DNA of 64,000 nucleotides from positions 372,001 to 436,000 of the forward strand of contig NZ_SDQC01000004.1 of the NCBI RefSeq assembly GCF_004153445.1. Direction: 5' to 3'. Below the pieces are notes generated by a model. The model did no database searches. It was not told the DNA's origin and saw only the letters and a program-made list of their open reading frames with translations. Below, piece by piece: positions 1 through 64,000 of this stretch. A program made the position numbers and the translations under genes. Source of the DNA: Allopusillimonas soli (GTDB lineage: Bacteria > Pseudomonadota > Gammaproteobacteria > Burkholderiales > Burkholderiaceae_B). Each line of letters starts with the position of its first letter. The first letter of the stretch is position 1.

Positions 1-762
1 CCCGGCATCAAGGCCATCTTCAATCTCGGCGCGGGGGTGGACGCCTTGCTGCGCCTGCCTGGCCTGCCTGCGGATGCCGTCATTGTGCGCCTCGAGGATG
101 CGGGCATGGCCGTCCAGATGGCGGAATATGCCGCCTACGCGCTGGTGCGGGCCTCGCGCAGCTTCGACGACTATCAGCGGCTGCAGCAGCAGGAACGCTG
201 GGAGCCTCGGCCCGACATCCGGCGGGCCGACTGGACCGTGGGTGTACTAGGAATGGGCGTCATGGGCGCGCGGGTGGCCAGCGCGCTGGCTGCGTTGGAT
301 TATCCCGTGGCGGGCTGGTCGCGCACCGGCAAGGATATTCCGGGCGTACAGAAGTTTGCCGGCCAGCAAGCGTTTCCTGCTTTCCTCGCGCGTACGCGTG
401 TGCTCATCAATACCCTGCCGCTGACCGATGGCACGCGCGACATACTGTGCCGGGCAACGTTGCGGCAATTGCGTCCCGATGCCTATCTCATCAATATGGG
501 GCGGGGCGAGCACCTTGTCGAGGAAGATCTTTCCGCCCTGCTTGACAGCGGCCACATGCGGGGCGCCACGCTTGATGTCTTTCGTCAGGAGCCTTTGCCC
601 GCCGGCCATCCGTTCTGGCGTGATCCGCGTATCACCATCACGCCGCATGTCGCGGCTGCCAGCCTGCGCGAGGAAACCATTACCCAGACGGCAGACAAGC
701 TTCGCCGCTATGTACGCGGCGAAACCCTGAGCGGCGTCGTACCGCTGGATCGCGGCTACTGA
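1..762 (+). CDS. ghrA: Glyoxylate/hydroxypyruvate reductase A-like 2-hydroxyacid dehydrogenase, 5'-truncated by window
   Basis: This cytosolic NAD(P)H-dependent enzyme should reduce glyoxylate or hydroxypyruvate. The frame is open from base 1 and begins with PGIKAIFNLGAGVDALL, typical of the interior of GhrA, so the true start lies upstream; the GTG at 37 is internal. The Rossmann motif GVLGMGVMGARVASAL is visible, followed by the family catalytic residues: Arg in INMGRGEHL, Glu in VFRQEPLP and His in ITPHVAAAS. About 254 codons of a protein usually near 310 residues are present. Its stop overlaps by 7 bp the stop of the convergent ABC ATPase gene, leaving no room for a terminator. A closely related D-2-hydroxyacid dehydrogenase with another substrate cannot be excluded. 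Confidence 0.9.
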   Translation, partial: PGIKAIFNLGAGVDALLRLPGLPADAVIVRLEDAGMAVQMAEYAAYALVRASRSFDDYQRLQQQERWEPRPDIRRADWTVGVLGMGVMGARVASALAALDYPVAGWSRTGKDIPGVQKFAGQQAFPAFLARTRVLINTLPLTDGTRDILCRATLRQLRPDAYLINMGRGEHLVEEDLSALLDSGHMRGATLDVFRQEPLPAGHPFWRDPRITITPHVAAASLREETITQTADKLRRYVRGETLSGVVPLDRGY

Positions 763-2402
763 ATCCCGCTGTCGGACAGCGTGGGCGGCTTCCATGCCTT
801 GCCCGGCACAGCGGCAATCAGCTTGCGCGTATAGTCGCTTTGCGGCGCCTCGAAGATCTGGTTGGGCGCACCGTGCTCCACCACCTTCCCGCGATGCATC
901 ACCGCAATGTGGCTGCACACTTGCGCAGCCACGCGCAGGTCGTGGGTGATGAATATCATTGCAATCTGAAGCTGTTCCTGCAAAGACTGCAACAGATCCA
1001 GCACCTGCGCCTGCACGGAAACGTCCAGCGCCGAGACGGACTCATCGGCGACCAGTACCTGCGGATCCAGCGCTAACGCGCGGGCAATGCCCACCCGCTG
1101 ACGCTGGCCGCCTGAAAACTGATGCGGATACCGATTGAACACAGCGGGATCCAGTCCGACCATCTCCAGCAACGCCCTGCAGCGGGCTTCCGCGTCGGCC
1201 CGCGGGATGCCGTTGGCCACGGGTCCGTCGCTGATGATGCGTCCCACCGTGTGGCGCGGGTTGAGCGATGCAAACGGATCCTGGAATATCATCTGTATGT
1301 GATGGCGCATGGGGCGGAATTGTCGTTCGCTCAATGGCGCAATGTCGCGCCCGTCGAACAGCAACTGCCCGCCGTCCACGCCCACGAGCTTCAGCAGGCA
1401 CTTGCCAATGGTGGATTTGCCTGACCCCGACTCACCCACAATGCCCAGCGTTTCGCCGCGTCGTACCGAGAAGCTGACATCATCCACCGCTCGCACCACG
1501 CGCTTCGAACCCATCCAGCCACCTCGCAGCACATAGTGCTTCTTCAGGTTTCGCACCGCCAGCAGAGGGGCGGCACGGTCGGCTGCATCCTTTCTGCCGT
1601 AATTCAGATGCGGCACAGCGGCAATGAGGCGGCGGGTGTACGGATGGGCCGGATGATTCAACACCTGCTCCGCGCTGCCCTGTTCCACGAGCATGCCTTT
1701 TTCCATGACAGCGACCCGATGCGCAATCTCCGCCACCACGCCAAAGTCATGGGTGATGAACATGACGCCCATGCCCTTTTCTTTCTGGATGCGTGCGATC
1801 AGTGCCAGGATTTGCGCCTGGGTCGTGACGTCCAGCGCCGTGGTGGGCTCGTCGGCAATCAGCAGCGAAGGCTCCAGCGCCAATGCCATGGCAATGGTCA
1901 CGCGCTGGCGCTGCCCGCCCGACAGCCGAAATGGATAGGTGTCGTACAGTGCGTCGGGGTCGGGCAGGTCCACGAAGCGGAACAGCTCAAGCACACGCTG
2001 GCGCCGCTGGGCGTCTGTGTGCCCCCCATGCACCAGCATGACTTCGGCCACCTGCTTGCCGACGGTCATGAGCGGGTTCAACGCGGACAGCGGCTCCTGG
2101 AAGATCATGGCCATGTCCTTGCCGCGCATGCCTTCCAGCGTGGCTTCGGGCAGTGTCAGGAGATCTTGTCCGCGGAAGATGATTTCGCCGGCCGTCGGCT
2201 TCAGATAGTCGGGCAGCAGTCCCATGATGGCGTTGGCACTCATGGACTTGCCCGAGCCCGATTCACCTACGATGCACAGTATTTCGCCGGCTCGGACATC
2301 GTAGCTGATGTCCTGCACGGCGTGCGGCCTGTCGCCTCCCGGCGGCAGAGGTATTGTCAGATTGCGCAGGGAAATAACCGGTGCGCCCTTGTCGTCGTTC
2401 AT
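756..2402 (-). CDS. Dipeptide/oligopeptide ABC transporter, fused double ATP-binding protein (DppD-DppF type)
   Basis: A single 548-residue polypeptide carries two complete ABC ATPase domains, as in GsiA. Both halves show the Walker A motif GESGSGKS, signature motifs (LSGGQRQRV in the first half, FSGGQRQRV in the second) and Walker B followed by DEPTTALD or DESVSALD. Peptide-transporter C-terminal extensions follow each domain ([10 protein letters not shown] and [13 protein letters not shown]). ATG 2402 is chosen because GGAGG lies 6 nt upstream; ATG 2414 overlaps the permease stop as TAATG but has no good ribosome site. It energises the permeases encoded upstream on the same strand and is last in the operon. 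Confidence 0.93.
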
Positions 2403-2413
2403 GGACGCCTCCA

Positions 2414-3253
2414 TTATTCGCCGCGCCGGCGCAGTTGCGGATTGAGCGCATCGCTCAGTCCCTCGCCAATCAGGTTGATGGACAGGACGGTAATGAGGAT
2501 GGCGATGCCAGGCCATACGCTCATCCACCAGGCCTCGCGTATCATCGTGCGTGAAGCGCCGATCATGAAACCCCAGCTCATCAGGTTGCGGTCGCCCAGG
2601 CCAAGAAAGGACAGTGCGGATTCGGTCAGGATGGCGGTGGCAACCATGAAGGAAGCCGAAACAATAATGGGCGACATGGCATTGGGCAGTATCTGCGACC
2701 AGACAATGCGCGACGGTTTCTGGCCTATGACCACGGCGGCGAGCACGAATTCTCGCTGCTTAAGGGTCAGGAACTCCGATCTCACCAGGCGGGCGGCGGG
2801 CGGCCACGATACCGCCGTGATGGCCACCATGATCGAATAGATCGATGGGCTCATGACCGCCACGATGACCACGGCCAGCGCCAACTGTGGAATGGTCTGA
2901 AAGAACTCGGTCAGGCGCATGAGCAGGTCGTCGATCCAGCCGCCGCAGTATCCGGAAGCGGCGCCGACAATGATGCCGAATACGAGAGAAATCAGGGTGG
3001 ACAGCAGTCCCACCAGCAGCGATACCCGCGCGCCCCATACCAGGCCCGCCGTGATGTCGCGGCCCAGCATGTCGGTTCCGAACGGGTAGGAGGGGTCGGT
3101 GAAAGGCGGTATGAGCGGCACCGCCACCATGGACCAGGGTGACATCTCGTATAAAAAGGGCGCGAGCAGGGCCAGCAGCGAGACAATGATGATAACGATG
3201 AGTCCGAATACCGCGCCATAGTTGCGCATGTAGCGTCGGGCGAAATGCTTCAT
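2414..3253 (-). CDS. Dipeptide-type ABC transporter permease (DppC-like)
   Basis: An inner-membrane permease of about 279 residues and one half of the channel for a peptide or similar solute. The N-terminal region FGLIVIIIVSLLALLAPFLYE is the expected first membrane segment, followed by the FGTDMLGRDITAGLVWGAR region that characterises DppC/OppC proteins. The EAA-like cytoplasmic loop for docking the ATPase lies around ALSFLGLGDRNLMSWG near the C terminus. The ATG at 3253 overlaps the stop of the DppB gene by 4 bp (ATGA), implying translational coupling; longer upstream readings are shadow sequence. Substrate cannot be told from the permease. Confidence 0.93.
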   Translation of the reverse strand: MKHFARRYMRNYGAVFGLIVIIIVSLLALLAPFLYEMSPWSMVAVPLIPPFTDPSYPFGTDMLGRDITAGLVWGARVSLLVGLLSTLISLVFGIIVGAASGYCGGWIDDLLMRLTEFFQTIPQLALAVVIVAVMSPSIYSIMVAITAVSWPPAARLVRSEFLTLKQREFVLAAVVIGQKPSRIVWSQILPNAMSPIIVSASFMVATAILTESALSFLGLGDRNLMSWGFMIGASRTMIREAWWMSVWPGIAILITVLSINLIGEGLSDALNPQLRRRGE

Positions 3254-4257
3254 GTTGCCGCCCCTTGCCTGGCGCCCGCGGCTATGCGCGGATCGACGAT
3301 GCGGTAGGCGACGTCGGTGATCAGATTGAACAGCACCACCATGGCCGAGGTCACCAGAAAGATGCCCATCAGCAGTTGGTAGTCGCGCTGCAGCAGCGCG
3401 TCGAACATCAGGCGTCCGATGCCTGGCCATGCGAACACGGTTTCCGTCAGAACCGCCCCGCCGGCCATCTGCCCCAGCTGTATGCCTGCGAAAGTGATTA
3501 CAGGCAGTAGCGCATTGCGCAGCACGTGTACGCGGATGACGCTGCTGGACGGTACGCCCTTGGCCTTGGCCGTCTTCACAAAGTCCATGCCGATGACCTC
3601 CAGCATGGATGCGCGTGTAAGGCGCACATAAAAGGCCATGAAAAAGCAGCCGAGGGTAATGGTGGGCAGGATCAGGTGCATGGCGATATCGCCGGCGCGT
3701 GCCCATCCGGTCAGGCCTGCGCCCACGGATTCCATACCGAAGGCGGGCAGCCAGCCGAGAACCACCGAAAACAGCAGTATGCCCATGAGAGACAGCCAGA
3801 ACAGCGGGGTAGCATATAGGATCAATGCGCCGGTCATCAGCGTGCTGTCCAACCAGCGGCGCCGATTTTCATAACGCACGCGTGCGGCCAGCACGCCCAG
3901 GCTCACGCCAAGGACGAGCGAGAATACGAAGGCGCAGCTCATGAGCAGGAAGGTGGCTGGCAGGCGCTGCATGATCAGATCGAGCACGGGAATGTGATTG
4001 CGGTAGGAAAAGCCGAAATCAAGCTGCAGCACGCCTTTCAGATACAGCAGCAGCTGCGTGAGCAAAGGCTGGTCCAAACCGAATTCCTGGCGCAGTTGCG
4101 CCAGGTAGGCGGGATCGCCCGCGCCGGCCTGGCCCGCCAGCACGGAGGCTGGATCGCCGGGTGCAAGCCGGATGAGAAAGAAGTTGACGATCACCACGCC
4201 TATGACCACGGCCAGAGCCTTGGTCAGGCGCGACGCGAAGAACAGCGCGAACTTCAT
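3250..4257 (-). CDS. Dipeptide-type ABC transporter permease (DppB-like)
   Basis: This 335-residue inner-membrane permease pairs with the DppC-like protein. The N terminus has the DppB layout: a first membrane helix, then LIRLAPGDPASVLAGQAG, then a periplasmic stretch ending in FGLDQPLL. Five further hydrophobic segments follow, with the ATPase-docking loop near VKTAKAKGVPSSSVI and a C-terminal TDVAYRIVDPRI typical of the family (TDLLYAYLDPRI-type). It sits 20 bp after the binding-protein gene and overlaps the next permease gene by 4 bp. Confidence 0.93.
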   Translation of the reverse strand: MKFALFFASRLTKALAVVIGVVIVNFFLIRLAPGDPASVLAGQAGAGDPAYLAQLRQEFGLDQPLLTQLLLYLKGVLQLDFGFSYRNHIPVLDLIMQRLPATFLLMSCAFVFSLVLGVSLGVLAARVRYENRRRWLDSTLMTGALILYATPLFWLSLMGILLFSVVLGWLPAFGMESVGAGLTGWARAGDIAMHLILPTITLGCFFMAFYVRLTRASMLEVIGMDFVKTAKAKGVPSSSVIRVHVLRNALLPVITFAGIQLGQMAGGAVLTETVFAWPGIGRLMFDALLQRDYQLLMGIFLVTSAMVVLFNLITDVAYRIVDPRIAAGARQGAAT

Positions 4258-4277
4258 GCGGGCGCTCCCTGGCTGGA

Positions 4278-5846
4278 CTATTTGTCTATATACACGTTGT
4301 CAAAGGATTCGTTCAGGCCGATGGCCGTCGTGACCAGATTGTGGATATTGCTTCGGTATAGCGTGGGGAACTCCATGTCCACCAGATAGCCGTTGGCCAT
4401 GTCCTTGACCAGGGTTGTCTGTATCTGGGAATACAGCGACTGGCGCTCCTTGGGATCGACGGCCGAGGCGGCCTGAGCCCATACCTTGTCCAGTTCGGGA
4501 TTCTTGTAGCCCTGCACATTGGCAAACGGCGAACCTTTCACGATATTGGCCGAGATATAAAGACGCTCGACCCCCAGGGCGGGATCACCGTATTGATAGG
4601 CATAGGATGTGGTGAGATCGAAGTCGAAGTTGCCGGTACGGCTGGCCCAGCCGCCCGCATCGGTCGACTCCAGGTTGACGTTAAAGCCCAATTGCGTCAG
4701 CGTCTGGCGGGTGTACTCATCCAGGCGCTGCCATGTGGCGCCATACGGAAAACCCAGCATGCGTATCGTGTAGTCGCCGGGGTCGATGCCCGATTCTTCG
4801 ATCAGTTTCTTGGCCTCCTTCATGTCGAACTTGATGGGCGGCACGTTCGGGTCATAGAACATCTCTGTATGCACGAACGGACCCGTGGACAGTTTGCCCA
4901 GGCCGAAGAAGATATTGTTGATGACCATCTGGCGGTTGAGAGCGGTCATGACCGCTTGGCGTACCTTGGCATTGTCGAAAGGCGGCTTGCGCTCGTTGAA
5001 GATCAGATAGGCCTGCGGAGAAAACATTTCCCAGCCCTTGGTGGTGTAGTCCACATTGGGCAGGGCGCGCAGACGCTTGACGTCAACGTTGTCGATATCG
5101 CCGCCGCGCAGCACATCCACTGTTCCCTGCTCGAACGCCACCGCGCGCGAGGCGGAGTCAGGGATCACGTTGAAGATCAGCTCGTCCAGATAGGGCATGC
5201 CTTCCTTCCAGTAGTGGGGATTGCGCACCAGCTTGATGTACTCGCCCCGCTTCCATTCCTTGAACATGAACGGGCCTGTGCCTATGGGGTGCTGGTTGGC
5301 GGGATTCTTCATGTAGTCCGTGCCCGCATAGATATGCTTGGGCATCATGGGCGCGAAGCCTGGCTCGAACATCAGCATGAAAGCAGGAAACGGCGACTTG
5401 AGCTTGATCTCGACGGTAAGATCGTCCTTGGCCGTCACCGACGCCACGTACTTGTTGAGGATGACCCGCGCCCTGGCATGCGTCTTGGGCAACATATCCG
5501 ATAGCGAGAAGACCACATCGCCCGCTGTGAAAGGCTTGCCGTCGTGCCATGTGACCCCTTTGTGCAGATGAAAGGTATAGGTCAGTCCGTCATCGGATAT
5601 GTCCCAGGAATCGGCCAGCCCGGGTTTGGGCTTGAGGTCGTGCGTATAGGTGAGCAGGCTCTGATAGATCTTGCCCGCCACATACTGCGTCGGGGCCTGC
5701 TGGTTGAGTGCGGTGACGATAATGGGCGGTTCGGGCTGCACAATCATGCGCAGGGTACCGCCACGCGTCTGGGCCTGGGCGCTGTGAGCCGCCAGCGCCA
5801 GCGCCAGGGCGCCAGTTCCGAATGTGAGCCATTTCTTTAATTTCAT
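4278..5846 (-). CDS. Periplasmic peptide/nickel-type solute-binding protein (DppA/SBP_bac_5 family)
   Basis: A 522-residue exported binding protein that should present the solute to the DppBC-like permease. MKLKKWLTFGTGALALALAAHSAQAQ is a clear Sec signal peptide cleaved after AQA. The mature part has SBP_bac_5 hallmarks: GGTLRM near the start, WDISDDGLTYTFHL, then GVTWHDGKPFTAGDVVFS and the later IGTGPFMFKEW. ATG 5846 is chosen because GAGGAG precedes it at good spacing and it starts the signal peptide. It lies between an M20 hydrolase gene and the permeases. Such receptors bind di- or oligopeptides, opines, glutathione or Ni complexes; the paired hydrolase makes a peptide or N-acyl amino acid plausible. 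Confidence 0.93.
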   Translation of the reverse strand: MKLKKWLTFGTGALALALAAHSAQAQTRGGTLRMIVQPEPPIIVTALNQQAPTQYVAGKIYQSLLTYTHDLKPKPGLADSWDISDDGLTYTFHLHKGVTWHDGKPFTAGDVVFSLSDMLPKTHARARVILNKYVASVTAKDDLTVEIKLKSPFPAFMLMFEPGFAPMMPKHIYAGTDYMKNPANQHPIGTGPFMFKEWKRGEYIKLVRNPHYWKEGMPYLDELIFNVIPDSASRAVAFEQGTVDVLRGGDIDNVDVKRLRALPNVDYTTKGWEMFSPQAYLIFNERKPPFDNAKVRQAVMTALNRQMVINNIFFGLGKLSTGPFVHTEMFYDPNVPPIKFDMKEAKKLIEESGIDPGDYTIRMLGFPYGATWQRLDEYTRQTLTQLGFNVNLESTDAGGWASRTGNFDFDLTTSYAYQYGDPALGVERLYISANIVKGSPFANVQGYKNPELDKVWAQAASAVDPKERQSLYSQIQTTLVKDMANGYLVDMEFPTLYRSNIHNLVTTAIGLNESFDNVYIDK

Positions 5847-5929
5847 CAGGATCTCCTCGGGGGAAGCCCCGCCATGGGACGGGGGTGGAACAAATGCAGG
5901 GCGAGCCCCGCCAAGTGGGTGGATATCGG

Positions 5930-7234
5930 CTAGACCCGGCGCATCGGCCGCACGCCGCACCAGTCTACGATGTAGCGTGCCAGCGTAGTGGCGACCCGCT
6001 TCATGCTTGCAATGGAAACGGACTCATCTATGCCGTGGATGTTGCGCGCCTGCGGCCCATAGCAGGTCACCGGCAAATCGGCCAGATGGTGGAAATGGCG
6101 CGCGTCGGTGCAGGCGGTGCTGGCGAAATACTCGGGGTCCACGCCGTTTACCTCCGCATGCGCCGCTATCAATGCACGCATGGCGGGAGTTTGCATGTCA
6201 TAGTAGGCGCCGGGCGCAAACTGTCCCTGGAAGCGGATGCCGACATCCAGAAAGGCGTTTACGCGCGCCACGGTCGCGCGCACGCTCTGCGCGATGGTTC
6301 GCTTGGCCTGCGTCGGATCGGTCTCGGGGAAGAAGCTGATGCGCAGGCCGAGTGTGCATGTGCAGGGCACAGAGGAGTTCCATTCGCCGCCTTCGATCCG
6401 GCCGACATTGAAATTGATCGGATGCGGGTGTTCCCTGAACAGCGGCGGACGGCGCTCGGGCGCGTTCCATTCGGACTCGATCTGTTTCAGGTCGGCGACC
6501 ACCGCCATGGCGGCCTCGATGGGATTGACACCCGTATTCATGTACGCCGCATGGGCGGGCCGCCCTGTCAGGTCCACGAACATCCAGAATACGCCGACTT
6601 CGGCGGTCATCAGGGTCTCGGCGAAAGGCTCCGGAATAATCGTGGCGTCAAAATCCGTAAGCCGCGCCTTGGCAAGCGCGTTCTTGAGCGCATGGATGGT
6701 GGACAGGGAGCCGTTGCCTCCGTCCTCTTCGTTCAACACGGCGTTGAAGCCGACAATACCAGCCGGCTCCAGGCCAAGATCATTCAGCGCCTTGTAGGCC
6801 GCAAGGGCGCTGACGATACCTCCCTTCATATCGCCGCTGCCGCGGCCAAACAGCCAGCCGTCCTCGATATAGGGTTCGTAGGGTGGGCGTGACCACATGC
6901 GCTGCGGGCCGGTTGGCACGACGTCCAGATGACCATTGAACAGTACCGAACGTCCGCCGCCTTGCTCCGGAACATGCCGTGCGAGCAGATTGTAGCGGCC
7001 ATTGTCGGGCATGCATGGGCAGGCAAAAAGCGGCGAGTCCTTGAGCAGGCTGTTGTCCAGAACAATACGCTCGGGCTCCAGGCCAAGGCCGCGCAGGGCT
7101 TCTTCCATGAACTGCGCGGCAGGCTCCTCCCGTCCCGACGGGCTTTCGGCTCGGACAAAGGCTGATAGCGTATCGACCAGATAAGGCTCGAGCGCATCGA
7201 CGGCTGCGGCGATTTGCGGGGTGTCGGGCTTCAC
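5930..7234 (-). CDS. M20 family metallopeptidase/deacylase (ArgE/DapE type)
   Basis: A 434-residue zinc hydrolase of the ArgE/DapE/ACY1 family that should cleave an N-acyl amino acid or small peptide brought in by the downstream transporter. The family metal motifs are visible: FNGHLDVVPTGP (His and Asp ligands), GRGSGDMKGGI (bridging Asp), LNEEDGGNGS (catalytic Glu pair) and a C-terminal IHGIDESVS (last His). A lid domain interrupts the catalytic domain in the middle. The GTG start at 7234 is supported by AAGGAG 8 nt upstream. It is first in the minus-strand operon and divergent from the MocR regulator. Acetylornithine deacetylase itself is possible, but the transporter context suggests a scavenging enzyme. 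Confidence 0.88.
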   Translation of the reverse strand: MKPDTPQIAAAVDALEPYLVDTLSAFVRAESPSGREEPAAQFMEEALRGLGLEPERIVLDNSLLKDSPLFACPCMPDNGRYNLLARHVPEQGGGRSVLFNGHLDVVPTGPQRMWSRPPYEPYIEDGWLFGRGSGDMKGGIVSALAAYKALNDLGLEPAGIVGFNAVLNEEDGGNGSLSTIHALKNALAKARLTDFDATIIPEPFAETLMTAEVGVFWMFVDLTGRPAHAAYMNTGVNPIEAAMAVVADLKQIESEWNAPERRPPLFREHPHPINFNVGRIEGGEWNSSVPCTCTLGLRISFFPETDPTQAKRTIAQSVRATVARVNAFLDVGIRFQGQFAPGAYYDMQTPAMRALIAAHAEVNGVDPEYFASTACTDARHFHHLADLPVTCYGPQARNIHGIDESVSIASMKRVATTLARYIVDWCGVRPMRRV

Positions 7235-7331
7235 CTCGTGTCTCCTTCTGGCGGTGTACGTTCCGGCTCATGGGCTGGACTCTGTTTTGCTGGTACTGAC
7301 TGCCTGCACTTCCGACAGCCACAGTAAACCA

Positions 7332-7376
7332 CATTTGGTACTCTACATAGGTCCATTTGGAAAATAAACAGTAGAG
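7332..7376. promoter_or_regulatory. Candidate MocR operator: CATTTGG direct repeat plus short inverted repeat
   Basis: In the 148-bp divergent gap between the M20 gene and the MocR gene, CATTTGG occurs at 7332-7338 and again at 7354-7360, exactly 22 bp apart (two helical turns). An inverted pair CTCTAC (7341-7346) and GTAGAG (7371-7376) brackets the second copy. MocR/PdxR-type regulators are known to bind direct repeats in divergent promoters, so this is a likely control site; binding is inferred. Confidence 0.45.
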
Positions 7377-7382
7377 CCATTC

Positions 7383-8939
7383 ATGCCGGAAGTTCATCTT
7401 GCCGAATTCCTTTCGTTGACCTTGGTGCGCGATGGCACAACACCGCTGGCGCGGCAGTTGTACGAGGCATTGCGCGAGCTCATACTGGCGGGCGACCTGG
7501 CTGCTGGCGCCAAGCTGCCCGCCACGCGAACGTTGGCAGGGGAAACCCGCCTTTCGCGCAATACCGTGCTTTCCGCCTACGCACAACTGCAGTGCGAAGG
7601 CTACGTGCTGTGCACGACGGGCAGCGGTACTTTTGTGTCGGACACGGTGCCAGCCCTGCTGGAGGCGGGGGCGCCGCGAGCCGATACGCAGGGCATGCAG
7701 GGCGGTGCCGGCGAGCCCACGATACTCTCCGCGCGCGGTGGCGACATCGTCGGCAATGCACAAGCGTCGAGCCAGCAGTGGGGCGCATTTGTCCCAGGCG
7801 TGCCGGACGTCAGCCTGTTTCCGCACGCGATCTGGGCCCGGCTGTACCGGCGCCAGTGGCGCAGTCCGGCGCCGGAATTGCTGACCTATGCCCACGGCGC
7901 AGGCCATCCCCCCTTGCGCCGCGTATTGGCGCACCATCTTCGCTTGTCCCGTTCAGTGCGCTGCGAGCCGCGCCAGGTGGTCATTACCGGCGGCGTGCAT
8001 CAATCGATCAGCCTGGCTGCCTGGCTGCTGGGCGACAGCGGCCAGGCAGCGTGGGTGGAAAATCCCTCGTACTGGGGGGCGACCACGATGCTCAAGGCCT
8101 GCGGCATCCGCACTGTGCCGGTGGATGTGGACGAGCAGGGCCTGGCTCCGACACCCGCACAGATGCGCGAGCCGCCGCAGTTTATTTTCGTGTCGCCCTC
8201 GCACCAGTATCCGCTGGGTACGGTCATGAGTCTTGCGCGCCGGCGCATGCTGCTTGAATACGCGCACCAGCATCGCATCTGGATCATCGAGGATGACTAC
8301 GACAGCGAATTCCGCTTCGATGGACGGCCTGTGCCGTCGCTGCAGGGCCTGGACAGCCATGACCGTGTCATCTATCTCGGCACGTTCTCCAAGACGCTCT
8401 ATCCGGGTTTGAGGCTGGGCTACATGGTGTTGCCGCCGCAGATCGAGGCGCATTTTGCCAACGGCCTGTCAGAGCTGTATCGCGAGGGCCGCCTTCTGGA
8501 TCAGGCCGTACTGGCCGATTTTCTCAAGGAGGGGCACTACGCAACGCATATCCGCCGTATGCGCACCTTGTACAACCGGCGCCAATCGCTGCTGCGAGAG
8601 GTTATTTTCGGATTTCTTGGACCGCAGTGGCCGGTATCCACGCATGAGGCGGGGCTGCACCTGGTCCTTCATCTGCCGGATGGCGTCGACGATGTGGGCA
8701 TCATGCACGCCGCCAGGGCAGGCGGAATTTCGGTCAAGGCGCTGTCGCGCTACTATGCCGGCGGGAGCGGAAAGCGCGGCCTGCTCCTGGGTTATGCGGG
8801 TGTGCCGGAAGCACAGATACGCCCGGGCTTCGGCATGCTGATGCGCTATATGGAGCCCGCGCTATCGGAAGCAGGTCGTCAGCACGGTATGCGGACGGAG
8901 ATGGACGCAACGTCGGATCACGGGAAGCTTGCCGGCTGA
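7383..8939 (+). CDS. MocR/PdxR-type transcriptional regulator (GntR HTH fused to aminotransferase-like domain)
   Basis: The 518-residue protein has an N-terminal GntR winged helix (about residues 15-80, with LPATRTLAGETRLSRNTVLSAYAQL and GYVLCTTGSGTFVSD) joined to a fold-type-I aminotransferase domain. The PLP-binding region is intact: FVSPSHQYPLGTVMS, then EDDYDSEFRFDG and the Schiff-base lysine region YLGTFSKTLYPGLRLGY. Members sense PLP or amino-acid adducts of PLP and often regulate a divergent operon. The minus-strand peptide-uptake operon starts 148 bp away and is the natural target. The effector could be the amino acid released by the M20 enzyme; that is inference. Confidence 0.93.
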   Translation: MPEVHLAEFLSLTLVRDGTTPLARQLYEALRELILAGDLAAGAKLPATRTLAGETRLSRNTVLSAYAQLQCEGYVLCTTGSGTFVSDTVPALLEAGAPRADTQGMQGGAGEPTILSARGGDIVGNAQASSQQWGAFVPGVPDVSLFPHAIWARLYRRQWRSPAPELLTYAHGAGHPPLRRVLAHHLRLSRSVRCEPRQVVITGGVHQSISLAAWLLGDSGQAAWVENPSYWGATTMLKACGIRTVPVDVDEQGLAPTPAQMREPPQFIFVSPSHQYPLGTVMSLARRRMLLEYAHQHRIWIIEDDYDSEFRFDGRPVPSLQGLDSHDRVIYLGTFSKTLYPGLRLGYMVLPPQIEAHFANGLSELYREGRLLDQAVLADFLKEGHYATHIRRMRTLYNRRQSLLREVIFGFLGPQWPVSTHEAGLHLVLHLPDGVDDVGIMHAARAGGISVKALSRYYAGGSGKRGLLLGYAGVPEAQIRPGFGMLMRYMEPALSEAGRQHGMRTEMDATSDHGKLAG

Positions 8940-9002
8940 AAAAGCAAACGCCGCGCTGGAGCACGACGTTTGAGGGCGGACAGGTGAAATGTGCAGGAAG
9001 GA

Positions 9003-9368
9003 TCAGTGGCGGTGGCGGCGATGATGGCGGTGCTTGTGATGGCCGCGATGCCAGCCATTGTCGCGATGCCAGCTGGCGCGCCGGTAGTTGTCATGGCCGC
9101 CTCGGTAGGCGCGGCGGTCATGCCCGCGCCAATGACGGCCGCGATAATCGTGGTCGTCCGTAAGCACGTTGCCAAGCACGCCGCCGGCTGCCGCGCCACC
9201 CAGCGTGAGCAGCGGGTCTCCGTCCGACAGCACCGCCCCGGCTGCCGCGCCCAGCCCTGCTCCCAGCAGTGTGTTGGCGGTTTTATCTGAGGCCAGGGCA
9301 TTCGATGCCAGCCCGACGGCCATGGCGCCGGCGAGGGCAAATTGGGCGATTCGAGTGGTGAGCTTCAT
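9003..9368 (-). CDS. Exported glycine-zipper protein with His/Arg-rich tail
   Basis: A 121-residue protein with a Sec signal peptide (MKLTTRIAQFALAGAMAVGLASNALA) and a glycine-zipper segment (LLGAGLGAAAGAVLSDGDPLLTLGGAAAGGVLG), as in small outer-membrane-associated 2TM or YMGG-type proteins. The last 45 residues are extremely rich in His, Arg and Trp and could bind metal or nucleic acid. ATG 9368 is preferred over 9383 because AGGAG precedes it and it begins the signal peptide. It is convergent with the MocR gene. No specific function is assignable. Confidence 0.75.
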   Translation of the reverse strand: MKLTTRIAQFALAGAMAVGLASNALASDKTANTLLGAGLGAAAGAVLSDGDPLLTLGGAAAGGVLGNVLTDDHDYRGRHWRGHDRRAYRGGHDNYRRASWHRDNGWHRGHHKHRHHRRHRH

Positions 9369-9650
9369 GATGGGCTCCTGCAAGTTTGTATTCTGTTGGT
9401 GCTGCGGCCTTCAGGCCTGTGCGACGTGGATCTAGCGTATCGCCCGCCGCAGGCCGCGCGCAAGCGGGGAATCCGGTTTTGCAGCCAACTGAAATAAATG
9501 CTCCGCTCCGCGGCGATTTTGCTTACAAAGTTGTATCAATGGGAGATGCCGGTATCATGGATGCGTAACAGGTTTGTATGGCCCTGGACATGCCGCGTGC
9601 GCAGCGCGCGGCGCATGGCAGGCAACAGCACGCACCATACAGGACTACCC

Positions 9651-10070
9651 ATGTGGATACAGAAGGAAATCACGCTGCAGCCCCGGCCCCGGGGCTTTCA
9701 TTTGATCACGCGCGAAATACTGTCGCAATTGCCGGAGCTTGAGCGCATAGAGGTGGGCGTGGCGCATGTTTTCATTCAGCATACATCCGCGTCGTTGACG
9801 CTCAATGAAAACGCGGATCCATCCGTACGCGCCGATTTTGAAAGCCATTTCAATCATGCGGTTCCGGAAAACGCGCCCTATTACGAACACAATGACGAAG
9901 GCCCCGACGACATGCCCGCACACCTGAAGGCCAGCCTGCTTGGCGCGAGCGTTTCTTTTCCTGTCATGAGGGGCAAGCCTGGGCTGGGAACCTGGCAAGG
10001 TGTTTATTTGTGCGAGCATCGCAATCATGGCGGTCCCCGCCGGCTTGTGGTGACGATCAACGGAGCGTAG
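9651..10070 (+). CDS. YjbQ family protein (UPF0047, secondary thiamine-phosphate synthase-like)
   Basis: A 139-residue protein matching the full length of the YjbQ/UPF0047 family. The diagnostic stretch VFIQHTSASLTLNENADPS followed by VRADFE is present, with HNHGGPRRLVV near the C terminus. Some members show weak thiamine-phosphate synthase activity, but the physiological role is unsettled. ATG 9651 is chosen from family length, with AGGA nearby. A VOC-family gene follows after 9 bp and is probably co-transcribed. Confidence 0.92.
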   Translation: MWIQKEITLQPRPRGFHLITREILSQLPELERIEVGVAHVFIQHTSASLTLNENADPSVRADFESHFNHAVPENAPYYEHNDEGPDDMPAHLKASLLGASVSFPVMRGKPGLGTWQGVYLCEHRNHGGPRRLVVTINGA

Positions 10071-10079
10071 AGGCGGCGA

Positions 10080-10718
10080 ATGTTTGCATTGGACCATCTT
10101 GTTGTGATTGCGCCCGATCTGGCCGAGGGTGTTGAGCATGTCCGCCGCAGTCTTGGATTGGACATGCCCTATGGCGGCCGACACCCGGAAATGGGGACCC
10201 ACAATCATGTGTTGCGCATCGGCGAGGACCTCTTTCTGGAGGTCATTGCCGTGGACCAGCAGGCCGAGGCGCCTGAACACGCTCGATGGTTTGGGCTGGA
10301 CGATGGGCCAACGGTTCGCCGGGCCTGGGACGAAGGGCTGCGGCTGCGCAGCTGGGTCGTGCGCGGCCCCGATCTTGAAATCATGCGGCAGGCCATCCCG
10401 GCCACGCCGCAGGACATTGTGAGTGTCTCTCGAGGCGACAGGCGCTGGCAATTTTGCATGCCTGAAGACGGCGCGCTGCCAGCTGGCGGTGCGGCGCCCT
10501 ATGCGATTGACTGGGGCTCGCGCCGCACGCCCGCACCCGGCATGCCATCCGTGGCGCTGCAACTGCAGTCCTTTGTATTGGAGCATCCCGATCCCGATGC
10601 CATACGGGCGCTTTATCGGCGGATGCGCATACAGAATCCGCCCCGCGTCGTGCGGGGCCCGCGCCTGCGCTACAGAGCCACATTGAGCGGGCCAGACGGC
10701 GAGGCGGAACTCAACTGA
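10080..10718 (+). CDS. VOC-superfamily glyoxalase-like protein
   Basis: A 212-residue protein beginning with the VOC strand FALDHLVVIAPDLAEGVEHV and continuing with THNHVLRIGEDLFLEVIAVD, as in the glyoxalase-like domain group of single-copy VOC proteins. The His in LDHLVV and the Glu in FLEVIAVD could bind a metal. No substrate can be inferred. It lies 9 bp after yjbQ and ends convergent with an ABC permease gene, separated by a GC-rich hairpin. Confidence 0.8.
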   Translation: MFALDHLVVIAPDLAEGVEHVRRSLGLDMPYGGRHPEMGTHNHVLRIGEDLFLEVIAVDQQAEAPEHARWFGLDDGPTVRRAWDEGLRLRSWVVRGPDLEIMRQAIPATPQDIVSVSRGDRRWQFCMPEDGALPAGGAAPYAIDWGSRRTPAPGMPSVALQLQSFVLEHPDPDAIRALYRRMRIQNPPRVVRGPRLRYRATLSGPDGEAELN

Positions 10719-10735
10719 TTCCGGTTTCGCGTACG

Positions 10736-10759
10736 GCCTGGCCCGCGCGCCGGGCCGGC
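10736..10759. terminator. GC-rich hairpin between convergent genes
   Basis: GCC-t-GGCCCG pairs with CGGGCC-GGC around a 5-nt loop, giving a 9-bp stem with one bulge. It lies in the 48-bp gap between two convergent genes and could end transcription from both sides. There is no T-tract, so it is not a textbook intrinsic terminator. Confidence 0.4.
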
Positions 10760-10766
10760 GAACGCA

Positions 10767-12449
10767 CTACTGACCCTGTCTCTCCTTGAACTTGCGGCCC
10801 GTATACATGGCCAGCATGACCAGCGCAGTGGAAATCAGAATCATGATGATGCCCAGCGCGGACAGTTTGCCCCACAGGCCATCATCAGCAAAACTGAGTA
10901 TCTGCACGGCCAGCACTTCAGTGCCGGGGCGGGCCAGTACCACCGAAACCGTGAGCTCGCGCATGAACATGGTGGCCATCAATATCCAGGCCGACACGAT
11001 GCCGGGAATGAGCAGGGGCACGATAATGCGCCGCATGGTGGTCATGCCGCTGGCTCCGCACACCAGCGACGATTCCTCCAGATGGGCATGCACCTGAACG
11101 AAAGCACTGGCCAGGGGGCGAACGCCATAGGGCAGGTAGGCGGCAATATAGGCCAGCAGTAGCGCCGTGAGCGTGGCGTACAGCGGCGTCTGTACAAAGA
11201 ACCACATGAAGCCGATGCCGATGACGATGCCCGGAAAGGAAAACGACAGGAAGCTGAGCGTTTCGAGCAGTGCGGAAGCGCGGGAGCGCACCTTGACGAT
11301 GACGTACGCCACCAGCAGCGACAACAGCACGCCCAGCGTCGCGCCGGCCACCGCCAGGAAAAGGCTGTGCTTCAGGGCCAGCAAGGACAGGGGGTCCTGC
11401 ATTACCTCTATCCAGTTGCGCCAGCTCATCATCGAGAAGGCGCGCGGCCCCGGAACCATGGAGTAAGGCACCAGCGAGGTATACAGCAGTACGGCAACCG
11501 GCAGCACGATCATGAGCAGGCTGAGCACGCCCACAATCACAAAAAGCGGCATACGCGATCTTTTCAGGTCTATAAGCGTGGGCTTGAAGCCGCGGCTGGA
11601 AATGGTGACATACTTCTCGCTTTCCGATGTGAGTGCCCGGTACACCACGATCAACACAATGGAGGCCGAAAGAACACTCATGCCCAGGGCGGCCGCCTTG
11701 CCGTAGTCGGGCGCGAAACCGGTGGAGATCATTTCATAGAGATAGGTGGCCAGGACATCGACGCGGCCCGGCGTGCCCAGTACCCGGGGCACGGCATACG
11801 ATGCCAGACTGCGCACTATGCCTAGAATGAAGGCGGCCAGAATGGCCGGCCTGAGTACCGGCAGCGTGATCCGCATGAGCGTGCGCCAGATGCCGGCGCC
11901 GCAGACCCGCGAGGACTCCTCCAGCGACACGTCGAAGGAGGCCATGGCCGGCGCAATAATGAGATAGGCGATGGGCATGTTCAGCAGCCCCTCCACCAGT
12001 ATCATGCCCCAAAGGGAATAAATGTTGAGCGGTGCGCTGTCGAGTCCGAACAGATCCTGGAGAACCAGGTTGGCCAGGCCATTGGAAGGATTGAGCAGCA
12101 GGGCCCAGCTGACCGAGAAAAGCAAGTGCGGGATCATCATCGGCACGATGGACAATACCGTAAAGACCGGCTTGAACGGGATGTTGGTGCGGGTATTCAG
12201 ATAGGCAAGAAACAGGGCCAGCACTGTCGAGAACAGCGAGGAGCCCAGCACGAAGATCACCGTGTTCAGGGTCACTTCCATCAGGAAGGGGTCGGTGTAG
12301 GCTTTGACGTATTTGCTGGCCGTGAAGTGCCCAAACGCAGTCAGACCCTGCGAAAAGCTGCCCAGCAGCAGCATGAGCACGGGGCAGAGCGTCAGGAATC
12401 CGACAACGACAATCAGGGGCCAGGTCAGTCTGGTGCGCGAGGCTGTCAT
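10767..12449 (-). CDS. ABC transporter permease, two fused permease domains (FbpB-like)
   Basis: This 560-residue inner-membrane protein carries two consecutive six-helix permease domains, the layout of Fe(III)-type (FbpB/SfuB) and related importers. Each half has a docking loop: DVSLEESSRVCGAGIWRTLMRITLP in the first (only part is conserved) and HLEESSLVCGASGMTTMRRIIVPLL in the second. It starts 12 bp after the ATPase stop and ends a three-gene operon of binding protein, ATPase and permease. The solute is unproven: ferric ion, 2-aminoethylphosphonate or an organic anion would all fit the family. Confidence 0.9.
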   Translation of the reverse strand: MTASRTRLTWPLIVVVGFLTLCPVLMLLLGSFSQGLTAFGHFTASKYVKAYTDPFLMEVTLNTVIFVLGSSLFSTVLALFLAYLNTRTNIPFKPVFTVLSIVPMMIPHLLFSVSWALLLNPSNGLANLVLQDLFGLDSAPLNIYSLWGMILVEGLLNMPIAYLIIAPAMASFDVSLEESSRVCGAGIWRTLMRITLPVLRPAILAAFILGIVRSLASYAVPRVLGTPGRVDVLATYLYEMISTGFAPDYGKAAALGMSVLSASIVLIVVYRALTSESEKYVTISSRGFKPTLIDLKRSRMPLFVIVGVLSLLMIVLPVAVLLYTSLVPYSMVPGPRAFSMMSWRNWIEVMQDPLSLLALKHSLFLAVAGATLGVLLSLLVAYVIVKVRSRASALLETLSFLSFSFPGIVIGIGFMWFFVQTPLYATLTALLLAYIAAYLPYGVRPLASAFVQVHAHLEESSLVCGASGMTTMRRIIVPLLIPGIVSAWILMATMFMRELTVSVVLARPGTEVLAVQILSFADDGLWGKLSALGIIMILISTALVMLAMYTGRKFKERQGQ

Positions 12450-12461
12450 ACGGCGGCCTCG

Positions 12462-13550
12462 TCAGGCTGAAAGAAGCAGGCAGTGGGCCGGATCCAGCCG
12501 CATCCGGATTACATCGCCCTCCTTGACCTGGACGTCCGGGTCGATCCGCGCCAGCAGCCGCTCTTCATTGACGCGGATTTCCGCTTCGTAGACTTCGCCC
12601 ACGAACTCCAGCGCTTCCACCGTTCCCTCCAATACATTCACGCCATCCTGCGTGGGTTGGTTCGTGATGCGGATGAATTCGGGACGTATGCACAGGGTGG
12701 CAGGACTGCCTTGCAGCAGCCCGTCCCGCGGCTGGCATAGTATCGGGCCCATGGCGGTTTCGACACGCGTATGACCGTTCTCATGACTGCTGACCGTTGC
12801 CTGGATCTGATTTGCCCGGCCTATGAAGTCAGCCACATAGCGATGCTCGGCATCGAAGTATATTTTCTGCGGTGTGCCGGTTTCCACCACCTTGCCCGCG
12901 CGCATGACGGCGATGGAATCGGAAAGCGCCAGTGCCTCGACCCGGTCATGCGTGACGTAGATGGCCGTGATGTCCAGGTCGCTGAGAAAGCGCCGCAGTT
13001 CCTTGCGGGTTTCCTCGCGCAGCTTGGCATCAAGATTGCTCAGGGGCTCGTCGAACAGAATGACTTTGGGCTCGGCAACCAATGCGCGCGCCAGCGCCAC
13101 GCGCTGCTGCTGCCCTCCCGACAGACGCGTGGCCGATCGCCGCTCCACACCTTCCAGCTGCACGAACCGCAGTGCGCGTGCCACCTTTTCCCTGATGGCA
13201 TCGCGGGATACGCCGCGCACCTGAAGCGGATAGGCGATATTGTCGAACACCGACATGTGTGGCCAGATGGCGTAGGTCTGAAACACCATGCCCAGGCCGC
13301 GCTTTTCGGTCGGCACGGAAATGCCCTGACTGCCCGACCACACCACATCGCCACCAATGCGTATTTCGCCCTCGTCGGGTGTTTCCAGCCCCACAATGCA
13401 GCGAAGCAGCGTGGTCTTTCCACAGCCGCTCGGGCCCAGCAGCGTAAAGATTTCATTGGCGGGAATGGTCAGATCGACATGGTCGAGTGCCTTGACGGTT
13501 TTTCCCTCGGACTGGTAGTACTTGCAAAGGCCTTCGATCCGGATTTCCAT
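12462..13550 (-). CDS. ABC transporter ATP-binding protein (FbpC/PotA-like, with TOBE domain)
   Basis: A 362-residue importer ATPase. Walker A GPSGCGKTT, signature LSGGQQQRVALA, Walker B LFDEPLSNLDAKLRE and the switch His in YVTHDRVEAL are all present. The last 110 residues form a TOBE-like regulatory domain (ATLCIRPEFIRI through IRVNEERLLARIDPDV), typical of ferric, spermidine and sulfate importers. It lies between the binding-protein gene (48 bp upstream) and the fused permease (12 bp downstream) and powers that importer. Confidence 0.92.
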   Translation of the reverse strand: MEIRIEGLCKYYQSEGKTVKALDHVDLTIPANEIFTLLGPSGCGKTTLLRCIVGLETPDEGEIRIGGDVVWSGSQGISVPTEKRGLGMVFQTYAIWPHMSVFDNIAYPLQVRGVSRDAIREKVARALRFVQLEGVERRSATRLSGGQQQRVALARALVAEPKVILFDEPLSNLDAKLREETRKELRRFLSDLDITAIYVTHDRVEALALSDSIAVMRAGKVVETGTPQKIYFDAEHRYVADFIGRANQIQATVSSHENGHTRVETAMGPILCQPRDGLLQGSPATLCIRPEFIRITNQPTQDGVNVLEGTVEALEFVGEVYEAEIRVNEERLLARIDPDVQVKEGDVIRMRLDPAHCLLLSA

Positions 13551-13598
13551 CGTGTCGCTTTTCTGTCTGTCTAGGCTTGGCGTGGTTGATTTGCCTGT

Positions 13599-14633
13599 TT
13601 ACCTTACGGCGAAAATCTTGCCGAATTCACGTCCCCATTTCTGGAGCTCTTCGTCGGAAAGATCGCGCACGGGCTTGACCTCGGCTTTGTCCATGCCTTC
13701 GATGGGCGGGTGCACGCCCGGCGCCAGTACGTATTCGCCGACATCCTTGGCCAGCAGGCCCATCGCCTCCTTGCTGAGCCAGTAGTCCATGAAGGCATGC
13801 GCGGCATCGGGGTGCGGCGCCTTGGCCGTGACAGCGATGGCGCGAGCCGATCCCAGCAGCGGCTGCCCAGAACGAGGACCCCAGTCCAGCGGCGCGGGCG
13901 CCTTGGTCACGATGTACTTGGGCATGGAAATAGCGATGAGTTTTTCCCCGCTTTCCACGGGCGCCGGGGTGGGGCCGAAGGATGCCACGAACATGGGCTG
14001 GTTGGCTGCCAGGCCTTTGACGAACTTCATCCAGTCGTCCTCCGACTTGAACACCTGTTCCTTCAGCCCGACCAGCCAGCCTATGGTGGAGGCGTGGTTG
14101 GACGGGTTGGCCATGACGATCTTGCCCTTCCATTTCGGATCGGCCAGATCTTCATAGGTGGCGGGCGCGTCGGCCTTCTTGAGATGATCGGTATTGAACA
14201 GATACGAGACATACTCGATGCCGAATAGCGTAATGCTGTCGTCCTTGGTGGCCCAATCGGGGTAGCCGTCGGCCGCGGGAGACTTGTAGGGCGCCAGCAC
14301 GCCCTGTTCCTTCAGTACCTGCAGCATGGGCAGCGGCGCCTGCACCACGTCGGCCAGCAGCTTGCCGGCGTTGAATTCAGTGAGAATGGTGGGGATGAAT
14401 TTAGAGCTGGAAATCCGTGTGTACTGCCCCTTTATGCCGGTCTTGGCAGCAAAGGCATCCATGATGGGCTGCACTGCCGTGATATTTGCATAGAACACGG
14501 CCTGGCCCTGCGCCTTGGCTTTTTCCATAGCCGCCGCGTCGGCGGCGCGAGCCAGGGGCAGCGCACCTGGCAGCCCGGCGATGCCGGCGGCACCGGCCAG
14601 TTTCAGGAAACCTCTACGGTCAAATGCATGCAT
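13599..14633 (-). CDS. Periplasmic binding protein, ferric/AEP-type (SBP_bac_1/6-like), Tat-type signal
   Basis: A 344-residue exported receptor for the adjacent FbpBC-like importer. The N terminus MHAFDRRGFLKLAGAAG has a twin-arginine RRGFLK motif and a hydrophobic run ending in ARA, so Tat export is likely. The mature part resembles iron-type extracellular proteins (GQAVFYANITAVQPIMDAFA, YTRISSSKFIPTI). The adjacent Tyr-Tyr pair that binds Fe(III) in FbpA is not seen, so a non-iron ligand is quite possible. It is the first gene of the minus-strand operon. Confidence 0.83.
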   Translation of the reverse strand: MHAFDRRGFLKLAGAAGIAGLPGALPLARAADAAAMEKAKAQGQAVFYANITAVQPIMDAFAAKTGIKGQYTRISSSKFIPTILTEFNAGKLLADVVQAPLPMLQVLKEQGVLAPYKSPAADGYPDWATKDDSITLFGIEYVSYLFNTDHLKKADAPATYEDLADPKWKGKIVMANPSNHASTIGWLVGLKEQVFKSEDDWMKFVKGLAANQPMFVASFGPTPAPVESGEKLIAISMPKYIVTKAPAPLDWGPRSGQPLLGSARAIAVTAKAPHPDAAHAFMDYWLSKEAMGLLAKDVGEYVLAPGVHPPIEGMDKAEVKPVRDLSDEELQKWGREFGKIFAVR

Positions 14634-14965
14634 GATTGCCTCGCTCCGTGTGCTTTGAATTATGCAGACCTGTCAAGAACAGGCCGCTCTCGATCCCTGG
14701 GGGTTTGGGATGATGGTAATTCCAGCCTGATTTCATATCAAGAAATATCCCCGTCATGAAAGCCAGCATTAACCCTGTGGCGAGGTTCCGGAATATTCGA
14801 TATATGAATCCGCGGCTGCCGTTGCTATAGATTGGCAATCTCGTCACTGCACCCGCGTGGCTGGCGCAGTTCCTGATATCCGGAATATGCATAGCTGAAC
14901 TCCAGCCAGCTTCATTGTTGCCTGGGCACAGGGCCTCTATCATTTTCACTGACAAGGAGGCAACC
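14634..14965. promoter_or_regulatory. Divergent intergenic region with repeated TCCGGAATAT
   Basis: No gene is credible in this 332-bp stretch between the importer operon (minus) and a Bug receptor gene (plus). TCCGGAATAT occurs at 14787-14796 and 14879-14888, 92 bp apart, each within a near-palindrome (TTCCGGAA and ATATCCGGAATAT). These could be operators for one of the two divergent units. GGAGG at 14957-14961 is the ribosome site of the Bug gene. Confidence 0.35.
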
Positions 14966-15934
14966 ATGTTCAAGAAATATATGAGGGAGACGCTCGCGGC
15001 CTTGGCTCTGGCCTGCATTGCGGGCACGGCATCAGCCCAGTCGGAGACGGTTCGCATCGTGGTGGCGTTTCCGCCGGGAGGGCCGTCGGATACGCTGGCC
15101 CGGCTGGTGGCACATGAGCTTGGCCCCATTCTCGATGCCAATGTCGTGGTCGAAAACAAGCCGGGCGGAAATGGCGCCCTGGCCGCTGGCGAAGTGGCGC
15201 GTGCAAAACCCGACGGCAATACCGTTTTCCTGAGTTCGGCCGGCGCCATCGCCATCAACCCCGGGCTATACGAGAAGCTGACCTATGATCCGGCCAAGGA
15301 TTTCGTGCCGGTCACCATGCTCATTGCCACACCCGAAATCCTGGCGGTACCGCCGAAGAACGGCCTGCATGATTTCGCCGATTTCAAACAAAGGGCGTCG
15401 GAGGGCAAGGACGGTGTGGCGCTGTCCTCATCGGGCATAGGCAGCATGCCGCACATGGCGATTGCGCTGCTCAAGCGGTCCACCGGTTTCAATATTCTGC
15501 ATGTACCGTACAGCGGTGCGGCGCCCGCCATCAAGGACTCGATAGGCGGGCAGGTGGATGGCTTCTTCGGTGATATTTCCGGCCTGCTCAAGTATGTTCA
15601 GGATGGCCGTTTGGCGGCGGTGGGGGTGGCGGCCACAAAGCGCTCCCCGGCGCTGCCCGATGTCCCCACCTTTCAGGAATTGGGTTATCAGGATGTGATA
15701 GCCACAAACTGGTACGGTGTCTTTGCTCCTGCCGGGACGCCGCGGGAGGCGATCGACAGGCTCAATGCCGCCTGCAACAAGGCCATGCAGACGGACGCGG
15801 CAAAGAAATACGTGCGCATGGCCGGCGTGGACACGTTTGAGACCACGCCTGAGGCGTTTGCCGATATGGTGAAGCAGGACACACGCAAGTGGGGCGACCT
15901 CGTCAAGGAGGAACACATCACGGTGAATGGCTAG
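14966..15934 (+). CDS. Bug/TctC-type periplasmic solute receptor
   Basis: A 322-residue receptor of the tripartite-tricarboxylate (TTT/Bug) family that binds a carboxylate or related solute in the periplasm. The signal peptide MFKKYMRETLAALALACIAG ends near ASAQ. Family motifs follow: IVVAFPPGGPSDTLAR, VVVENKPGGNGALAAG, the PDGNTVFLSS region and ALPDVPTFQELGYQ. The ATG at 14966 has AAGGAGG upstream. A LysR gene is convergent 14 bp downstream. No TctA/TctB genes adjoin it, so its membrane partner must be elsewhere if one exists. Confidence 0.92.
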   Translation: MFKKYMRETLAALALACIAGTASAQSETVRIVVAFPPGGPSDTLARLVAHELGPILDANVVVENKPGGNGALAAGEVARAKPDGNTVFLSSAGAIAINPGLYEKLTYDPAKDFVPVTMLIATPEILAVPPKNGLHDFADFKQRASEGKDGVALSSSGIGSMPHMAIALLKRSTGFNILHVPYSGAAPAIKDSIGGQVDGFFGDISGLLKYVQDGRLAAVGVAATKRSPALPDVPTFQELGYQDVIATNWYGVFAPAGTPREAIDRLNAACNKAMQTDAAKKYVRMAGVDTFETTPEAFADMVKQDTRKWGDLVKEEHITVNG

Positions 15935-15948
15935 GGCGGTGATACATG

Positions 15949-16860
15949 TCAGCCATGTCCCTTGCCATAAGCGACCTGCATCCGTTCGCGAAGTATCCGT
16001 GCGACGCCGTCGTTGAGGCGGTTGCGCCGGTCCTGCGCGGCGGGGCAGGCGATGACGAGATTGTTGAGAATGACCGGGTCCTCTATCCTGGAATACCGGA
16101 AGCGCCCCCGGTGACGAACGTCTTCCACTTCGGACAGCGGCAGGATGGAACACACATCGGCCTGCAATGTGGTCTCCACCACACTCTGCACCAGGTCTAC
16201 TTCGGCCACGACATTCAGGTTTATATTGAGCATTCTGCAGGCGTCATCGACCAGCATGCGTATGGATGCGGGTGGGCCGGGCATGACCAGCGGCAAGTTG
16301 CCCAGCAGGCTGACGGGAATTGTGTCTGGCGGAGTTGGGCGGTAGTGCCTGGAGTAGGCCAGCACAAGCGGCTCGCGAAATACCGACTGATAATGCAGGA
16401 GGTCCGAGGCTGGCGGGTCGTAGAGCAGGGCGATGTCCAGTCGGCCCTTGCTGATCCACTCGTAAATTTCCCGGGACAGGCCTTCCGAAATATTCAGCGC
16501 GGCATGCGCGCATGTTGCACGAAACGCCTTGATGACGGCGGGCGCAATGCGCCGGGAAATGCGCGGTGGCAGCCCCAGGCGAATCCGGCCGCCCGTTTGC
16601 GCGCGCAAGGATTGCATGTCGTCCTGTGCGGCGTGCACCGCACTGGCAATATTGCGGGCATGGTTGAGCAGCCGCAAGCCGGCGGGCGTGGGCTCCACGC
16701 CGCGGCCGGTGCGGCGCAGCAGATGCTGTCCCACTTCCGCTTCGAGTTGTTGAACATGGCGGCTGAGCGAAGGCTGGGAAAGACCAAGAACATCGACCGC
16801 GCGCGAATAGCTCTTCTGCTCGCACACCGCGATGAAGTATTCGAGCTGCTTGAGGTCCAT
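15949..16860 (-). CDS. LysR family transcriptional regulator
   Basis: A 303-residue LysR protein with an N-terminal winged helix (MDLKQLEYFIAVCEQKSYSR, then LGLSQPSLSRHVQQLE) and a C-terminal effector-binding domain starting near GRIRLGLPPR. ATG 16860 has AGGAGG upstream and gives the standard LysR start; the longer reading from 16914 is not needed. It is divergent from the amidohydrolase gene at 16907 (46 bp gap), which is its likely target, and convergent with the Bug gene, which it may also control. Confidence 0.92.
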   Translation of the reverse strand: MDLKQLEYFIAVCEQKSYSRAVDVLGLSQPSLSRHVQQLEAEVGQHLLRRTGRGVEPTPAGLRLLNHARNIASAVHAAQDDMQSLRAQTGGRIRLGLPPRISRRIAPAVIKAFRATCAHAALNISEGLSREIYEWISKGRLDIALLYDPPASDLLHYQSVFREPLVLAYSRHYRPTPPDTIPVSLLGNLPLVMPGPPASIRMLVDDACRMLNINLNVVAEVDLVQSVVETTLQADVCSILPLSEVEDVRHRGRFRYSRIEDPVILNNLVIACPAAQDRRNRLNDGVARILRERMQVAYGKGHG

Positions 16861-16906
16861 GCGGCCTCCTGCCATGATTTTCTGGTTTACAGGAGTGTAG
16901 CCAATA

Positions 16907-17764
16907 ATGCGCACACACGATGTGTCCGGCGATATGCCCGCACTGGCCTGCGACAGCCATTGCCATGTCTTTGGCCCGGCCAGCCGGTTTCCTTTCGACC
17001 CGCAGCGTCGCTATACACCCGACGACGCGGGTTTCGATATGCTTCGAGCAATGCATCGCCGCCTGGGGCTGCAGCGCGGCGTGCTGGTCCAGCCCAATGC
17101 GCACGGCCATGACCACGCCGCCATTCTTCACGCGCTCGCCCATGGCGCGGGCCGCTATCGCGCCGTGGGCCTGTTGCCGGGTGACACGCCGATGCGAACA
17201 CTGCTGGAGCTGGACCAGGCGGGGATGAGAGCGGTCCGCTACAACTTTGTCTCTCATCTTGCGGATGCCACGCTGGCGGACGTGTGCGCCATGGCCGAGC
17301 GCATTGCGCCATTGCGCTGGCATATCTGCATTCATGCGGATGATGCCTCCCTGCCGGGGCTGCTGCCTGACCTTGCCGCTTTGCCCATACCTTGCGTCAT
17401 CGATCACATGGGGCGCGTCGATGCCGCCAAAGGCCTGGCGGGCGAGGCTTTCCGCGCCTTGCTGTCGGCGGGCCGCGCGTCGGGCATCTGGGTGAAGATC
17501 TCGGGCGTGGACAGGCTTGCGGGCGGTCGGCCGCCCTATTCGGACGGCATGCCATTCGTGCGTGCTTTGCTTCAAGAAATGCCGGAGCGCATCCTGTGGG
17601 GTACCGACTGGCCTCATCCGAACGTGGCCGGGCCTACACCCGATGATGCCGCGCTGCTGGCCCTGTTCTTTGACTTGTGCCCCGATCCCGCGTTGCGCGA
17701 GCGGATACTGGTGCACAATCCGCAAACACTGTATAGGTTCAATAACATCGAGGCCGCAGCATGA
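16907..17764 (+). CDS. Amidohydrolase-2 family hydrolase (2-pyrone-4,6-dicarboxylate lactonase-like)
   Basis: A 285-residue TIM-barrel hydrolase of the amidohydrolase family containing LigI. Expected metal and catalytic residues are visible: CDSHCHVFGP near the N terminus (HxH), IDHMGR in the middle and WGTDWPHPN near the C terminus with the active-site Asp. Members hydrolyse lactones of aromatic-catabolism intermediates such as PDC. The start codon at 16907 keeps the first strand. It overlaps the next gene by 4 bp and is divergent from a LysR gene. The true substrate is unknown. Confidence 0.85.
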   Translation: MRTHDVSGDMPALACDSHCHVFGPASRFPFDPQRRYTPDDAGFDMLRAMHRRLGLQRGVLVQPNAHGHDHAAILHALAHGAGRYRAVGLLPGDTPMRTLLELDQAGMRAVRYNFVSHLADATLADVCAMAERIAPLRWHICIHADDASLPGLLPDLAALPIPCVIDHMGRVDAAKGLAGEAFRALLSAGRASGIWVKISGVDRLAGGRPPYSDGMPFVRALLQEMPERILWGTDWPHPNVAGPTPDDAALLALFFDLCPDPALRERILVHNPQTLYRFNNIEAAA

Positions 17765-18330
17765 GCCACATCATTGTCATCAGAATACCTGGGCTCAGAC
17801 TGAGCCGATCCGAGGCGCTCGCCCTGCTGCCGAGCGCGGTGAGCCGTGCTCACCCGCCTTTTGTGTGCGTGGGCGCCGATGCGCCGCAGACCTACATCTA
17901 TGCCTTGCATGCCAGTTCCACACAGAGCCTCGCGCCGCTGCGACGGCGGCTTCGTGCCGCTTGTGCCGGGGCGGAGGCGCAGCTTTTCACCCTGATGCAG
18001 GATGTGAGCGGCGCATCGCACGGCGAGCATGCATTCTGGCACTATGTGGTGGAGACCGATGTACGCACCGATGCGGAGGCGGACTTCAATGCCTGGTATG
18101 AGCAGGAGCACCTGCCGGGTCTGGCCGGCGTCCCGGGCACGGTGCGCGCCATCCGTATGCGGAACACGGACCCGGGCGCCACGCCGCGCTACCATGCCTG
18201 CTATCTGCTCCAGACGCGGGAAACCTATGGTTCGCCCGCATGGCTTGCCGTGCGCGCCACAAGATGGAGCAGCGCGGTCCGGCCAAACTTTCGCAACACC
18301 CGCCGAACCATGTTCAGCATTGCTGCCTAG
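17761..18330 (+). CDS. Hypothetical protein, dimeric alpha/beta-barrel-like
   Basis: A 189-residue protein whose start overlaps the amidohydrolase stop by 4 bp (ATGA), so the two are translationally coupled. The segment FNAWYEQEHLPGLAGVPG resembles the second half of small ferredoxin-like dimeric alpha/beta-barrel proteins that occur beside aromatic-degradation enzymes. No catalytic role can be assigned. It may assist the amidohydrolase or act on its product. Confidence 0.7.
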   Translation: MSHIIVIRIPGLRLSRSEALALLPSAVSRAHPPFVCVGADAPQTYIYALHASSTQSLAPLRRRLRAACAGAEAQLFTLMQDVSGASHGEHAFWHYVVETDVRTDAEADFNAWYEQEHLPGLAGVPGTVRAIRMRNTDPGATPRYHACYLLQTRETYGSPAWLAVRATRWSSAVRPNFRNTRRTMFSIAA

Positions 18331-18418
18331 CCAGACGGGCGCCACACGGGCCTGGCTGCGGCCCCTGCAGGCGCCCGACGCCGCAGGCGCGCGGTGTTGG
18401 GCGGTAATGCAACCGATG

Positions 18419-18805
18419 TCAGGTCGTGCTGCCGTCGGTATCCAATAATTTGCTTGCGCAAAGTTCAGCAGCGCCTTCCACGGGCGTCTTCATATTGGCA
18501 AAGGTGACCCAACCGCCATCCTCAATGAAGCTGTCGCGCTTCCATGCGTCGGTTGCCTTCAGGGCGGCGAGTTTGGTGGCCGCATCGGTTGCCGCCTTGA
18601 AACGGTTAACGCAGATATTTGACGCCAACTGCGCCACCGCCTGTTCCGACGCAGTCTCTGCCTGCTTGGTTGCGGTTCCCCCCGTTACCCAGCCTGCCGC
18701 GCTAAATCCGATTATCATGGTAAGCGCCGCGACACCTACGCTGGACCAGAACCACAGGGTCTTGCTTGGACGGAATTCGCTCCAGTTCTTCAGTACTTCG
18801 GACAT
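18419..18805 (-). CDS. Conserved hypothetical single-pass membrane protein
   Basis: A 128-residue protein with one membrane segment at about residues 17-40 (FWSSVGVAALTMIIGFSAAGWVTG), followed by an alanine-rich, probably helical periplasmic part with two cysteines (SNICVNRF and AELCASKL) that could form a disulfide. The start has a usable ribosome site (AAGGAG). It is monocistronic, convergent with the preceding gene and divergent from the tartrate dehydratase gene. I do not recognise a function. Confidence 0.75.
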   Translation of the reverse strand: MSEVLKNWSEFRPSKTLWFWSSVGVAALTMIIGFSAAGWVTGGTATKQAETASEQAVAQLASNICVNRFKAATDAATKLAALKATDAWKRDSFIEDGGWVTFANMKTPVEGAAELCASKLLDTDGSTT

Positions 18806-18961
18806 CGTCTACTCCTTATAGTGGGTGGTCAGTGTCCCATTATGGACAGACTCTGTCCGATTCGTTCAACGAATATTACAAAGTAGGGACTAGGGATTGT
18901 CCGTAGTTTCCGACGTTTCTTTGCCTTTAATGGTCGTTTTGCTTAATTTGACCGGAACATC

Positions 18962-20128
18962 ATGAAAATAGTAGACATACGCGAAGTCACGCTGCCCATC
19001 AGCTCCTCCATCCGCAACGCCTACATCGACTTCAGCAAAATGACGCTGAGCTTGGTGGCAGTCATCACGGATGTCGTACGCGACGGCCACCCGGTCGTGG
19101 GGTACGGCTTCAACTCCAATGGCCGCTACGGTCAGGGAAGCCTGATGCGTGAACGATTCATACCGCGTATTCTGGAAGCCGAACCAGCCTCCCTGCTCAA
19201 CGATGCGGGCGACAATCTGGACCCGCACAAGATTTGGCAGCGCATGTTCATCAACGAGAAGCCCGGCGGACACGGCGAGCGTTCCGTCGCCATGGGCACC
19301 ATGGATATGGCGATATGGGATGCCGTGGCCAAGATTGCCGGCAAGCCGCTGTTCCAGCATCTGGCGGACGCCTATGGCAACGGGCAGCCGGATCGCAAGG
19401 TTTTCGTGTATGCGGCTGGCGGCTATTACTACCCCGGCCAGGATCTCGGCAAACTCAAGGACGAGATGCGCAGCTATATCGATCGAGGCTATACCGTGGT
19501 GAAAAAGAAAATCGGCGGCGCCTCGCTCGATGAGGACCTGCGCCGCATCGATGCCATACTGAGTGTTCTTCAGGATGGCCAGCGTCTGGCGGTTGACGCC
19601 AACGGGCGATTTGACCTGGATACCGCCATCGCCTACGCCAAGGCGCTGTCGCAGTACGAGCTATTCTGGTACGAGGAGGCGGGCGATCCGCTGGACTTTG
19701 AATTGCAGGCCACGTTGCGAAACTATTACGACAAGCCCATGGCCACGGGCGAGAACCTGTTTTCGATGCAGGACGCGCGCAATCTGATCCGCTACGGCGG
19801 CATGCGTGCCGATCGGGATTGGCTGCAGTTCGACTGTGCATTGAGCTATGGCCTGGTCGAGTACCTGCGCACACTGGATATGCTGCATCAACACGGATGG
19901 TCCCGCAGGCGCTGCATTCCGCATGGCGGGCATCAGATGTCGCTGAATATCGCGGCGGGCCTGGGCCTGGGCGGCAACGAGTCGTATCCGGATCTGTTCC
20001 AGCCGTTTGGTGGTTTTCCGGATGGGGTACGTGTGGAGGATGGGCACATCACGATGCCTGATCTGCCGGGCATCGGGTTCGAGGGCAAGGCCGATCTCTA
20101 CGCACAGATGCGCAAGCTTTCGGCCTAG
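18962..20128 (+). CDS. tarD: D(-)-tartrate dehydratase homologue (enolase superfamily)
   Basis: A 388-residue enolase-superfamily enzyme that should dehydrate D-tartrate to oxaloacetate in the cytoplasm. It closely matches, from memory, the Bradyrhizobium D-tartrate dehydratase along its whole length (for example SSIRNAYIDFSKM, FNSNGRYGQG, INEKPGGHGERSV, VYAAGGYYYPGQ, DRDWLQFDCALSYGL). The catalytic set is intact: KxK lysines in VVKKKIGG (about residues 182-184), metal ligands in VDANGRF, WYEEAGDP and TGEN, and His in PHGGHQMS. It stands alone with no adjacent transporter or regulator, though Bug receptors nearby could serve tartrate. Confidence in this specific function is unusually high for the superfamily. 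Confidence 0.92.
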   Translation: MKIVDIREVTLPISSSIRNAYIDFSKMTLSLVAVITDVVRDGHPVVGYGFNSNGRYGQGSLMRERFIPRILEAEPASLLNDAGDNLDPHKIWQRMFINEKPGGHGERSVAMGTMDMAIWDAVAKIAGKPLFQHLADAYGNGQPDRKVFVYAAGGYYYPGQDLGKLKDEMRSYIDRGYTVVKKKIGGASLDEDLRRIDAILSVLQDGQRLAVDANGRFDLDTAIAYAKALSQYELFWYEEAGDPLDFELQATLRNYYDKPMATGENLFSMQDARNLIRYGGMRADRDWLQFDCALSYGLVEYLRTLDMLHQHGWSRRRCIPHGGHQMSLNIAAGLGLGGNESYPDLFQPFGGFPDGVRVEDGHITMPDLPGIGFEGKADLYAQMRKLSA

Positions 20129-20318
20129 TGGCCGGGAGCCAAGCCTTGCGGGCCGGGCTGCCCTGGTAAAGGGCCACCGGCGAGTGCGGGTCAGGCGAGG
20201 ATAATTGGCACCATCAGAATAGTCAGAAATGGCTCTCGTCAGTGGGCCAATGTACCGTTATAGTGATCGCACAGGCGTCGGCAAGACAGCCTGTCGTCAT
20301 GCACTGAGGGAGCATCCC

Positions 20319-20762
20319 ATGGTACGTCACATTCAGCCTGTTACCGAAGCCGATCACGACGCTTGGCTGCCTTTATGGCACGGCTATCAGGCGTTTTACA
20401 AAGTGGACATCAGCCCGCGGGCAACCGAAGCGGCCTGGGCCCGGTTTTTGGACGAGACCGAACCGATGCATGCCGCCTTGCTGCGCGAGGACGGGCGAGC
20501 CATAGGCGTGGTGCACTGGATCTATCACCGGTCCACCTGGACCGAGGGCAACTATTGCTACCTGCAGGATCTTTTCGTGGCGCCGGACAGCCGCAAGGGT
20601 GGGGCCGGCACTGCGCTCATCCGGTTTGTTTACGATCATGCGTCGCGGGAGGGCGCATCCCGCGTGTACTGGCTTACGCACAAGACCAACGAGACCGGCA
20701 TTTCGCTTTACAGGAAAGTGGCCGACGAATCCGGATTCATACAGTTTAGGCACGCGCTCTGA
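20319..20762 (+). CDS. GNAT family N-acetyltransferase
   Basis: A 147-residue acetyltransferase that transfers an acetyl group from acetyl-CoA to an amine. The acetyl-CoA loop is seen as LFVAPDSRKGGAGTALI (a variant of the Q/RxxGxG/A motif), followed by a long helix and VYWLTHKTNETGISLYRKV. ATG 20319 has GAGGGAG upstream and fits family length. The aminotransferase gene begins 45 bp downstream on the same strand, so co-transcription is plausible. Substrate unknown. Confidence 0.88.
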   Translation: MVRHIQPVTEADHDAWLPLWHGYQAFYKVDISPRATEAAWARFLDETEPMHAALLREDGRAIGVVHWIYHRSTWTEGNYCYLQDLFVAPDSRKGGAGTALIRFVYDHASREGASRVYWLTHKTNETGISLYRKVADESGFIQFRHAL

Positions 20763-20807
20763 GCCCGCCTATTTTTTCTTTTTCTATTTGAGATACAGGA
20801 CACAGCC

Positions 20808-22175
20808 ATGGCCACTTTGACCGATGCGCAACAGCGCGATGTGCAATATCAATTGCATCCCTACACCAATGCGGTCAAGCACCAGTCCATAGGGCCGCGG
20901 ATTATCGAACGTGGAGAAGGCATCTATGTGTACGATGATCAGGGCAATAAATATCTGGAAGCCATGGCCGGGTTGTGGAGCGTTGCCGTGGGTTTCGGCG
21001 AGCCGCGCCTGGTGGAGGCTGCCACGCGCCAGATGCAGAAGCTGCCTTACTATCACACCTTCACGCACAAGTCGCATGGACCATCGATTGCGCTGGCGGA
21101 GAAACTTATCGGCTACACGCAGGGCCGCATGGCTAGCGCCTTTTTCACCAATTCGGGCTCCGAGGCCAACGACACCGTCATCAAGATGGTGTGGTACTAC
21201 AACAATGCCCTTGATCGCCCGGAAAAAAAGAAGATCATCGCCCGGGAGAAGGGCTACCATGGCGTGACGGTTGCATCGGGCAGTATGACTGGCCTGCCGG
21301 CCAATCATCGCGATTTCGACCTGCCGCTGCCTCGGATCAAACATACAAGCTGTCCGCATTACTACCACGGCGCCCGGCCTGGCGAGTCCGAGGAAGCATT
21401 TGCCACGCGCATGGCCGAGGACCTCGAGGCGCTGATCTTGAAAGAGGGGCCGGAGACAGTGGCCGCGTTCATTGGCGAGCCGGTTATGGGGGCGGGAGGG
21501 GTCATTGTCCCGCCACGCACATACTGGGACAAGATTCAGGCCGTCTGCCGCAAGTACGACATGCTCGTGATTGCCGACGAGGTTATCACGGGCTTTGGCC
21601 GCCTGGGCACCTTGTTTGGTTCGGAACGCTTCAACATCGAGCCCGACATCATGGTGCTGTCCAAGCAGATTTCGTCTTCCTATCAGCCCCTGGCGGCAGT
21701 CCTCATCAATGATAAAGTCGCGTCGGTGGTATCCAGCCACAGCGGCAAGCTCGGAACGTTCGGCCATGGATACACGGCCAGCGGCCATCCTGTTGCCACG
21801 GCTGTCGGCCTGGAGAATCTGAACATTATCGAAGAGCGTGGCCTCGTCCAGAATGCTGCCGAATCCGGCGAGGTATTGCAGCAGGCGCTTCGCGACATGG
21901 CCGGCCATCCGCTGGTAGGTGAAGTGCGCGGCGTGGGTCTGATCGCAGCGGTTGAAATGGTGGCAGACAAGGAAAGCCATCGGCCCTTCGAACCGGTCGG
22001 CACGATAGGCGCGCCGCTGTATGAGCGCGCGCACGAGCACGGCCTGATCGTGCGCGCCATCGGCGACACCATTGCCTTTTGCCCGCCGCTGATCATCACG
22101 CGCGAGGAAGTCCACGACATGGTCGGCCGCTTCGCGCGCGCGCTTGATGACGTTTATAAACAGCGCAAGGCGTAG
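20808..22175 (+). CDS. Class-III aminotransferase (omega-amino acid:pyruvate aminotransferase type)
   Basis: A 455-residue PLP enzyme. The family motifs appear in order: LEAMAGLWSVAVGFGEPRL, SGSEANDTVIKM, GYHGVTVASGSMTGL, GEPVMGAGGVIVPP, VIADEVITGFGRLG and the PLP lysine in MVLSKQISSSYQPL (about residue 286). Members move the amino group of beta-alanine, putrescine, taurine or related omega-amines to pyruvate or 2-oxoglutarate. It probably lies in one unit with the GNAT gene and ends convergent with an alpha/beta hydrolase gene. The exact amine is not predictable. Confidence 0.92.
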   Translation: MATLTDAQQRDVQYQLHPYTNAVKHQSIGPRIIERGEGIYVYDDQGNKYLEAMAGLWSVAVGFGEPRLVEAATRQMQKLPYYHTFTHKSHGPSIALAEKLIGYTQGRMASAFFTNSGSEANDTVIKMVWYYNNALDRPEKKKIIAREKGYHGVTVASGSMTGLPANHRDFDLPLPRIKHTSCPHYYHGARPGESEEAFATRMAEDLEALILKEGPETVAAFIGEPVMGAGGVIVPPRTYWDKIQAVCRKYDMLVIADEVITGFGRLGTLFGSERFNIEPDIMVLSKQISSSYQPLAAVLINDKVASVVSSHSGKLGTFGHGYTASGHPVATAVGLENLNIIEERGLVQNAAESGEVLQQALRDMAGHPLVGEVRGVGLIAAVEMVADKESHRPFEPVGTIGAPLYERAHEHGLIVRAIGDTIAFCPPLIITREEVHDMVGRFARALDDVYKQRKA

Positions 22176-22184
22176 CCGGGAAAA

Positions 22185-22246
22185 GCGGGCCAGTGTGTGC
22201 CGCATGTCGGTGAGTGCGGGGCCTGCTATGGCAAGGACTGGCCCGC
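22185..22246. terminator. Long-range inverted repeat at convergent gene ends
   Basis: GCGGGCCAGT at 22185-22194 is perfectly complementary to ACTGGCCCGC at 22237-22246, across a 42-nt loop that contains the hydrolase stop codon. A hairpin here could limit read-through between the converging aminotransferase and hydrolase genes. It lacks a T-tract. Confidence 0.3.
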
Positions 22247-22996
22247 CTGCAGGAAAGCCAGCAGCGCTCGCTCGAATAATACCGGCTGCTCGAGATGCGC
22301 GGCATGGCCACTGAAAGGCAATATGGCAAGATGTGAATGGGGCAGGGCGCGCTGAAGCTCCAGCGCGCTCGAGGGCGGATGGCTGCGCTCCGCCTCGCCG
22401 AGTATGATCAGGGCCGGCGTTTCGACTTGATCCAGGCATCCCGTGTAATCTGCCTGCGCAAATGCGCGGACGGCATGCACGGCGGCTTGCCGCGTCATGC
22501 CTTGCGCTGCCCGTAGGCACGCATCGAACAGGTCTGTATTTGCCTCGGGCTGGGCAAGCCAGTGCCGAATCGTGTCGCGCGCAAGCTCGGCGGGCGCCAG
22601 GCTTTCCAGGCGGCGCAATGTTTCCTCCAGACTCTCGAATCGTCTTGCGGCATGTACCTTCAGGCCCGCGCCATAAAGTATTGCGCCATGCAGCCGATCG
22701 GCGTGCTCAAGCAGCAGTTGCTGCACGACAAAGCCGCTCATGGAGTGGCCCAGGACAAAGAACCGCTGTATCTGCAACTGATCGGCCAGGCAGAGTGCGG
22801 CTTTGGCGAAGTCGCCTATCGATGCGAGTGGCGCCTGTATCGACGACGCTCCGAAGCCAGGCCAGTCTGGCATGATCACGTCGTAGTGATGGGAAAGCCG
22901 GCCAGCCATGTCGGCGAAGAAGGCGCCCGAGGAAGCAAATCCATGCAGCAGAAATAATGCCGGGCCGCGACCCGCGCCGATTCGCCGATGATGCAT
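22226..22996 (-). CDS. Alpha/beta hydrolase
   Basis: A 256-residue alpha/beta-fold hydrolase with oxyanion motif LFLLHGFASSG, nucleophile elbow VLGHSMSGF (Ser) and late catalytic His in FSGHAAHLEQP. The start ATG 22996 lies 12 bp after the Bug stop; a TTG overlapping that stop is an alternative. It is the last gene of a minus-strand set with a Bug receptor and an MBL-fold hydrolase, suggesting uptake and hydrolysis of an ester or lactone. Related proteins include 3-oxoadipate enol-lactonase and C-C hydrolases, so the substrate stays open. Confidence 0.85.
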   Translation of the reverse strand: MHHRRIGAGRGPALFLLHGFASSGAFFADMAGRLSHHYDVIMPDWPGFGASSIQAPLASIGDFAKAALCLADQLQIQRFFVLGHSMSGFVVQQLLLEHADRLHGAILYGAGLKVHAARRFESLEETLRRLESLAPAELARDTIRHWLAQPEANTDLFDACLRAAQGMTRQAAVHAVRAFAQADYTGCLDQVETPALIILGEAERSHPPSSALELQRALPHSHLAILPFSGHAAHLEQPVLFERALLAFLQAGQSLP

Positions 22997-23007
22997 GACG
23001 GGCCTTG

Positions 23008-23988
23008 TCAATTGATTTTCACACCTGCCTTGTTGATGACGTCTTGCCAATAGGGTGCTTCCTTGGCCAGATTCTGCTGAAACTGTTCCGCCGAACTGGG
23101 GTTGACGACAAAACCAAGTCGGGTCATCTTTTTTTCCACTTCTGGGTTGGCGAGCACTTTCTGCATGGCCGCATTGAGCGTATTAATGATGTCCGGACTG
23201 GTGCCTGCAGGTGCGGCAAGGCCCCACCAATTACTGACTACTGCCTGGCCGATTCCCAGTTCATGGGTCGTCGGCACATCGGGGAGCGCCTCGAAGCGCT
23301 TCTGTGCGGCCACCGCCAGCGGCACAATCTTGCCAGTGGAAAGATAGGATGCAGCGATGCCGTATCCGCCGATATAGACTTGAATTTCATTGGATAACAG
23401 CGCCTGGACTCCAGGCCCCGAGCCACGATATTGCACGGCTACCATCTTGCCACCGATTGCTTCGGAAAGCATCCAGCCAGACAGCGCGGGTGTTGTGCCG
23501 GCGCCCGGCGTACCGTAGTTCAGCGTTCCCGGATGCTCATGCGCATATGCCTTGAACTCCGCAAAATTCTTTGCCGGAACCTGCGTATTCATGTAAATGA
23601 ATGCCGGTACATCCACCACTTTTGTCACAGGGGCAAGATCCTTGAGCGGGTCGTAGCCCATATCCTTATACAGAAACTGATTGATGACGAAGTTGTTGGT
23701 GGCGCCCAGCAGCAAGGTATAGCCATCGGGTTCCGCACGCGCCACATACTGTGATCCAATATTTCCGCCCGCGCCGCTTTTGTATTCCAGCACGATGGTT
23801 TGCCCCAGCTCTTCGGCAAGGAATGGCTGTATGACACGCATGACGATGTCGCTGGCTGCGCCAGGGGAATAAGGGAGCACAACGCGTATGGGCTGCTGGT
23901 CGGGATATGCGGCATAGGCTGCGCCACTTGCGCCGGCCAGCAGCACTGCCGCGAGCCATACCTTGAATGACAAAATTTTGTTCAGCAT
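23008..23988 (-). CDS. Bug/TctC-type periplasmic solute receptor
   Basis: A 326-residue receptor with signal peptide MLNKILSFKVWLAAVLLAGA cleaved near AYA. Typical motifs follow: IRVVLPYSPGAASDIVMRV, EYKSGAGGNIGSQYVARAEPDGY and LPDVPTTHELGIG. The usual ENKPGA segment has become EYKSGA here, a small ligand-site variation. It lies between the MBL-fold hydrolase gene (38 bp upstream) and the alpha/beta hydrolase gene and probably belongs to that operon. No TctAB partner is adjacent. Confidence 0.92.
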   Translation of the reverse strand: MLNKILSFKVWLAAVLLAGASGAAYAAYPDQQPIRVVLPYSPGAASDIVMRVIQPFLAEELGQTIVLEYKSGAGGNIGSQYVARAEPDGYTLLLGATNNFVINQFLYKDMGYDPLKDLAPVTKVVDVPAFIYMNTQVPAKNFAEFKAYAHEHPGTLNYGTPGAGTTPALSGWMLSEAIGGKMVAVQYRGSGPGVQALLSNEIQVYIGGYGIAASYLSTGKIVPLAVAAQKRFEALPDVPTTHELGIGQAVVSNWWGLAAPAGTSPDIINTLNAAMQKVLANPEVEKKMTRLGFVVNPSSAEQFQQNLAKEAPYWQDVINKAGVKIN

Positions 23989-24026
23989 GCTGGCCTCCTG
24001 TGATTGCGTTGACGGACGTGAAATGG

Positions 24027-24920
24027 CTAGAGGTCGATACGCATCAGATCGTGCGCAAGTCGCAACTCGCCCGAATAATGTTGACGTATATCGGACGCTA
24101 CCTCATCCAGCCTGTCCGGACCCATCAGATCAATCGGAAGGTGGTTGCCCGCCGCTCGTTTTATGACCGGACTGGTTGAGTCGAAATGGCCGAAGTGCGT
24201 GGCCACCAGGCTCTTGACCCCTGCTCTGGATGCGATCTGCCCGAGCTGCAGCGGGCTGGTATGGGCATAGGTGCCCACACCCGACTTGGCCCGGTGTGCC
24301 AAAAAGGATTCGGGAAAGGTGCATTCATGTATCAGCAGGTCGGCATCCTGCGCCAGCCGTACCATTGACTCGCACGGTGCCGTGTCTCCGCTGAAGGCAA
24401 TGACCTTGCCTTCGGCTTCGAAGCGGATGCCGAAACAGTCGGTGATCTCGGTCGGAATGTGGTCCACCAGATCAATATGCACTTTGACATCCTCGTCCTG
24501 GTACATCAGCCCTGGCGCAACCTCCGTCACTTCCGGACGTATGGCCTGCATGTTCTTCTGGCGCACCGCGTAGGACGCCCGCGCCTGGATATCGAGCTTG
24601 AAGGCGCCTTTTTCAAAGGAATGATCGACAAAATCCTGCGTGCCTCTTGGCCCGAAGACGGCCAGTCTGCCTTCCCGGTTGAATACCCAACTGGACAGAA
24701 CAAAAAATGGCAGGCCGCACACGTGATCGTAGTGCAGATGGCTAAGAAATACCCAGGGCACGTCGGCGGGATTGATATTGGCCCGGACCATTTGACGTGT
24801 GGAGCCTTCCCCGCAGTCAAACAAAAAATTGCGGCCGTTATCCAGTGTCACCAGTATGGACGACTGGGCCCGGTCGGGGTCCGGCAATGCTGCGCCGGTA
24901 CCAAGCATCGTGATTCTCAA
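24027..24920 (-). CDS. MBL-fold metallo-hydrolase (RNase Z/arylsulfatase-like group)
   Basis: A 297-residue metallo-beta-lactamase-fold hydrolase. The dinuclear zinc motif SHLHYDHVCGLP (HxHxDH) is intact. Further ligands are likely in AFSGDTAPCESM (Asp), HECTFPESF and THFGHFD (late His). The N terminus MRITMLGTGAALPDPDRAQSS resembles the RNase Z-like group, but such proteins in catabolic operons usually act on small molecules. It is followed by Bug and alpha/beta hydrolase genes, so an ester, lactone or enol-lactone substrate is likelier than tRNA. Confidence 0.85.
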   Translation of the reverse strand: MRITMLGTGAALPDPDRAQSSILVTLDNGRNFLFDCGEGSTRQMVRANINPADVPWVFLSHLHYDHVCGLPFFVLSSWVFNREGRLAVFGPRGTQDFVDHSFEKGAFKLDIQARASYAVRQKNMQAIRPEVTEVAPGLMYQDEDVKVHIDLVDHIPTEITDCFGIRFEAEGKVIAFSGDTAPCESMVRLAQDADLLIHECTFPESFLAHRAKSGVGTYAHTSPLQLGQIASRAGVKSLVATHFGHFDSTSPVIKRAAGNHLPIDLMGPDRLDEVASDIRQHYSGELRLAHDLMRIDL

Positions 24921-24953
24921 GACAGTCTCCCGATAAAGCGCTTTTATAAATCA

Positions 24954-24977
24954 TAAAGTCCGTTTTTTAGTACTTTA
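24954..24977. promoter_or_regulatory. Candidate GntR operator upstream of the MBL-fold operon
   Basis: TAAAGT and ACTTTA form a 6-bp inverted pair separated by 12 nt in an AT-rich stretch 34 bp upstream of the MBL-fold gene start. It is well placed to control the minus-strand operon, and the adjacent GntR protein is the obvious candidate regulator. The arms are short, so chance is possible. Confidence 0.3.
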
Positions 24978-25092
24978 AAGAAACTGCTTGAAATGTCAAC
25001 GAAATGGGGAAGGAAAATTGTGTCTTGCCCGGGTGGCTCAGGGTATGTACTGATAATGCGAGGCGCCCGGCATCACTATTTGCACGGCCTGA

Positions 25093-25842
25093 TCACTCGT
25101 CAAAAGGGTGGAAGTGTGTCTCGATATACAGATACTTGGCCGGATAGAGCACTCTGGCCGCATAGACGGTTTCTCCGCGTGCGTTCTTGGCAACCCGCAG
25201 CGCCTGGGCGACCGGAACACCGATCTCGACATCCAGGTGGCGAGCTGCCGTGGCGTCCGCGCCGCGTATGGTCAGCACTTGCGTGGCAGTGCGCAGTTCG
25301 CTGCGGAAATGGCGGGCCAGAACAGGCAGCACGGGCTCTGTTTCAAAGCGTTCCAGCTGGCGTTCGGCCAGTCGGCTGGCCACATACACGGTGTTCAAGC
25401 TGTACGGCAGTGAGTCTGTCCAATTCACGCGCATGGACCACCAGTAGCTGGACGCCACGTGCGCGTCTGCCAGCTCCGGCGGCAAGGAGCCGAGACCGGT
25501 TTCCAGCACATCGAAGCGCACCCGTAAGTGCTCGATATGCTTGACCAAACTCTTCCAGTCTGTCGGCAGCATAAGCCAGTGCTCCTTGGCCGCATCGCCT
25601 ATGACGTAAGTGCCTTTGCCGCGTGTGCGCTCTATAAGGCCTTCGGCTTCGAGCTCATCCAGCGCCGCGCGCAAAGTGGCGCGCGAAACACCGTACTCCC
25701 GCATCAACTCGGGCAGCGTGGGAATACGCGCACCCACGGGCCATTCGCCGCGTTCCAGGCGCGAACGCAGTACGTACTTGATCTTGAGCGACAGCGGCAG
25801 GCGCGATTGCCTGCGCAGCGCGGCGTTCAGGTTTTGGGTCAT
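25093..25842 (-). CDS. GntR family regulator (HutC-type, UTRA domain)
   Basis: A 249-residue regulator with an N-terminal GntR winged helix (LSLKIKYVLRSRLERGEWPVG, then YGVSRATLRAALDELEAEGLIERTRGKGTYV) and a C-terminal UTRA ligand domain. UTRA features include the late LRVAKNARGETVYAARVLYPAKYLYIE. It lies 172 bp upstream of the MBL-fold hydrolase gene on the same strand and probably represses that operon in response to its substrate. Confidence 0.9.
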   Translation of the reverse strand: MTQNLNAALRRQSRLPLSLKIKYVLRSRLERGEWPVGARIPTLPELMREYGVSRATLRAALDELEAEGLIERTRGKGTYVIGDAAKEHWLMLPTDWKSLVKHIEHLRVRFDVLETGLGSLPPELADAHVASSYWWSMRVNWTDSLPYSLNTVYVASRLAERQLERFETEPVLPVLARHFRSELRTATQVLTIRGADATAARHLDVEIGVPVAQALRVAKNARGETVYAARVLYPAKYLYIETHFHPFDE

Positions 25843-26038
25843 GCTTGTATGCTTTTGCTCGGACTGATCATCTTACCCCGACATCCGCCGGTGCATTAAA
25901 CGGCAGCGAACCGCGCGCGGTTCGCTAACGGACGGCAGCCAATACTAGAATATCGTCAGGCCATGGCGGCAAACAGCGGCGCGAGCCGGAAGAACGGGTG
26001 CCGGGTCTTTCCTTCAAGAATACAAACAAGGACGTATC

Positions 26039-26806
26039 GTGAACTTCATATTTCGCGGCGATGAAATGCTGGTGCGGGACGCAAGCGCCATGCTGCCCGA
26101 CGACGCCGTCTGTGACCTGCTGGGTCTGCAGGCCAAAAGCTTGCACCCCGTATGGCTGGGCCGGGATCCCGACTGCCGAACCTGCCATGTCGCACGGGAT
26201 GTCGAGCCGCCGCCAGGGCACGCATTCAGAAAGCTGCGCGCATTGCTGTCGGAGTTGGGCGACACCGCTGCCCTTGCCGGCAGGGCATTCCAGGTTGCAG
26301 AGTGGGTGCGCACCCATCGCTATTGCGGCGTATGCGCCACGCCCATGATCGAATCGGATGCGGAGTTATGCTTTCGATGCCCGTCGTGCCGCTTTGTCGC
26401 GTATCCGCGTATATCCCCGGCGATGATGGTGTTGATCAAACGCGGCGACAATATCCTGCTTGCCCAGCATGCCACCTATGCCACGGCGCGCTATACCGCA
26501 CTGGCTGGCTTTGTCGAGGCGGGGGAAAGTATCGAGCAAGCCATTCATCGTGAGGTGCATGAGGAAGTTGGTCTCAAAGTCGGGGATCTGCGCTATTTTG
26601 GCAGCCAGTCCTGGCCTTTTCCGCATTCGCTGATGATCGCCTTTACAGCCGAGTATGAAAGCGGCGACGTGCGCATACAGGAGGATGAAATCGCCGATGC
26701 GCGCTGGTTTGGCCCCGGAGATGACTTGCCGCCGATTCCCATGGTTGAATCCATTGCCGGGCGGCTCGTACGCGCGAATCTACCCGGCAGTTCAGAGGGA
26801 CGTTGA
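26039..26806 (+). CDS. nudC: NAD(+) diphosphatase NudC
   Basis: A 255-residue Nudix hydrolase that splits NADH/NAD to NMN(H) and AMP and can remove NAD caps from RNA. A zinc ribbon is present (RYCGVCATPM and FRCPSCRFVAYPR), then the Nudix box GFVEAGESIEQAIHREVHEE with VGL after it, and the NudC-specific SQSWPFPHSLMIAF. The start is a GTG at 26039. It is monocistronic, divergent from the GntR gene and convergent with an MFS gene. Confidence 0.95.
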   Translation: MNFIFRGDEMLVRDASAMLPDDAVCDLLGLQAKSLHPVWLGRDPDCRTCHVARDVEPPPGHAFRKLRALLSELGDTAALAGRAFQVAEWVRTHRYCGVCATPMIESDAELCFRCPSCRFVAYPRISPAMMVLIKRGDNILLAQHATYATARYTALAGFVEAGESIEQAIHREVHEEVGLKVGDLRYFGSQSWPFPHSLMIAFTAEYESGDVRIQEDEIADARWFGPGDDLPPIPMVESIAGRLVRANLPGSSEGR

Positions 26807-26893
26807 GAATACCGTCCTTGCGCGGCCTGCAATGCGTGCACTGCCGGCCGCGTTGCCGTCTCGGGGTGACTGTTCGTGGCGTTGCCGGCTGCT

Positions 26894-28426
26894 TCATTCT
26901 TTGTGGCTGCACCCGCTGGCTCGCATGGCTGCCAACGGCGGTGCAATATCCTCCAGGGGGCGGCGCTCCGCATCGACCGCATAGAACAAGGCAGCAACCC
27001 CGGCGGCTATCACCAGCAGGGCGGCAAACAGATATCCGGCTGCAACCGCCTCTGCGTTGCCGTGCTGAATCAAGACGCCGAATAGCGCTGGGCCGGCAAA
27101 TCCACCCGCGCCTGTGCCAACGGCATAGAAAAGGGAGATCGCCACCGCGCGCATTTCAAGGGGGAACACCTCGCTTACCGTGAGGTAGGCCGAACTGGCG
27201 GCCGCCGACGCCAGAAAGAAGACTGCCGACCAGCACAGCGCCAGTCCGCGCGCGGTCAGCCATCCGTGCAGAAATGCCCAGCCGGTGAAGGCCAGGCCCA
27301 GCCCCGCCAGCACATAAGTGGCGGCTATCATCTTGCGTCGGCCCACGCGGTCAAAAAGCGGGCCCAGCATCAAGGGTCCCAGCACATTTCCCAGGGCGAA
27401 CGGGAATATATACAAACCAACACGCGTATCCGGCACATTATAAAAACGGGTGAGCACCATCGCATAGGTGAAGAATATGGCGTTGTAGAAGAATGCCTGC
27501 GACACCATCATCGCCAGCGCAACCAGGCTGCGGCGCCGGTATACCCGGAGCAGTATCCACATCACTTCGCGCAGCGCAGGCGCCTCGCTGTGGCCCGTTT
27601 TCCCGCGCTGCGCCGCAACCGTGGGAACAGGGCGCGAATGCGGCGGCCCGGCAGGATGGTCCGCGCCGGGCGGATGGGCGGCTGTGCGTCGTGCCGCCCC
27701 CTCGATGTCTGCCACGATGCGCAATGCCTCGTCCTCCCTGCCGTGCGTCGCCAGCCAGCGCGGACTTTCAGGTACATGGCGGCGAACCAGCACCATGGCC
27801 AGCGCCAGCACCGCGCCGGCAATGAATCCAAGGCGCCAGCTCCAGGCAATCGCAAGCCAGTTCTCATTCAGCAGCAGCAGGCTCAGACCCGCACCCAGCG
27901 CGGCGCCTATCCAGAAGCTGCCGTTGATGGCGAGGCTGACCCGCCCTCGCACGCGCGCGGGCACCAATTCGTCGATGGCGGAATTGATCGCGGCATACTC
28001 GCCGCCTATGCCCAGCCCAGTGACGAATCGGCACAAAATGAAAGACCAGGCATCGAAGGACAATCCGGTGGCCAGGGTGGCGGCCATATATAAGGTCAGC
28101 GTCGCCAGAAACAGGCGTTTGCGTCCGAGCGTGTCGGCCATCCGGCCGAATATCAGGGCGCCAAGCACCGCACCGCCGACATACAGGGAGCCTGCCCACC
28201 CCACCTCGGATGCCGACAGCGCCAGTGTTTCGGGGCGCTCCAGCACGCTTCCGAAGGAGCCCACCAGCGTGACCTCCAGGCCGTCGAGCATCCAGGCAAC
28301 GCCCAGCGCCAGTACGACGCGAGTATGCCAGCGAGACCATGTCAAATCATCGAGACGCGAAGCGATATTCTGAAGCGGACCCTGTCGGCCTTGATGCATG
28401 GAAGTCATGAAGTCTGGTTTCCCCAT
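26894..28426 (-). CDS. MFS transporter (metabolite:H+ symporter type)
   Basis: A 510-residue carrier with about 12 membrane segments. The MFS signature GRMADTLGRKRLF lies between segments 2 and 3 and a second copy FDRVGRRKM appears after segment 8. CRFVTGLGIGGEYAAINSAI marks the sugar/organic-acid porter group. A Pro/Gly/His-rich cytoplasmic loop of about 45 residues separates the two halves. Start choice is uncertain: 28426, 28408 and 28399 all have weak ribosome sites. It is divergent from a 3-hydroxyisobutyrate dehydrogenase-type gene 123 bp away. Confidence 0.9.
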   Translation of the reverse strand: MGKPDFMTSMHQGRQGPLQNIASRLDDLTWSRWHTRVVLALGVAWMLDGLEVTLVGSFGSVLERPETLALSASEVGWAGSLYVGGAVLGALIFGRMADTLGRKRLFLATLTLYMAATLATGLSFDAWSFILCRFVTGLGIGGEYAAINSAIDELVPARVRGRVSLAINGSFWIGAALGAGLSLLLLNENWLAIAWSWRLGFIAGAVLALAMVLVRRHVPESPRWLATHGREDEALRIVADIEGAARRTAAHPPGADHPAGPPHSRPVPTVAAQRGKTGHSEAPALREVMWILLRVYRRRSLVALAMMVSQAFFYNAIFFTYAMVLTRFYNVPDTRVGLYIFPFALGNVLGPLMLGPLFDRVGRRKMIAATYVLAGLGLAFTGWAFLHGWLTARGLALCWSAVFFLASAAASSAYLTVSEVFPLEMRAVAISLFYAVGTGAGGFAGPALFGVLIQHGNAEAVAAGYLFAALLVIAAGVAALFYAVDAERRPLEDIAPPLAAMRASGCSHKE

Positions 28427-28549
28427 GGAACGATGCCACAGCTGCTGGAAAATATAGAATCAGAACGGTGTCATGAACAGATACCATACACTCCTTCATC
28501 TGGAGTGTTGAAGGGCGGTTTGCCCGTTGGCGGCTACAAGGAGTAGAGC

Positions 28550-29419
28550 GTGAAGAAAATCGGAATGGTGGGCGTGGGTCTGATGGGAATGGGTATTGCA
28601 AGCAATGTACGGAAGGCGGGCTATCCGCTGGGTGTGCTGGAGCACCCGGGAAACCAGCCACTCGACACCTTGCTCGAGGGCGGCGCAAAAATCTATCGCA
28701 GCGCACGTGAGCTTGCGCAGAATGCCGATATTGTGATTCTTTGCGTAACCGGATCTCCCCAAGTTGAAGATGTTCTGCTCAAGGAGGGCGGCGTTCTTGA
28801 GGGGCTATCCGAAGGGGCTGTGGTGATCGATTGCTCGACGGCCATTCCTTCATCCACGCAGCGCATTGCCGCCCTTGTCCAGGAAAAAGGCGGCCGCTTC
28901 ATGGATGCGCCCATGACGCGTACGCCTCGCGAAGCGGCAGAAGGCCGTCTTAATCTGCTCGTTGGCGGCGATACCGACCTCTTCGAGGAGATCCGCCCCT
29001 TGCTGGCCACCTTCGCCGAAGGCATTACCCACGTTGGTCCAGTGGCATCGGGTCATCGCATGAAACTGCTGCACAACTATGTATCGCTGGGAACGATTGC
29101 ACTGATCTCGGAGGCGGCGGCATGTGCGGCACAGGCTGGCATGGACCCATCCGTTTTCGTTGACGTACTTGCGGCCGGCGGGGGAGGGGGCGCCGCCCTG
29201 GAACGCCTGACGCCCTATCTGCTGCGGCACGACACATCCTCTCTGCGCTTTGCCATGTCCAACGCGGAAAAGGACATGAATTATTACTCGGCCATGGCGG
29301 AGGAAAGCAACACGGCTCGGCTCATTGCCGACGCCGTTCGTGGCACTTACGCCAGGGCTGCAGCAGCGGATCCCGTCCGGTTTGCGATTGAGCTGCCAAG
29401 CCTGCTGAACGCGCGCTAG
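28550..29419 (+). CDS. NAD(P)-dependent 3-hydroxyisobutyrate dehydrogenase-family oxidoreductase
   Basis: A 289-residue beta-hydroxyacid dehydrogenase. The N-terminal nucleotide motif GMVGVGLMGMGIASNV is clear, followed by the substrate strip FMDAPMTRTPREAAEGRLN. The catalytic lysine is in VASGHRMKLLHNYVSLG, where the family usually has KxxNN; here a His replaces the first Asn. The GTG start has AAGGAG 6 nt upstream. Members oxidise 3-hydroxyisobutyrate, tartronate semialdehyde or related acids. It is divergent from the MFS gene, and the pair may act together on a hydroxy acid. Confidence 0.88.
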   Translation: MKKIGMVGVGLMGMGIASNVRKAGYPLGVLEHPGNQPLDTLLEGGAKIYRSARELAQNADIVILCVTGSPQVEDVLLKEGGVLEGLSEGAVVIDCSTAIPSSTQRIAALVQEKGGRFMDAPMTRTPREAAEGRLNLLVGGDTDLFEEIRPLLATFAEGITHVGPVASGHRMKLLHNYVSLGTIALISEAAACAAQAGMDPSVFVDVLAAGGGGGAALERLTPYLLRHDTSSLRFAMSNAEKDMNYYSAMAEESNTARLIADAVRGTYARAAAADPVRFAIELPSLLNAR

Positions 29420-29491
29420 CAAGCCGATACCGTCTTGCGCCTGGGGCGCGGCCGCGCCGGCGCGTACCAGCGTGGCTGGCATAAACATCAT

Positions 29492-29513
29492 ATGTTATGT
29501 TATAACATAACAT
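29492..29513. promoter_or_regulatory. Zur-box-like palindrome upstream of the L36 paralogue operon
   Basis: A perfect palindrome whose core TGTTATGTTATAACATAACA spans 29493-29512 and extends by one base pair on each side. It contains two overlapping matches, one per strand, to the Zur-type core TGTTATAnTATAACA with a single mismatch. It lies about 70 bp upstream of the C- type L36 gene, a family known to be Zur-repressed in E. coli and other bacteria. Binding by Zur is inferred. Confidence 0.75.
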
Positions 29514-29582
29514 TTATTTCATACCCCACGTTCCTTCGCCGCTATGCGCGGTGTTCCCGCCAGTTTCCCAGGAAGCGCCATC

Positions 29583-29729
29583 ATGCAAGTTCTGTCCTCC
29601 CTCAAAGACGCCAAGAAACGCCATCGCGACTGCCAGATTGTGCGCCGGCGCGGCCGTCTTTATGTCATTTGTAAAAGCAATCCGCGCTTCAAGGCGCGCC
29701 AGGGCGGTGCCCGCAACAGGCGCGCGTGA
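29583..29729 (+). CDS. rpmJ2: Zinc-independent ribosomal protein L36 paralogue (C- type, YkgO-like)
   Basis: A 48-residue protein of the 50S subunit that can replace zinc-containing L36 when zinc is scarce. It matches YkgO over its length ([31 protein letters not shown], then RFKARQG). The CxxC zinc pair of the standard L36 is not complete: the first Cys position is replaced, as expected for a C- paralogue. ATG 29583 has AGGAAG upstream. Its stop overlaps the next gene's start (TGATG), so the three genes following the Zur-like box are probably one transcript. Confidence 0.93.
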
Positions 29730-30853
29730 TGCGGGCGCTGGATGTCGTTGTGGTCGGTGCCGGCGCCGCCGGAATCGGCATGGCGCTGGCGCTTCAGAAA
29801 ATCCCTCGGCTCCGGTTTGGCGTTCTGGAAGCCGGACGTATCGGAGAGTCTTTTCACCGATGGCCCGCTGAAACACGTTTCATCACGCCTTCGTTTTACA
29901 GCAACCCCTTCGGGATGGCCGACCTGAATGCCGTCAACGAGCTGTCCTCGCCCGCAATTTTCTCCGGATCCGAGCACCCCAGCGGCGAACAATTCGCCGC
30001 TTATCTCGCATTCCTCGCCAAAGGGCATGAGCTGCCGGTCGTCGAGAATTGCCCAGTGCAACACGTTGCGGCCCTTGAACGCAGCCAAGGCTTCAGGCTT
30101 TCAACGCCCCAGGGCCAACTGCGTGCGCGATTCCTCATTTGGGCCACTGGCGAGTACCAATATCCTGATCTCGATCCCTTTCCTGGCGCGCAATGGTGCC
30201 TCCACTATGCGCAGGTAAACAGCTGGAAAGCCGTCGCGGGCACGCATCATACGGTCATAGGCGGCTACGAAAGCGGCGTGGATGCCGCCGTCAATCTTGC
30301 CGCGCAAGGATGCGCCGTACGGCTGCTGGTCCGCAAGTCTTCCTGGGACCCACAGAGCACTTACGATCCAAGCCTGTCCTTGTCTCCATACAGCCGCGAA
30401 CGGCTTCACCGGCAGGTCGACAGCGACAGGCTGGAAATTCTCTTTGGCGTGGATGTGATCCGGGTTACGCAGGGCCAGGGTATCGGGTTTCGTGTCCATG
30501 CCTCCGATGGTCGTTACTGGGATGTCCCACAGCCACCCATCCTTGGCACGGGCTTCGTCAAAGGCGGCGGCGCCCGCCAGATTGCCGGGCTCTGGCAATG
30601 GGATGGGGATAACCGCATTGTGCTTAGCGAAGCCGATGAATCCACACGCACGCCGGGGCTGTTCCTAATCGGGCCCCAGGTCAGGCACGACACGCGCATC
30701 TACTGCTTCATATACAAGTTCCGCCAGCGCTTTGGCCTTATCGCGCACAGCATCGCCCAGTGCCTTGGCCTCGATTCACAGGCGTTGCAGGTTGGCGTGG
30801 GCGCATGGGGTCCCTTCGGCAATAGCGAGTGCTGCGAAGGCTGCGAATGCTGA
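29729..30853 (+). CDS. CzcO/ArsO-like FAD-NAD(P) oxidoreductase with Cys-rich C terminus
   Basis: A 374-residue flavoprotein of the monooxygenase/thioredoxin-reductase-like group. An FAD-binding motif VVVVGAGAAGIGMALAL opens the protein, IWATGEYQYP marks the flavin-domain junction and VIGGYESGVDAAVNLA is the NADPH-binding motif. The final residues NSECCEGCEC hold four cysteines and suggest metal binding. The start overlaps the L36 stop; GTG 29726 is an alternative. Relatives occur beside czc and ars genes with unproven functions. Placement behind a Zur-like box suggests a zinc-limitation role; an arsenic-linked role is the rival reading. Confidence 0.82.
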   Translation: MRALDVVVVGAGAAGIGMALALQKIPRLRFGVLEAGRIGESFHRWPAETRFITPSFYSNPFGMADLNAVNELSSPAIFSGSEHPSGEQFAAYLAFLAKGHELPVVENCPVQHVAALERSQGFRLSTPQGQLRARFLIWATGEYQYPDLDPFPGAQWCLHYAQVNSWKAVAGTHHTVIGGYESGVDAAVNLAAQGCAVRLLVRKSSWDPQSTYDPSLSLSPYSRERLHRQVDSDRLEILFGVDVIRVTQGQGIGFRVHASDGRYWDVPQPPILGTGFVKGGGARQIAGLWQWDGDNRIVLSEADESTRTPGLFLIGPQVRHDTRIYCFIYKFRQRFGLIAHSIAQCLGLDSQALQVGVGAWGPFGNSECCEGCEC

Positions 30854-31815
30854 TGCGCCCGGCGCATCTTGCCCAAACCGGCGTTTCCTTTTTGCTGTTG
30901 GCTGCGGTGTTTATCGGGGCTGCGGTTGGACAGGTGCTGCCTGAAGCTGGACGCTGGCTGGGCGGGCACATCGATGCCACCTTGCTGGCACTCATTTTTC
31001 TATTGTTCTTTGGCGTACGTGCCGACGCTGTCGTGACTGCATTCAGAAACCTTCGCTTTATCGGCGTGGCGCTGTTGGTCAACTTCCTGCTCGTGCCGCC
31101 AATAGGCTACGGCATTTCCCGCCTTTTTCTGGACATGCATCCATGGATGCAGATAGGGCTGGCCATCTACTTTATGTCGCCGTGCACAGACTGGTTCCTG
31201 GGATTCACGCGGCTGGCCGGTGGCAACGTGGCCTTGGGTGCGGCGCTGATACCGTTGAACATGGCCGCGCAATTGCTGCTGTACCCCTTTTATCTCCAGT
31301 TGGTTTCCCACAATGTAGTGCATGTAGACGCGGCAGTCATCAGCGATACGATGCTGCGGTGGTTTATGCTGCCGTTACTGCTGGCTGTGGTGCTGAGCGG
31401 CTTGCTGTCTACCTTGCTTGGTCTCGATACCTTGCGCCGCTTGCAGCGGTATGCGGACAAGGCCGTACCCCTATGCCTGGCCCTACTGGTGCTGGAAATA
31501 TTTGGCGCCAATGTGGCTGTCATTCAGACACATGCGATGGTTTTCACCCGATTGCTGGCCGCCGTTTTTGTGTTCTTTGCAGCAACTTACCTACTAAGCG
31601 AAGCCGTAGGCCGCATTTGCCGCTACTCCTACCCCGAACACGCCCTGCTTACAATGACGGTCGCCGCCCGCAACGCGCCACTTATGCTTACCGTAACCAT
31701 GGCGGCGCTGCCTGGTCAGCCATTGATCTACGCGGCACTGGTCATGGGGATGTTGCTCGAGTTTCCTCATCTTACCGTCCTCACACGCCTGCTGCTGCGC
31801 GCTCGGCCGCGCTGA
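30847..31815 (+). CDS. BASS/ACR3-like membrane transporter
   Basis: A 322-residue inner-membrane protein with about ten hydrophobic segments, of the bile acid:sodium symporter superfamily that includes ACR3 arsenite carriers. The segment YFMSPCTDWFLGFTRLAGGN resembles the ACR3 region with its essential Pro-Cys-Thr, while the C-terminal VAARNAPLMLTVTMAAL matches the superfamily crossover motif. ATG 30847 overlaps the flavoprotein stop and has GAAGG 6 nt upstream; ATG 30853 is an alternative. It completes the rpmJ2-flavoprotein-carrier cassette. Zinc or metallophore movement is inferred from context only. Confidence 0.82.
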   Translation: MLMRPAHLAQTGVSFLLLAAVFIGAAVGQVLPEAGRWLGGHIDATLLALIFLLFFGVRADAVVTAFRNLRFIGVALLVNFLLVPPIGYGISRLFLDMHPWMQIGLAIYFMSPCTDWFLGFTRLAGGNVALGAALIPLNMAAQLLLYPFYLQLVSHNVVHVDAAVISDTMLRWFMLPLLLAVVLSGLLSTLLGLDTLRRLQRYADKAVPLCLALLVLEIFGANVAVIQTHAMVFTRLLAAVFVFFAATYLLSEAVGRICRYSYPEHALLTMTVAARNAPLMLTVTMAALPGQPLIYAALVMGMLLEFPHLTVLTRLLLRARPR

Positions 31816-31865
31816 TATCGACAGCGCGGCCTCCAACGGGCACTGGGCTGGCCTGGCTACTGCTT

Positions 31866-32837
31866 TCAGTCCAGGGAGATATGGTTTGCCTTCACCACGT
31901 CGCGCCACCTTTGCTCCTCGGAATGAAGGAACGCCGCGAACTCTTCCGGTGTGCTGCCGACGGTGGTAAGACCGAGATGGCCAAGCTTTTCCTTGGTCTC
32001 GGGATTCTCCAGTGTCTCCTTGATGAGGTTGTACAGCTTATCTTTGACTTCATCAGGCGTGCCCTTGGGAAGAAAGAATCCATTCCATTCGTAGACACTG
32101 AAGCCAGGGACGCCAGACTCTGCAACGGTGGGCACGTCAGGCAGCTCGGGCATACGCTTTTCCGAGGTCACAGCCAGAGCACGCAATTTTCCGGAAGTGA
32201 CATAGTTGAGGCTTGAGGCTGCATTGGCAAAATAGGTTTCCACGTGGCCTCCCATGACATCCACCATGGCCGGTGCGCCCCCCTTGTAGGGAATATGCAC
32301 CATCTCTATGCCGGTATTCTTCTTCAGAAGCTCGGCAGCCATCTGGGCCAGGCTTCCAGGGCCGTACGATGCATAGGTGTGCTGGTTGGGCTCCGCCTTT
32401 GCCGCTGCGATAAGATCGCCCAACGACTTATAGGGCGAATCTGGCGCCACCACAAGAATATTGGGCACTACCACGGCCTGAGAGACCGGGATGAAATCCT
32501 TGTCCGCGTCATAGGGCAGCTTTCGCAGGACCGGGTTGATGGCGAAGGACGACGCGTCATAAAGCACGGTGTAGCCATCCGGCGCCGAGCGGGCAACCTG
32601 GGCCGCGCCAATGGAGCCGCTGGCGCCCGCCTTGTTCTCGACCACTATGCTTTGTCCCGACACCGCTTCCATGCCGTGAGCAATGATGCGGGCGGCATTG
32701 TCGGCACCCCCGCCCGCTGAAAACGGCACAATAAGCGTGATCGGTTTGTCGGGGTATCCGGCGGCATGGGCCGCGGTGCCGCCGAGCGCAAGCGTGAGCG
32801 CGGCGAGCCCCGCGAAGGTGAAGGTTTTGAGTGTCAT
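31866..32837 (-). CDS. Bug/TctC-type periplasmic solute receptor
   Basis: A 323-residue receptor with signal peptide MTLKTFTFAGLAALTLALGG ending at AHA. The motifs ITLIVPFSAGGGADNAARI, VVENKAGASGSIGAAQ, APDGYTVLYD and LPDVPTVAESGVPGF are all present, a textbook Bug protein. It is the last gene of a minus-strand operon with a CitE-like lyase, a CoA-transferase and an amidohydrolase, and should bind that pathway's carboxylate. No TctAB partner is adjacent. Confidence 0.93.
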   Translation of the reverse strand: MTLKTFTFAGLAALTLALGGTAAHAAGYPDKPITLIVPFSAGGGADNAARIIAHGMEAVSGQSIVVENKAGASGSIGAAQVARSAPDGYTVLYDASSFAINPVLRKLPYDADKDFIPVSQAVVVPNILVVAPDSPYKSLGDLIAAAKAEPNQHTYASYGPGSLAQMAAELLKKNTGIEMVHIPYKGGAPAMVDVMGGHVETYFANAASSLNYVTSGKLRALAVTSEKRMPELPDVPTVAESGVPGFSVYEWNGFFLPKGTPDEVKDKLYNLIKETLENPETKEKLGHLGLTTVGSTPEEFAAFLHSEEQRWRDVVKANHISLD

Positions 32838-32887
32838 ACTGTATCTCCCTGGTGTAGATATTGTGAGTACTACTGAGTAAGCGACGA

Positions 32888-33760
32888 TTATTCGTCGTCG
32901 AAGCCATAAAGACGGGCGGGGTTGTCGACCAGGATACGTTCAAGCACCTGCGAGTCGCCGCACCAGCGCGCAAGCAAATCAAAAAGCTCCGCATCATCCG
33001 GCTTGCGCGCCGGCTCGGTCACATGGGGCCAGTCGCTCCCCCATACCAGACGCGTGGGAGCCGCCCTGATCCAGGCACGGGCAATATCGTCAACGTCGTG
33101 GTAGCCACCCATGCCTTGCCGGGTGTTTAGATAGGCGCCGCTCAACTTGAGCCAGGCTCGCCCATCCTCCAGCAGGCGCCGTACGACGCTGAATGCGGGA
33201 TGTGATGTCCCTTCCGCCAAAGGCAGCCTGCCCAGGTGGTCAAAAACAATCTGGCCTGGTAGCCGCTGCAGCATGGCCGCGTTCTCAACAATCTGGCTGG
33301 CGGTCCAATGCAGCTGCAGATGCCAGCCCAAGGTCTGCACTCTGTGGGCAAGCGCTTCAACGACATCGAAGCCGCCAGCGTTTTCATTCGGCGCGTGGAA
33401 ACTGAAACGTATGCCTCGAATGCCGCCCTCATGCAAGGCATGAAGCGCTGTGTCATCGATATCCGGAGCAATCACAGCAATACCACGCGTATCGGCAGCG
33501 CCGAGCGCGGCGATGGCGCGCAGGGTAACCGAGTTATCGGTGCCGTAGACGCGCGGCTGTATCACGACCGTCCGTCGTGTGCCAAGCAGCGCCTGTATCT
33601 GGCGGTACTGTGCGACGTCGGCATTTTCCACGGCCGCTGCTCGCCTCTCCGAGCCCTGTTCGTAGATATGGATATGCGCGTCGCAGGCATCTGTGGGCGC
33701 AGCCGTGTTCGGCATACGAGCCGCCGCGGAGTTGGGAAAGTTTTTTGAGGCGGGTGCCAT
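32888..33760 (-). CDS. Amidohydrolase-2 family hydrolase (PDC lactonase-like)
   Basis: A 290-residue TIM-barrel hydrolase. CDAHIHIYEQGS gives the HxH motif (here AHIHIY), IVFDHLGRLP the middle His and VWGSDWPHVTEP the C-terminal active-site Asp. Its paralogue at 16907 shares the same layout. ATG 33760 is chosen because it follows the CoA-transferase stop by 1 nt (TGACATG), indicating coupled translation; the longer reading from 33922 overlaps the previous gene. The protein would open a lactone or similar ring before CoA activation; this is inferred from family and operon. Confidence 0.85.
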   Translation of the reverse strand: MAPASKNFPNSAAARMPNTAAPTDACDAHIHIYEQGSERRAAAVENADVAQYRQIQALLGTRRTVVIQPRVYGTDNSVTLRAIAALGAADTRGIAVIAPDIDDTALHALHEGGIRGIRFSFHAPNENAGGFDVVEALAHRVQTLGWHLQLHWTASQIVENAAMLQRLPGQIVFDHLGRLPLAEGTSHPAFSVVRRLLEDGRAWLKLSGAYLNTRQGMGGYHDVDDIARAWIRAAPTRLVWGSDWPHVTEPARKPDDAELFDLLARWCGDSQVLERILVDNPARLYGFDDE

Positions 33761-33761
33761 G

Positions 33762-34967
33762 TCAATGCCTATCGTGCAGGAGATCTGCTTCCGCATTGAT
33801 CTGATCGGCATGCTCGTTGAGCATGGGCGCGGCGAAGGGCTCCGGACCCGGCGTGCGCCCGAAGACCATCGCCCGCTTGAAACCACGATAGCGCCCCACG
33901 ACAGGGTGCTGGTAGACGGCAATCATGTCCTCGGCTGCGACTTGCGGGAAGTCGAACATGTCCTCGACCGTGCGGGCGGCCGCGCAGGGTACTTCGTCGC
34001 CGAAGCGCGCTTCCCACTCCAGCGCGCTGTACGCGCGCAGCGCCTCATGCAGTCGGGGAACTATCTCTGCTTGATGTGCCGCGCGTTTGCGCACGCTGTC
34101 GTAGCGCTCGTTGGCTAGGATATCGGTCATGCCGGTCTTTTCACATAACGCTTTCCAGAAATGCGGCGTATTGGCCGAAATGTACAAATAGCCTTCCCGG
34201 GTGGGATGGATGCCGGTAATGCCGCCGGAGCGCATGTCGCGCCCCTTGTCGCGCGGCTCGGAATCAGCCCAGACCAGGCGGGCCGATTGCATCGCAAGTG
34301 CTGCACGCAACAAGGAGACGCCGACATACTGCCCTTTGCCGCTACGCTCACGCTCATACAGGGCCGAGGAGACGGCGCCCGAAAGCAGCGCTGCGGCGTA
34401 GTAATCAACGACCGACCCATAAAGGACTTCGGGCGGGCCGTCTTGTTTTCCTTGCAGCACGCACATGCCGGTAAGCGTCTGTAGAACTTGATCGTAGCCT
34501 GCCTTGGTGCGCAGTGGGCCCTCGTCGCCATAACCGGTCAGGGCACAGTAGATAAGACGGGGGTTGATAGCGCACAGTTGCTCGTAATCGATGCCCAGCC
34601 TGGCCGGTACGCCCGGCCTGAAGTTATGCACCAGCACATCCGCGGATTTGACAAGGGCACGCAGACGCTGCAGACCTTCATCCTTCTTGAGGTCCAGCAC
34701 GATGCCCAGCTTGCTGCGGTTGACACCCAGGAAAGCGCGGCTTTCATCCTCCAGGGTGGAAGGATACTTGCGCAAATTGTCGCCGGCTGGCGGTTCTATC
34801 TTGATGACCTGGGCGCCTTGATCCGCCAGCAGCGCGCAACCATAAGGGCCGGCGATATATGCGCTGAGATCCAGCACGCGAATGCCGGTCAGGGGACCCG
34901 ACGCGCCGACGCGCTCCGGCAGATGGGACACAACGTCTTGTTTGGTTTCAGTGTTGGGCATAGACAT
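33762..34967 (-). CDS. CaiB/BaiF family CoA-transferase (type III)
   Basis: A 401-residue family-III CoA-transferase. The N-terminal signature GIRVLDLSAYIAGPYGCALL, DQGAQVIKIEPPAGD and DVLVHNFRPGVPARLG are clear. The catalytic Asp should be in YGSVVDYYAAALL. It moves CoA from a donor such as succinyl-CoA to the pathway acid. The downstream amidohydrolase gene follows after 1 nt and the CitE-like lyase gene is 39 bp upstream. The pairing suggests a dicarboxylate or hydroxy acid is made into a CoA thioester and then cleaved. Confidence 0.92.
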   Translation of the reverse strand: MSMPNTETKQDVVSHLPERVGASGPLTGIRVLDLSAYIAGPYGCALLADQGAQVIKIEPPAGDNLRKYPSTLEDESRAFLGVNRSKLGIVLDLKKDEGLQRLRALVKSADVLVHNFRPGVPARLGIDYEQLCAINPRLIYCALTGYGDEGPLRTKAGYDQVLQTLTGMCVLQGKQDGPPEVLYGSVVDYYAAALLSGAVSSALYERERSGKGQYVGVSLLRAALAMQSARLVWADSEPRDKGRDMRSGGITGIHPTREGYLYISANTPHFWKALCEKTGMTDILANERYDSVRKRAAHQAEIVPRLHEALRAYSALEWEARFGDEVPCAAARTVEDMFDFPQVAAEDMIAVYQHPVVGRYRGFKRAMVFGRTPGPEPFAAPMLNEHADQINAEADLLHDRH

Positions 34968-35006
34968 GAAGCTGGAAATGAATACGGTATGAAGTCGGCT
35001 TGTGTT

Positions 35007-35894
35007 TCAGCCGTTGTGCCGCAGTGCCTGCGGCAGCTCTCCGATGGCGTGCAGCAGCGCCTCGGCGCGGCGGACAAAGGGGGCATCGATCATTCTGCCG
35101 TCCACGGTGTAGGCGCCCTTGCCTTCCTTGCGGGCCTGCACCTCGGCCGCCAGTACGCGCCGCGCAAACTCGATGTCGGCTTGCGACGGTTGAAATACAT
35201 TGTTGGCCAGCTCGACCTGACTGGGGTGTATACAGGTCTTGCCCACAAAGCCCATGCGTCGTGCCAGTTCCGCCTCAGCCGTGTAGCCTTGTTTGTCCGC
35301 GATATCGGAGTAGGCCGCGTCGTACGCATAGATGCCTGCCTCCCCGGCTGCCATGCTTACCGTAAACATGGCTTGCTCGACGGCGCTCCGGCTACATCGG
35401 TCTATGCCCAGCGGTTCAAACAGATCCGCCAAGCCCAGTTGCAGCCCCACAACGCGCTCATCCGCGGCAGCCAGTTCGGCCGCCATGCGCAAGGCGCGGG
35501 GCGTCTCGATATTGAGCAGGAGGCCGATCGTGTTCGTGAGGCCTTGTGCAGTTTCCTGCCCGGCCATCAGCGCCGATATCTCGCGAACCGATGCGGCGCC
35601 GTCGGGCTTGGGAAGATTGACGACATCGACCGCAGCGTGCGTCACGGCACGTATATCCTCCTCGAAGTAAGGTGTGTCGGCCGCGTTGACGCGAACAATC
35701 ACTTTCTTGCCGTTTTTCATATCGGGGGTGCGCGCCAGTTCATCCAGCCAGGCGCGCACTGCCTGCCGGGCCTGCAGCTTGCGGTTCGGGCTGACCGAGT
35801 CTTCCAGGTCTAGCGATATCGCGTCGGCCGAGCCTGCAAAAGCCTTGGCAAAGAGTTCGGGGCGGGAGCCGGGGACAAAAAGCTTGCTGCGCAT
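35007..35894 (-). CDS. HpcH/HpaI-family CitE-like lyase (malyl-/citramalyl-CoA lyase type)
   Basis: A 295-residue TIM-barrel aldolase of the CitE/malyl-CoA lyase group that splits a beta-hydroxyacyl-CoA. Features: RSKLFVPGSRPELFAKAFA at the start, ISLDLEDSVSPNRK (metal Asp/Glu), VIVRVNAADTPYF (Arg), LLLNIETPRALRMA (metal Glu) and GLQLGLADLFEPLG (Asp). The late GKTCIHPSQVE is also typical. Start is uncertain: ATG 35894 or TTG 35915, neither with a strong ribosome site. It is first in the operon, divergent from the LysR gene at 36042. Substrate could be malyl-, citramalyl- or a related CoA ester. Confidence 0.88.
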   Translation of the reverse strand: MRSKLFVPGSRPELFAKAFAGSADAISLDLEDSVSPNRKLQARQAVRAWLDELARTPDMKNGKKVIVRVNAADTPYFEEDIRAVTHAAVDVVNLPKPDGAASVREISALMAGQETAQGLTNTIGLLLNIETPRALRMAAELAAADERVVGLQLGLADLFEPLGIDRCSRSAVEQAMFTVSMAAGEAGIYAYDAAYSDIADKQGYTAEAELARRMGFVGKTCIHPSQVELANNVFQPSQADIEFARRVLAAEVQARKEGKGAYTVDGRMIDAPFVRRAEALLHAIGELPQALRHNG

Positions 35895-36041
35895 AGTTTC
35901 GAGTTCATAAGACAATCAGGACAGTCTAGGGGCCCCAAGAGTTAAAATCCACTAATGTTATGTATATTCAAAAGATAGATAATCCTTCTTTTCGATCTGC
36001 ATACAAGCACCTTCCGGTGCGTTCCGCATCGAGAAAACCGC

Positions 36042-36947
36042 ATGGAAACCGACTTTCTGAAAACCTTCACGCGCATTGCCGAGCTTGGCTCCATGGCCGA
36101 AGCAGCGCGGGACATGGGCCTGACGCCCGCCGCCGTTGCTCACCAGATCAAGGCGCTGGAGAAAGACCTGGGCGTTACGCTGATTGCACGTTCCGGTCGT
36201 ACTGTGGTGCCCACTGCGGCAGGGTACCGCCTGCTTGAGAAAGCCAGACCCGTCCTGGCGGATATGAATGGCCTGCGCGCCCTGGTCCAGGAGTCCGCCA
36301 TGCAGGGAGAGCTGCGGCTTGGCGTCATCAATTCCGCGCTGCACACACTCATTCCCGAAATGCTCGAACGCTATTGCAGGAAGTACCCCGACGTTCATGT
36401 GCATGTGCATGCTGATGTCTCGCCGCAACTTCTGCATCAGTTGCAGGAAGACATCATCGATCTGGCCGTTTGCCAGCATCCCGCCTTCGATTTGCCCAAG
36501 ACCCTGGGATGGTCCTTGCTACGCGAAGAGGCGCTGATCGTGATTGCGCATAAATCATTACAGCGCGAGCCGCCCCTGCATCTGCTGAAAACGCAGCCAT
36601 TCATTCGCTATGACCGCAAACTGGCCGGAGGCAGGCGGGCCGACGCTTTTCTTCGGGCACATCATATCGAGCCCAAGGCAAGTTTCGAGCTGGACTCGCT
36701 GCTTGCCATCGCACTCATGGTAGACCGCCGTCTTGGCGTCTCCCTGATCCCTGATTTCCGCTCCCCGCTGACCGCCACGCTGGATATTGCCGCTTTGCCG
36801 CTGGAGAATACCGGCAAGGCGCGCGCATTCGGCGTTCTATGGAAGCGGGAATCGCCGCGCGGCATGCTCGTACAGGCCATGGTGGAGCAGGCGCGGGAAA
36901 TGGCTGTCAAGTATGGGGAGGCGTATGAATATCAAGGACATCAGTAG
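36042..36947 (+). CDS. LysR family regulator (divergent from CitE/CoA-transferase operon)
   Basis: A 301-residue LysR regulator: winged helix METDFLKTFTRIAELGSMAE to LGVTLIARSGRTVVPTAAG, then an effector domain from LRLGVINSALH. It is closely related to the LysR at 60734 (shared FIRYDR, ELDSLL/ELASLL and IALMVDR-LGVSL stretches), so the two are paralogues. It diverges from the CitE-like/CoA-transferase operon, its most likely target, and overlaps the next LysR gene by 23 bp. Confidence 0.92.
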   Translation: METDFLKTFTRIAELGSMAEAARDMGLTPAAVAHQIKALEKDLGVTLIARSGRTVVPTAAGYRLLEKARPVLADMNGLRALVQESAMQGELRLGVINSALHTLIPEMLERYCRKYPDVHVHVHADVSPQLLHQLQEDIIDLAVCQHPAFDLPKTLGWSLLREEALIVIAHKSLQREPPLHLLKTQPFIRYDRKLAGGRRADAFLRAHHIEPKASFELDSLLAIALMVDRRLGVSLIPDFRSPLTATLDIAALPLENTGKARAFGVLWKRESPRGMLVQAMVEQAREMAVKYGEAYEYQGHQ

Positions 36948-37824
36948 CTTTCTGGCTGTAATTGAGGAGAAGTCTCTGCTGAAAGCCGCTGTAACGCTGG
37001 GCATAACGCAGCCAGCCTTGAGCAAGCGTATCAATCGGCTGGAAGATGAATTAAGTGTGAAGCTGTTCGAACGAAGTCCCTTCGGGATGGTGCCGACAGC
37101 TGCGGCGCGGGCGTTCTACGAACATGCAGTCAGGCTCTCGCGAGAGTATGGCGAGGCAATGCGTGTGGTCGGTGAAGTCGGTTTCGCCGAAAAAGCGACA
37201 ATACGGGTGGGTACCACACCCACCTGGGACAGGCTCGTCAACGAGGCATTGAGCCGCTATTTGCAGTGGCGCCCTGCGGCACGGCTTTACTTCACCGTCA
37301 TGCTGTCGGATATGCTGCTCGGTGCGCTTGCAAAAGGCGAAATTGACTTCGCAATCATAACGGCGTTGGAAATTCCTCCAGAGTTTAATGCTGTATGTAT
37401 CTTCAAAGAAGACGTGGTGCCGATCGTCCGTCAGGGGCACGCATTGAGCCATGCCGACAGCCAATTGAAGTTAGCGGACTTCCTGCAAGAAAAATGGATT
37501 TTGCCCAGGCCAGGCATACACCCGCGTGAGGAGATCAATAAGCTCTTCGCAAGCCATGGTCAGCCCTTCCCTCAGGTACAGGTCGAGATCAATGGCATCA
37601 ACGCATATAGCATATTCAATCTTCTAGCCAAAACGAATCTGGTTAGCCTATGCCCTTCATCGCTATTACCTACAGCGGCGTCGGCCGGACTGGTCCCGCT
37701 TGTCGTGCCTGAACTTAGCCTGGATTTTTTTCTGTACCTTGTCACCCGGCAGGGGGCTAAAGCCTCACCGAATGTGGAGTCTTTTATCTCTCATTTTCTG
37801 GAATCAATCTCCCGAGAGCCGTGA
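36925..37824 (+). CDS. LysR family regulator, overlapping the previous LysR gene
   Basis: A 299-residue LysR protein starting MNIKDISSFLAVIEEKSLLK with helix LGITQPALSKRINRLE. The ATG at 36925 lies inside the previous gene, with GGGGAGG 4 nt upstream, so it is probably translationally coupled. Effector-domain sequence differs clearly from the upstream LysR, so this is not a tandem duplicate. Likely targets are the upstream divergent operon or the downstream hydrolase-Bug genes. Confidence 0.9.
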   Translation: MNIKDISSFLAVIEEKSLLKAAVTLGITQPALSKRINRLEDELSVKLFERSPFGMVPTAAARAFYEHAVRLSREYGEAMRVVGEVGFAEKATIRVGTTPTWDRLVNEALSRYLQWRPAARLYFTVMLSDMLLGALAKGEIDFAIITALEIPPEFNAVCIFKEDVVPIVRQGHALSHADSQLKLADFLQEKWILPRPGIHPREEINKLFASHGQPFPQVQVEINGINAYSIFNLLAKTNLVSLCPSSLLPTAASAGLVPLVVPELSLDFFLYLVTRQGAKASPNVESFISHFLESISREP

Positions 37825-37958
37825 CGCGTTCGAGGCTATCGATCACCGTAGTGGTTATAGCCTACCCTGATTTTGTTATATGGGTGCATGCAGACGCATC
37901 ACTAGAATGGTGTCGAAAATTCATCATCCTGATGTCTTTGAACTTGAAAGGGTATTCC

Positions 37959-38744
37959 ATGCCATTCGCTAATGCATCTGACGGCGTGAGTATTTATTAC
38001 GAAACTCATGGAGAAGGGCAGCCAATCATTTTTATTCACGGAGGCGGCGGAAACACGCTGGTCTGGTATCAGCAGGTGCCCTATTTTTCGAGGAAGTACA
38101 AGGTCATCACCGTGGATCTTCGAGGATTCAAGCATTCAGTATGCAGCCCCGACAGAACGCTCCCCCAGCATTTCTCAGAAGACATGCTTTCTGTGCTGGA
38201 CCATGCTGGCGTGGAAAAGGCTGTCTTTGCTTGTCAATCGCTCGGCGCATGGGCTGGTTTGCCGGTTGCTGTCCATCATCCGGAGCGTGTCCAGGCACTA
38301 TTCATAAGCGGATCTCCCACGCCCGCCTACTCGCCCCGGACATGGAAGGTGCTGGAGGATGCCGCTCGCACCTTTGATTACAAGCAGGCTGATATGCGAG
38401 CGACTGGCATAGGGTGGAATAAGGCGAACTTGGAGAGTCGGCCGGAGCTGCTTTTTCTCTATAGTCAGCTGAAAGGCTTGAATCCTTCCGGGTTTCGCGC
38501 GGAAACGATGACCGCCGACGAGGTTCGAATATTGCCCGAACATTTTCGTGGTTATGCCATACCTACCATGGTGTGTGGCGGCAGCCACGACGACTTCCTC
38601 ACACCGACATTGCACGAAGATGTTGCCAGGATAATTCCGGGCGCATCGGCCCACACTTTTGTAGACGCTGGGCATTCTGCTTATTTTGAAACACCTGACG
38701 AATACAACAGTGTTCTGCAGGCATTCATCGACCAGTACGGTTAA
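37959..38744 (+). CDS. Alpha/beta hydrolase (atypical nucleophile elbow)
   Basis: A 261-residue alpha/beta-fold hydrolase with oxyanion motif IIFIHGGGGNT and catalytic His in VDAGHSAYFETP. The nucleophile elbow reads FACQSLGAWAG, so the usual Gly before the Ser-containing turn is replaced by Cys; Ser remains as the nucleophile. GGSHDDFLTP probably carries the acidic residue. The start ATG 37959 has AAGG upstream. A Bug receptor gene follows 83 bp later. It could be a C-C or ester hydrolase of the aromatic pathway, for instance acting on a ring-cleavage product. Confidence 0.83.
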   Translation: MPFANASDGVSIYYETHGEGQPIIFIHGGGGNTLVWYQQVPYFSRKYKVITVDLRGFKHSVCSPDRTLPQHFSEDMLSVLDHAGVEKAVFACQSLGAWAGLPVAVHHPERVQALFISGSPTPAYSPRTWKVLEDAARTFDYKQADMRATGIGWNKANLESRPELLFLYSQLKGLNPSGFRAETMTADEVRILPEHFRGYAIPTMVCGGSHDDFLTPTLHEDVARIIPGASAHTFVDAGHSAYFETPDEYNSVLQAFIDQYG

Positions 38745-38827
38745 CAACCGACGCACGTCATCGACCCTGAAATTCGCGTGGATGGACTGTCGGCCATGGC
38801 GCGGCGGCAGCCAAGGAGGATTCAATC

Positions 38828-39811
38828 ATGAAAGGCAATTATGCTGTGCGGATGGCCATTGCGGTCATTGCATGGGCAGTTTCAATTCCGGTTTTTGCAC
38901 AAGCCGAGACTGCTCCCAAGATTATCAAGTTCATTGTTGCCAGTTCGGCAGGGTCGCCGATTGACATCATTGCCAGAAAATTGGCGGACGTGATTTCGAA
39001 AGATATGGACTCGCAAGTGATTGTGATGAACAAAGGGGGGGCGGGTGGCACTATAGCTGTAAAAGAGCTGCTCAAAGCCCCTGCTGATGGCTCAGCATTC
39101 TTGATTACCACGGACTCGGTGCTTACAGCGCCGTTTCTCATAAAGGACGCGGATTACAATCCTTTGGAAAGCTTTTCATACATCAGCAAGGTAGCGGCCG
39201 CCGGTGCTGTTTTGATCGCGAATGTGAATGTTGAAGCTGACAACCTGACGGAATTGGTAGCGCATCAAAAAGCGAGCAAAAGCCCTCTTGCATACGGCTC
39301 ATGGGGAATTGGAACTTTGCCAGTCCGTGTAATGAGCAGTTTGGCCGAGCGGGCCAGTATCAGTATGGAAGAGATTCCGTATCAAGGTTCGCCTCCGGCC
39401 ATTCAGGACTTGCTGGGTGGACATATCCCGCTGACATTTACGGGGGCGAATGTTGCCGAACCGCTGGTAAAGCAGAATCTCGTTAAGGCCCTGGCAATTG
39501 TCAGCGACAAACGATCCATGTTGTTGCCCGATGTTCCGACGTTTAGCGAGTCGGGATACCGGGATTATATTTTTTCCAATAAGGCCTGGGTGGGCGTTTT
39601 AGGGTCCGCCAGGCTTTCACCAACCGTCGTGCGTCACATGGACGGCGTCATCAATGCGGCGTTGAGCACCCGTGCCATGCATAACTTCTTCTCCGATATC
39701 GGTTTCGACGTCCTGGCGCTGGGGCCAGACGCGTTCAAAAAAGAAACGGAGAAGGAGTCGCATGTTCTGCGCACTCTGCTTCAGGACAAACTGAGTCTAA
39801 CGCCCCAGTAA
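38828..39811 (+). CDS. Bug/TctC-type periplasmic solute receptor (divergent member)
   Basis: A 327-residue receptor with signal peptide ending near VFAQA. Family landmarks are present but divergent: FIVASSAGSPIDIIARKLA, VIVMNKGGAGGTIAVKELL, PADGSAFLITT and LLPDVPTFSESGYRDY. The segment normally reading ENKPGA is NKGGAG here. AAGGAGG precedes the ATG. It follows the hydrolase gene on the same strand and is followed by a hairpin, which separates it from the regulated aromatic operon at 40029. Confidence 0.88.
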   Translation: MKGNYAVRMAIAVIAWAVSIPVFAQAETAPKIIKFIVASSAGSPIDIIARKLADVISKDMDSQVIVMNKGGAGGTIAVKELLKAPADGSAFLITTDSVLTAPFLIKDADYNPLESFSYISKVAAAGAVLIANVNVEADNLTELVAHQKASKSPLAYGSWGIGTLPVRVMSSLAERASISMEEIPYQGSPPAIQDLLGGHIPLTFTGANVAEPLVKQNLVKALAIVSDKRSMLLPDVPTFSESGYRDYIFSNKAWVGVLGSARLSPTVVRHMDGVINAALSTRAMHNFFSDIGFDVLALGPDAFKKETEKESHVLRTLLQDKLSLTPQ

Positions 39812-39861
39812 ATACGGCTGTCCATTCGTTCCATTCCACGCTTGCTTCGTCGCTAGTCCCG

Positions 39862-39890
39862 CCGCCTGCCCTGGGAATCCAGGCAGGCGG
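39862..39890 (+). terminator. Hairpin after the Bug gene
   Basis: CCGCCTGC pairs with GCAGGCGG, continuing after a bulged C into CTGG/CCAG around a GAAT loop. The strong stem starts 51 bp after the Bug stop and before the promoter of the next operon. The T-rich run is offset by about 16 nt, so it may be a weak or factor-assisted terminator. Confidence 0.5.
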
Positions 39891-39945
39891 CTGTGTATTT
39901 CAGCCAGATTTTTACAATTTCAATTGTCTTTAGTGTCAAATACTA

Positions 39946-39984
39946 GACGTTTATATTGACATAAACGTCAAAAAACAGTCTAAT
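39946..39984 (+). promoter_or_regulatory. Consensus-like sigma-70 promoter overlapped by a 9-bp inverted repeat operator
   Basis: TTGACA at 39956-39961 and TCTAAT at 39979-39984 are separated by the ideal 17 bp. The -35 box lies inside a perfect inverted repeat, GACGTTTAT-N6-ATAAACGTC (39946-39969). This is 45 bp upstream of the first gene of the aromatic-acid operon, whose AAGGAG ribosome site is at 40018-40023. A repressor bound here would block RNA polymerase; the TetR protein at 47386 is the best candidate. Confidence 0.7.
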
Positions 39985-40028
39985 AAGACAAATCATCTGA
40001 TTCTGGGGCGATCATCAAGGAGACAAGC

Positions 40029-41288
40029 ATGGCCAGCCGGAACACTTCCCATCTGATCACTGCCGGGTTTCTCAATACGGACTGGAACCCGCGCGATGTG
40101 CCTGCAAGCACAGTCACACGCAACGTCGTGCTGCGTACTGCCGATGGTGCGGCCACCTCGGGGGCGCTTTACCAGCCGTCAGGGGCGCGGCCTGACACGG
40201 TTGTCTGTGTTATGCACCCACGCGAGTTCATGGCGTGCCACTACCTCATCCCTGACATCGTTGCCTCGGGCATGGCGGCGTGGTCGCAAGGCTCGAGATC
40301 CATCGGCAACGACTTGAGGCTGGAGCATGAAACTGCGCTTCAGGACGTGGCGGCGGGCCTGCAGTTTCTGCGCAGCCAGGGGTTTCAGAAGATTGTGTTG
40401 CTGGGCAATTCGGGCGGGGCGGGCCTTTATGCCTTCTATGCGCATCAGTCGAGCCTTGCGCCATCAGATCGCATAAGCAAAACACCGGGCGGCAGGCGCA
40501 CAGCTTTGGATGCGTTGGACATGCCGAAAGTCCAGGGTATGGTGCTTATCGGTCCGCATCCTGGCCAAGGCGCGCTATTGGGAAACTGCATTGATCCTTC
40601 CGTTGCCGACGAAAACGATGCGTTGTCCGTCATACCCGAACTGGATCCATTGAATCCGGACAATGGCTACGAGCCGAACGGCGAGGCCCGGTACAAGCCC
40701 GAATTTATAGCCCGTTACAGAAGCGCCCAGATGGAGCGGGTCGCACGTCTGGATGACAGGGCGCTTCGGATGATCAAGGAACGCCTGTCTGCCCGCAAGG
40801 TTGCCAAGGACGCGGAGGAGCCAACGCAAGCTCAACGCCGCCTGGCAGCGCATACGCCGGTCATGACAGTCTGGCGTACCGATGCCGATCTACGCTGCCT
40901 GGATCTGAGCATGGATGCCTCTGATCGGCACGCCGGATCGTTGTGGGGCGCAAACCCCTACGCCTCCAACTACGGCGCTGTTGGGTTTGCCCGATTCTGT
41001 ACGCCTGAAAGCTGGTTGTCGACCTGGTCCGCCAGATCCTCGAACGCGAGCATTGCGCGCTCCGCCCCAAGCATCACCCAGCCTACGCTGATTGTGGAAT
41101 ACACCGGAGATCAAGCCTGCTTTCCTGGCGATGTGAAGGCGATCCGGGACGCGATCCCCGCAGTCGATAAAACACACCTGCGCATACGCGGAGATCACCA
41201 TGGCCGAGCACTGGCCGACGGAGAGGAACCGGGGCGCTATGCGGCTGGCCGTGAGCTGGGTTCGTGGCTGCGCGAGCGCTTCCTCTAG
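40029..41288 (+). CDS. Alpha/beta hydrolase, first gene of aromatic-acid operon
   Basis: A 419-residue alpha/beta hydrolase, longer than the usual 260-300. The nucleophile elbow KIVLLGNSGGAGLYAF (GNSGG) is clear. CVMHPREF may form the oxyanion region and LRIRGDHHGRAL the catalytic His near the C terminus. An extra, charged insertion (about residues 190-290) may form a lid. Ribosome site AAGGAG fits the start. It may release the aromatic acid from an ester, feeding the adenylating ligase encoded two genes downstream; that is inference. Confidence 0.82.
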   Translation: MASRNTSHLITAGFLNTDWNPRDVPASTVTRNVVLRTADGAATSGALYQPSGARPDTVVCVMHPREFMACHYLIPDIVASGMAAWSQGSRSIGNDLRLEHETALQDVAAGLQFLRSQGFQKIVLLGNSGGAGLYAFYAHQSSLAPSDRISKTPGGRRTALDALDMPKVQGMVLIGPHPGQGALLGNCIDPSVADENDALSVIPELDPLNPDNGYEPNGEARYKPEFIARYRSAQMERVARLDDRALRMIKERLSARKVAKDAEEPTQAQRRLAAHTPVMTVWRTDADLRCLDLSMDASDRHAGSLWGANPYASNYGAVGFARFCTPESWLSTWSARSSNASIARSAPSITQPTLIVEYTGDQACFPGDVKAIRDAIPAVDKTHLRIRGDHHGRALADGEEPGRYAAGRELGSWLRERFL

Positions 41289-41312
41289 AAATATGCCTTA
41301 GGAGAAAATGCA

Positions 41313-42212
41313 ATGAATTCAGTTTCAAACCACGAGCCCCGACTGAAGCTGCATGGCGTCGATCATACGGCCCGTCCCACTTGGCGGCTGCGTGAGACAG
41401 TCACCTTCTATCGGGACATTTTGGGGCTGCCGCTGGTGCATGTCATTTCAGCGCGCGGTTGGGGCCCGGAAACGCATCCCGATTTCCTGCATTTTTTCTT
41501 CGACAGTGGCCAGGGCAGCACAATTGCCTTCTTTTACTACCTTGGTTCCAAAGAGCCAGCCGCGCTGCAAGGGCGTAATCTCAAGCGGCCCGTACCCGAA
41601 GACCATGTGTTCGACGCCACGCATACAGCCTGGCTCGTTCAGAGCCAGGACGAGCTCCGGCTCTGGAAGAAAAAGCTGGAGGACGCCGGGCTGGATGTGT
41701 CCGTCGAAACGCGGCATGAGGTGATTGAGTCGGTTTATGTCAGGGATCCGAACGGTTATTTCATCGAGTTCACACGCAAACTGCGCCCCCTGGGCCGCGT
41801 GGATTCCATTGACGCCGACCTGACCATACAGGCGGCCATGCAGGAGGAAGACACAGCGCGCTCCGCTGGCGCTCTGGTTCAAAGTATTGACGATATCTGG
41901 GCACGCAAGGCCGTTCTTCTTGAGGAGCACCTCGCGCTTGGAAGCCCGGATTCCGCACCAGGGGTGCGTATCTTTGTGCCGCGCGTGGCGGAGTTTTCCT
42001 CCCTGATCGAGGAGGCGTCGGCACGCGGAGACTGCAAGGTGGTTGATACCGAGTTCTTCCAGTGTGTGGAATCGGATACGACCCTGGAGTTTCAGCGCAG
42101 GAAACTGCGCCTGAAGCCCGCCGTGTGGTATGGACTGTTCACGGGGGGCGTCAAGGGGACGATTGAAGTGCTGGATCGGGACAAGGTCCGTATTGCACCC
42201 GTAGTGCGCTAG
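41313..42212 (+). CDS. VOC-superfamily protein, candidate ring-cleaving dioxygenase
   Basis: A 299-residue protein with a metal-type VOC domain in its N-terminal half. Likely metal ligands are His in LHGVDHTARP (about residue 18), His in FDATHTAWLVQ (about 101) and Glu in DPNGYFIEFTRK (about 149), the spacing seen in extradiol dioxygenases and glyoxalases. The C-terminal half is less clear and may be a second, degenerate domain. Its place beside a ligase, hydroxylase and maleate isomerase suggests it opens the aromatic ring, since no cupin gentisate dioxygenase is present. An isomerase role is possible. Confidence 0.75.
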   Translation: MNSVSNHEPRLKLHGVDHTARPTWRLRETVTFYRDILGLPLVHVISARGWGPETHPDFLHFFFDSGQGSTIAFFYYLGSKEPAALQGRNLKRPVPEDHVFDATHTAWLVQSQDELRLWKKKLEDAGLDVSVETRHEVIESVYVRDPNGYFIEFTRKLRPLGRVDSIDADLTIQAAMQEEDTARSAGALVQSIDDIWARKAVLLEEHLALGSPDSAPGVRIFVPRVAEFSSLIEEASARGDCKVVDTEFFQCVESDTTLEFQRRKLRLKPAVWYGLFTGGVKGTIEVLDRDKVRIAPVVR

Positions 42213-42244
42213 CCAGGTGCCATATAAAAAACGTGGAGGAGAGC

Positions 42245-43939
42245 ATGATGCGGGACATTCGATACCCCATAGAAGGCGTAATCTATCATCCAGAGGAACG
42301 GGCGCGAGGGTACCTTGAGCGGAGCGTCTGGCGGCCCCAGACAGTGGGTGGCGTGCTCCGTGAAACTGCCAGCCGGTGCCCAGAACGCACAGCGCTGATT
42401 ACGGATGAAGGCAGTCTTACATTTCGTGAATTGGACGAACTGACAGACCGATTGGCTGCGGCCATGCTGAGGCTTGGGTTGCGCGCTCCCGATCGTGTCA
42501 TTTTTCAGATGGGCACGACAATCGAGACGGCGCTGGCATTGCTGGCTTGTTACAAGGCAGGGATTGTCCCTGTTTGTTCCTTGCCTCAGCACAGGCAACT
42601 CGAGATTGGCGCACTGATTCGCCAGACCGGAGCGCGAGGCTACTTCGTGCAGGGTGATTTCGGTCGCGCCGATCTGCCGGATTTCGCGGCTCAGATGATG
42701 GCTGATTATCCCGGCGTCGAGCATCTCATCGTGGCGCGGGGCAGTGCATCGCAAACGGGTCATGCCATGGGATCCATGATTGACGGCATGCCTTTGCTAC
42801 AGGCCAGGGAGCAGCTGTTCGGAAATGAGCCGGGCTGTGAAGACGTGCTGAGCTTCCAGCTTTCAGGCGGAACAACGGGATCGCCGAAGATCATTCCGAG
42901 ATTCCATGCCGAATACCTGGCCCACGCGCTTGCCTGTGCCCGCCGCTATCGACTTGATGAGACGGAACGCATTATCTGGGCCTTGCCCCTTCTACACAAT
43001 GCTGCCCAAGTCTACGTTCTTATGCCTGTAATCGCCATGGGTGTTTCCGCTGTCCTGATGCCCAGAGTCGACGTTCCGAGAATGATGGAGCTCATTGATC
43101 AACATAGGGTGACAAGAGCCATGTCGATAGGCCCGATCGCGCCGCAGATCATGGCCTATCCTGATCTTGCCCGCCATGATCTCTCGTCTTTGCGGCTGTT
43201 TATTACCATGAGTGCGGCCGATCATCTGGAGAGACATCTTGGTGTTCCGTGCTCCAACCTCTTCGGTATTACCGAAGGCCTATTGCTTGGATCGCCTGCG
43301 GACGCGCCAGACTACGTACGCCATCACACCCAGGGTAAATCAGGCTGTGTCGAAGATGAAATCGTTCTCCTTGAGCCGGAAAGCGAGACCCCGGTAAAGC
43401 CTGGCGAAATGGGTGAACTATGTTTTCGTGGGCCGGCAACATTACCGGGATTCTTCAATGCTCCGGATGCGAATGCGCGCTCGTTCACTGCCCACGGCTT
43501 CTATCGTACCGGTGACATGATGACCGCGCATGTCGTGGATGGAGATACCTTCTACACATTTGGAGGCCGTCTGCGCGACAACATCAATCGCGGTGGCGAG
43601 AAGATCGGTTGCGAGGAAGTGGAAGCGCTGATCAACACGCACCCCGCGGTTTCGGAAGCGCGATTGGTCGCCATGCCCGATCCCGTTTATGGCGAAAAGG
43701 GTTGCATCTTCATCATCCCCAGGCCGGGTTCGCTGGCTCCCTCGGTGCCGGAACTGGGGGCGTTTCTGGTCGAAAAAGGGCTGGCCAAGTACAAGTGCCC
43801 AGAACGCGTAGAACACATCGATGCCTTTCCTGTGACAAAGGTGGGAAAGCTTGACAAGGCTGCGCTACGCACGCGAATAGCGCAGGTGCTCAATCGCGAG
43901 GCTGCAATGCGGCGGGAGTCGGACGATGACCAAGATTGA
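42245..43939 (+). CDS. Aryl acid adenylating enzyme/CoA ligase (DhbE/EntE-like)
   Basis: A 564-residue ANL-superfamily ligase that adenylates an aromatic acid with ATP and probably forms its CoA thioester. Motifs are complete: FQLSGGTTGSPKIIPR (P-loop), FGITEG, YRTGDM and GGRLRDNINRGGEKI, with the catalytic Lys late in TKVGKLDKAAL. LPLLHNAAQV keeps the His-Asn pair which, in DhbE/EntE, contacts the ortho-hydroxyl of salicylate or 2,3-dihydroxybenzoate, so a 2-hydroxyaryl acid is the likely substrate. ATG 42245 is chosen for the GGAGGAG before it. It overlaps the thioesterase gene by 14 bp. Confidence 0.88.
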   Translation: MMRDIRYPIEGVIYHPEERARGYLERSVWRPQTVGGVLRETASRCPERTALITDEGSLTFRELDELTDRLAAAMLRLGLRAPDRVIFQMGTTIETALALLACYKAGIVPVCSLPQHRQLEIGALIRQTGARGYFVQGDFGRADLPDFAAQMMADYPGVEHLIVARGSASQTGHAMGSMIDGMPLLQAREQLFGNEPGCEDVLSFQLSGGTTGSPKIIPRFHAEYLAHALACARRYRLDETERIIWALPLLHNAAQVYVLMPVIAMGVSAVLMPRVDVPRMMELIDQHRVTRAMSIGPIAPQIMAYPDLARHDLSSLRLFITMSAADHLERHLGVPCSNLFGITEGLLLGSPADAPDYVRHHTQGKSGCVEDEIVLLEPESETPVKPGEMGELCFRGPATLPGFFNAPDANARSFTAHGFYRTGDMMTAHVVDGDTFYTFGGRLRDNINRGGEKIGCEEVEALINTHPAVSEARLVAMPDPVYGEKGCIFIIPRPGSLAPSVPELGAFLVEKGLAKYKCPERVEHIDAFPVTKVGKLDKAALRTRIAQVLNREAAMRRESDDDQD

Positions 43940-44417
43940 GTATGTGCTCCAGGAGACGCCGTTCATCGTCCGTCGCCGTGTCAAGTGGGGAGATTGCGAT
44001 CCCGCAGGCGTGGTCTACACGGTCATGTTCGCGGAGTACGTCATATCCGCCGCCGATCTGTTCTATGGCCGGCTCCTGGGCGGAACGCCGCAGCGCATCA
44101 AGGACAGCCAAGGATTCGGCACGCCGACACGCGCACTGACTTTTGATTTCCGCGCTTCGGTTTGGCCCGACGACGACCTTGATGTACGCGTGACCGTGGA
44201 GGATGTTCGTGACAGGACCTATTCCTTGTGCTTTGAAGGCAGCGTGCAGGAAAAAGTCGTCTTTGAGTCGAAGCTGACACCAATTTGTGTGGCGCGAGGG
44301 GAGCGGCGCGCCATCTCCATACCTGATGTGCTGCGCACGGCGCTGCTTTCATATCGGCAGGATTGCTGCCAGGGCAACCTCACGAGCAGTCCAAGACGTA
44401 AAGGAGTACAGCCATGA
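43926..44417 (+). CDS. 4-hydroxybenzoyl-CoA thioesterase-like hotdog protein
   Basis: A 163-residue hotdog-fold thioesterase. The active-site stretch VKWGDCDPAGVVYTVMFAEY is the 4HBT signature with the catalytic Asp. The product would be a free hydroxylated aromatic acid released from CoA. It overlaps the ligase gene by 14 bp and the monooxygenase gene by 4 bp, so all three are translated together, matching a ligase-hydroxylase-thioesterase sequence. Confidence 0.9.
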   Translation: MTKIEYVLQETPFIVRRRVKWGDCDPAGVVYTVMFAEYVISAADLFYGRLLGGTPQRIKDSQGFGTPTRALTFDFRASVWPDDDLDVRVTVEDVRDRTYSLCFEGSVQEKVVFESKLTPICVARGERRAISIPDVLRTALLSYRQDCCQGNLTSSPRRKGVQP

Positions 44418-45574
44418 AAATTGCCGTAATCGGTGCGGGCCCCGCAGGCCTTTACTTTTCCCTGTTGGCGAAGAAGCACAACCCTGAACACGATATACAT
44501 GTGTATGAGCAGAACCCTCGTGGAGCCACCTATGGCTGGGGCGTTGTTTTCTCGGATGTCGGCCTCGCGGCGTTGCGGGAGGCGGATCCTGAGTTCTTCG
44601 ACGATTTTGTTGCCCATCACGAGCGATGCGACTACATGGAGATTATTCATCGCGGCACGCGCGTTCAGATTCAGGGCAACCATTTTTCCCGCACTGCACG
44701 GATAGACATGCTGCGAGTGCTGGAAAAGGCATGCCTGGAAGCCGGCATAGTCATTTCCTATGAGCATCGCGTCGAGGATGTAGAGCGCCTTGCATTGGAA
44801 TCAGACATGGTTGTGGCGGCGGACGGCAGCAACAGCGCCACGCGTACACAGTATGCAAGCCATTTCAAGCTGAGCTTTGAGCATCGCAGGAACAAGTTCG
44901 CATGGTACGGGACTCGCCAGCGGTTTCATCCTGTGTCGCTTATTTTCCGCGAGTCCGAACATGGCCTTTTTATCGCTCATAGCTATCAGTACAGCAAGGA
45001 TCTGAGCACCTTTCTCGTCGAGGTTGACCCCGAAACCTGGAAACGTGCCAGCCTGGATACAGCGACGGAAGCGGAGAGCTGCGGGTTCTGTACAAAGATT
45101 TTCTCGCCAGATTTGGGAAGCAACGCATTGTTGACCAATCGATCCTTGTGGTTTGAGGCAAAAATCGTTCGGAATGAGCATTGGTCGTACCGGAACATCG
45201 TGCTTCTTGGCGATGCGTTGCGCACTGTGCACTTCTCGCTTGGTTCTGGAACACGGATGGCCATGCAGGATGCCATTGCGCTGCAACGTGGCCTGGCGCG
45301 GCACCCGGCGGATGTCCGGAAAGTGTTCGCGGCGTTCGAGTCCGAGCGTCGTCCCGCTTCATCGAGCTTCCAGACCGCAGCCGCGCGCAGCCTCGATTGG
45401 TATGAAAACGTGGCTTCCAAAATGGACATGGATCCGCTTGCCTTTGCGTATGACTACATGCGGCGAACAGGGCAGGTCACGCATGACGACCTTGCACGGC
45501 GCGACCCCGCATTCACAGCGGCCTACGAGCTGGCTTATCCGCATGAATACACCAAGCAGCCAGCTGCTTATTAA
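44414..45574 (+). CDS. FAD monooxygenase, salicylyl-CoA 5-hydroxylase/anthraniloyl-CoA monooxygenase-like
   Basis: A 386-residue flavoprotein hydroxylase. MKIAVIGAGPAGLYFSLLAKK is the FAD motif and IVLLGDALRTVHFSLGSGTRMAMQDA the second flavin motif (GD). GATYGWGVVFSDVGL and the C-terminal YDYMRRTGQVTHDDLARRDP are typical of enzymes that hydroxylate salicylyl-CoA or anthraniloyl-CoA, rather than free acids. It starts 4 bp inside the thioesterase gene. With the ligase it should convert a 2-hydroxyaryl-CoA to the 5-hydroxylated form (gentisyl-CoA if the substrate is salicylate). Confidence 0.88.
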   Translation: MKIAVIGAGPAGLYFSLLAKKHNPEHDIHVYEQNPRGATYGWGVVFSDVGLAALREADPEFFDDFVAHHERCDYMEIIHRGTRVQIQGNHFSRTARIDMLRVLEKACLEAGIVISYEHRVEDVERLALESDMVVAADGSNSATRTQYASHFKLSFEHRRNKFAWYGTRQRFHPVSLIFRESEHGLFIAHSYQYSKDLSTFLVEVDPETWKRASLDTATEAESCGFCTKIFSPDLGSNALLTNRSLWFEAKIVRNEHWSYRNIVLLGDALRTVHFSLGSGTRMAMQDAIALQRGLARHPADVRKVFAAFESERRPASSSFQTAAARSLDWYENVASKMDMDPLAFAYDYMRRTGQVTHDDLARRDPAFTAAYELAYPHEYTKQPAAY

Positions 45575-45599
45575 ATACAAATTGATTTTCGGAGGAGAC

Positions 45600-46574
45600 A
45601 TGAAAAAAGTAATTGGATCGGCCATATTGGCGATCAGCCTCGCAGCCGGCGCAGCGTACTCGCAAGACCTTCACTATCCCGAACGCCCGGTGCGCGCGGT
45701 GCTGCCATACTCGGTGGGTAGCGGGCCAGATGCCGTCATGCGCATGGTGGGGGAGCAGCTTTCATCCAAATGGAAGCAGCCTGTGATCGTCGAGAACAAG
45801 CCGGGCGCAAATGGCTGGCTTGCCATTGGTGAGGTAAAGCGTTCTGAACCGGATGGATATTCGATCGTCATCGTGGACAGCACCCACATGACGTTGCAGC
45901 CCCATCTGTATCGTGAGTTGCCTTTTGATCCCGTCAAGGATTTTGATCCTGTTGCGCCTATCTATACGACGCATTTCTTTATCGTCGTATCCGCTGACTC
46001 GCCCTGGCATAGCGTGGGGGACCTCATTGCGGCCGCCAAGGCCGATCCCGGACGCATCACATACGGCACTTGGGGCATGGGTAGCGTTGCACATGTTGGT
46101 ACAGCCATGTTCGAATCCAAAACCGGCACGCAGATGATGCATATTCCATTCAAGGAGCTGCCGCAACTCTACACCGCCGTGGCGAACAGGGAAGTGGACT
46201 GGGCATTCGGCACTGCGGCTACGGTGCAGAATCTTTACCAAGCCAAGCGCGTCAAGCTGCTGGCGCTGGCCGCGCCGTCGCGGCTGGCTACTTATTCCGA
46301 TATTCCCACTGTGGCCGAGGCGGGTGGACCGGCTGATTTCGAACTCAAGACATGGGTGGCCGCCTTCGCACCCAAAGGGACGCCAAAGTCCATTACCCAG
46401 CAGATCAACGACGGGATTGCCGAGGCTGTTGTCGCGCCGGAGGTGAGCAAGCGATTCGAGACTTTCGGCTTTGATGCGTGGCCTGCCAGTGCCAGAGATC
46501 TGGTGCGTGTCCAGCAAAGTGATTCGCTGCGATTTTCGAATGTGGTCAGGCAAGCCCGCATTTCCCTGGATTGA
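45600..46574 (+). CDS. Bug/TctC-type periplasmic solute receptor
   Basis: A 324-residue receptor encoded within the aromatic operon, 25 bp after the hydroxylase gene and with GGAGGAG before the ATG. Signal peptide MKKVIGSAILAISLAAGAA ends near AYSQ. Motifs VRAVLPYSVGSGPDAVMRM, VIVENKPGANGWLAIGEV and SEPDGYSIVIV are typical. It may bind the aromatic acid itself, but no TctAB genes adjoin it. Confidence 0.92.
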   Translation: MKKVIGSAILAISLAAGAAYSQDLHYPERPVRAVLPYSVGSGPDAVMRMVGEQLSSKWKQPVIVENKPGANGWLAIGEVKRSEPDGYSIVIVDSTHMTLQPHLYRELPFDPVKDFDPVAPIYTTHFFIVVSADSPWHSVGDLIAAAKADPGRITYGTWGMGSVAHVGTAMFESKTGTQMMHIPFKELPQLYTAVANREVDWAFGTAATVQNLYQAKRVKLLALAAPSRLATYSDIPTVAEAGGPADFELKTWVAAFAPKGTPKSITQQINDGIAEAVVAPEVSKRFETFGFDAWPASARDLVRVQQSDSLRFSNVVRQARISLD

Positions 46575-46590
46575 GCCTGCAGGAGTTGTC

Positions 46591-47355
46591 ATGAAACAGC
46601 TTTATCGCATTGGGCAAATCGTGCCCAGTTCCAATACCACCATGGAGACAGAGATTCCAGCCATGTTCAGAGCACGGGAATCCGTCTTTCCAGAGAGGTT
46701 TACTTTTCATTCCAGCCGGATGCGCATGCACAAGGTTACCCCTGAGGAGTTGCGTGCCATGAACCAGGAAGGACTTCGCTGCGCCGCGGAGCTTGCTGAT
46801 GCACGGCCGGATGTCATCAGTACGGCGTGCCTGGTTGCCATCATGGCGATGGGACCGGGCTATCACAGGAAAACCGAAAGCGCGCTGCAAGAAGCCGTGC
46901 GCACCAACCATTGCGATGCGCAGGTCATGACCTCGGCTGGGGCGCTGATTGAAGGCTTGCGAAGGCTTGGGGCGAAGCGCATATCCCTGATGGCGCCCTA
47001 CATGCCCGATTTGACCGACCGGGTCGTAACTTACATCGAAAGTGAGGGTGTCGAGGTTGCCGATGCAATCAGCTTCGGAATCCCGGACAACCTGGAGGTA
47101 GGACGGCGGGAACCGATGCAGCTTGTCGACGATGTGAAGCGCCTGAATACCAAGAACGTGGATGTAGTGGTACTGTCGGCATGCGTGCAGATGCCTTCGC
47201 TTGCAGCGATTCCGGTTGTCCAGAAGCAGATGGATGTTCCGGTTGTTTCCACGGCGGCCTGTACCGTATGGCAGATGCTGCAGCATATGGGATTGCCGGC
47301 GATCGTGCCGGATGCCGGCGCGCTGCTGGACCCTGAAAGCGTTATGACTCCCTAG
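46591..47355 (+). CDS. maiA: Maleate cis-trans isomerase (NicE/MaiA type)
   Basis: A 254-residue Asp/Glu racemase-fold enzyme that isomerises maleate to fumarate using two cysteines. It matches maleate isomerases along most of its length: YRIGQIVPSSNTTMETEIP, FTFHSSRMRMHKVTPEELRA, ACLVAIMAMGPGYHR and LSACVQMPSL. The catalytic Cys are expected in ACLVAI and SACVQM. ATG 46591 has AGGAG upstream. It ends the catabolic operon, so the pathway should yield maleate and end in fumarate, as in nicotinate or maleylpyruvate-hydrolase routes. Confidence 0.93.
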   Translation: MKQLYRIGQIVPSSNTTMETEIPAMFRARESVFPERFTFHSSRMRMHKVTPEELRAMNQEGLRCAAELADARPDVISTACLVAIMAMGPGYHRKTESALQEAVRTNHCDAQVMTSAGALIEGLRRLGAKRISLMAPYMPDLTDRVVTYIESEGVEVADAISFGIPDNLEVGRREPMQLVDDVKRLNTKNVDVVVLSACVQMPSLAAIPVVQKQMDVPVVSTAACTVWQMLQHMGLPAIVPDAGALLDPESVMTP

Positions 47356-47385
47356 ACGGGGATTCTGGCGGACCCTCAATGATCT

Positions 47386-48159
47386 ATGATGTTGTCAAGT
47401 GAAACGCTGCTTGGCGAAAAAGACAGACATCGTATGAAAGAAAGAAAGAAGCCCCTGATGCCAGCCTCCCCCCATGGCGGCGGTCACTCGCTCAAAGGAG
47501 AACTGCTGCGCGACGCGATTCTTGATGCTGCATCCAGGCTTTTCATCCAACGAGGCATCGGTGGCACCAGTATTCAGGATATCGCCGAAGCCCTGGGGCT
47601 TACGCGGACGGCGGTTTATTATTATTTCAAGCGAAAGGAAGACATCCTGCGCACCCTCACCGAAGAGGTCACCATGTCGGCTGGGCGGCTTGCCGCTCAT
47701 GATACGCTGGATGGCGATCCCATTGAAGCGCTGAGGGCGTGGGTGCGCCGGTATGCAATGCATATTCTGTCGCGGCCGTCGGAGTTTCGCGTCGTGGATC
47801 GCAACGCCGCGGAGTTGACCGACGAGCATGGTGCCGCGGCACAAGCTGCCCGCAGGGCGGTTCTGACCAAATTTCGCGAAATCATAGATCGCGGCGTGCA
47901 TGATGGCCATTTCAGAATGGTCGACGCGCGCGTCTCCGCTTTCAGCCTGATCGGCATGTGCAATTGGACGGCATGGTGGTACAGCGCCGATGGCGAACTT
48001 GGCAGGGAAGAGGTTGCCGAGGCCATCGCTGAAATGGCCGTGAATGCTTTGAAACGCGAGGCGTGCAGGCGGCCAGAGGCGGCAACCGTCAAGGAATCAC
48101 TGCGTGTGCTGCGCGAAGATTTGGCCTACCTGGAGACCATGCTGGAACAACGCGACTGA
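47386..48159 (+). CDS. TetR family transcriptional regulator
   Basis: A TetR-type regulator of up to 257 residues. The DNA-binding part is clear: RDAILDAASRLFIQRGIGGTSI, then DIAEALGLTRTAVYYYFKRKEDILRTL. The C-terminal ligand domain is all-helical, with no further marks. The start is uncertain: ATG 47386, 47389 or 47434. It follows maiA by 30 bp and is the best candidate to bind the inverted repeat over the promoter at 39946. Confidence 0.9.
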   Translation: MMLSSETLLGEKDRHRMKERKKPLMPASPHGGGHSLKGELLRDAILDAASRLFIQRGIGGTSIQDIAEALGLTRTAVYYYFKRKEDILRTLTEEVTMSAGRLAAHDTLDGDPIEALRAWVRRYAMHILSRPSEFRVVDRNAAELTDEHGAAAQAARRAVLTKFREIIDRGVHDGHFRMVDARVSAFSLIGMCNWTAWWYSADGELGREEVAEAIAEMAVNALKREACRRPEAATVKESLRVLREDLAYLETMLEQRD

Positions 48160-48179
48160 CAGTGCCGATCTCGCCGGCG

Positions 48180-48989
48180 CTAGGCGTGTGCGGGCTGCTG
48201 GCGGGCGTGCAGGACCTGGTTCGCCATTTCGACAAAACCTGCGCCGTGGCCGGCATCGCAGATCCATCGTGGCCGATGGGTCAGGCTATCCAGATGCTGT
48301 CTGATGTTTGCCACGCCCACGCTCAGCGCATAGGCGTTGAAAAGCGATTCGTCGTTGGGCGCATCACCAATGAATAGGACCCGGCGCGGCTGCTCGCCGG
48401 GGTCGATGCCCATATCTTCGGCCAGGAATTGCGCCGCCATGGAAGCCTTGTCATAGTCGCCAAACCAGGCATTCACATGTATCGAGCTGGCGCGTGCGCG
48501 TGCGCCGGCATCTTCGAATACCCTGATGATTCGGGCGATGCTGGACCAGGGCAATGGGCCCACATCCTGCGAGTGATCGACGGCTACGTCTGCAAGCCGA
48601 TAGGACTGGTCGGCCGCCATGCGCGCCTCCGGGACTTCCTCCAGCGCCTGGCGCGCAATGTCCAACAACCGTTTCTGATCAGCGCGCAACTGCGCCAGCG
48701 GCCGCGCGTAACGTTGGCTCAGCCCGCCATTGGGGCGTTTTTGAAATCTGAAGGCGCCGCTTTCCCCAATCACCGCAGTTACTGGCCATGCGCGTACGAT
48801 GTGATCACACCATCCGGCGCAACCTCCCGTGACCGGGACGACGCGCACTCCATTTGTCTCAAGGCGTTCCAAGGCATCAAGGGCCAAGGCAGACAGCTTG
48901 CCTTCCGTCGTCAGGGTGTCGTCCACATCCGTCAGTATCACATCAACCTGGGAGAGCAATTGTGGATCGGCTTCGGCGAGACGGCTCAT
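48180..48989 (-). CDS. HAD superfamily phosphatase (HAD-IIB type)
   Basis: A 269-residue HAD hydrolase. Motif I ILTDVDDTLT, motif II VPVTGG, motif III Lys in GDYDKASM and motif IV FIGDAPNDESLF are intact; a C2-type cap lies between. The group includes Cof-like and mannosyl-3-phosphoglycerate phosphatases acting on sugar phosphates. Its start overlaps the DeoR stop by 4 bp, and the pair diverges from a phosphonate-type transporter, so it may act on the imported organophosphate. It is convergent with the TetR gene. Confidence 0.88.
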   Translation of the reverse strand: MSRLAEADPQLLSQVDVILTDVDDTLTTEGKLSALALDALERLETNGVRVVPVTGGCAGWCDHIVRAWPVTAVIGESGAFRFQKRPNGGLSQRYARPLAQLRADQKRLLDIARQALEEVPEARMAADQSYRLADVAVDHSQDVGPLPWSSIARIIRVFEDAGARARASSIHVNAWFGDYDKASMAAQFLAEDMGIDPGEQPRRVLFIGDAPNDESLFNAYALSVGVANIRQHLDSLTHRPRWICDAGHGAGFVEMANQVLHARQQPAHA

Positions 48990-49804
48990 TTTTTCTCCTG
49001 GAGATGGGGCGCGGCGATATCGGACATGTCGGCGCCCGCGGCAATATGAAGTTCGACGCCTGCCTCGTGCAAGGCATGCATCAAGGGCTCGGGTGGCGCC
49101 CGGTCTGTGACAACGCCGCTCAAGGCATCCAGCGGCGCCACGATTTCGAGCACATGCAGATCGAACTTCGTGTGGTCCACCAGCAGATAGGCGTGCTCGC
49201 AGCGTTCGATCATGGTGCGCTTGACCCAGGCTGCCTGGCGGTTTACGTCCATCACCCCTCCCGCGCTCAGGCCGCTGGCGCCGATAAAGGCGATGTTGGC
49301 GTGAAACCGCCCCAGAAATTCAGTGGTGTCCTGCCCGAATACGCCTCCTTCGCGTCCGTTGAATTCGCCCGGGCACACGATGGTTGTGCAGCGGGAAGGG
49401 CTCAGTGCGGAGGCGACCGGGTAGCTGTTTGTAATCACTGTCAGTGTTTCCGCGCCGCGCGCCAATTGCCAAGCCAACTGCGTGGTGGTTGAGCCTGCAT
49501 CCATCATCAGTACCTGACCGTTCGATATGAAGGAGGCGGCCCGCGTCGCAATGCGTGTGCGCTCGTCCACAGTGGCTTGATCGCGTTCGAATATCGAGGG
49601 CTGGACCCCCATGGGCTGGGCGACTGCTCCGCCGTGCGCGCGGTTCACCAAACCTCGCCTGCTCAGAGAGTCAAGATCGCGGCGGATGGTTTCGGTCGTA
49701 ACCTTGAATCGCTCGGCAAGCAAGGCGATGCGCAGATGCGGCGTGTGGCGCAGCGCCTCGAGAATCCGGGCTTGTCGTTCATCTTTGCGTGGTTTGCGGG
49801 TCAT
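48986..49804 (-). CDS. DeoR family transcriptional regulator
   Basis: A 272-residue DeoR regulator: N-terminal helix-turn-helix (RQARILEALRHTPHLRIALL, then FKVTTETIRRDLDSLSRRGL), RAHGGAVAQ, then a sugar-phosphate-sensing domain (VLMMDAGSTTTQLAWQLA, FIGASGLS). These regulators usually sense phosphorylated sugars. It is divergent from the PhnD-type gene across 225 bp that holds regular repeats, its likely operators. Confidence 0.92.
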   Translation of the reverse strand: MTRKPRKDERQARILEALRHTPHLRIALLAERFKVTTETIRRDLDSLSRRGLVNRAHGGAVAQPMGVQPSIFERDQATVDERTRIATRAASFISNGQVLMMDAGSTTTQLAWQLARGAETLTVITNSYPVASALSPSRCTTIVCPGEFNGREGGVFGQDTTEFLGRFHANIAFIGASGLSAGGVMDVNRQAAWVKRTMIERCEHAYLLVDHTKFDLHVLEIVAPLDALSGVVTDRAPPEPLMHALHEAGVELHIAAGADMSDIAAPHLQEKK

Positions 49805-49863
49805 GGCATGCGAGGCCTGATAGGGGAACGGTTGAGCCGGCTTGACGGAAGCTTGGCGGTCAT

Positions 49864-49971
49864 AAAAGTTGCTTACGCCACATTAGATTGTGATGATAAC
49901 AACATTTATGCACAAAATTATTGTAAAAAACAACTTTTATTAGTAATCTAGGTTGGCAGACAACAACATTT
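49864..49971. promoter_or_regulatory. Array of AACAACWTTT repeats, candidate DeoR operators
   Basis: AACAACATTT (49898-49907), AACAACTTTT (49929-49938) and AACAACATTT (49962-49971) recur every 31-33 bp, about three helical turns. An inverted partial copy AAAAGTTG lies at 49864-49871. They fill the AT-rich gap between the DeoR gene and phnD-like gene. DeoR proteins often bind several spaced repeats and loop DNA. Confidence 0.55.
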
Positions 49972-50029
49972 CGCACGCAGCGATATATATCCATTGATTC
50001 GATATGAATATCAGGAGAAGAGAGGAGCC

Positions 50030-51031
50030 ATGAAGATATCTATAGCCGGTATGACCCGTCCCGCCCTGCGGCTCACGTGCGCCGCAGCGTTTATGGCCAT
50101 GATGCTCCCAGCCGTCAGCGCCGGCGCCGCTGAATGCAGCAACCGGGGTTCGTTGGCCAACATTTATTGCGATGAAAACGACGATCTTGTCGCCGACACC
50201 CCCACCGATCCGGACAAGCTGCTGAATCCCGATACGCTGGTATTCGCCTATACGCCGGTTGAGGATCCTGCAATCTACGCCGATATCTGGAAACCCTTTA
50301 TCGAGCATCTGGAAAAAGTAACTGGCAAGGATGTGCGGTTTTTCGCCGTCCAGTCCAATGCCGCTGAAATCGAGGCCATGCGCAGCAACCGCTTGCACAT
50401 CGCGGGTTATTCGACTGGCCCTACGCCATTCGCCGTCAATCTTGCGGGCGCCGTGCCGTTCGCCATCATGGGATCGGAAACGGGGAAATTCGGCTATACG
50501 CTGCAAGTCTACACACGCAAGGACAGCGGCATTGACACGATGGCCGACCTCAAGGGCAAGCGCGTGGCGCACACTTCACCGACCTCCAACTCAGGCAATC
50601 TGGCGCCTCGTGCGTTGTTTCCCAAGCTCGGCCTGACGCCGGACAAGGACTACAAAGTCGTGTATTCGGGCTCGCATGATCAATCCATGCTGGGTGTGGT
50701 CGCAGGGGACTATGATGCCGCGCCGGTGGCCTCCGAGGTGGTCGAGCGCATGGCTGAACGCAATCTGTATGATCCCGACGAGGTCAAGATCATCTACGAG
50801 TCCAAGCGGTTTCCCACCACCTCGTATACATACGCGCACAACCTTGATCCTGCACTGGTCGAGAAAATCAAGGAAGCCTTCTTCAGCTTCGACATGAAAG
50901 GGACGGCGTTGGGCGAGGAGTTTTCCGGCGTGACCAAGTTCGTGCCCATTACGTACAAGGAGAACTGGTCGGTCATCCGCGACATCCAGGAAGCCAACGG
51001 TGTGACCTATACAACTGAAAATCTGAAATAA
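50030..51031 (+). CDS. phnD: Phosphonate-type ABC solute-binding protein (PhnD-like)
   Basis: A 333-residue periplasmic receptor. Signal peptide through LPAVSAGAAE. The mature protein shows the PhnD family features FAYTPVEDPAIYADIWKPF, SNAAEIEAMRSNRLHIAGYS, ARTSPTSNSGNLAPRAL-type region (here AHTSPTSNSGNLAPR) and YSGSHDQSMLGVVAGDYDAA. Strong AGAGGAG precedes ATG 50030. It heads a four-gene operon with ATPase and two permeases. Ligand may be a phosphonate, phosphite or organophosphate. Confidence 0.9.
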   Translation: MKISIAGMTRPALRLTCAAAFMAMMLPAVSAGAAECSNRGSLANIYCDENDDLVADTPTDPDKLLNPDTLVFAYTPVEDPAIYADIWKPFIEHLEKVTGKDVRFFAVQSNAAEIEAMRSNRLHIAGYSTGPTPFAVNLAGAVPFAIMGSETGKFGYTLQVYTRKDSGIDTMADLKGKRVAHTSPTSNSGNLAPRALFPKLGLTPDKDYKVVYSGSHDQSMLGVVAGDYDAAPVASEVVERMAERNLYDPDEVKIIYESKRFPTTSYTYAHNLDPALVEKIKEAFFSFDMKGTALGEEFSGVTKFVPITYKENWSVIRDIQEANGVTYTTENLK

Positions 51032-51118
51032 CCCCCCCCCTGTGTCGTCTGGCCGGCTCGCCGCGCCAACCGGCCAGTGTGCCGGCCAGATGACGCAAGA
51101 CATACTGAAGAGTCACGC

Positions 51119-51907
51119 ATGCTTCGCATTACCAGCCTGGTCAAACGCTACGGCGATGGCGCCCCCGTCCTGCAAGACCTCAACCTTGAGGTTGCCGGCG
51201 AATCTATCGTCTCCATCATCGGTGCGTCGGGCGCGGGCAAAAGCACCTTGCTGCGCTGTATCAACCGCCTGGTCGAGCCCACCTCCGGCTGCATCGAACT
51301 GAATGGCGTCGAACTGACATCGCTAAAGCGCGAAGGGCTGCGCCGCTCGCGCCGCCATATCGGCATGATTTTTCAAGGCTTCAACCTGGTCGACCGCCTG
51401 ACCGTCATGGAAAACGTCCAATGCGGCCGCCTTGGCTATATCCCGTACTGGCGCGCTGCATTGAGACGCTACCCGGCCGAGGACATCGAGCGCGCATTCC
51501 ATTTGATGGAGCGCGTGGGCATCGCGCACTACGCCAACAAGCGCGCAGACGAACTGTCGGGTGGGGAGCGCCAGCGTGTCGGCGTGGTGCGCGCGCTCAT
51601 GCAAGAACCGCAAATCCTGCTGGCTGACGAGCCAACCGCCTCGCTCGACCCGGTCACTTCGCGCCAGATCATGGAGCTGCTGCAAAGCTTGGCCGACGAA
51701 TTCAAGCTGCCGGTGCTGATCAACATCCACAACGTTGCCGAGGCCAAGGAATTTACGCGCCGCATCGTGGGCATGCGTTTCGGCCGGCTGATTTTCGACG
51801 GCCCCCCCGACGCCCTTGATGCGGATGCCATGCATCGCGTCTATAGCGGCACGCCCGCCGAAGAACGGGGCCATGTCCACCCCGACATCCTGGAAGCCAC
51901 AGCCTGA
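51119..51907 (+). CDS. phnC: Phosphonate-type ABC transporter ATP-binding protein (PhnC-like)
   Basis: A 262-residue ATPase with Walker A IIGASGAGKSTLLR, signature LSGGERQRVGV, Walker B ILLADEPTASLDP and switch His in INIHNVAEA. IIFQGFNLVDRLTVMENVQCGRLG is typical of PhnC. ATG 51119 gives family length though the ribosome site is weak. Its stop overlaps the first permease start (TGATG). It is 87 bp after phnD; the gap begins with a run of Cs. Confidence 0.92.
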   Translation: MLRITSLVKRYGDGAPVLQDLNLEVAGESIVSIIGASGAGKSTLLRCINRLVEPTSGCIELNGVELTSLKREGLRRSRRHIGMIFQGFNLVDRLTVMENVQCGRLGYIPYWRAALRRYPAEDIERAFHLMERVGIAHYANKRADELSGGERQRVGVVRALMQEPQILLADEPTASLDPVTSRQIMELLQSLADEFKLPVLINIHNVAEAKEFTRRIVGMRFGRLIFDGPPDALDADAMHRVYSGTPAEERGHVHPDILEATA

Positions 51908-52713
51908 TGACGCGCCCATCCACGCCATTGCCGCATACCTGGCGCAAGCCGCCTTTCATCGCCAACCCGCTGCTGCGCTGGGCGCTGGCGGCTGCGGTGA
52001 TCGCCTACCTGGCTTGGGCCATCTATACGTTGCCCTTCAATTGGGACCGCATCAGCCAAGGCATGACACGCGCCGCGCGTATCTTTTCCGGCGCTGTTCC
52101 CCCAAGCTTTGCCCGCCATGAGCTTCTGATCGACGGGTTTCTTGAAAGCATGCAAATCGCCATTCTGGCGACTTTGCTCGGTCTGGCGCTCAGTATCCCG
52201 ATCGCCTTCATGGCGGCCCGCAATATCGCGGCCAAACCGATCTATCTGCTGGGGCGCGCCCTGATCATCGTGTCGCGCAGCTTCCATCCCGTCATTGTCG
52301 CTATCATTTTCGTCAAGGCGGTGGGCTTTGGTCCGGTTGCAGGCATTCTGACTTTAACCATTTACTCGATCGGGTTTGTGGCAAAAATGCTTGCCGAACG
52401 CATCGAGGAAATTGACTGGGGTCAGGTAGAAGCCTTACGCAGCACGGGTACGCCATTCTTTACGGTGTTGCAGTTTGCCGTGCTGCCGCAGATCATGCCG
52501 CGCCAGATCGGTCTGTCGATGTATCAACTTGACAGTAATTTGCGCGCTTCGGCCGTGGTTGGGATTGTGGGTGCCGGCGGAATCGGTGCGACACTCATGA
52601 ATGCCTTCGGTCGTTACGACTATGATTTCGCCCTGGCGATCACCCTGGTCATCATCGGCGTTATCCTGATCAGCGAAGCCGTAAGCGGCCGCATCCGGAG
52701 GGCCATATGGTGA
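51907..52713 (+). CDS. phnE: Phosphonate-type ABC transporter permease (PhnE-like, first)
   Basis: A 268-residue inner-membrane permease with about six segments. Docking loop: LAERIEEIDWGQVEALRSTGTPFF, with LPQIMPRQIGLSMYQLDSNLR after it, the PhnE signature region. VVGIVGAGGIG near the end is also typical. It starts within the ATPase stop and overlaps the second permease by 7 bp. Confidence 0.92.
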   Translation: MTRPSTPLPHTWRKPPFIANPLLRWALAAAVIAYLAWAIYTLPFNWDRISQGMTRAARIFSGAVPPSFARHELLIDGFLESMQIAILATLLGLALSIPIAFMAARNIAAKPIYLLGRALIIVSRSFHPVIVAIIFVKAVGFGPVAGILTLTIYSIGFVAKMLAERIEEIDWGQVEALRSTGTPFFTVLQFAVLPQIMPRQIGLSMYQLDSNLRASAVVGIVGAGGIGATLMNAFGRYDYDFALAITLVIIGVILISEAVSGRIRRAIW

Positions 52714-53510
52714 CGCAATCCGTGGCCGATCGTGCCTGGGCGCGCCATACGCCGAAAGAGCGCTGGATGCGTCTGGGGATTTTTGCGCTTGTGGCGCTGG
52801 CTGTGGGCTGGTCCCTGAGCTCCATCAATATCATTTGGTCATGGGTGTGGGACGCCCCTGCTCAAATTGGCGACTTGGCGGGCCGCATGGTTCCTCCGGA
52901 TTTTTCCGACATCCGGGCAATCCTGTGGGCCCTGGTCGAAACCCTGAATATCGCCACCATCGCCACTTTCATTGCTGTCCTGGTGTCCTTGCCGGTGGCC
53001 TATATCTCGGCACAAAACACCACGCCAAACCGTGCGACCTTGTGGCTGGGCCGATTCATTCTGGTTTCCAGCCGGTCGGTCAACACGCTGATCTGGGCGC
53101 TGCTGTTCGTGGCCATTTTCGGACCAGGCGTGATGGCGGGCATCGTCGCCATCATGTTCCGCTCCCTGGGTTTTCTGGGCAAACTGCTGGGCGAGGCGAT
53201 CGAAGAAATAGACCGGCGTCCCGTCGAGGCGCTGGAAGCCACCGGCGCTTCGCGCGCCAAGGTGATTCTGTACGCCATCGTCCCCCAGGTTGTGCCCACA
53301 TTCTTCGCAGTCGGCATATTGCGCTGGGATATCAATCTGCGCGAATCGACGGTGCTTGGTCTGGTGGGTGCCGGAGGTATCGGCGTCATTCTTCAAGGCG
53401 CCATCGATACACTGCACTGGCGCACGGTGGCCACCATTCTGCTGGCGATTATCGGACTGGTGATTGCGGGCGAAGCCGTTGCGGCGTGGCTGCGCAAAAA
53501 AGTAATTTAG
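52707..53510 (+). CDS. phnE: Phosphonate-type ABC transporter permease (PhnE-like, second)
   Basis: A 267-residue partner of the first permease. Features: LLGEAIEEIDRRPVEALEATGASRAK docking loop, VPQVVPTFFAVGILRWDINLRE and VLGLVGAGGIGVI. Two separate PhnE-type permeases are common in phosphonate and phosphite importers. It ends the operon; a degenerate region follows. Confidence 0.92.
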   Translation: MVTQSVADRAWARHTPKERWMRLGIFALVALAVGWSLSSINIIWSWVWDAPAQIGDLAGRMVPPDFSDIRAILWALVETLNIATIATFIAVLVSLPVAYISAQNTTPNRATLWLGRFILVSSRSVNTLIWALLFVAIFGPGVMAGIVAIMFRSLGFLGKLLGEAIEEIDRRPVEALEATGASRAKVILYAIVPQVVPTFFAVGILRWDINLRESTVLGLVGAGGIGVILQGAIDTLHWRTVATILLAIIGLVIAGEAVAAWLRKKVI

Positions 53511-53555
53511 CGCCTGACGTTTTCATTGGGGTGCTGATGAAATGGGTGGCCGCAA

Positions 53556-53717
53556 TCATGGGCTTGGGCCGCATGGCGGCATATGCAGCGCCATCAGTTC
53601 AACCACCCAATCCATGAACACGCGCAGCTTTGTGCTGACATGTCGGTTTGGAGAATAGGCAAGGTACATTGGCATGGGCGCCAACGTCCAGTCCTGGAAT
53701 AGGCGAACCAAGCCGCC
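53556..53717 (-). pseudogene. Remnant of a LysR regulator C terminus
   Basis: The minus strand encodes GGLVRLFQDWTLAPMPMYLA followed by YSPNRHVSTKLRVFMDWVVE and a stop, the classic C-terminal end of LysR proteins of the NmrA-neighbour type. Only about 54 codons survive; the reading upstream runs into an unrelated frame and a stop. No complete LysR gene encloses it. The rest was probably lost when sequence was inserted or deleted around 53.72 kb. Confidence 0.75.
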
Positions 53718-53775
53718 GCTTTGATTTCGAGATCAAGGTCATTGCGAAGCTGCCGCGGGCGGGGTCGAGCTAGGG

Positions 53776-53940
53776 ATGTCGTTACGTCACTACGACTCTG
53801 AAGCGCAGACCAGAAACAGGGAATATATCTACGAAAGAACCAAGCACATCGTTGGCTCGCTGATGACGCGGGAAATAATCGGGACGGCGGCTTTGGTCTA
53901 TTGCGTGGCGATCCACCAAATCGTTCCTGATGAATCCTGA
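53776..53940 (+). other. Short open frame of unknown status
   Basis: An ATG-started frame of 54 codons (MSLRHYDSEAQTRNREYIYE onward) with codon use that looks plausible, in a 387-bp region otherwise lacking a gene. It overlaps the end of the VOC gene on the other strand by 43 bp. A separate short frame at 53720-53773 reads FDFEIKVIAKLPRAGSS, which faintly recalls a glycosyltransferase-2 segment. Both may be debris; I do not recognise either. Confidence 0.25.
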
Positions 53941-54278
53941 ACACCACCGCGCAGATCGTCGTCCGGCCGCTTGCGTATCGGTGCCTGAACCTGCGTCGCT
54001 CCAGCAGCAATAGCCCGCTCGAACACCGATTTTGCATCATTGACGTAGAGGTGGATGTGAACATGTGCGCTTTGGTGGCCGGTTTCTCCACCGCCGATCA
54101 TGACAACGCTGTCGCCGATGCGAACTTCGGCGTGCATCAGCGATCCGTCGGGGCGATCGAATCTTCGCAACAGACTGCCGTCGAATGCTTCCCGCATAAA
54201 GGCAATCGAAGCCTCGGGATTCTTGCATATCAAGTAGGGACTTATCGACGGATAGCCCGATGGTTTCCAATCTGTCAT
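53898..54278 (-). CDS. PhnB-like VOC family protein
   Basis: A 126-residue single-domain VOC protein. PSISPYLICKNPEASIAFMREAF is the N-terminal pattern of PhnB-type glyoxalase-like proteins, followed by MHAEVRIGDSVVMIGG and AHVHIHLYVNDAKSVFERA. The C-terminal DLRGGVQDSSGTIWWIATQ is also typical. PhnB function is unknown. It stands between gene remnants, but is itself full length. Confidence 0.88.
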   Translation of the reverse strand: MTDWKPSGYPSISPYLICKNPEASIAFMREAFDGSLLRRFDRPDGSLMHAEVRIGDSVVMIGGGETGHQSAHVHIHLYVNDAKSVFERAIAAGATQVQAPIRKRPDDDLRGGVQDSSGTIWWIATQ

Positions 54279-54442
54279 GCGAGTAAACTCCAGCTTGCGG
54301 CCGCACGTCGCAGAGAGTCAAGATAATCCCGAAACTGCGGCAGCAGGTTCTAGAACTTGCGCTGTGTTTTTGCCGTTACTGTTGCCAGGCAACCTCCATC
54401 GGCTGCCATCTTTATCGGCAGGTCGATCTTAGGGAGCTTAAC

Positions 54443-54619
54443 ATGCGTGTCCGGGTTATGACTCTCAACGTTTGGAATGTCGAGGGAGACATATGGCTCC
54501 TTGATCTAACGGGAAAACGCCTTGTTGCATTCAATGAGCGCAATCTACCGCATCCAAATGACCGTGTAGCCATGACGCGACGTCTGTCGTTGGAATGGAA
54601 CGGCTTTCGTTATAAGTGA
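54443..54619 (+). pseudogene. Truncated head of an endonuclease/exonuclease/phosphatase family gene
   Basis: From ATG 54443 the frame reads MRVRVMTLNVWNVEGD, the N terminus of EEP-family proteins (first strand with the metal Asn), but then continues with unrelated residues to a stop at 54619. A functional EEP protein has about 250-300 residues, so this is a remnant of about 16-30 recognisable codons. It overlaps the end of the NmrA-like gene on the opposite strand. Confidence 0.55.
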
Positions 54620-55484
54620 CTGCTTTTTCCCACCACATCCCGTCGCCTAATGCAAAGGCGGTCCGATACCGGGCCATTACATCGTCAGGATGTCGGCCCA
54701 ACATATCGTTCAGATATTCCCGTGTGAGAAGTTTGCGTGTGAAGGGGGTGTTGGTCACGTCTTCCAGAATATCTGCGAGTGTTGCGTACGAGAGGGTGTC
54801 GCTGGCAACGTAGATAATCTCATTCGCGATGCGAGGCTGTTCGAGCACGATTTCTGCGGTGAGTCGTCCGATGTCCTCGGGCGTGGTGACCGTAACCTTG
54901 GTTTCCCAGGTGCCCAGTCCATGTACTGTCTTGGAGTTGAAATCAACTATACCGAAGGCCGGTTCAAACAGAAAACTCGTGAACATGCCGGTGGACACAA
55001 TTACCCATTCGGTTCGGTTCTGTGACCGCAGCAGCGTTCTGACGTCATACTGTTCATCGAAGACGGGTTGTCCGCTGCCTTTTCCGACAATGTCATAGTC
55101 AACACCAAACTGCCATGGAAAATATCGGCATACTTCTGCAGAGAGGGCGGCACGTGTCACCTTCATCTGGGTGCCGGGCCCTGCAACGAAACCGGTACAG
55201 TTAATGACGGTACGAAATCGCTTGAATACTTCGGTTAGCTCGTCTTCGGTGCAGGTAAACAGATCGAAGGGCAGTAATTCAGCGCCGAGGTCAATAAGCT
55301 CGGCAACCGATTTCGCCTCTAATACACTTGGCGATTTCCACATTTTCGGCGAGATCAAAACAGTCAGTCGTGTTTTTGCATTCTGGCGACGGGGTGCCAG
55401 CTCTCGTAGCACTGCCATGCCCAATTGGCCCGCGCCAAGTACCAGCATGTGTTCAGTATCTACTCCGCTTTTGTGTTGATTCAT
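54531..55484 (-). CDS. NmrA-like NAD(P)-binding oxidoreductase (isoflavone/aromatic alcohol reductase type)
   Basis: A 317-residue atypical short-chain dehydrogenase. The nucleotide motif HMLVLGAGQLGMAVLRELA is near the N terminus (GxGxxG-like), with VINCTGFVAGPGTQMKV and RYFPWQFGVDYDIVGKGSGQ following; the latter is typical of isoflavone-reductase-like proteins. It is divergent from the LysR gene at 55772, its likely regulator, across 287 bp. Substrate unknown. Confidence 0.85.
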   Translation of the reverse strand: MNQHKSGVDTEHMLVLGAGQLGMAVLRELAPRRQNAKTRLTVLISPKMWKSPSVLEAKSVAELIDLGAELLPFDLFTCTEDELTEVFKRFRTVINCTGFVAGPGTQMKVTRAALSAEVCRYFPWQFGVDYDIVGKGSGQPVFDEQYDVRTLLRSQNRTEWVIVSTGMFTSFLFEPAFGIVDFNSKTVHGLGTWETKVTVTTPEDIGRLTAEIVLEQPRIANEIIYVASDTLSYATLADILEDVTNTPFTRKLLTREYLNDMLGRHPDDVMARYRTAFALGDGMWWEKAVTYNESRSIPTTDVASWLHGHLDAVDCAH

Positions 55485-55771
55485 GGTGTATTTCCCTTAC
55501 ATGGTTGGAATATGATCTATCCCATATTTGTGCATAATCTGGCCAGCGCTGCTGGCTGATCAGCAAGCATTATGATGCCGGTAGAAAGCCGATTCCGAGA
55601 AATAATAATGGCCGGATGCATGATGGAAAAAGCCACAGAAATTGTTTTTAATATTGTAAAAAATGGAATAATAGGCTGGCCTTGAGACGTTACTATTCAG
55701 GCGCTCATGGCGCGCTTTATGTTTTGGAAGGGCTATGGCATACGGAAGAATCCTAATCTGGAGGTTCGAAC
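55485..55771. promoter_or_regulatory. Divergent promoter region, NmrA-like/LysR
   Basis: This 287-bp AT-rich gap holds no credible gene. It should contain the divergent promoters of the NmrA-like and LysR genes; no single operator stands out by eye. GGAGG sits just before the LysR start. Confidence 0.5.
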
Positions 55772-56710
55772 ATGGATAAACTCCGAGCTATGTGGGTTTT
55801 TGTACGCGTTGTTGATATGAATGGTTTCGCCAATGCAGCAAATGGCCTTTCCATGCCGCCTTCGACTGTAAGCAGAGTGATAAAAGATTTGGAGGCTCAT
55901 CTTGGGGCCCGGCTGTTGCAGCGAACCACGCGCACGCTTAGCCTGACGCCGGACGGCATCCTTTACTATGACCATTGCCGGCGAATCTTGAGCGAGGTTG
56001 AAGTGGCCGAATCCTCGCTGTCTAGCAAGGCTGTGCCGCCACGCGGTAAATTGCGTGTGGATATGTCTCCTTCATTGGCTCGAAGGGTTGTTCTACCAGC
56101 TATCACGGACTTTCAGGAGTGTTACCCCGATATCGATCTCATACTGACGCTCGGCGATCGACCGGTCGATTTGGTTCAAGAGGGCGTTGACTGTGTGTTG
56201 CGCGCCGGCACCCCCGCGTCGTCGGCGGTGTTGGTGGCTCGTCGGGTTGGCAGCTTTGAATGGATAACGTGCGCCTCATCCGCATACCTTAAAAAACACA
56301 GCGAGCCGAAAACCCTGGAAGACTTAAAGTCTCACCGCTTAGTGCAGTTCCTGGCCGGGCGAACCGGGCGTTCAGTCGATTGGCGCTTTCTTATCAATGG
56401 CGAGGAACGTACCGTTAACGTATCCGGCAACCTTGCTGTAAACGATACTGACGCGTATGTCACTTGCGGCTTGGAGGGGCTGGGCCTGATTCGAATCGCG
56501 AACTTTATAGCCCAACCATATCTTCGAGATGGTCGATTGGTGGATATTCTCCGGACCTACGAATCGCCTGAGGTGCCGCTGTCAATCATGTATCCGCAGA
56601 ACCGTCACCTGTCGCCAACTGTGCGTGCTTTCGTGAGCTGGGTAAGCTTATTGATTCACGATGCACAACCAACATGGCGTCTATCTCATTGCGGGCGAGT
56701 TACAAGCTAA
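55772..56710 (+). CDS. LysR family transcriptional regulator
   Basis: A 312-residue LysR protein. MDKLRAMWVFVRVVDMNGFA and MPPSTVSRVIKDLEAHLGARLLQRTTR belong to the large subgroup typically divergent from an oxidoreductase gene. The effector domain begins near GKLRVDMSPSLAR. It probably controls the NmrA-like gene. The remnant LysR tail at 53556 belongs to the same subgroup. Confidence 0.93.
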   Translation: MDKLRAMWVFVRVVDMNGFANAANGLSMPPSTVSRVIKDLEAHLGARLLQRTTRTLSLTPDGILYYDHCRRILSEVEVAESSLSSKAVPPRGKLRVDMSPSLARRVVLPAITDFQECYPDIDLILTLGDRPVDLVQEGVDCVLRAGTPASSAVLVARRVGSFEWITCASSAYLKKHSEPKTLEDLKSHRLVQFLAGRTGRSVDWRFLINGEERTVNVSGNLAVNDTDAYVTCGLEGLGLIRIANFIAQPYLRDGRLVDILRTYESPEVPLSIMYPQNRHLSPTVRAFVSWVSLLIHDAQPTWRLSHCGRVTS

Positions 56711-56757
56711 TGTCATATACCAGCGTACTCTCAAGCAGACCCGTTTCGATCGTCACT

Positions 56758-57051
56758 TCAATAGCCCGCCTCTCTTTGATGCCGGAAGGACAGGACATAC
56801 ACCGCGTCGTCGACTCGTTCGTGATGGTACAAAGCAACATAACCAGAATCCCCAAACGTAATGACCAGCTCACGCAATTCCGGCATTTCAGGGTATGGTC
56901 TGCCAACGTTTGGGGCTGTTTCCAATAACAAGAGTTGCTGTGCGATGGCTTGACCCGCTCGCCGGGCGGCTTCCGGCGCCTTGGCTTGCAGGAACTGCCG
57001 GCACCGCTCCAAGCCTTCCGATGCGGCTTCGGTGATGATTACTTGTGGCAC
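56758..57051 (-). CDS. parE: ParE/RelE-family toxin
   Basis: A 97-residue toxin of the RelE/ParE superfamily. MPQVIITEAASEGLERCRQF opens the family fold, PNVGRPYPEMPELRELVITFG and the terminal YVLSFRHQREAGY match the ParE pattern, with the last segment resembling the usual ILRIRHGREA. It overlaps the antitoxin gene by 13 bp. ParE toxins poison DNA gyrase while RelE toxins cleave mRNA; the lack of obvious RelE catalytic residues favours ParE. Confidence 0.9.
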   Translation of the reverse strand: MPQVIITEAASEGLERCRQFLQAKAPEAARRAGQAIAQQLLLLETAPNVGRPYPEMPELRELVITFGDSGYVALYHHERVDDAVYVLSFRHQREAGY

Positions 57052-57311
57052 TCGGGCAGCGCCTTTTCTTTATCGGTACCCCAGGTGTTCAACCAAGTGC
57101 GAACTTCCTGCCCTGTCAGGTGAAGGCCTGTTTCTTGGTAAGACGCCCATGATGCCAATGCTTCCTGCTTGAAGCTCTCGCGGGCCTCTTCGCGCTCGAC
57201 GTACTGTCGGATGGCTTCGAGCATGATCCAATGTGGTGAGCGACGTCGTTGGCTAGCCAAATGCTGAACACGGCCTTTCAAGGCTTCGTCGATCTTGAGA
57301 GATGTTGCCAT
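57039..57311 (-). CDS. Ribbon-helix-helix antitoxin
   Basis: A 90-residue protein beginning MATSLKIDEALKGRVQHLAS, RRRSPHWIMLEAIRQYVERE: a CopG-type ribbon-helix-helix domain that binds DNA as a dimer, followed by a charged C-terminal tail that should wrap the toxin. It is first in the pair, so antitoxin is made before toxin. A palindrome immediately upstream should be its autoregulatory operator. Confidence 0.9.
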   Translation of the reverse strand: MATSLKIDEALKGRVQHLASQRRRSPHWIMLEAIRQYVEREEARESFKQEALASWASYQETGLHLTGQEVRTWLNTWGTDKEKALPECHK

Positions 57312-57321
57312 AGCAGGCCCC

Positions 57322-57348
57322 TTATCACTAGGTATTACTTAGTGATAA
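57322..57348. promoter_or_regulatory. Inverted-repeat operator of the toxin-antitoxin pair
   Basis: TTATCACTA and TAGTGATAA form perfect 9-bp arms around a 9-nt spacer, ending 10 bp before the antitoxin start. RHH antitoxins typically autorepress at such sites. Confidence 0.7.
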
Positions 57349-57398
57349 TAACGCCGTCGGCCCGCCACGTCTACTCAATGTGATAAGCCAAGATAACA

Positions 57399-57857
57399 TC
57401 ACGTCACTTTTCGTACCTCAGTAGCGGCAGGCATCAAGATGGCGCCATCTTTCGATGTGGGTATCATCGGCGCGATTGGCTTGCCCGTGTTTTTGTCAAT
57501 CAGTACGGAATGGCGCTCGCCACGCGCGAACGCATGCCGTTCCCCCCACTGTCGCAATGCCACGACAACAGGAAACAGGCTCTCTCCCTTGGCTGTCAGG
57601 ACATATTCCTGATAGGCGGTGCCGTCCGAAGCCGCCTGCATTTCAAGAATGCCGGCTTTGGTTAGCTTGCGCAGCCGATCTGTGAGGATGTTGCGGGCAA
57701 CGTCCAGGCTGCGCTGGAAGTCACCGAAACGGCGCACGCCATCAAAGGCGTCACGCACGATCAGCAACGACCAGCGATCTCCCACAATATCAACGCAGCG
57801 GGCGACGGGACACGGTCTGTCATTCATTGTCTTGTGGCGAGGCACGGTAGCTCCCAT
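57399..57857 (-). CDS. HxlR family transcriptional regulator
   Basis: A 152-residue winged-helix regulator. CPVARCVDIVGDRWSLLIVRDAFDG is the HxlR signature with a sensing-type Cys near the N terminus, then FGDFQRSLDVARNILTDRLRKL and YVLTAKGESLFPVVVALRQWG. Starts are possible at ATG 57857, ATG 57827 or TTG 57878. It is divergent from the interrupted MFS gene, and two imperfect repeats between them are likely operators. HxlR proteins often regulate a divergent gene in response to aldehydes or electrophiles. Confidence 0.9.
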   Translation of the reverse strand: MGATVPRHKTMNDRPCPVARCVDIVGDRWSLLIVRDAFDGVRRFGDFQRSLDVARNILTDRLRKLTKAGILEMQAASDGTAYQEYVLTAKGESLFPVVVALRQWGERHAFARGERHSVLIDKNTGKPIAPMIPTSKDGAILMPAATEVRKVT

Positions 57858-57870
57858 TGGAACATCGCGG

Positions 57871-57934
57871 GCATTCAACTAAGTTGCATTTTAAAACTAC
57901 ATGCCATAGCATTCAACTAGTTTTATTTTGAAAC
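57871..57934. promoter_or_regulatory. Imperfect direct repeat in the HxlR/MFS divergent promoter
   Basis: Two imperfect copies of about 26 bp start at 57871 and 57909, each beginning GCATTCAACTA and ending in a T-rich AAAC-type tail; they are 38 bp apart. Each contains a short palindrome (CAACTAAGTTG in the first, AACTAGTT in the second). The position fits HxlR operator sites. Confidence 0.6.
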
Positions 57935-57956
57935 TTGATTGAATGGACTTGGAATC

Positions 57957-59231
57957 ATGAAGTCATTGTTTACGGCACTGCCGAGTCGGAACCACGCTTC
58001 GGTGCCAGATGCACAAATGCCTCGTAGTCTGGTGCTGCTGTTTGCTATCGCCAGCGGTTTAAGTGTGGCGAATGTCTACTACGCGCAACCATTGCTCGAC
58101 GCGTTGGCGCGAGACTTCGACATCAGCTACGCGGCTGTCGGCGGGGTAGTGACTGCCACGCAGGCCGGTTGCGCATTGGCCTTGCTACTGTTGGTGCCAT
58201 TGGGAGACCGGATAGAACGTCGCCGACTGATGGCCATACAACTACTGGCGCTAGTGGCGGCACTGGCAACGGTGGGTATGGCGGCGTCCATACCTGTGTT
58301 GCTGGCCGGCATGCTCGGCGTTGGTATGTTGGGTACGGCAATGGCACAGGGGCTGATTGCCTATGCAGCAAGCGCCGCCGCACCTCGCGAGCAAGGACGC
58401 GTTGTTGGTGCAGCGCAAAGCGGGCTGTTCATTGGTCTGCTGCTGGCGCGCGTGTTCGCTGGAGGCGTCAGCGATGTGGCCGGGTGGCGAGGCGTATATT
58501 TCTGCTCTGCTTCTCTGATGCTGGCTGTCGCGCTGCCCCTATAGAAACGGCTGCCGGTCCTGGCGGTAGTGCCGAGCGCGATGAGCTACCCGCACCTGCT
58601 GGGATCGATGTTCACGCTGCTGCGGCAAGAAAAGGTGCTGCAAGTGCGTGGCGTGCTGGCTTTGTTAATGTTTGCGGCATTCAACATCTTCTGGAGCGCC
58701 TTGGTACTGCCATTGACCGCGCCGCCTTATGACTTTTCACACACGGCCATTGGCGCCTTTGGTTTGGTCGGTACTCTGGGCGCGCTGGTTGCAGTGCGTG
58801 CCGGGCAGTGGGCCGACGACGGATATGGACAGCGCACCAGCATAGCGGCACTCTTGATCTTGCTGCTGGCCTGGGGACCGCTATCGCTGATGGCGTGGTC
58901 GCTTTGGGCATTAGTGCTTGGCATTGTGCTGCTCGACTTGGGTGGCCAGGCACTGCATGTCACAAATCAAAGTTTGATTGTTCGCACCCGCCCCGAAGCG
59001 CATAGCCGGTTGATCGGTCTTTACATGCTGTTCTATGCCGTTGGCAGCGGGTTGGGTGCCATCAGTACCACCGCAACTTATGCTCGCACCGGCTGGCAAG
59101 GCGTGTGCCTGCTTGGTGCTTCGGTTAGCGTGCTGGCATTGGTGTTTTGGTATGCGACCCGACATGTTGCGTTCGTTGTGAGCTCTTCATCATTGACGGG
59201 GAAGAGCACTGAGTGCTTGGCCCACAAATGA
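57957..59231 (+). pseudogene. MFS transporter gene interrupted by one in-frame amber codon
   Basis: The frame from ATG 57957 encodes an MFS carrier with ANVYYAQPLLDALARDF at the start, GDRIERRRLMAIQLL (MFS signature) and AAPREQGRVVGAAQSG. It meets TAG at 58542-58544 after VALPL, then continues in the same frame for a further 228 codons (KRLPVLAVVPSAM onward) to the normal end at 59231. Without the TAG it would have about 424 codons, a usual MFS length. A TAT to TAG change or sequencing error would explain it. HxlR is divergent upstream, so this was its regulated efflux pump. Confidence 0.85.
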
Positions 59232-59307
59232 CAATCGCCGGCCTGAAAGCTGGGCTTTTGTACTCCATTTTGAAGCGCAATTATTTTCTCATTCCGAGGA
59301 GCTTGCC

Positions 59308-59466
59308 ATGTCCAGCGCAGTAGAAGCAAAGGATGAGCGGCTTCATGTACCCCTGAGCGCGGAGGCCAAGACCATGCGTCAACGCGCGGCGAACTACCGT
59401 CATAAGACGGTGAGTCAGATCGTGTTGACGATTCTCGAGAGCATGCATCAAGAGCCGCAATTTTGA
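59308..59466 (+). CDS. Small ribbon-helix-helix-like protein
   Basis: A 52-residue protein, MSSAVEAKDERLHVPLSAEA at the start, with HKTVSQIVLTILESM near the end: the beta-strand, helix and helix order of Arc/CopG proteins (strand LHVPLS, then two helices). GAGGAG precedes the ATG at good spacing. No toxin gene is adjacent, so it may be an orphan antitoxin or repressor. It follows the interrupted MFS gene by 77 bp. Confidence 0.55.
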   Translation: MSSAVEAKDERLHVPLSAEAKTMRQRAANYRHKTVSQIVLTILESMHQEPQF

Positions 59467-59540
59467 CCGGTTGGGTAGTTCAGTTTGTTTGCTCGGCCTA
59501 CGCATGATGTTCAATGCTCAATTAAGTGAACTCAGGCCAT

Positions 59541-60437
59541 TCATATCGACTTGGCTATGTGTTCCCGCAGCCACTGGTGAGCGGGGTCTCGATGTACCCG
59601 CTCATGCCACAGCATCAGCATCTCGAAACCAGGCACCTCGATCGGCGGTTCCACCGCTTGCAGCGCTCGATTGCTGTGTATCAACCGAGACGGCACCATA
59701 GCCACAAGATCCGTGTTCGCCAGCACCGATTCGAGAAACAGAAAGTGCGGCACCGATAGCGCTACGTTGCGCGTCATGTCATGCAGCGCAAGCACCGTGT
59801 CCGTTGGTCCCTGAAACCCGCCACCAACTGGTGACACGATTACATGATCCAGTTTGCAGAACTGAGCGAGAGTAGGGCGGCGTTTCAAACGCGGATGGCT
59901 TGTACGGCCAGCCAGCACATAGCGTTCCGTGAACATTGAGCGGCGCCGCAAGCCTGGCGGTGCTTCTTCGCTGATGTGAAAGGCCAGGTCAATGTCGCCT
60001 TGCTCCGCTTGGCGTGCCAGTAAGGAAGGTGACAGGCCAAGGACCGCCAATCGCGTGCTGGGCGCCGCCACACGCAACCCGGCAAGCGCTGGTAACACGA
60101 TCGTGAATTCACCGTAGTCTGACGCCGCAACGCACCAAGTCTGTCGTGCTTGGGCGGGAGCGAACGGACTGGATGGTGTGACCGCATGCTCCAGTGATTC
60201 CAGCGCTTGCCTCAACGGCTCTCGTAACTCGTCGGCGCGTGCCGTGGGCCGCATACCGCGTGGACCGGGAAGCAGCAACGGATCGTTGAACAGGGCGCGC
60301 AATTTGCCTAGTTGTACGCTCACGGTGGGCTGCGATAGGTGCAGACGTTCCGCTGCGCGTGTCACATTATGCTCGGTCAGTAACGCATCGAGAGTGACCA
60401 GCAAATTAAGGTCGAGACGGCGCAAGGAATTGTTCAA
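59541..60437 (-). CDS. LysR family transcriptional regulator (NahR/NodD-like)
   Basis: A 298-residue LysR protein of the NodD/NahR branch: LRRLDLNLLVTLDALLTEHN, VTRAAERLHLSQPTVSVQLGKL and DPLLLPGPRGMRPTARADEL. This branch often responds to aromatic compounds. The effector domain begins near ARQTWCVAASDYGE. The target is unclear: both neighbours are on other units, with an open 296-bp region upstream. Confidence 0.92.
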   Translation of the reverse strand: MNNSLRRLDLNLLVTLDALLTEHNVTRAAERLHLSQPTVSVQLGKLRALFNDPLLLPGPRGMRPTARADELREPLRQALESLEHAVTPSSPFAPAQARQTWCVAASDYGEFTIVLPALAGLRVAAPSTRLAVLGLSPSLLARQAEQGDIDLAFHISEEAPPGLRRRSMFTERYVLAGRTSHPRLKRRPTLAQFCKLDHVIVSPVGGGFQGPTDTVLALHDMTRNVALSVPHFLFLESVLANTDLVAMVPSRLIHSNRALQAVEPPIEVPGFEMLMLWHERVHRDPAHQWLREHIAKSI

Positions 60438-60733
60438 TGTAATACCTAATATTTTAGAAATTCATTTTTAAGATACCGTGTACGCTGGTGGTGACTGAGC
60501 AGAATTTACGACGAACGGCCAAGTGGTTTGGGCCAAGCGATCAAAAGACACAAAAAATGCCCGCTTGTACGAGCAGACCTTTCGCAGCCAGGCTAGCCCG
60601 CTAGGAGAGCATGTGGTTGATGACTTGCAGCGCTTTGACAAGGGGTCTTGCGTTATCCTAATAGAATTACCAAACATATCAAAGGCTCGGGAAGGTAACG
60701 GGCTATCGTTCCTTCTTTTTTACCGGTTTCGTC
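60438..60733. other. Intergenic region without recognised gene
   Basis: This 296-bp divergent stretch separates two LysR genes. It should contain both promoters. A plus-strand frame at 60523-60792 is open but lacks recognisable similarity, runs into the LysR gene and has atypical composition, so I do not call it. No clear repeat or terminator is seen. Confidence 0.4.
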
Positions 60734-61624
60734 ATGAATGTTGCGTTTCTAAAAAACTTCCTCACCATCGTGGATGCGGGTTCTGTTGCTGAAGCGGCAC
60801 GACGGCTGAATCTATCCCCGACGACACTGGCGCAGCAGATGAAGTCGATTGAAAAAGACTTGGGCGTGAAGCTCGTTATGCGCACAGGCCGCACGGTGTC
60901 CTTAACGGAAGCGGGGCATCGCGTCCTAGAACAGGCTCGAGCGCTGGTTCATGATTATTCGAACATGCATTTGACCGCCAACTCTTCACTGCCTCCAAAA
61001 GAGTTGCGCTTGGGATCGATCAATACAGCGTTGCAGTCGTTTATTCCGGATACTTTGTTGATGCTGACAGAGCGCCTCCCTACCTTATCAGTTTTTATTC
61101 ACGCGGGCACTTCCGAGAAACTACTGGAAGACGTCCGCAAAGGCGCCTTGGATGCTGTGATCATTCCCCATCCACAATATGACTTTCCCAAGTCTCTATG
61201 CTGGCAATTGCTCATTGTTGAGCCGCTCATTGCGCTTGTGCCCGCCCGCTTGCGGGCTGCGGATCCGTACAAGATTCTAAGAACACAACCCTTCATCAGG
61301 TATGATCGTCAGCATTGGGGAGGCCAGCTGGCAGATCGCTACTTAAAAGAAATGGACATCGTGCCAAAAGAGCGTTTTGAGCTGGCCTCCTTGTTAACCA
61401 TCGCTCTGATGGTGGACAGGGGACTAGGTGTGTCTTTGGTTCCCGACTCTCATTACCCGTCGCCGCCTGGGCTGCGTTTGGCAAAGTTGCCGCTTCTCGC
61501 TACTCACCATCAACGATTGATTGGTGCGGTATGGAAGCGCGGTTCTCCCAAGGAGGGACTAGTGGGTGTTGTTATAGATCACATTCGTAGCGTACTCGCC
61601 CTCGAGAAATCACGTTCAAGTTGA
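60734..61624 (+). CDS. LysR family regulator, paralogue of the one at 36042
   Basis: A 296-residue LysR protein with helix-turn-helix AEAARRLNLSPTTLAQQMKS and KDLGVKLVMRTGRTVSLTEAG. It shares FIRYDR, ELASLLTIALMVDR and LGVSLVPDS with the LysR at 36042. It converges with and overlaps the CoA-transferase gene by 9 bp. Because its paralogue sits beside a CoA-transferase operon too, both may sense related acids or acyl-CoAs. Confidence 0.92.
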   Translation: MNVAFLKNFLTIVDAGSVAEAARRLNLSPTTLAQQMKSIEKDLGVKLVMRTGRTVSLTEAGHRVLEQARALVHDYSNMHLTANSSLPPKELRLGSINTALQSFIPDTLLMLTERLPTLSVFIHAGTSEKLLEDVRKGALDAVIIPHPQYDFPKSLCWQLLIVEPLIALVPARLRAADPYKILRTQPFIRYDRQHWGGQLADRYLKEMDIVPKERFELASLLTIALMVDRGLGVSLVPDSHYPSPPGLRLAKLPLLATHHQRLIGAVWKRGSPKEGLVGVVIDHIRSVLALEKSRSS

Positions 61625-62878
61625 CGCCTCAAAGACTATGCCGGATTCAAGAAGCTTTCGGTACGCATGTTCGTCGATGCCTACTTTCGCCAGAACTTCG
61701 CGATTATGCGCTCCGAGCGCTGGCGCAGGTGTTCTGATACTTCCGGGTGTTGCCGACAGCCGGGGAAGTACCGTGTGCATGGGAAACGAGCCCATTTCAT
61801 TGTCCGGGTATTCGCGAATGATTCCGCGCTCGATAAAGTGTGGATCCTCGATGATCTGCGATATGTCATAAATGGGGCCGATGGTCACTTCCGCTGCCTC
61901 GAAGAACGCAACATTCTCTGCCTGGGTTCTTTGGGAAATGAAGTCCGCTACGATATTGTCGAGTTCATCAACATTTTTTACGCGTGCGGCATTAGTCGCA
62001 AACTTCGGATTGTTTATGAGATCCTCTCTGCCGATCGACCTGAACAGCCGCTCTGCCATTTTTTGCGTTGAGGCGGATAAGGAGACATATCGGTCATCCT
62101 TGGTGCGATAGGCATTTCGAGGCCCGGAGTTAGTAGACCGGCTGCCGACGCGAGGCTTCACTGTTCCCGTCAATCTATAGTTGGCCGCTTGCGGTCCTAG
62201 AACATGAAAAAGAGGGTCGAGCAACGAGACATCGATCACTTGACCTATGCCGCCTAGTTTCTCGGAGTTTCGTAGAGCGATCATTGTAGCCGTTGCGCCA
62301 TAGCTTCCGGCAAACGCATCCGCCATGTAAAACGGGGGAAGTACTGGCTCGCGATCCGGAAATCCATTAAAGGAGGCAAAGCCTGAAATTCCTTCTATCA
62401 AGGTACCGAACCCTGGTCGATGGCTATAAGGGCCTTCTTGACCCCAGCCGGATATCCTGACGATGACCAGTTTTGGGTGACGCCGATGCAGCTGTTCTGG
62501 AGCGAGCCCCATCTTCTCCAATGTGCCTGGTCTGAAACTCTCCACCAGAACGTGGCAAGTTTCCACCAAGTGCCTGAGCAACTTTTGCGCATACTCATGG
62601 CGTAGATTCAGTGCGAGGCTTTTCTTGTTGCGGGCATATAACTTCCAATTGGTTTCTATGCCTTGCGTCTGCCAGGCGCGTAGTGTGTCTCCTTCTTTGG
62701 GTTCTACCTTGATGACCTCTGCGCCAAAGTCGCCGAGCATCTGAGTTAAAGCGTTGCCTGCAAACAGCCTGGATAAGTCCAGGACCCGAATGCCGTTCAG
62801 GGGGCCGACTGTGTCTCTATCGTAGTCTGCCTTATGAAATTTGCTTTCTGACAGTGCATTCACTTCCACTTCTTGCAT
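61616..62878 (-). CDS. CaiB/BaiF family CoA-transferase (type III)
   Basis: A 420-residue family-III CoA-transferase. GIRVLDLSRLFAGNALTQML, FGAEVIKVEPKEGDTLRAW and HVLVESFRPGTLEKMGL are typical; the catalytic Asp should lie in FYMADAFAGSYG. It is divergent from the Bug gene at 63039 across 160 bp and overlaps the LysR gene end to end. It would activate the acid taken up by that Bug system. It differs strongly from the CoA-transferase at 33762, so it is not a recent duplicate. Confidence 0.92.
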   Translation of the reverse strand: MQEVEVNALSESKFHKADYDRDTVGPLNGIRVLDLSRLFAGNALTQMLGDFGAEVIKVEPKEGDTLRAWQTQGIETNWKLYARNKKSLALNLRHEYAQKLLRHLVETCHVLVESFRPGTLEKMGLAPEQLHRRHPKLVIVRISGWGQEGPYSHRPGFGTLIEGISGFASFNGFPDREPVLPPFYMADAFAGSYGATATMIALRNSEKLGGIGQVIDVSLLDPLFHVLGPQAANYRLTGTVKPRVGSRSTNSGPRNAYRTKDDRYVSLSASTQKMAERLFRSIGREDLINNPKFATNAARVKNVDELDNIVADFISQRTQAENVAFFEAAEVTIGPIYDISQIIEDPHFIERGIIREYPDNEMGSFPMHTVLPRLSATPGSIRTPAPALGAHNREVLAKVGIDEHAYRKLLESGIVFEAST

Positions 62879-63038
62879 TTGATATCTCCCGCTTGCTACG
62901 CAAATACTAGATCAGGAATACCACCCGTGGAAGGAGAAAAAGGCATTTTTAAAAAACGTGTATTACGTTCCTTTAATAAAACTACAACGTGTAATATGGA
63001 TTCGAAAATTTATAAATTGATGATTTCTAGGAGGCAAG

Positions 63039-64000
63039 ATGAACAAAGTCATCCGACTCTGTATGGCGACCCTTATAGGGTTCGCGATCAGTCCGAGCAG
63101 CTGGGCCAAATACCCCGATAAATCGATATCCATTATCGTGCCGTTTACCCCGGGCGGCTTCAGTGACAAGGTCGCTCGGCTGGTCGCCGAGGGCATAGGC
63201 GCCAAGCTGGGTGTTTCAACCATCGTTGATAACAAGCCTGGCGCAGCCGGCGCCTTGGCGTTGTCTCAAATAAGCCGCGCCGAGCCGGATGGCTATACCC
63301 TTTATCTATCCAATTCGGCGACTGATGCCATCAATCCCAACATCTATCGGACGCAGGAGGTCGATCCGCTGAAGGCACTCAAGCCAATCATACTGGTTGT
63401 TAAAACGCCCAACCTGGTAGCGGTCAATAAAGATGTAAAGGCCCATACGTTGACCGAATTGGTGGAGTTGGCCCACAACCACCCCGGCCAACTTAACTTC
63501 GGTACGCCCGGTGTAGGTACAACCGGCCATTTAACTGGGGAGCTTTTCAATGGGGTTGCGAATATCCAGTTGCAGCATGTTCCTTATAAGGGTTCTGCGC
63601 AGGTTTTCACCGACCTTGTCGGTGGGCAGATACAGGTGACTTTCGACAACATCACCACGCTTGCCGGGCAGGTCAAAGGTGGACATATACGTGGCCTAGC
63701 CGTCACGGGATTGAAGCGATCTCCGTTGCTGCCGGACATTCCCACCGTCGTAGAGTCCGGCTACCCGGGATTTGAAACTACCTCTTGGGCGGGGATATCA
63801 GCGCCTGCCGGTACACCGGATGACGTCATTCGGACTCTGAACAAAGCGATCTCGGCCATCATAGAGACAAAGGAATTCAAGGCCAAGATGAATGGCGGTG
63901 AGGTCGCGGGGGGTAGCGCGGACAGTTTCCGCCAATTCATTGTCGAGGAGCGGGAAAAATGGGGCGGGGTCGTCCGGCGAATCAACCTGAGCATGGATTG
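63039..64000 (+). CDS. Bug/TctC-type periplasmic solute receptor, 3' end cut by window
   Basis: From ATG 63039 (AGGAGG 5 nt upstream) the frame is open to the window end: 320 codons plus two bases. Signal peptide MNKVIRLCMATLIGFAISPS ends near SWA. Motifs ISIIVPFTPGGFSDKVARL, IVDNKPGAAGALALSQI, AEPDGYTLYLSN and LLPDIPTVVESGYPGF identify the Bug family. The final bases TG after GAT are compatible with a TGA stop just outside, giving about 320 residues. Divergent from the CoA-transferase gene. Confidence 0.92.
   Translation, partial: MNKVIRLCMATLIGFAISPSSWAKYPDKSISIIVPFTPGGFSDKVARLVAEGIGAKLGVSTIVDNKPGAAGALALSQISRAEPDGYTLYLSNSATDAINPNIYRTQEVDPLKALKPIILVVKTPNLVAVNKDVKAHTLTELVELAHNHPGQLNFGTPGVGTTGHLTGELFNGVANIQLQHVPYKGSAQVFTDLVGGQIQVTFDNITTLAGQVKGGHIRGLAVTGLKRSPLLPDIPTVVESGYPGFETTSWAGISAPAGTPDDVIRTLNKAISAIIETKEFKAKMNGGEVAGGSADSFRQFIVEEREKWGGVVRRINLSMD

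Follow-up and report, generated by a model that had tools for sequence, protein, structure and literature searches.

The locus is a compact cassette in which a palindrome is followed by three genes on the forward strand, encoding a type B ribosomal protein L36, a flavoprotein and an inner-membrane carrier, and all of these elements, picked out in a first-pass annotation, were confirmed in their places. The palindrome, ATGTTATGTTATAACATAACAT, is a perfect 22-bp sequence at positions 29492-29513, to which no strand is assigned, and represents a predicted Zur operator of two overlapping Zur-type sites, with matches to ATGTTATANTATAACAT at 29492 and 29497 that carry one mismatch each. The window (the whole 64-kb stretch of DNA that was analysed) contains two perfect 22-bp palindromes, thus palindromy alone is not unique, and the unusual feature of 29492-29513 is its match to the Zur motif. 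Within the window there is no second match to the 18-mer core at fewer than five mismatches, and in the 4.15-Mb genome there are eight matches at three places, two of them with the exact core and the third within two mismatches. The only other exact core lies at the zur-COG0523/znuC promoter, where the Zur-type regulator of this genome is encoded (Fur family by profile, Zur by its neighbours), and the weaker copy is associated with a His-rich TonB receptor. As the pattern read backwards, used as a control, gave six matches at two or fewer mismatches, the weight rests on the exact core sites. The L36/flavoprotein and flavoprotein/carrier junctions both read TGATG, with one-base overlaps, so that the earlier description of a Zur-like perfect palindrome ahead of three overlapping genes is borne out. 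A promoter scan of 29380-31950 found no sigma-70-type site, against 1.0 expected by shuffling. Zur control of the operon is strongly inferred from motif and context, zinc-dependent binding being a prediction.

The first gene, rpmJ2 (29583-29729, + strand), scores 90.7 bits against PRK00831, for which the cut-off is 70, and the zinc ligands that read C-C-C-H in the other, zinc-type L36 of the same genome have become H-C-C-F, which together uphold its assignment as a zinc-free or 'C-' protein. It is established for this family that replacement of the zinc-binding L36 by the type B form spares zinc.

The second gene (29729-30853, + strand) encodes a 374-residue FAD/NAD(P) flavoprotein that matches PF13738 with an E value of 2e-86 and terminates in SECCEGCEC, as had been proposed for an FAD enzyme with a CCEGCEC end. 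The thiol tail (30830-30850, + strand) comprises Cys368, Cys369, Cys372 and Cys374, and in the 50 relatives examined the last CxC pair, C372 and C374, is kept in every row and C368 and C369 in 48 each. Equally invariant (50/50) is Cys326, encoded at 30704-30706 on the + strand within the motif YCFIYKFRQRF. The closest solved relative is PDB 3d1c from Staphylococcus aureus (E 2e-61; Foldseek TM about 0.8), where Cys326 is conserved whereas Cys157 is replaced by Gly, and whose title, 'flavin-containing putative monooxygenase', does not give a function. With the CzcO/FMO monooxygenases the protein shares the PF13738 fold alone, and monooxygenase activity is putative. In the AlphaFold2 model the pLDDT is below 50 both for the tail (356-374) and for the Cys326 segment (318-330), which thus provide no usable geometry. 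A flavoenzyme with a mobile C-terminal cysteine shuttle has a precedent in MerA; the present protein likewise has a C-terminal thiol tail, presumed to be mobile, but no N-terminal redox CxxxxC of the MerA kind was recognised in it.

The third gene (30853-31815, + strand) encodes a 320-residue carrier of the ACR3/BASS superfamily, as the first-pass annotation had suggested. It matches PF01758 (E 3e-13) and falls below the equivalog cut-offs of both families: 47.3 bits against 282.8 for ACR3 (TIGR00832) and 20 bits against 326.3 for BASS (TIGR00841). Of 20 carriers scanned, every one is recognised by the ACR3 profile at E <= 1e-5 and 16 by the BASS profile as well. What is shared with ACR3, besides the fold superfamily, is the TM4 PCT motif and an E-x-P motif. 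The genome also encodes a separate protein that is a true ACR3 by score (386.7 bits), and the carrier retains its TM4 Cys as well as its LIEVP/LLEFP Glu. The TM4 Cys, C112, lies in the PCTDWFLGFTR motif (31180-31212, + strand) and is kept in 28/28 aligned carriers, 20 of which make up the carrier alignment A2; the corresponding residue of ACR3 is described as essential for As(III) efflux (PMC3317726). The TM9 FFEL Glu of ACR3, in contrast, is lost from the carrier and a later Glu is kept, either of which could be equivalent to the essential Glu305 of CgAcr3. On the BASS side, the predicted fold resembles the symporter ASBT (3zux) with a TM-score of 0.8, and the same comparison also returned 8oyg, a pantoate complex. 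However, S114, N115, E260 and Q264 of ASBT, which we take to be its sodium-site residues, are F, L, T and R in the aligned carrier.

Across 38 named loci the flavoprotein is the constant part and its membrane partner varies, being ACR3/BASS-like in 27, FeoB-like in seven and lacking in four. Some loci thus do without the carrier and others have a FeoB-like protein in its place, and on the tree the FeoB and BASS labels change at least twice. This alternative partner shares the FeoB_N and Gate domains with FeoB (two were profiled), but differs from it in five invariant cysteines, including a CxxC, found in 13/13 partners, and in the absence of the G domain from the alignment in two Staphylococcus forms. 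No FeoB-like protein was found in the genomes of the four partnerless named loci, nor in the flavoprotein-only genomes G001, G002 and G004. Because 4/38 loci have the flavoprotein but neither partner, a fixed complex of importer and enzyme is not required, and a fixed obligatory pairing of flavoprotein and carrier was rejected, since flavoprotein-only genomes exist. Among 369 genomes of the class, the flavoprotein and carrier genes are both present in the same three, this genome included.

The surroundings of the flavoprotein point to zinc in most of the loci. A scan of the named loci for Zur motifs, which had been proposed as a check, found a Zur-like box (at up to four mismatches) in 31 of the 38, where Markov shuffles give an expectation of 0.012 sites per locus. 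In 21 loci the box lies no more than 1 kb ahead of the flavoprotein, and in 10 of the 31 it is further away, including two where it falls just before an upstream CysRS gene; boxes of the Bacillus type are present in three of the four Bacilli loci, and in a distant genome (G395) the box is 36 bp upstream of the flavoprotein. A zinc-starvation neighbour occurs in 31/38 loci (ten representatives were profiled for these calls), drawn from COG0523, CysRS, ThrRS, FolE2, DksA, PyrC, HisI, gamma-CA, Zur, a zinc ABC system and L36 type B, and either a box or such a neighbour is found in 37/38, the one locus with neither being L012. Further linkage is to paralogues of proteins such as CysRS, S14 and L33, whose need for zinc is presumed. 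Relatives with zinc genes next to them and with the thiols of the C-terminus intact occur in Staphylococcus, Paenibacillus, Acaryochloris, Paracoccus and the archaeon Halocatena, such that the flavoenzyme spans several bacterial phyla and a haloarchaeon, and the zinc context extends to plasmids of other phyla. In the alignments L003, L005, L006, L007 and L008 were left out because, judged by length, their contigs are those of L022, L014, L015, L016 and L017, respectively, and L009-L011, pieces of one gene (G068), were excluded; beyond the plasmid records considered, further matches lie in Haloferax, Haloarcula, Halorubrum, Pantoea and Enterobacter and in most of the Klebsiella and Escherichia records.

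A zinc-starvation reading of the operon is well supported, and a new zinc acquisition step involving flavoprotein and carrier is plausible. What use, though, would a cell short of zinc have for a flavoenzyme with a thiol tail? Tentatively, and with a likelihood that we place a little under even, the locus is a Zur-repressed operon whose flavoenzyme captures zinc and hands it on with the help of redox chemistry, in company with a membrane partner that can be exchanged. Zinc-loaded Zur on the palindrome would repress the operon and falling zinc would open it, whereupon the type B L36 would take over from its zinc-binding counterpart. Transport through the inner membrane, of zinc itself or of zinc in a small complex, may fall to the carrier, as elsewhere to its FeoB-like stand-in, the TM4 Cys and the conserved Glu of the carrier being candidate ligands. 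The flavoprotein would then pick up the metal on its mobile CCxxCxC tail, the thiols of which could be kept reduced, or switched, by NAD(P)H and FAD via Cys326 so as to hold and release zinc, which would probably be passed on to COG0523 chaperones or apo-proteins. The observations on the side of zinc are the exact core common to this operon and zur/znuC, the boxes in 31/38 loci, the zinc neighbours, the conserved thiols, the replacement of the carrier by a putative metal partner with FeoB_N and Gate domains and the linkage of the pair. Against this redox-assisted reading, zinc itself is not redox-active, and the ACR3 relatives of the carrier are exporters. The partnerless loci, the low model confidence for the tail and the Cys326 segment, the ten distant boxes and locus L012 count against it too.

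Set beside it is a reading in which the enzyme spares zinc by repairing thiols: the tail of an NAD(P)H-dependent reductase would re-reduce cysteine sites that had lost their zinc and become oxidised, with the carrier moving a thiol or counter-ion. After 3d1c the fold is indeed nearest to the YpdA/Bdr disulfide reductases, and the invariant Cys326 and thiol tail, the presence of the flavoprotein without carrier in some genomes and the linkage to the CysRS, S14 and L33 paralogues would all suit such a role. Yet the protein reaches 63.8 bits on the YpdA/Bdr model (TIGR04018), below the cut-off of 339.9, the position that presumably holds the YpdA active-site Cys (in GxGxxG) is occupied by Ala14, invariant across a 40-row alignment, and the FeoB-like partner is hard to account for, which leaves thiol repair unlikely. 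The same partner, which would import rather than export, also weighs against a role in soft-metal detoxification, where derepressed zinc importers would admit Cd, As, Cu and the like, the tail would bind the intruder and the ACR3-like carrier would expel it. This we consider improbable, as the TM9 FFEL Glu has been lost and none of the stretches tested around the cassette yielded an ars gene, despite the retained TM4 Cys and LIEVP/LLEFP Glu, the ACR3 profile matches in all 20 scanned carriers and the presence of ArsR with a cation transporter, or of mer with ars genes, on the two plasmid records inspected among the 23 with distant relatives.

Metallophore chemistry, in which the enzyme would oxidise or hydroxylate a small zinc ligand that the carrier exports or reimports, draws on the FMO-type fold, which is near N-hydroxylases too, and on the ability of BASS carriers to move organic anions, as with the pantoate complex. 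The metallophore step put forward in the first-pass annotation finds little support beyond one isochorismate-synthase-type gene, found in the sister loci L016 and L017 on the opposite strand, 2.4-2.5 kb ahead of the flavoprotein; its surroundings showed no additional gene for ligand synthesis, and its family occurs in at least two of the 96 unlabelled neighbours profiled (of 132), the families being the 25 commonest among the matches listed per scan. Given also the replaced sodium-site residues and the FeoB-like substitution, this proposal is likewise rather improbable. The rival named at the outset, in which a Zur promoter has captured a pair of arsenic-resistance genes, is highly improbable. 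Its basis is the weak matches to ArsO (NF040505; 43.7 bits against a cut-off of 425) and ACR3, but both scores are far below cut-off, the Zur boxes recur across loci, and arsR, arsC and arsD gave no matches in the 38 loci although the positive controls were detected. The reading was rejected on the absence of ars genes from the stretches tested and the presence of a separate true ACR3 elsewhere in the genome, beside which, by eye, no ars genes were recognised either.

For the preferred zinc reading a broader form may be envisaged, which we regard as possible rather than probable: an unnamed, widespread class of zinc-handling flavoenzymes would act as redox-controlled chaperones, their CCxxCxC tail taking zinc from FeoB- or ACR3-like importers and flavin-driven thiol oxidation releasing it. 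If so, zinc delivery would be tied to NAD(P)H, and a protein of the ACR3/BASS fold would be a zinc carrier. As it stands, a zinc-starvation context is now given to a flavoprotein family whose structure is titled merely a putative monooxygenase, and two unexpected candidate zinc transporters emerge, the ACR3/BASS-fold carrier and the Cys-rich FeoB-like protein, which bears on how bacteria allocate scarce zinc and on the working partners of COG0523 chaperones.

In the zinc and ACR3 literature covered, which mostly excludes subscription papers, no paper on the flavoprotein-carrier pair was found, and PMC5387054, PMC6336718, PMC8000910, PMC10957091, PMC10563805 and PMC6711530 make no mention of flavin, oxidoreductase, FeoB or nucleoside recognition. 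The loci resemble the clusters of Zur-regulated paralogues that Haas et al. set out in 2009, among them the named pLVPK cluster, which have the same COG0523, CysRS, ThrRS, PyrC, HisI, DksA, gamma-CA and FolE2 neighbours together with Zur boxes; the text of that article, figures aside, offers, on the terms searched, no pointer to the flavoprotein or carrier (PMC2770081). On a Klebsiella plasmid, a cluster of zinc genes with this make-up includes the flavoprotein. In Corynebacterium glutamicum, cg0795 encodes a Zur-repressed oxidoreductase adjoining a COG0523 gene and may, its authors suggest, act with the metallochaperone, a likeness of Cg0795/Cg0794 by description and not by sequence, with no carrier or L36 mentioned alongside in the portion of the article drawn upon (PMC2823685); there was no Corynebacterium flavoprotein among the genome-contig search matches. 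Of the first interpretation, then, the Zur box, the zinc-starvation role and the rejection of the ars reading stand, whereas the statement that the two partners have no recognised place in zinc biology is partly mistaken as regards the oxidoreductase, in view of cg0795, a possible homologue, and the Klebsiella plasmid cluster. MSMEG_5022, a flavin-containing monooxygenase, also appears in an expression table in a section on SmtB and Zur (PMC7174638).

The cassette opens with a perfect palindrome, ATGTTATGTTATAACATAACAT (29492-29513), which is followed by genes for a type B L36 (29583-29729), an FAD/NAD(P) flavoprotein of 374 residues (29729-30853) and a carrier of 320 residues from the ACR3/BASS superfamily (30853-31815), with a 1-base TGATG overlap at both junctions; the palindrome and three overlapping genes of the first-pass annotation are thus all in place. 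The zinc ligands of this L36 read H-C-C-F, against C-C-C-H in the genome's other L36, such that two of the four are gone, and the flavoprotein terminates in SECCEGCEC. The palindrome agrees with published Zur boxes, as far as these appear in an excerpt of PMC2706843. Perfect 22-bp palindromes occur twice in the window, so palindromy alone is not unique to the cassette; the other, AGCGAACCGCGCGCGGTTCGCT (25905-25926), precedes a GntR/UTRA regulator gene (25093-25842, minus strand) by 63 bp and is probably its operator.

A whole-genome search with TGTTATRTTATAACA, allowing up to two mismatches, returned 8 matches in three places. These are the cassette promoter, a divergent promoter that faces a Fur-family gene and then COG0523 on one side and a znuC-like ABC ATPase on the other, and, more weakly and outside the window, the gap that separates a BenE transporter gene from that of a TonB receptor containing a His-rich loop (G000:C11:636094-636113; L085:3096). 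The reversed pattern, used as a control, gave 6 matches at the same tolerance, and the weight therefore rests on the two places with exact matches, whose common core upholds the description of the palindrome as Zur-like. The TonB receptor is presumably ZnuD-like, and its BenE-family neighbour may be a further Zur target.

The same regulatory setting recurs among 38 named loci with the flavoprotein from a GTDB scan: somewhere in 31 of them there is a Zur-like box, defined as an 18-mer match with no more than 4 mismatches, as the proposal of Zur control had predicted for orthologous sites. First-order Markov shuffles give 0.012 expected sites per locus, a value that the true expectation somewhat exceeds since shuffling leaves AT-rich promoters unmodelled. 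In 21/38 loci a box is no more than 1 kb ahead of the flavoprotein; in two (L024, L048) it precedes a CysRS gene directly upstream of the flavoprotein, and in the remaining 8 it belongs to another gene, often a zinc gene. Genome G395, where the carrier is present, also has a Zur-like box, at 36 bp ahead of the flavoprotein. At least one zinc-starvation gene is found in 31/38 loci, and a box or such a gene in 37, with neither in L012. Zinc genes were named by eye from cluster representatives, ten of which were then profiled: FolE2, CysRS, ThrRS, dihydroorotase and phosphoribosyl-AMP cyclohydrolase scored over a profile cut-off, while COG0523, Zur, DksA, carbonic anhydrase and the zinc ABC ATPase fell below equivalog cut-offs, as divergent paralogues would. 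A DUF1826 gene adjoins in L024 and L028, a family named in a figure legend on Zur clusters in PMC2770081. Among other neighbours, a YidD-type gene separates CysRS from the flavoprotein in L030, L031, L044 and L046 (profile-checked for L030 alone). A nitroreductase-family gene follows the carrier in one locus (L034:8208-9854), and a fragment after a gamma-CA in another (L013:8741-9115), with no Pfam match, resembles its C-terminus; this may be another starvation gene.

The flavoprotein itself occurs in 8/101 near relatives and 3/369 genomes drawn across the class, the own genome counted in both. Within the class-wide set, the carrier profile picks out exactly those 3 genomes, with the two genes adjacent in G219 and G395 just as they are in the cassette. 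Of the 8 near relatives, 5 have the carrier beside the flavoprotein, whereas it is absent from G001, G002 and G004; 8 other genomes of that set have distant carrier members only (25-30% identity). Over the 38 loci the partner is the carrier in 27, a FeoB-like protein in 7 and neither in 4, with type B L36 directly upstream in 10. The FeoB-like protein was not found in the flavoprotein-only genomes G001, G002 and G004, nor in those of the four partner-less loci (L012, L016, L017, L039), for which the L047 and L040 genomes matched as positive controls; L016 apparently belongs to genome G004, and L017 to genome G001. In the flavoprotein tree, where Pollutimonas, Verticiella and Achromobacter (Alcaligenaceae) are the closest kin of the window protein, the partner label switches between BASS and FeoB at least twice, one switch depending on the long branch of G395. 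One carrier-adjoining flavoprotein (L086:169-1653, genome G068) has a large internal insertion in an open frame of 494 residues, and a 3-mismatch Zur-like site begins 33 bp upstream of it.

An alignment of 50 flavoproteins, from Proteobacteria and groups beyond them, has Cys326, Cys372 and Cys374 in every row and Cys368 and Cys369 in 48 rows each, and the last Cys is the exact C-terminal end in every one. Retention of these terminal thiols marks the tail as a family signature and no strain accident. All of the first 40 rows have Cys157, which overall is present in 45/50. The 13 FeoB-like partners aligned all share five Cys, a CxxC among them. In an alignment to ASBT the carrier has lost the sodium-site residues, at positions that we take to form that site. 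An invariant PCTDWFL motif lies in TM4 of the aligned carriers, and its Cys corresponds to one essential in ACR3 (excerpt of PMC3317726).

The sequence itself shows the operon structure, the operator with its regulon context, the conserved thiols and the exchange of partners. In the mechanism that we propose, zinc loss would derepress the operon, the C-terminal tail would bind zinc, the membrane partner would transport metal, and FAD would exert redox control via Cys326. That a FeoB-like protein can take the place of the ACR3-like carrier is the clearest hint of a partner that handles a metal and not an organic molecule, and the persistence of the tail in partner-less genomes suggests that the enzyme also acts by itself. 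Together these features lead us to prefer redox-assisted zinc capture and hand-off by the flavoprotein, a tentative reading with a little under an even chance of being right, over the main rival, a thiol repair of zinc-less sites, which we consider rather unlikely. Metallophore chemistry, a further alternative, draws a weak point from an isochorismate-synthase-type gene in two sister loci with a carrier-less flavoprotein (L016:2359-3597; L017:2320-3540), about 2.4-2.5 kb upstream on the opposite strand. Profiling of the genes around it identified, in both loci, a nitronate-monooxygenase-type gene together with a PadR regulator; L017 adds a two-component system, and L016 a TctC receptor plus a partial TonB receptor.

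An arsenic pair captured by a Zur promoter, the rival raised in the first-pass annotation, is very unlikely. The carrier scores 47.3 bits against an ACR3 cut-off of 282.8, and a separate ACR3 elsewhere in the genome, beside which no ars genes were recognised by eye, reaches 386.7. Queries for ArsR, ArsC and ArsD matched nothing in the 38 loci while positive controls matched, so the co-occurrence with arsR/arsC that it predicts did not appear; the queries came from Firmicutes, and a divergent ArsR could escape them. Profiling covered 96 of 132 unlabelled neighbours, with only the commonest families among the matches listed. Distant relatives of the carrier occur on 23 plasmid records. In the two that were read (L075, L076) the relative, an 'arsenic resistance protein' of about 31% identity, adjoins ArsR and a cation transporter in Staphylococcus, and mer as well as ars genes in Planococcus, so the carrier may have a soft-metal ancestry.

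The operon belongs among Zur zinc-starvation operons. A Zur-controlled oxidoreductase, cg0795 of Corynebacterium glutamicum, which is likened here by its description in an excerpt of PMC2823685, and the pLVPK zinc-gene cluster, named in the part of PMC2770081 consulted, are in print; our literature searches on zinc turned up no account of flavoprotein and carrier as a pair, of the flavoprotein tail or of the FeoB-like partner. The type of operon is therefore known, and its core parts were without description in the literature searched.

With the Staphylococcus aureus flavoprotein 3d1c as bait, and plasmid neighbours named by the records' own annotation, the association extends beyond Proteobacteria. 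For instance, in two Staphylococcus plasmids a nucleoside-recognition (Gate) protein adjoins the flavoprotein, as does a zinc ABC binding protein, and in a Paenibacillus plasmid the flavoprotein has S14 on one side and a FeoB-type protein on the other, a GTP-binding protein and L33 also being present. Acaryochloris has two copies, with ZigA and Fur-type regulators and a Gate protein beside one only; in the haloarchaeon Halocatena the flavoprotein accompanies a GTP-binding protein, S14 and a Gate protein, and in the alphaproteobacterium Paracoccus it is flanked by CysRS and a GTP-binding protein, with aztABC close by. The GTP-binding proteins on the plasmid records would be COG0523. Bacillus-type Zur boxes occur in 3/4 Bacilli loci (best 1 or 2 mismatches); the Enterococcus locus has a 4-mismatch site only, about 2.5 kb away, and no zinc gene was recognised by eye near the flavoprotein on its unannotated record. 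PLSDB holds 540 plasmid records with a flavoprotein match, 499 of them from Klebsiella, and in the one Klebsiella record read, pKCTC2242 (L050), the flavoprotein and a nucleoside-recognition (FeoB-like) gene lie in a cluster of zinc-starvation genes.
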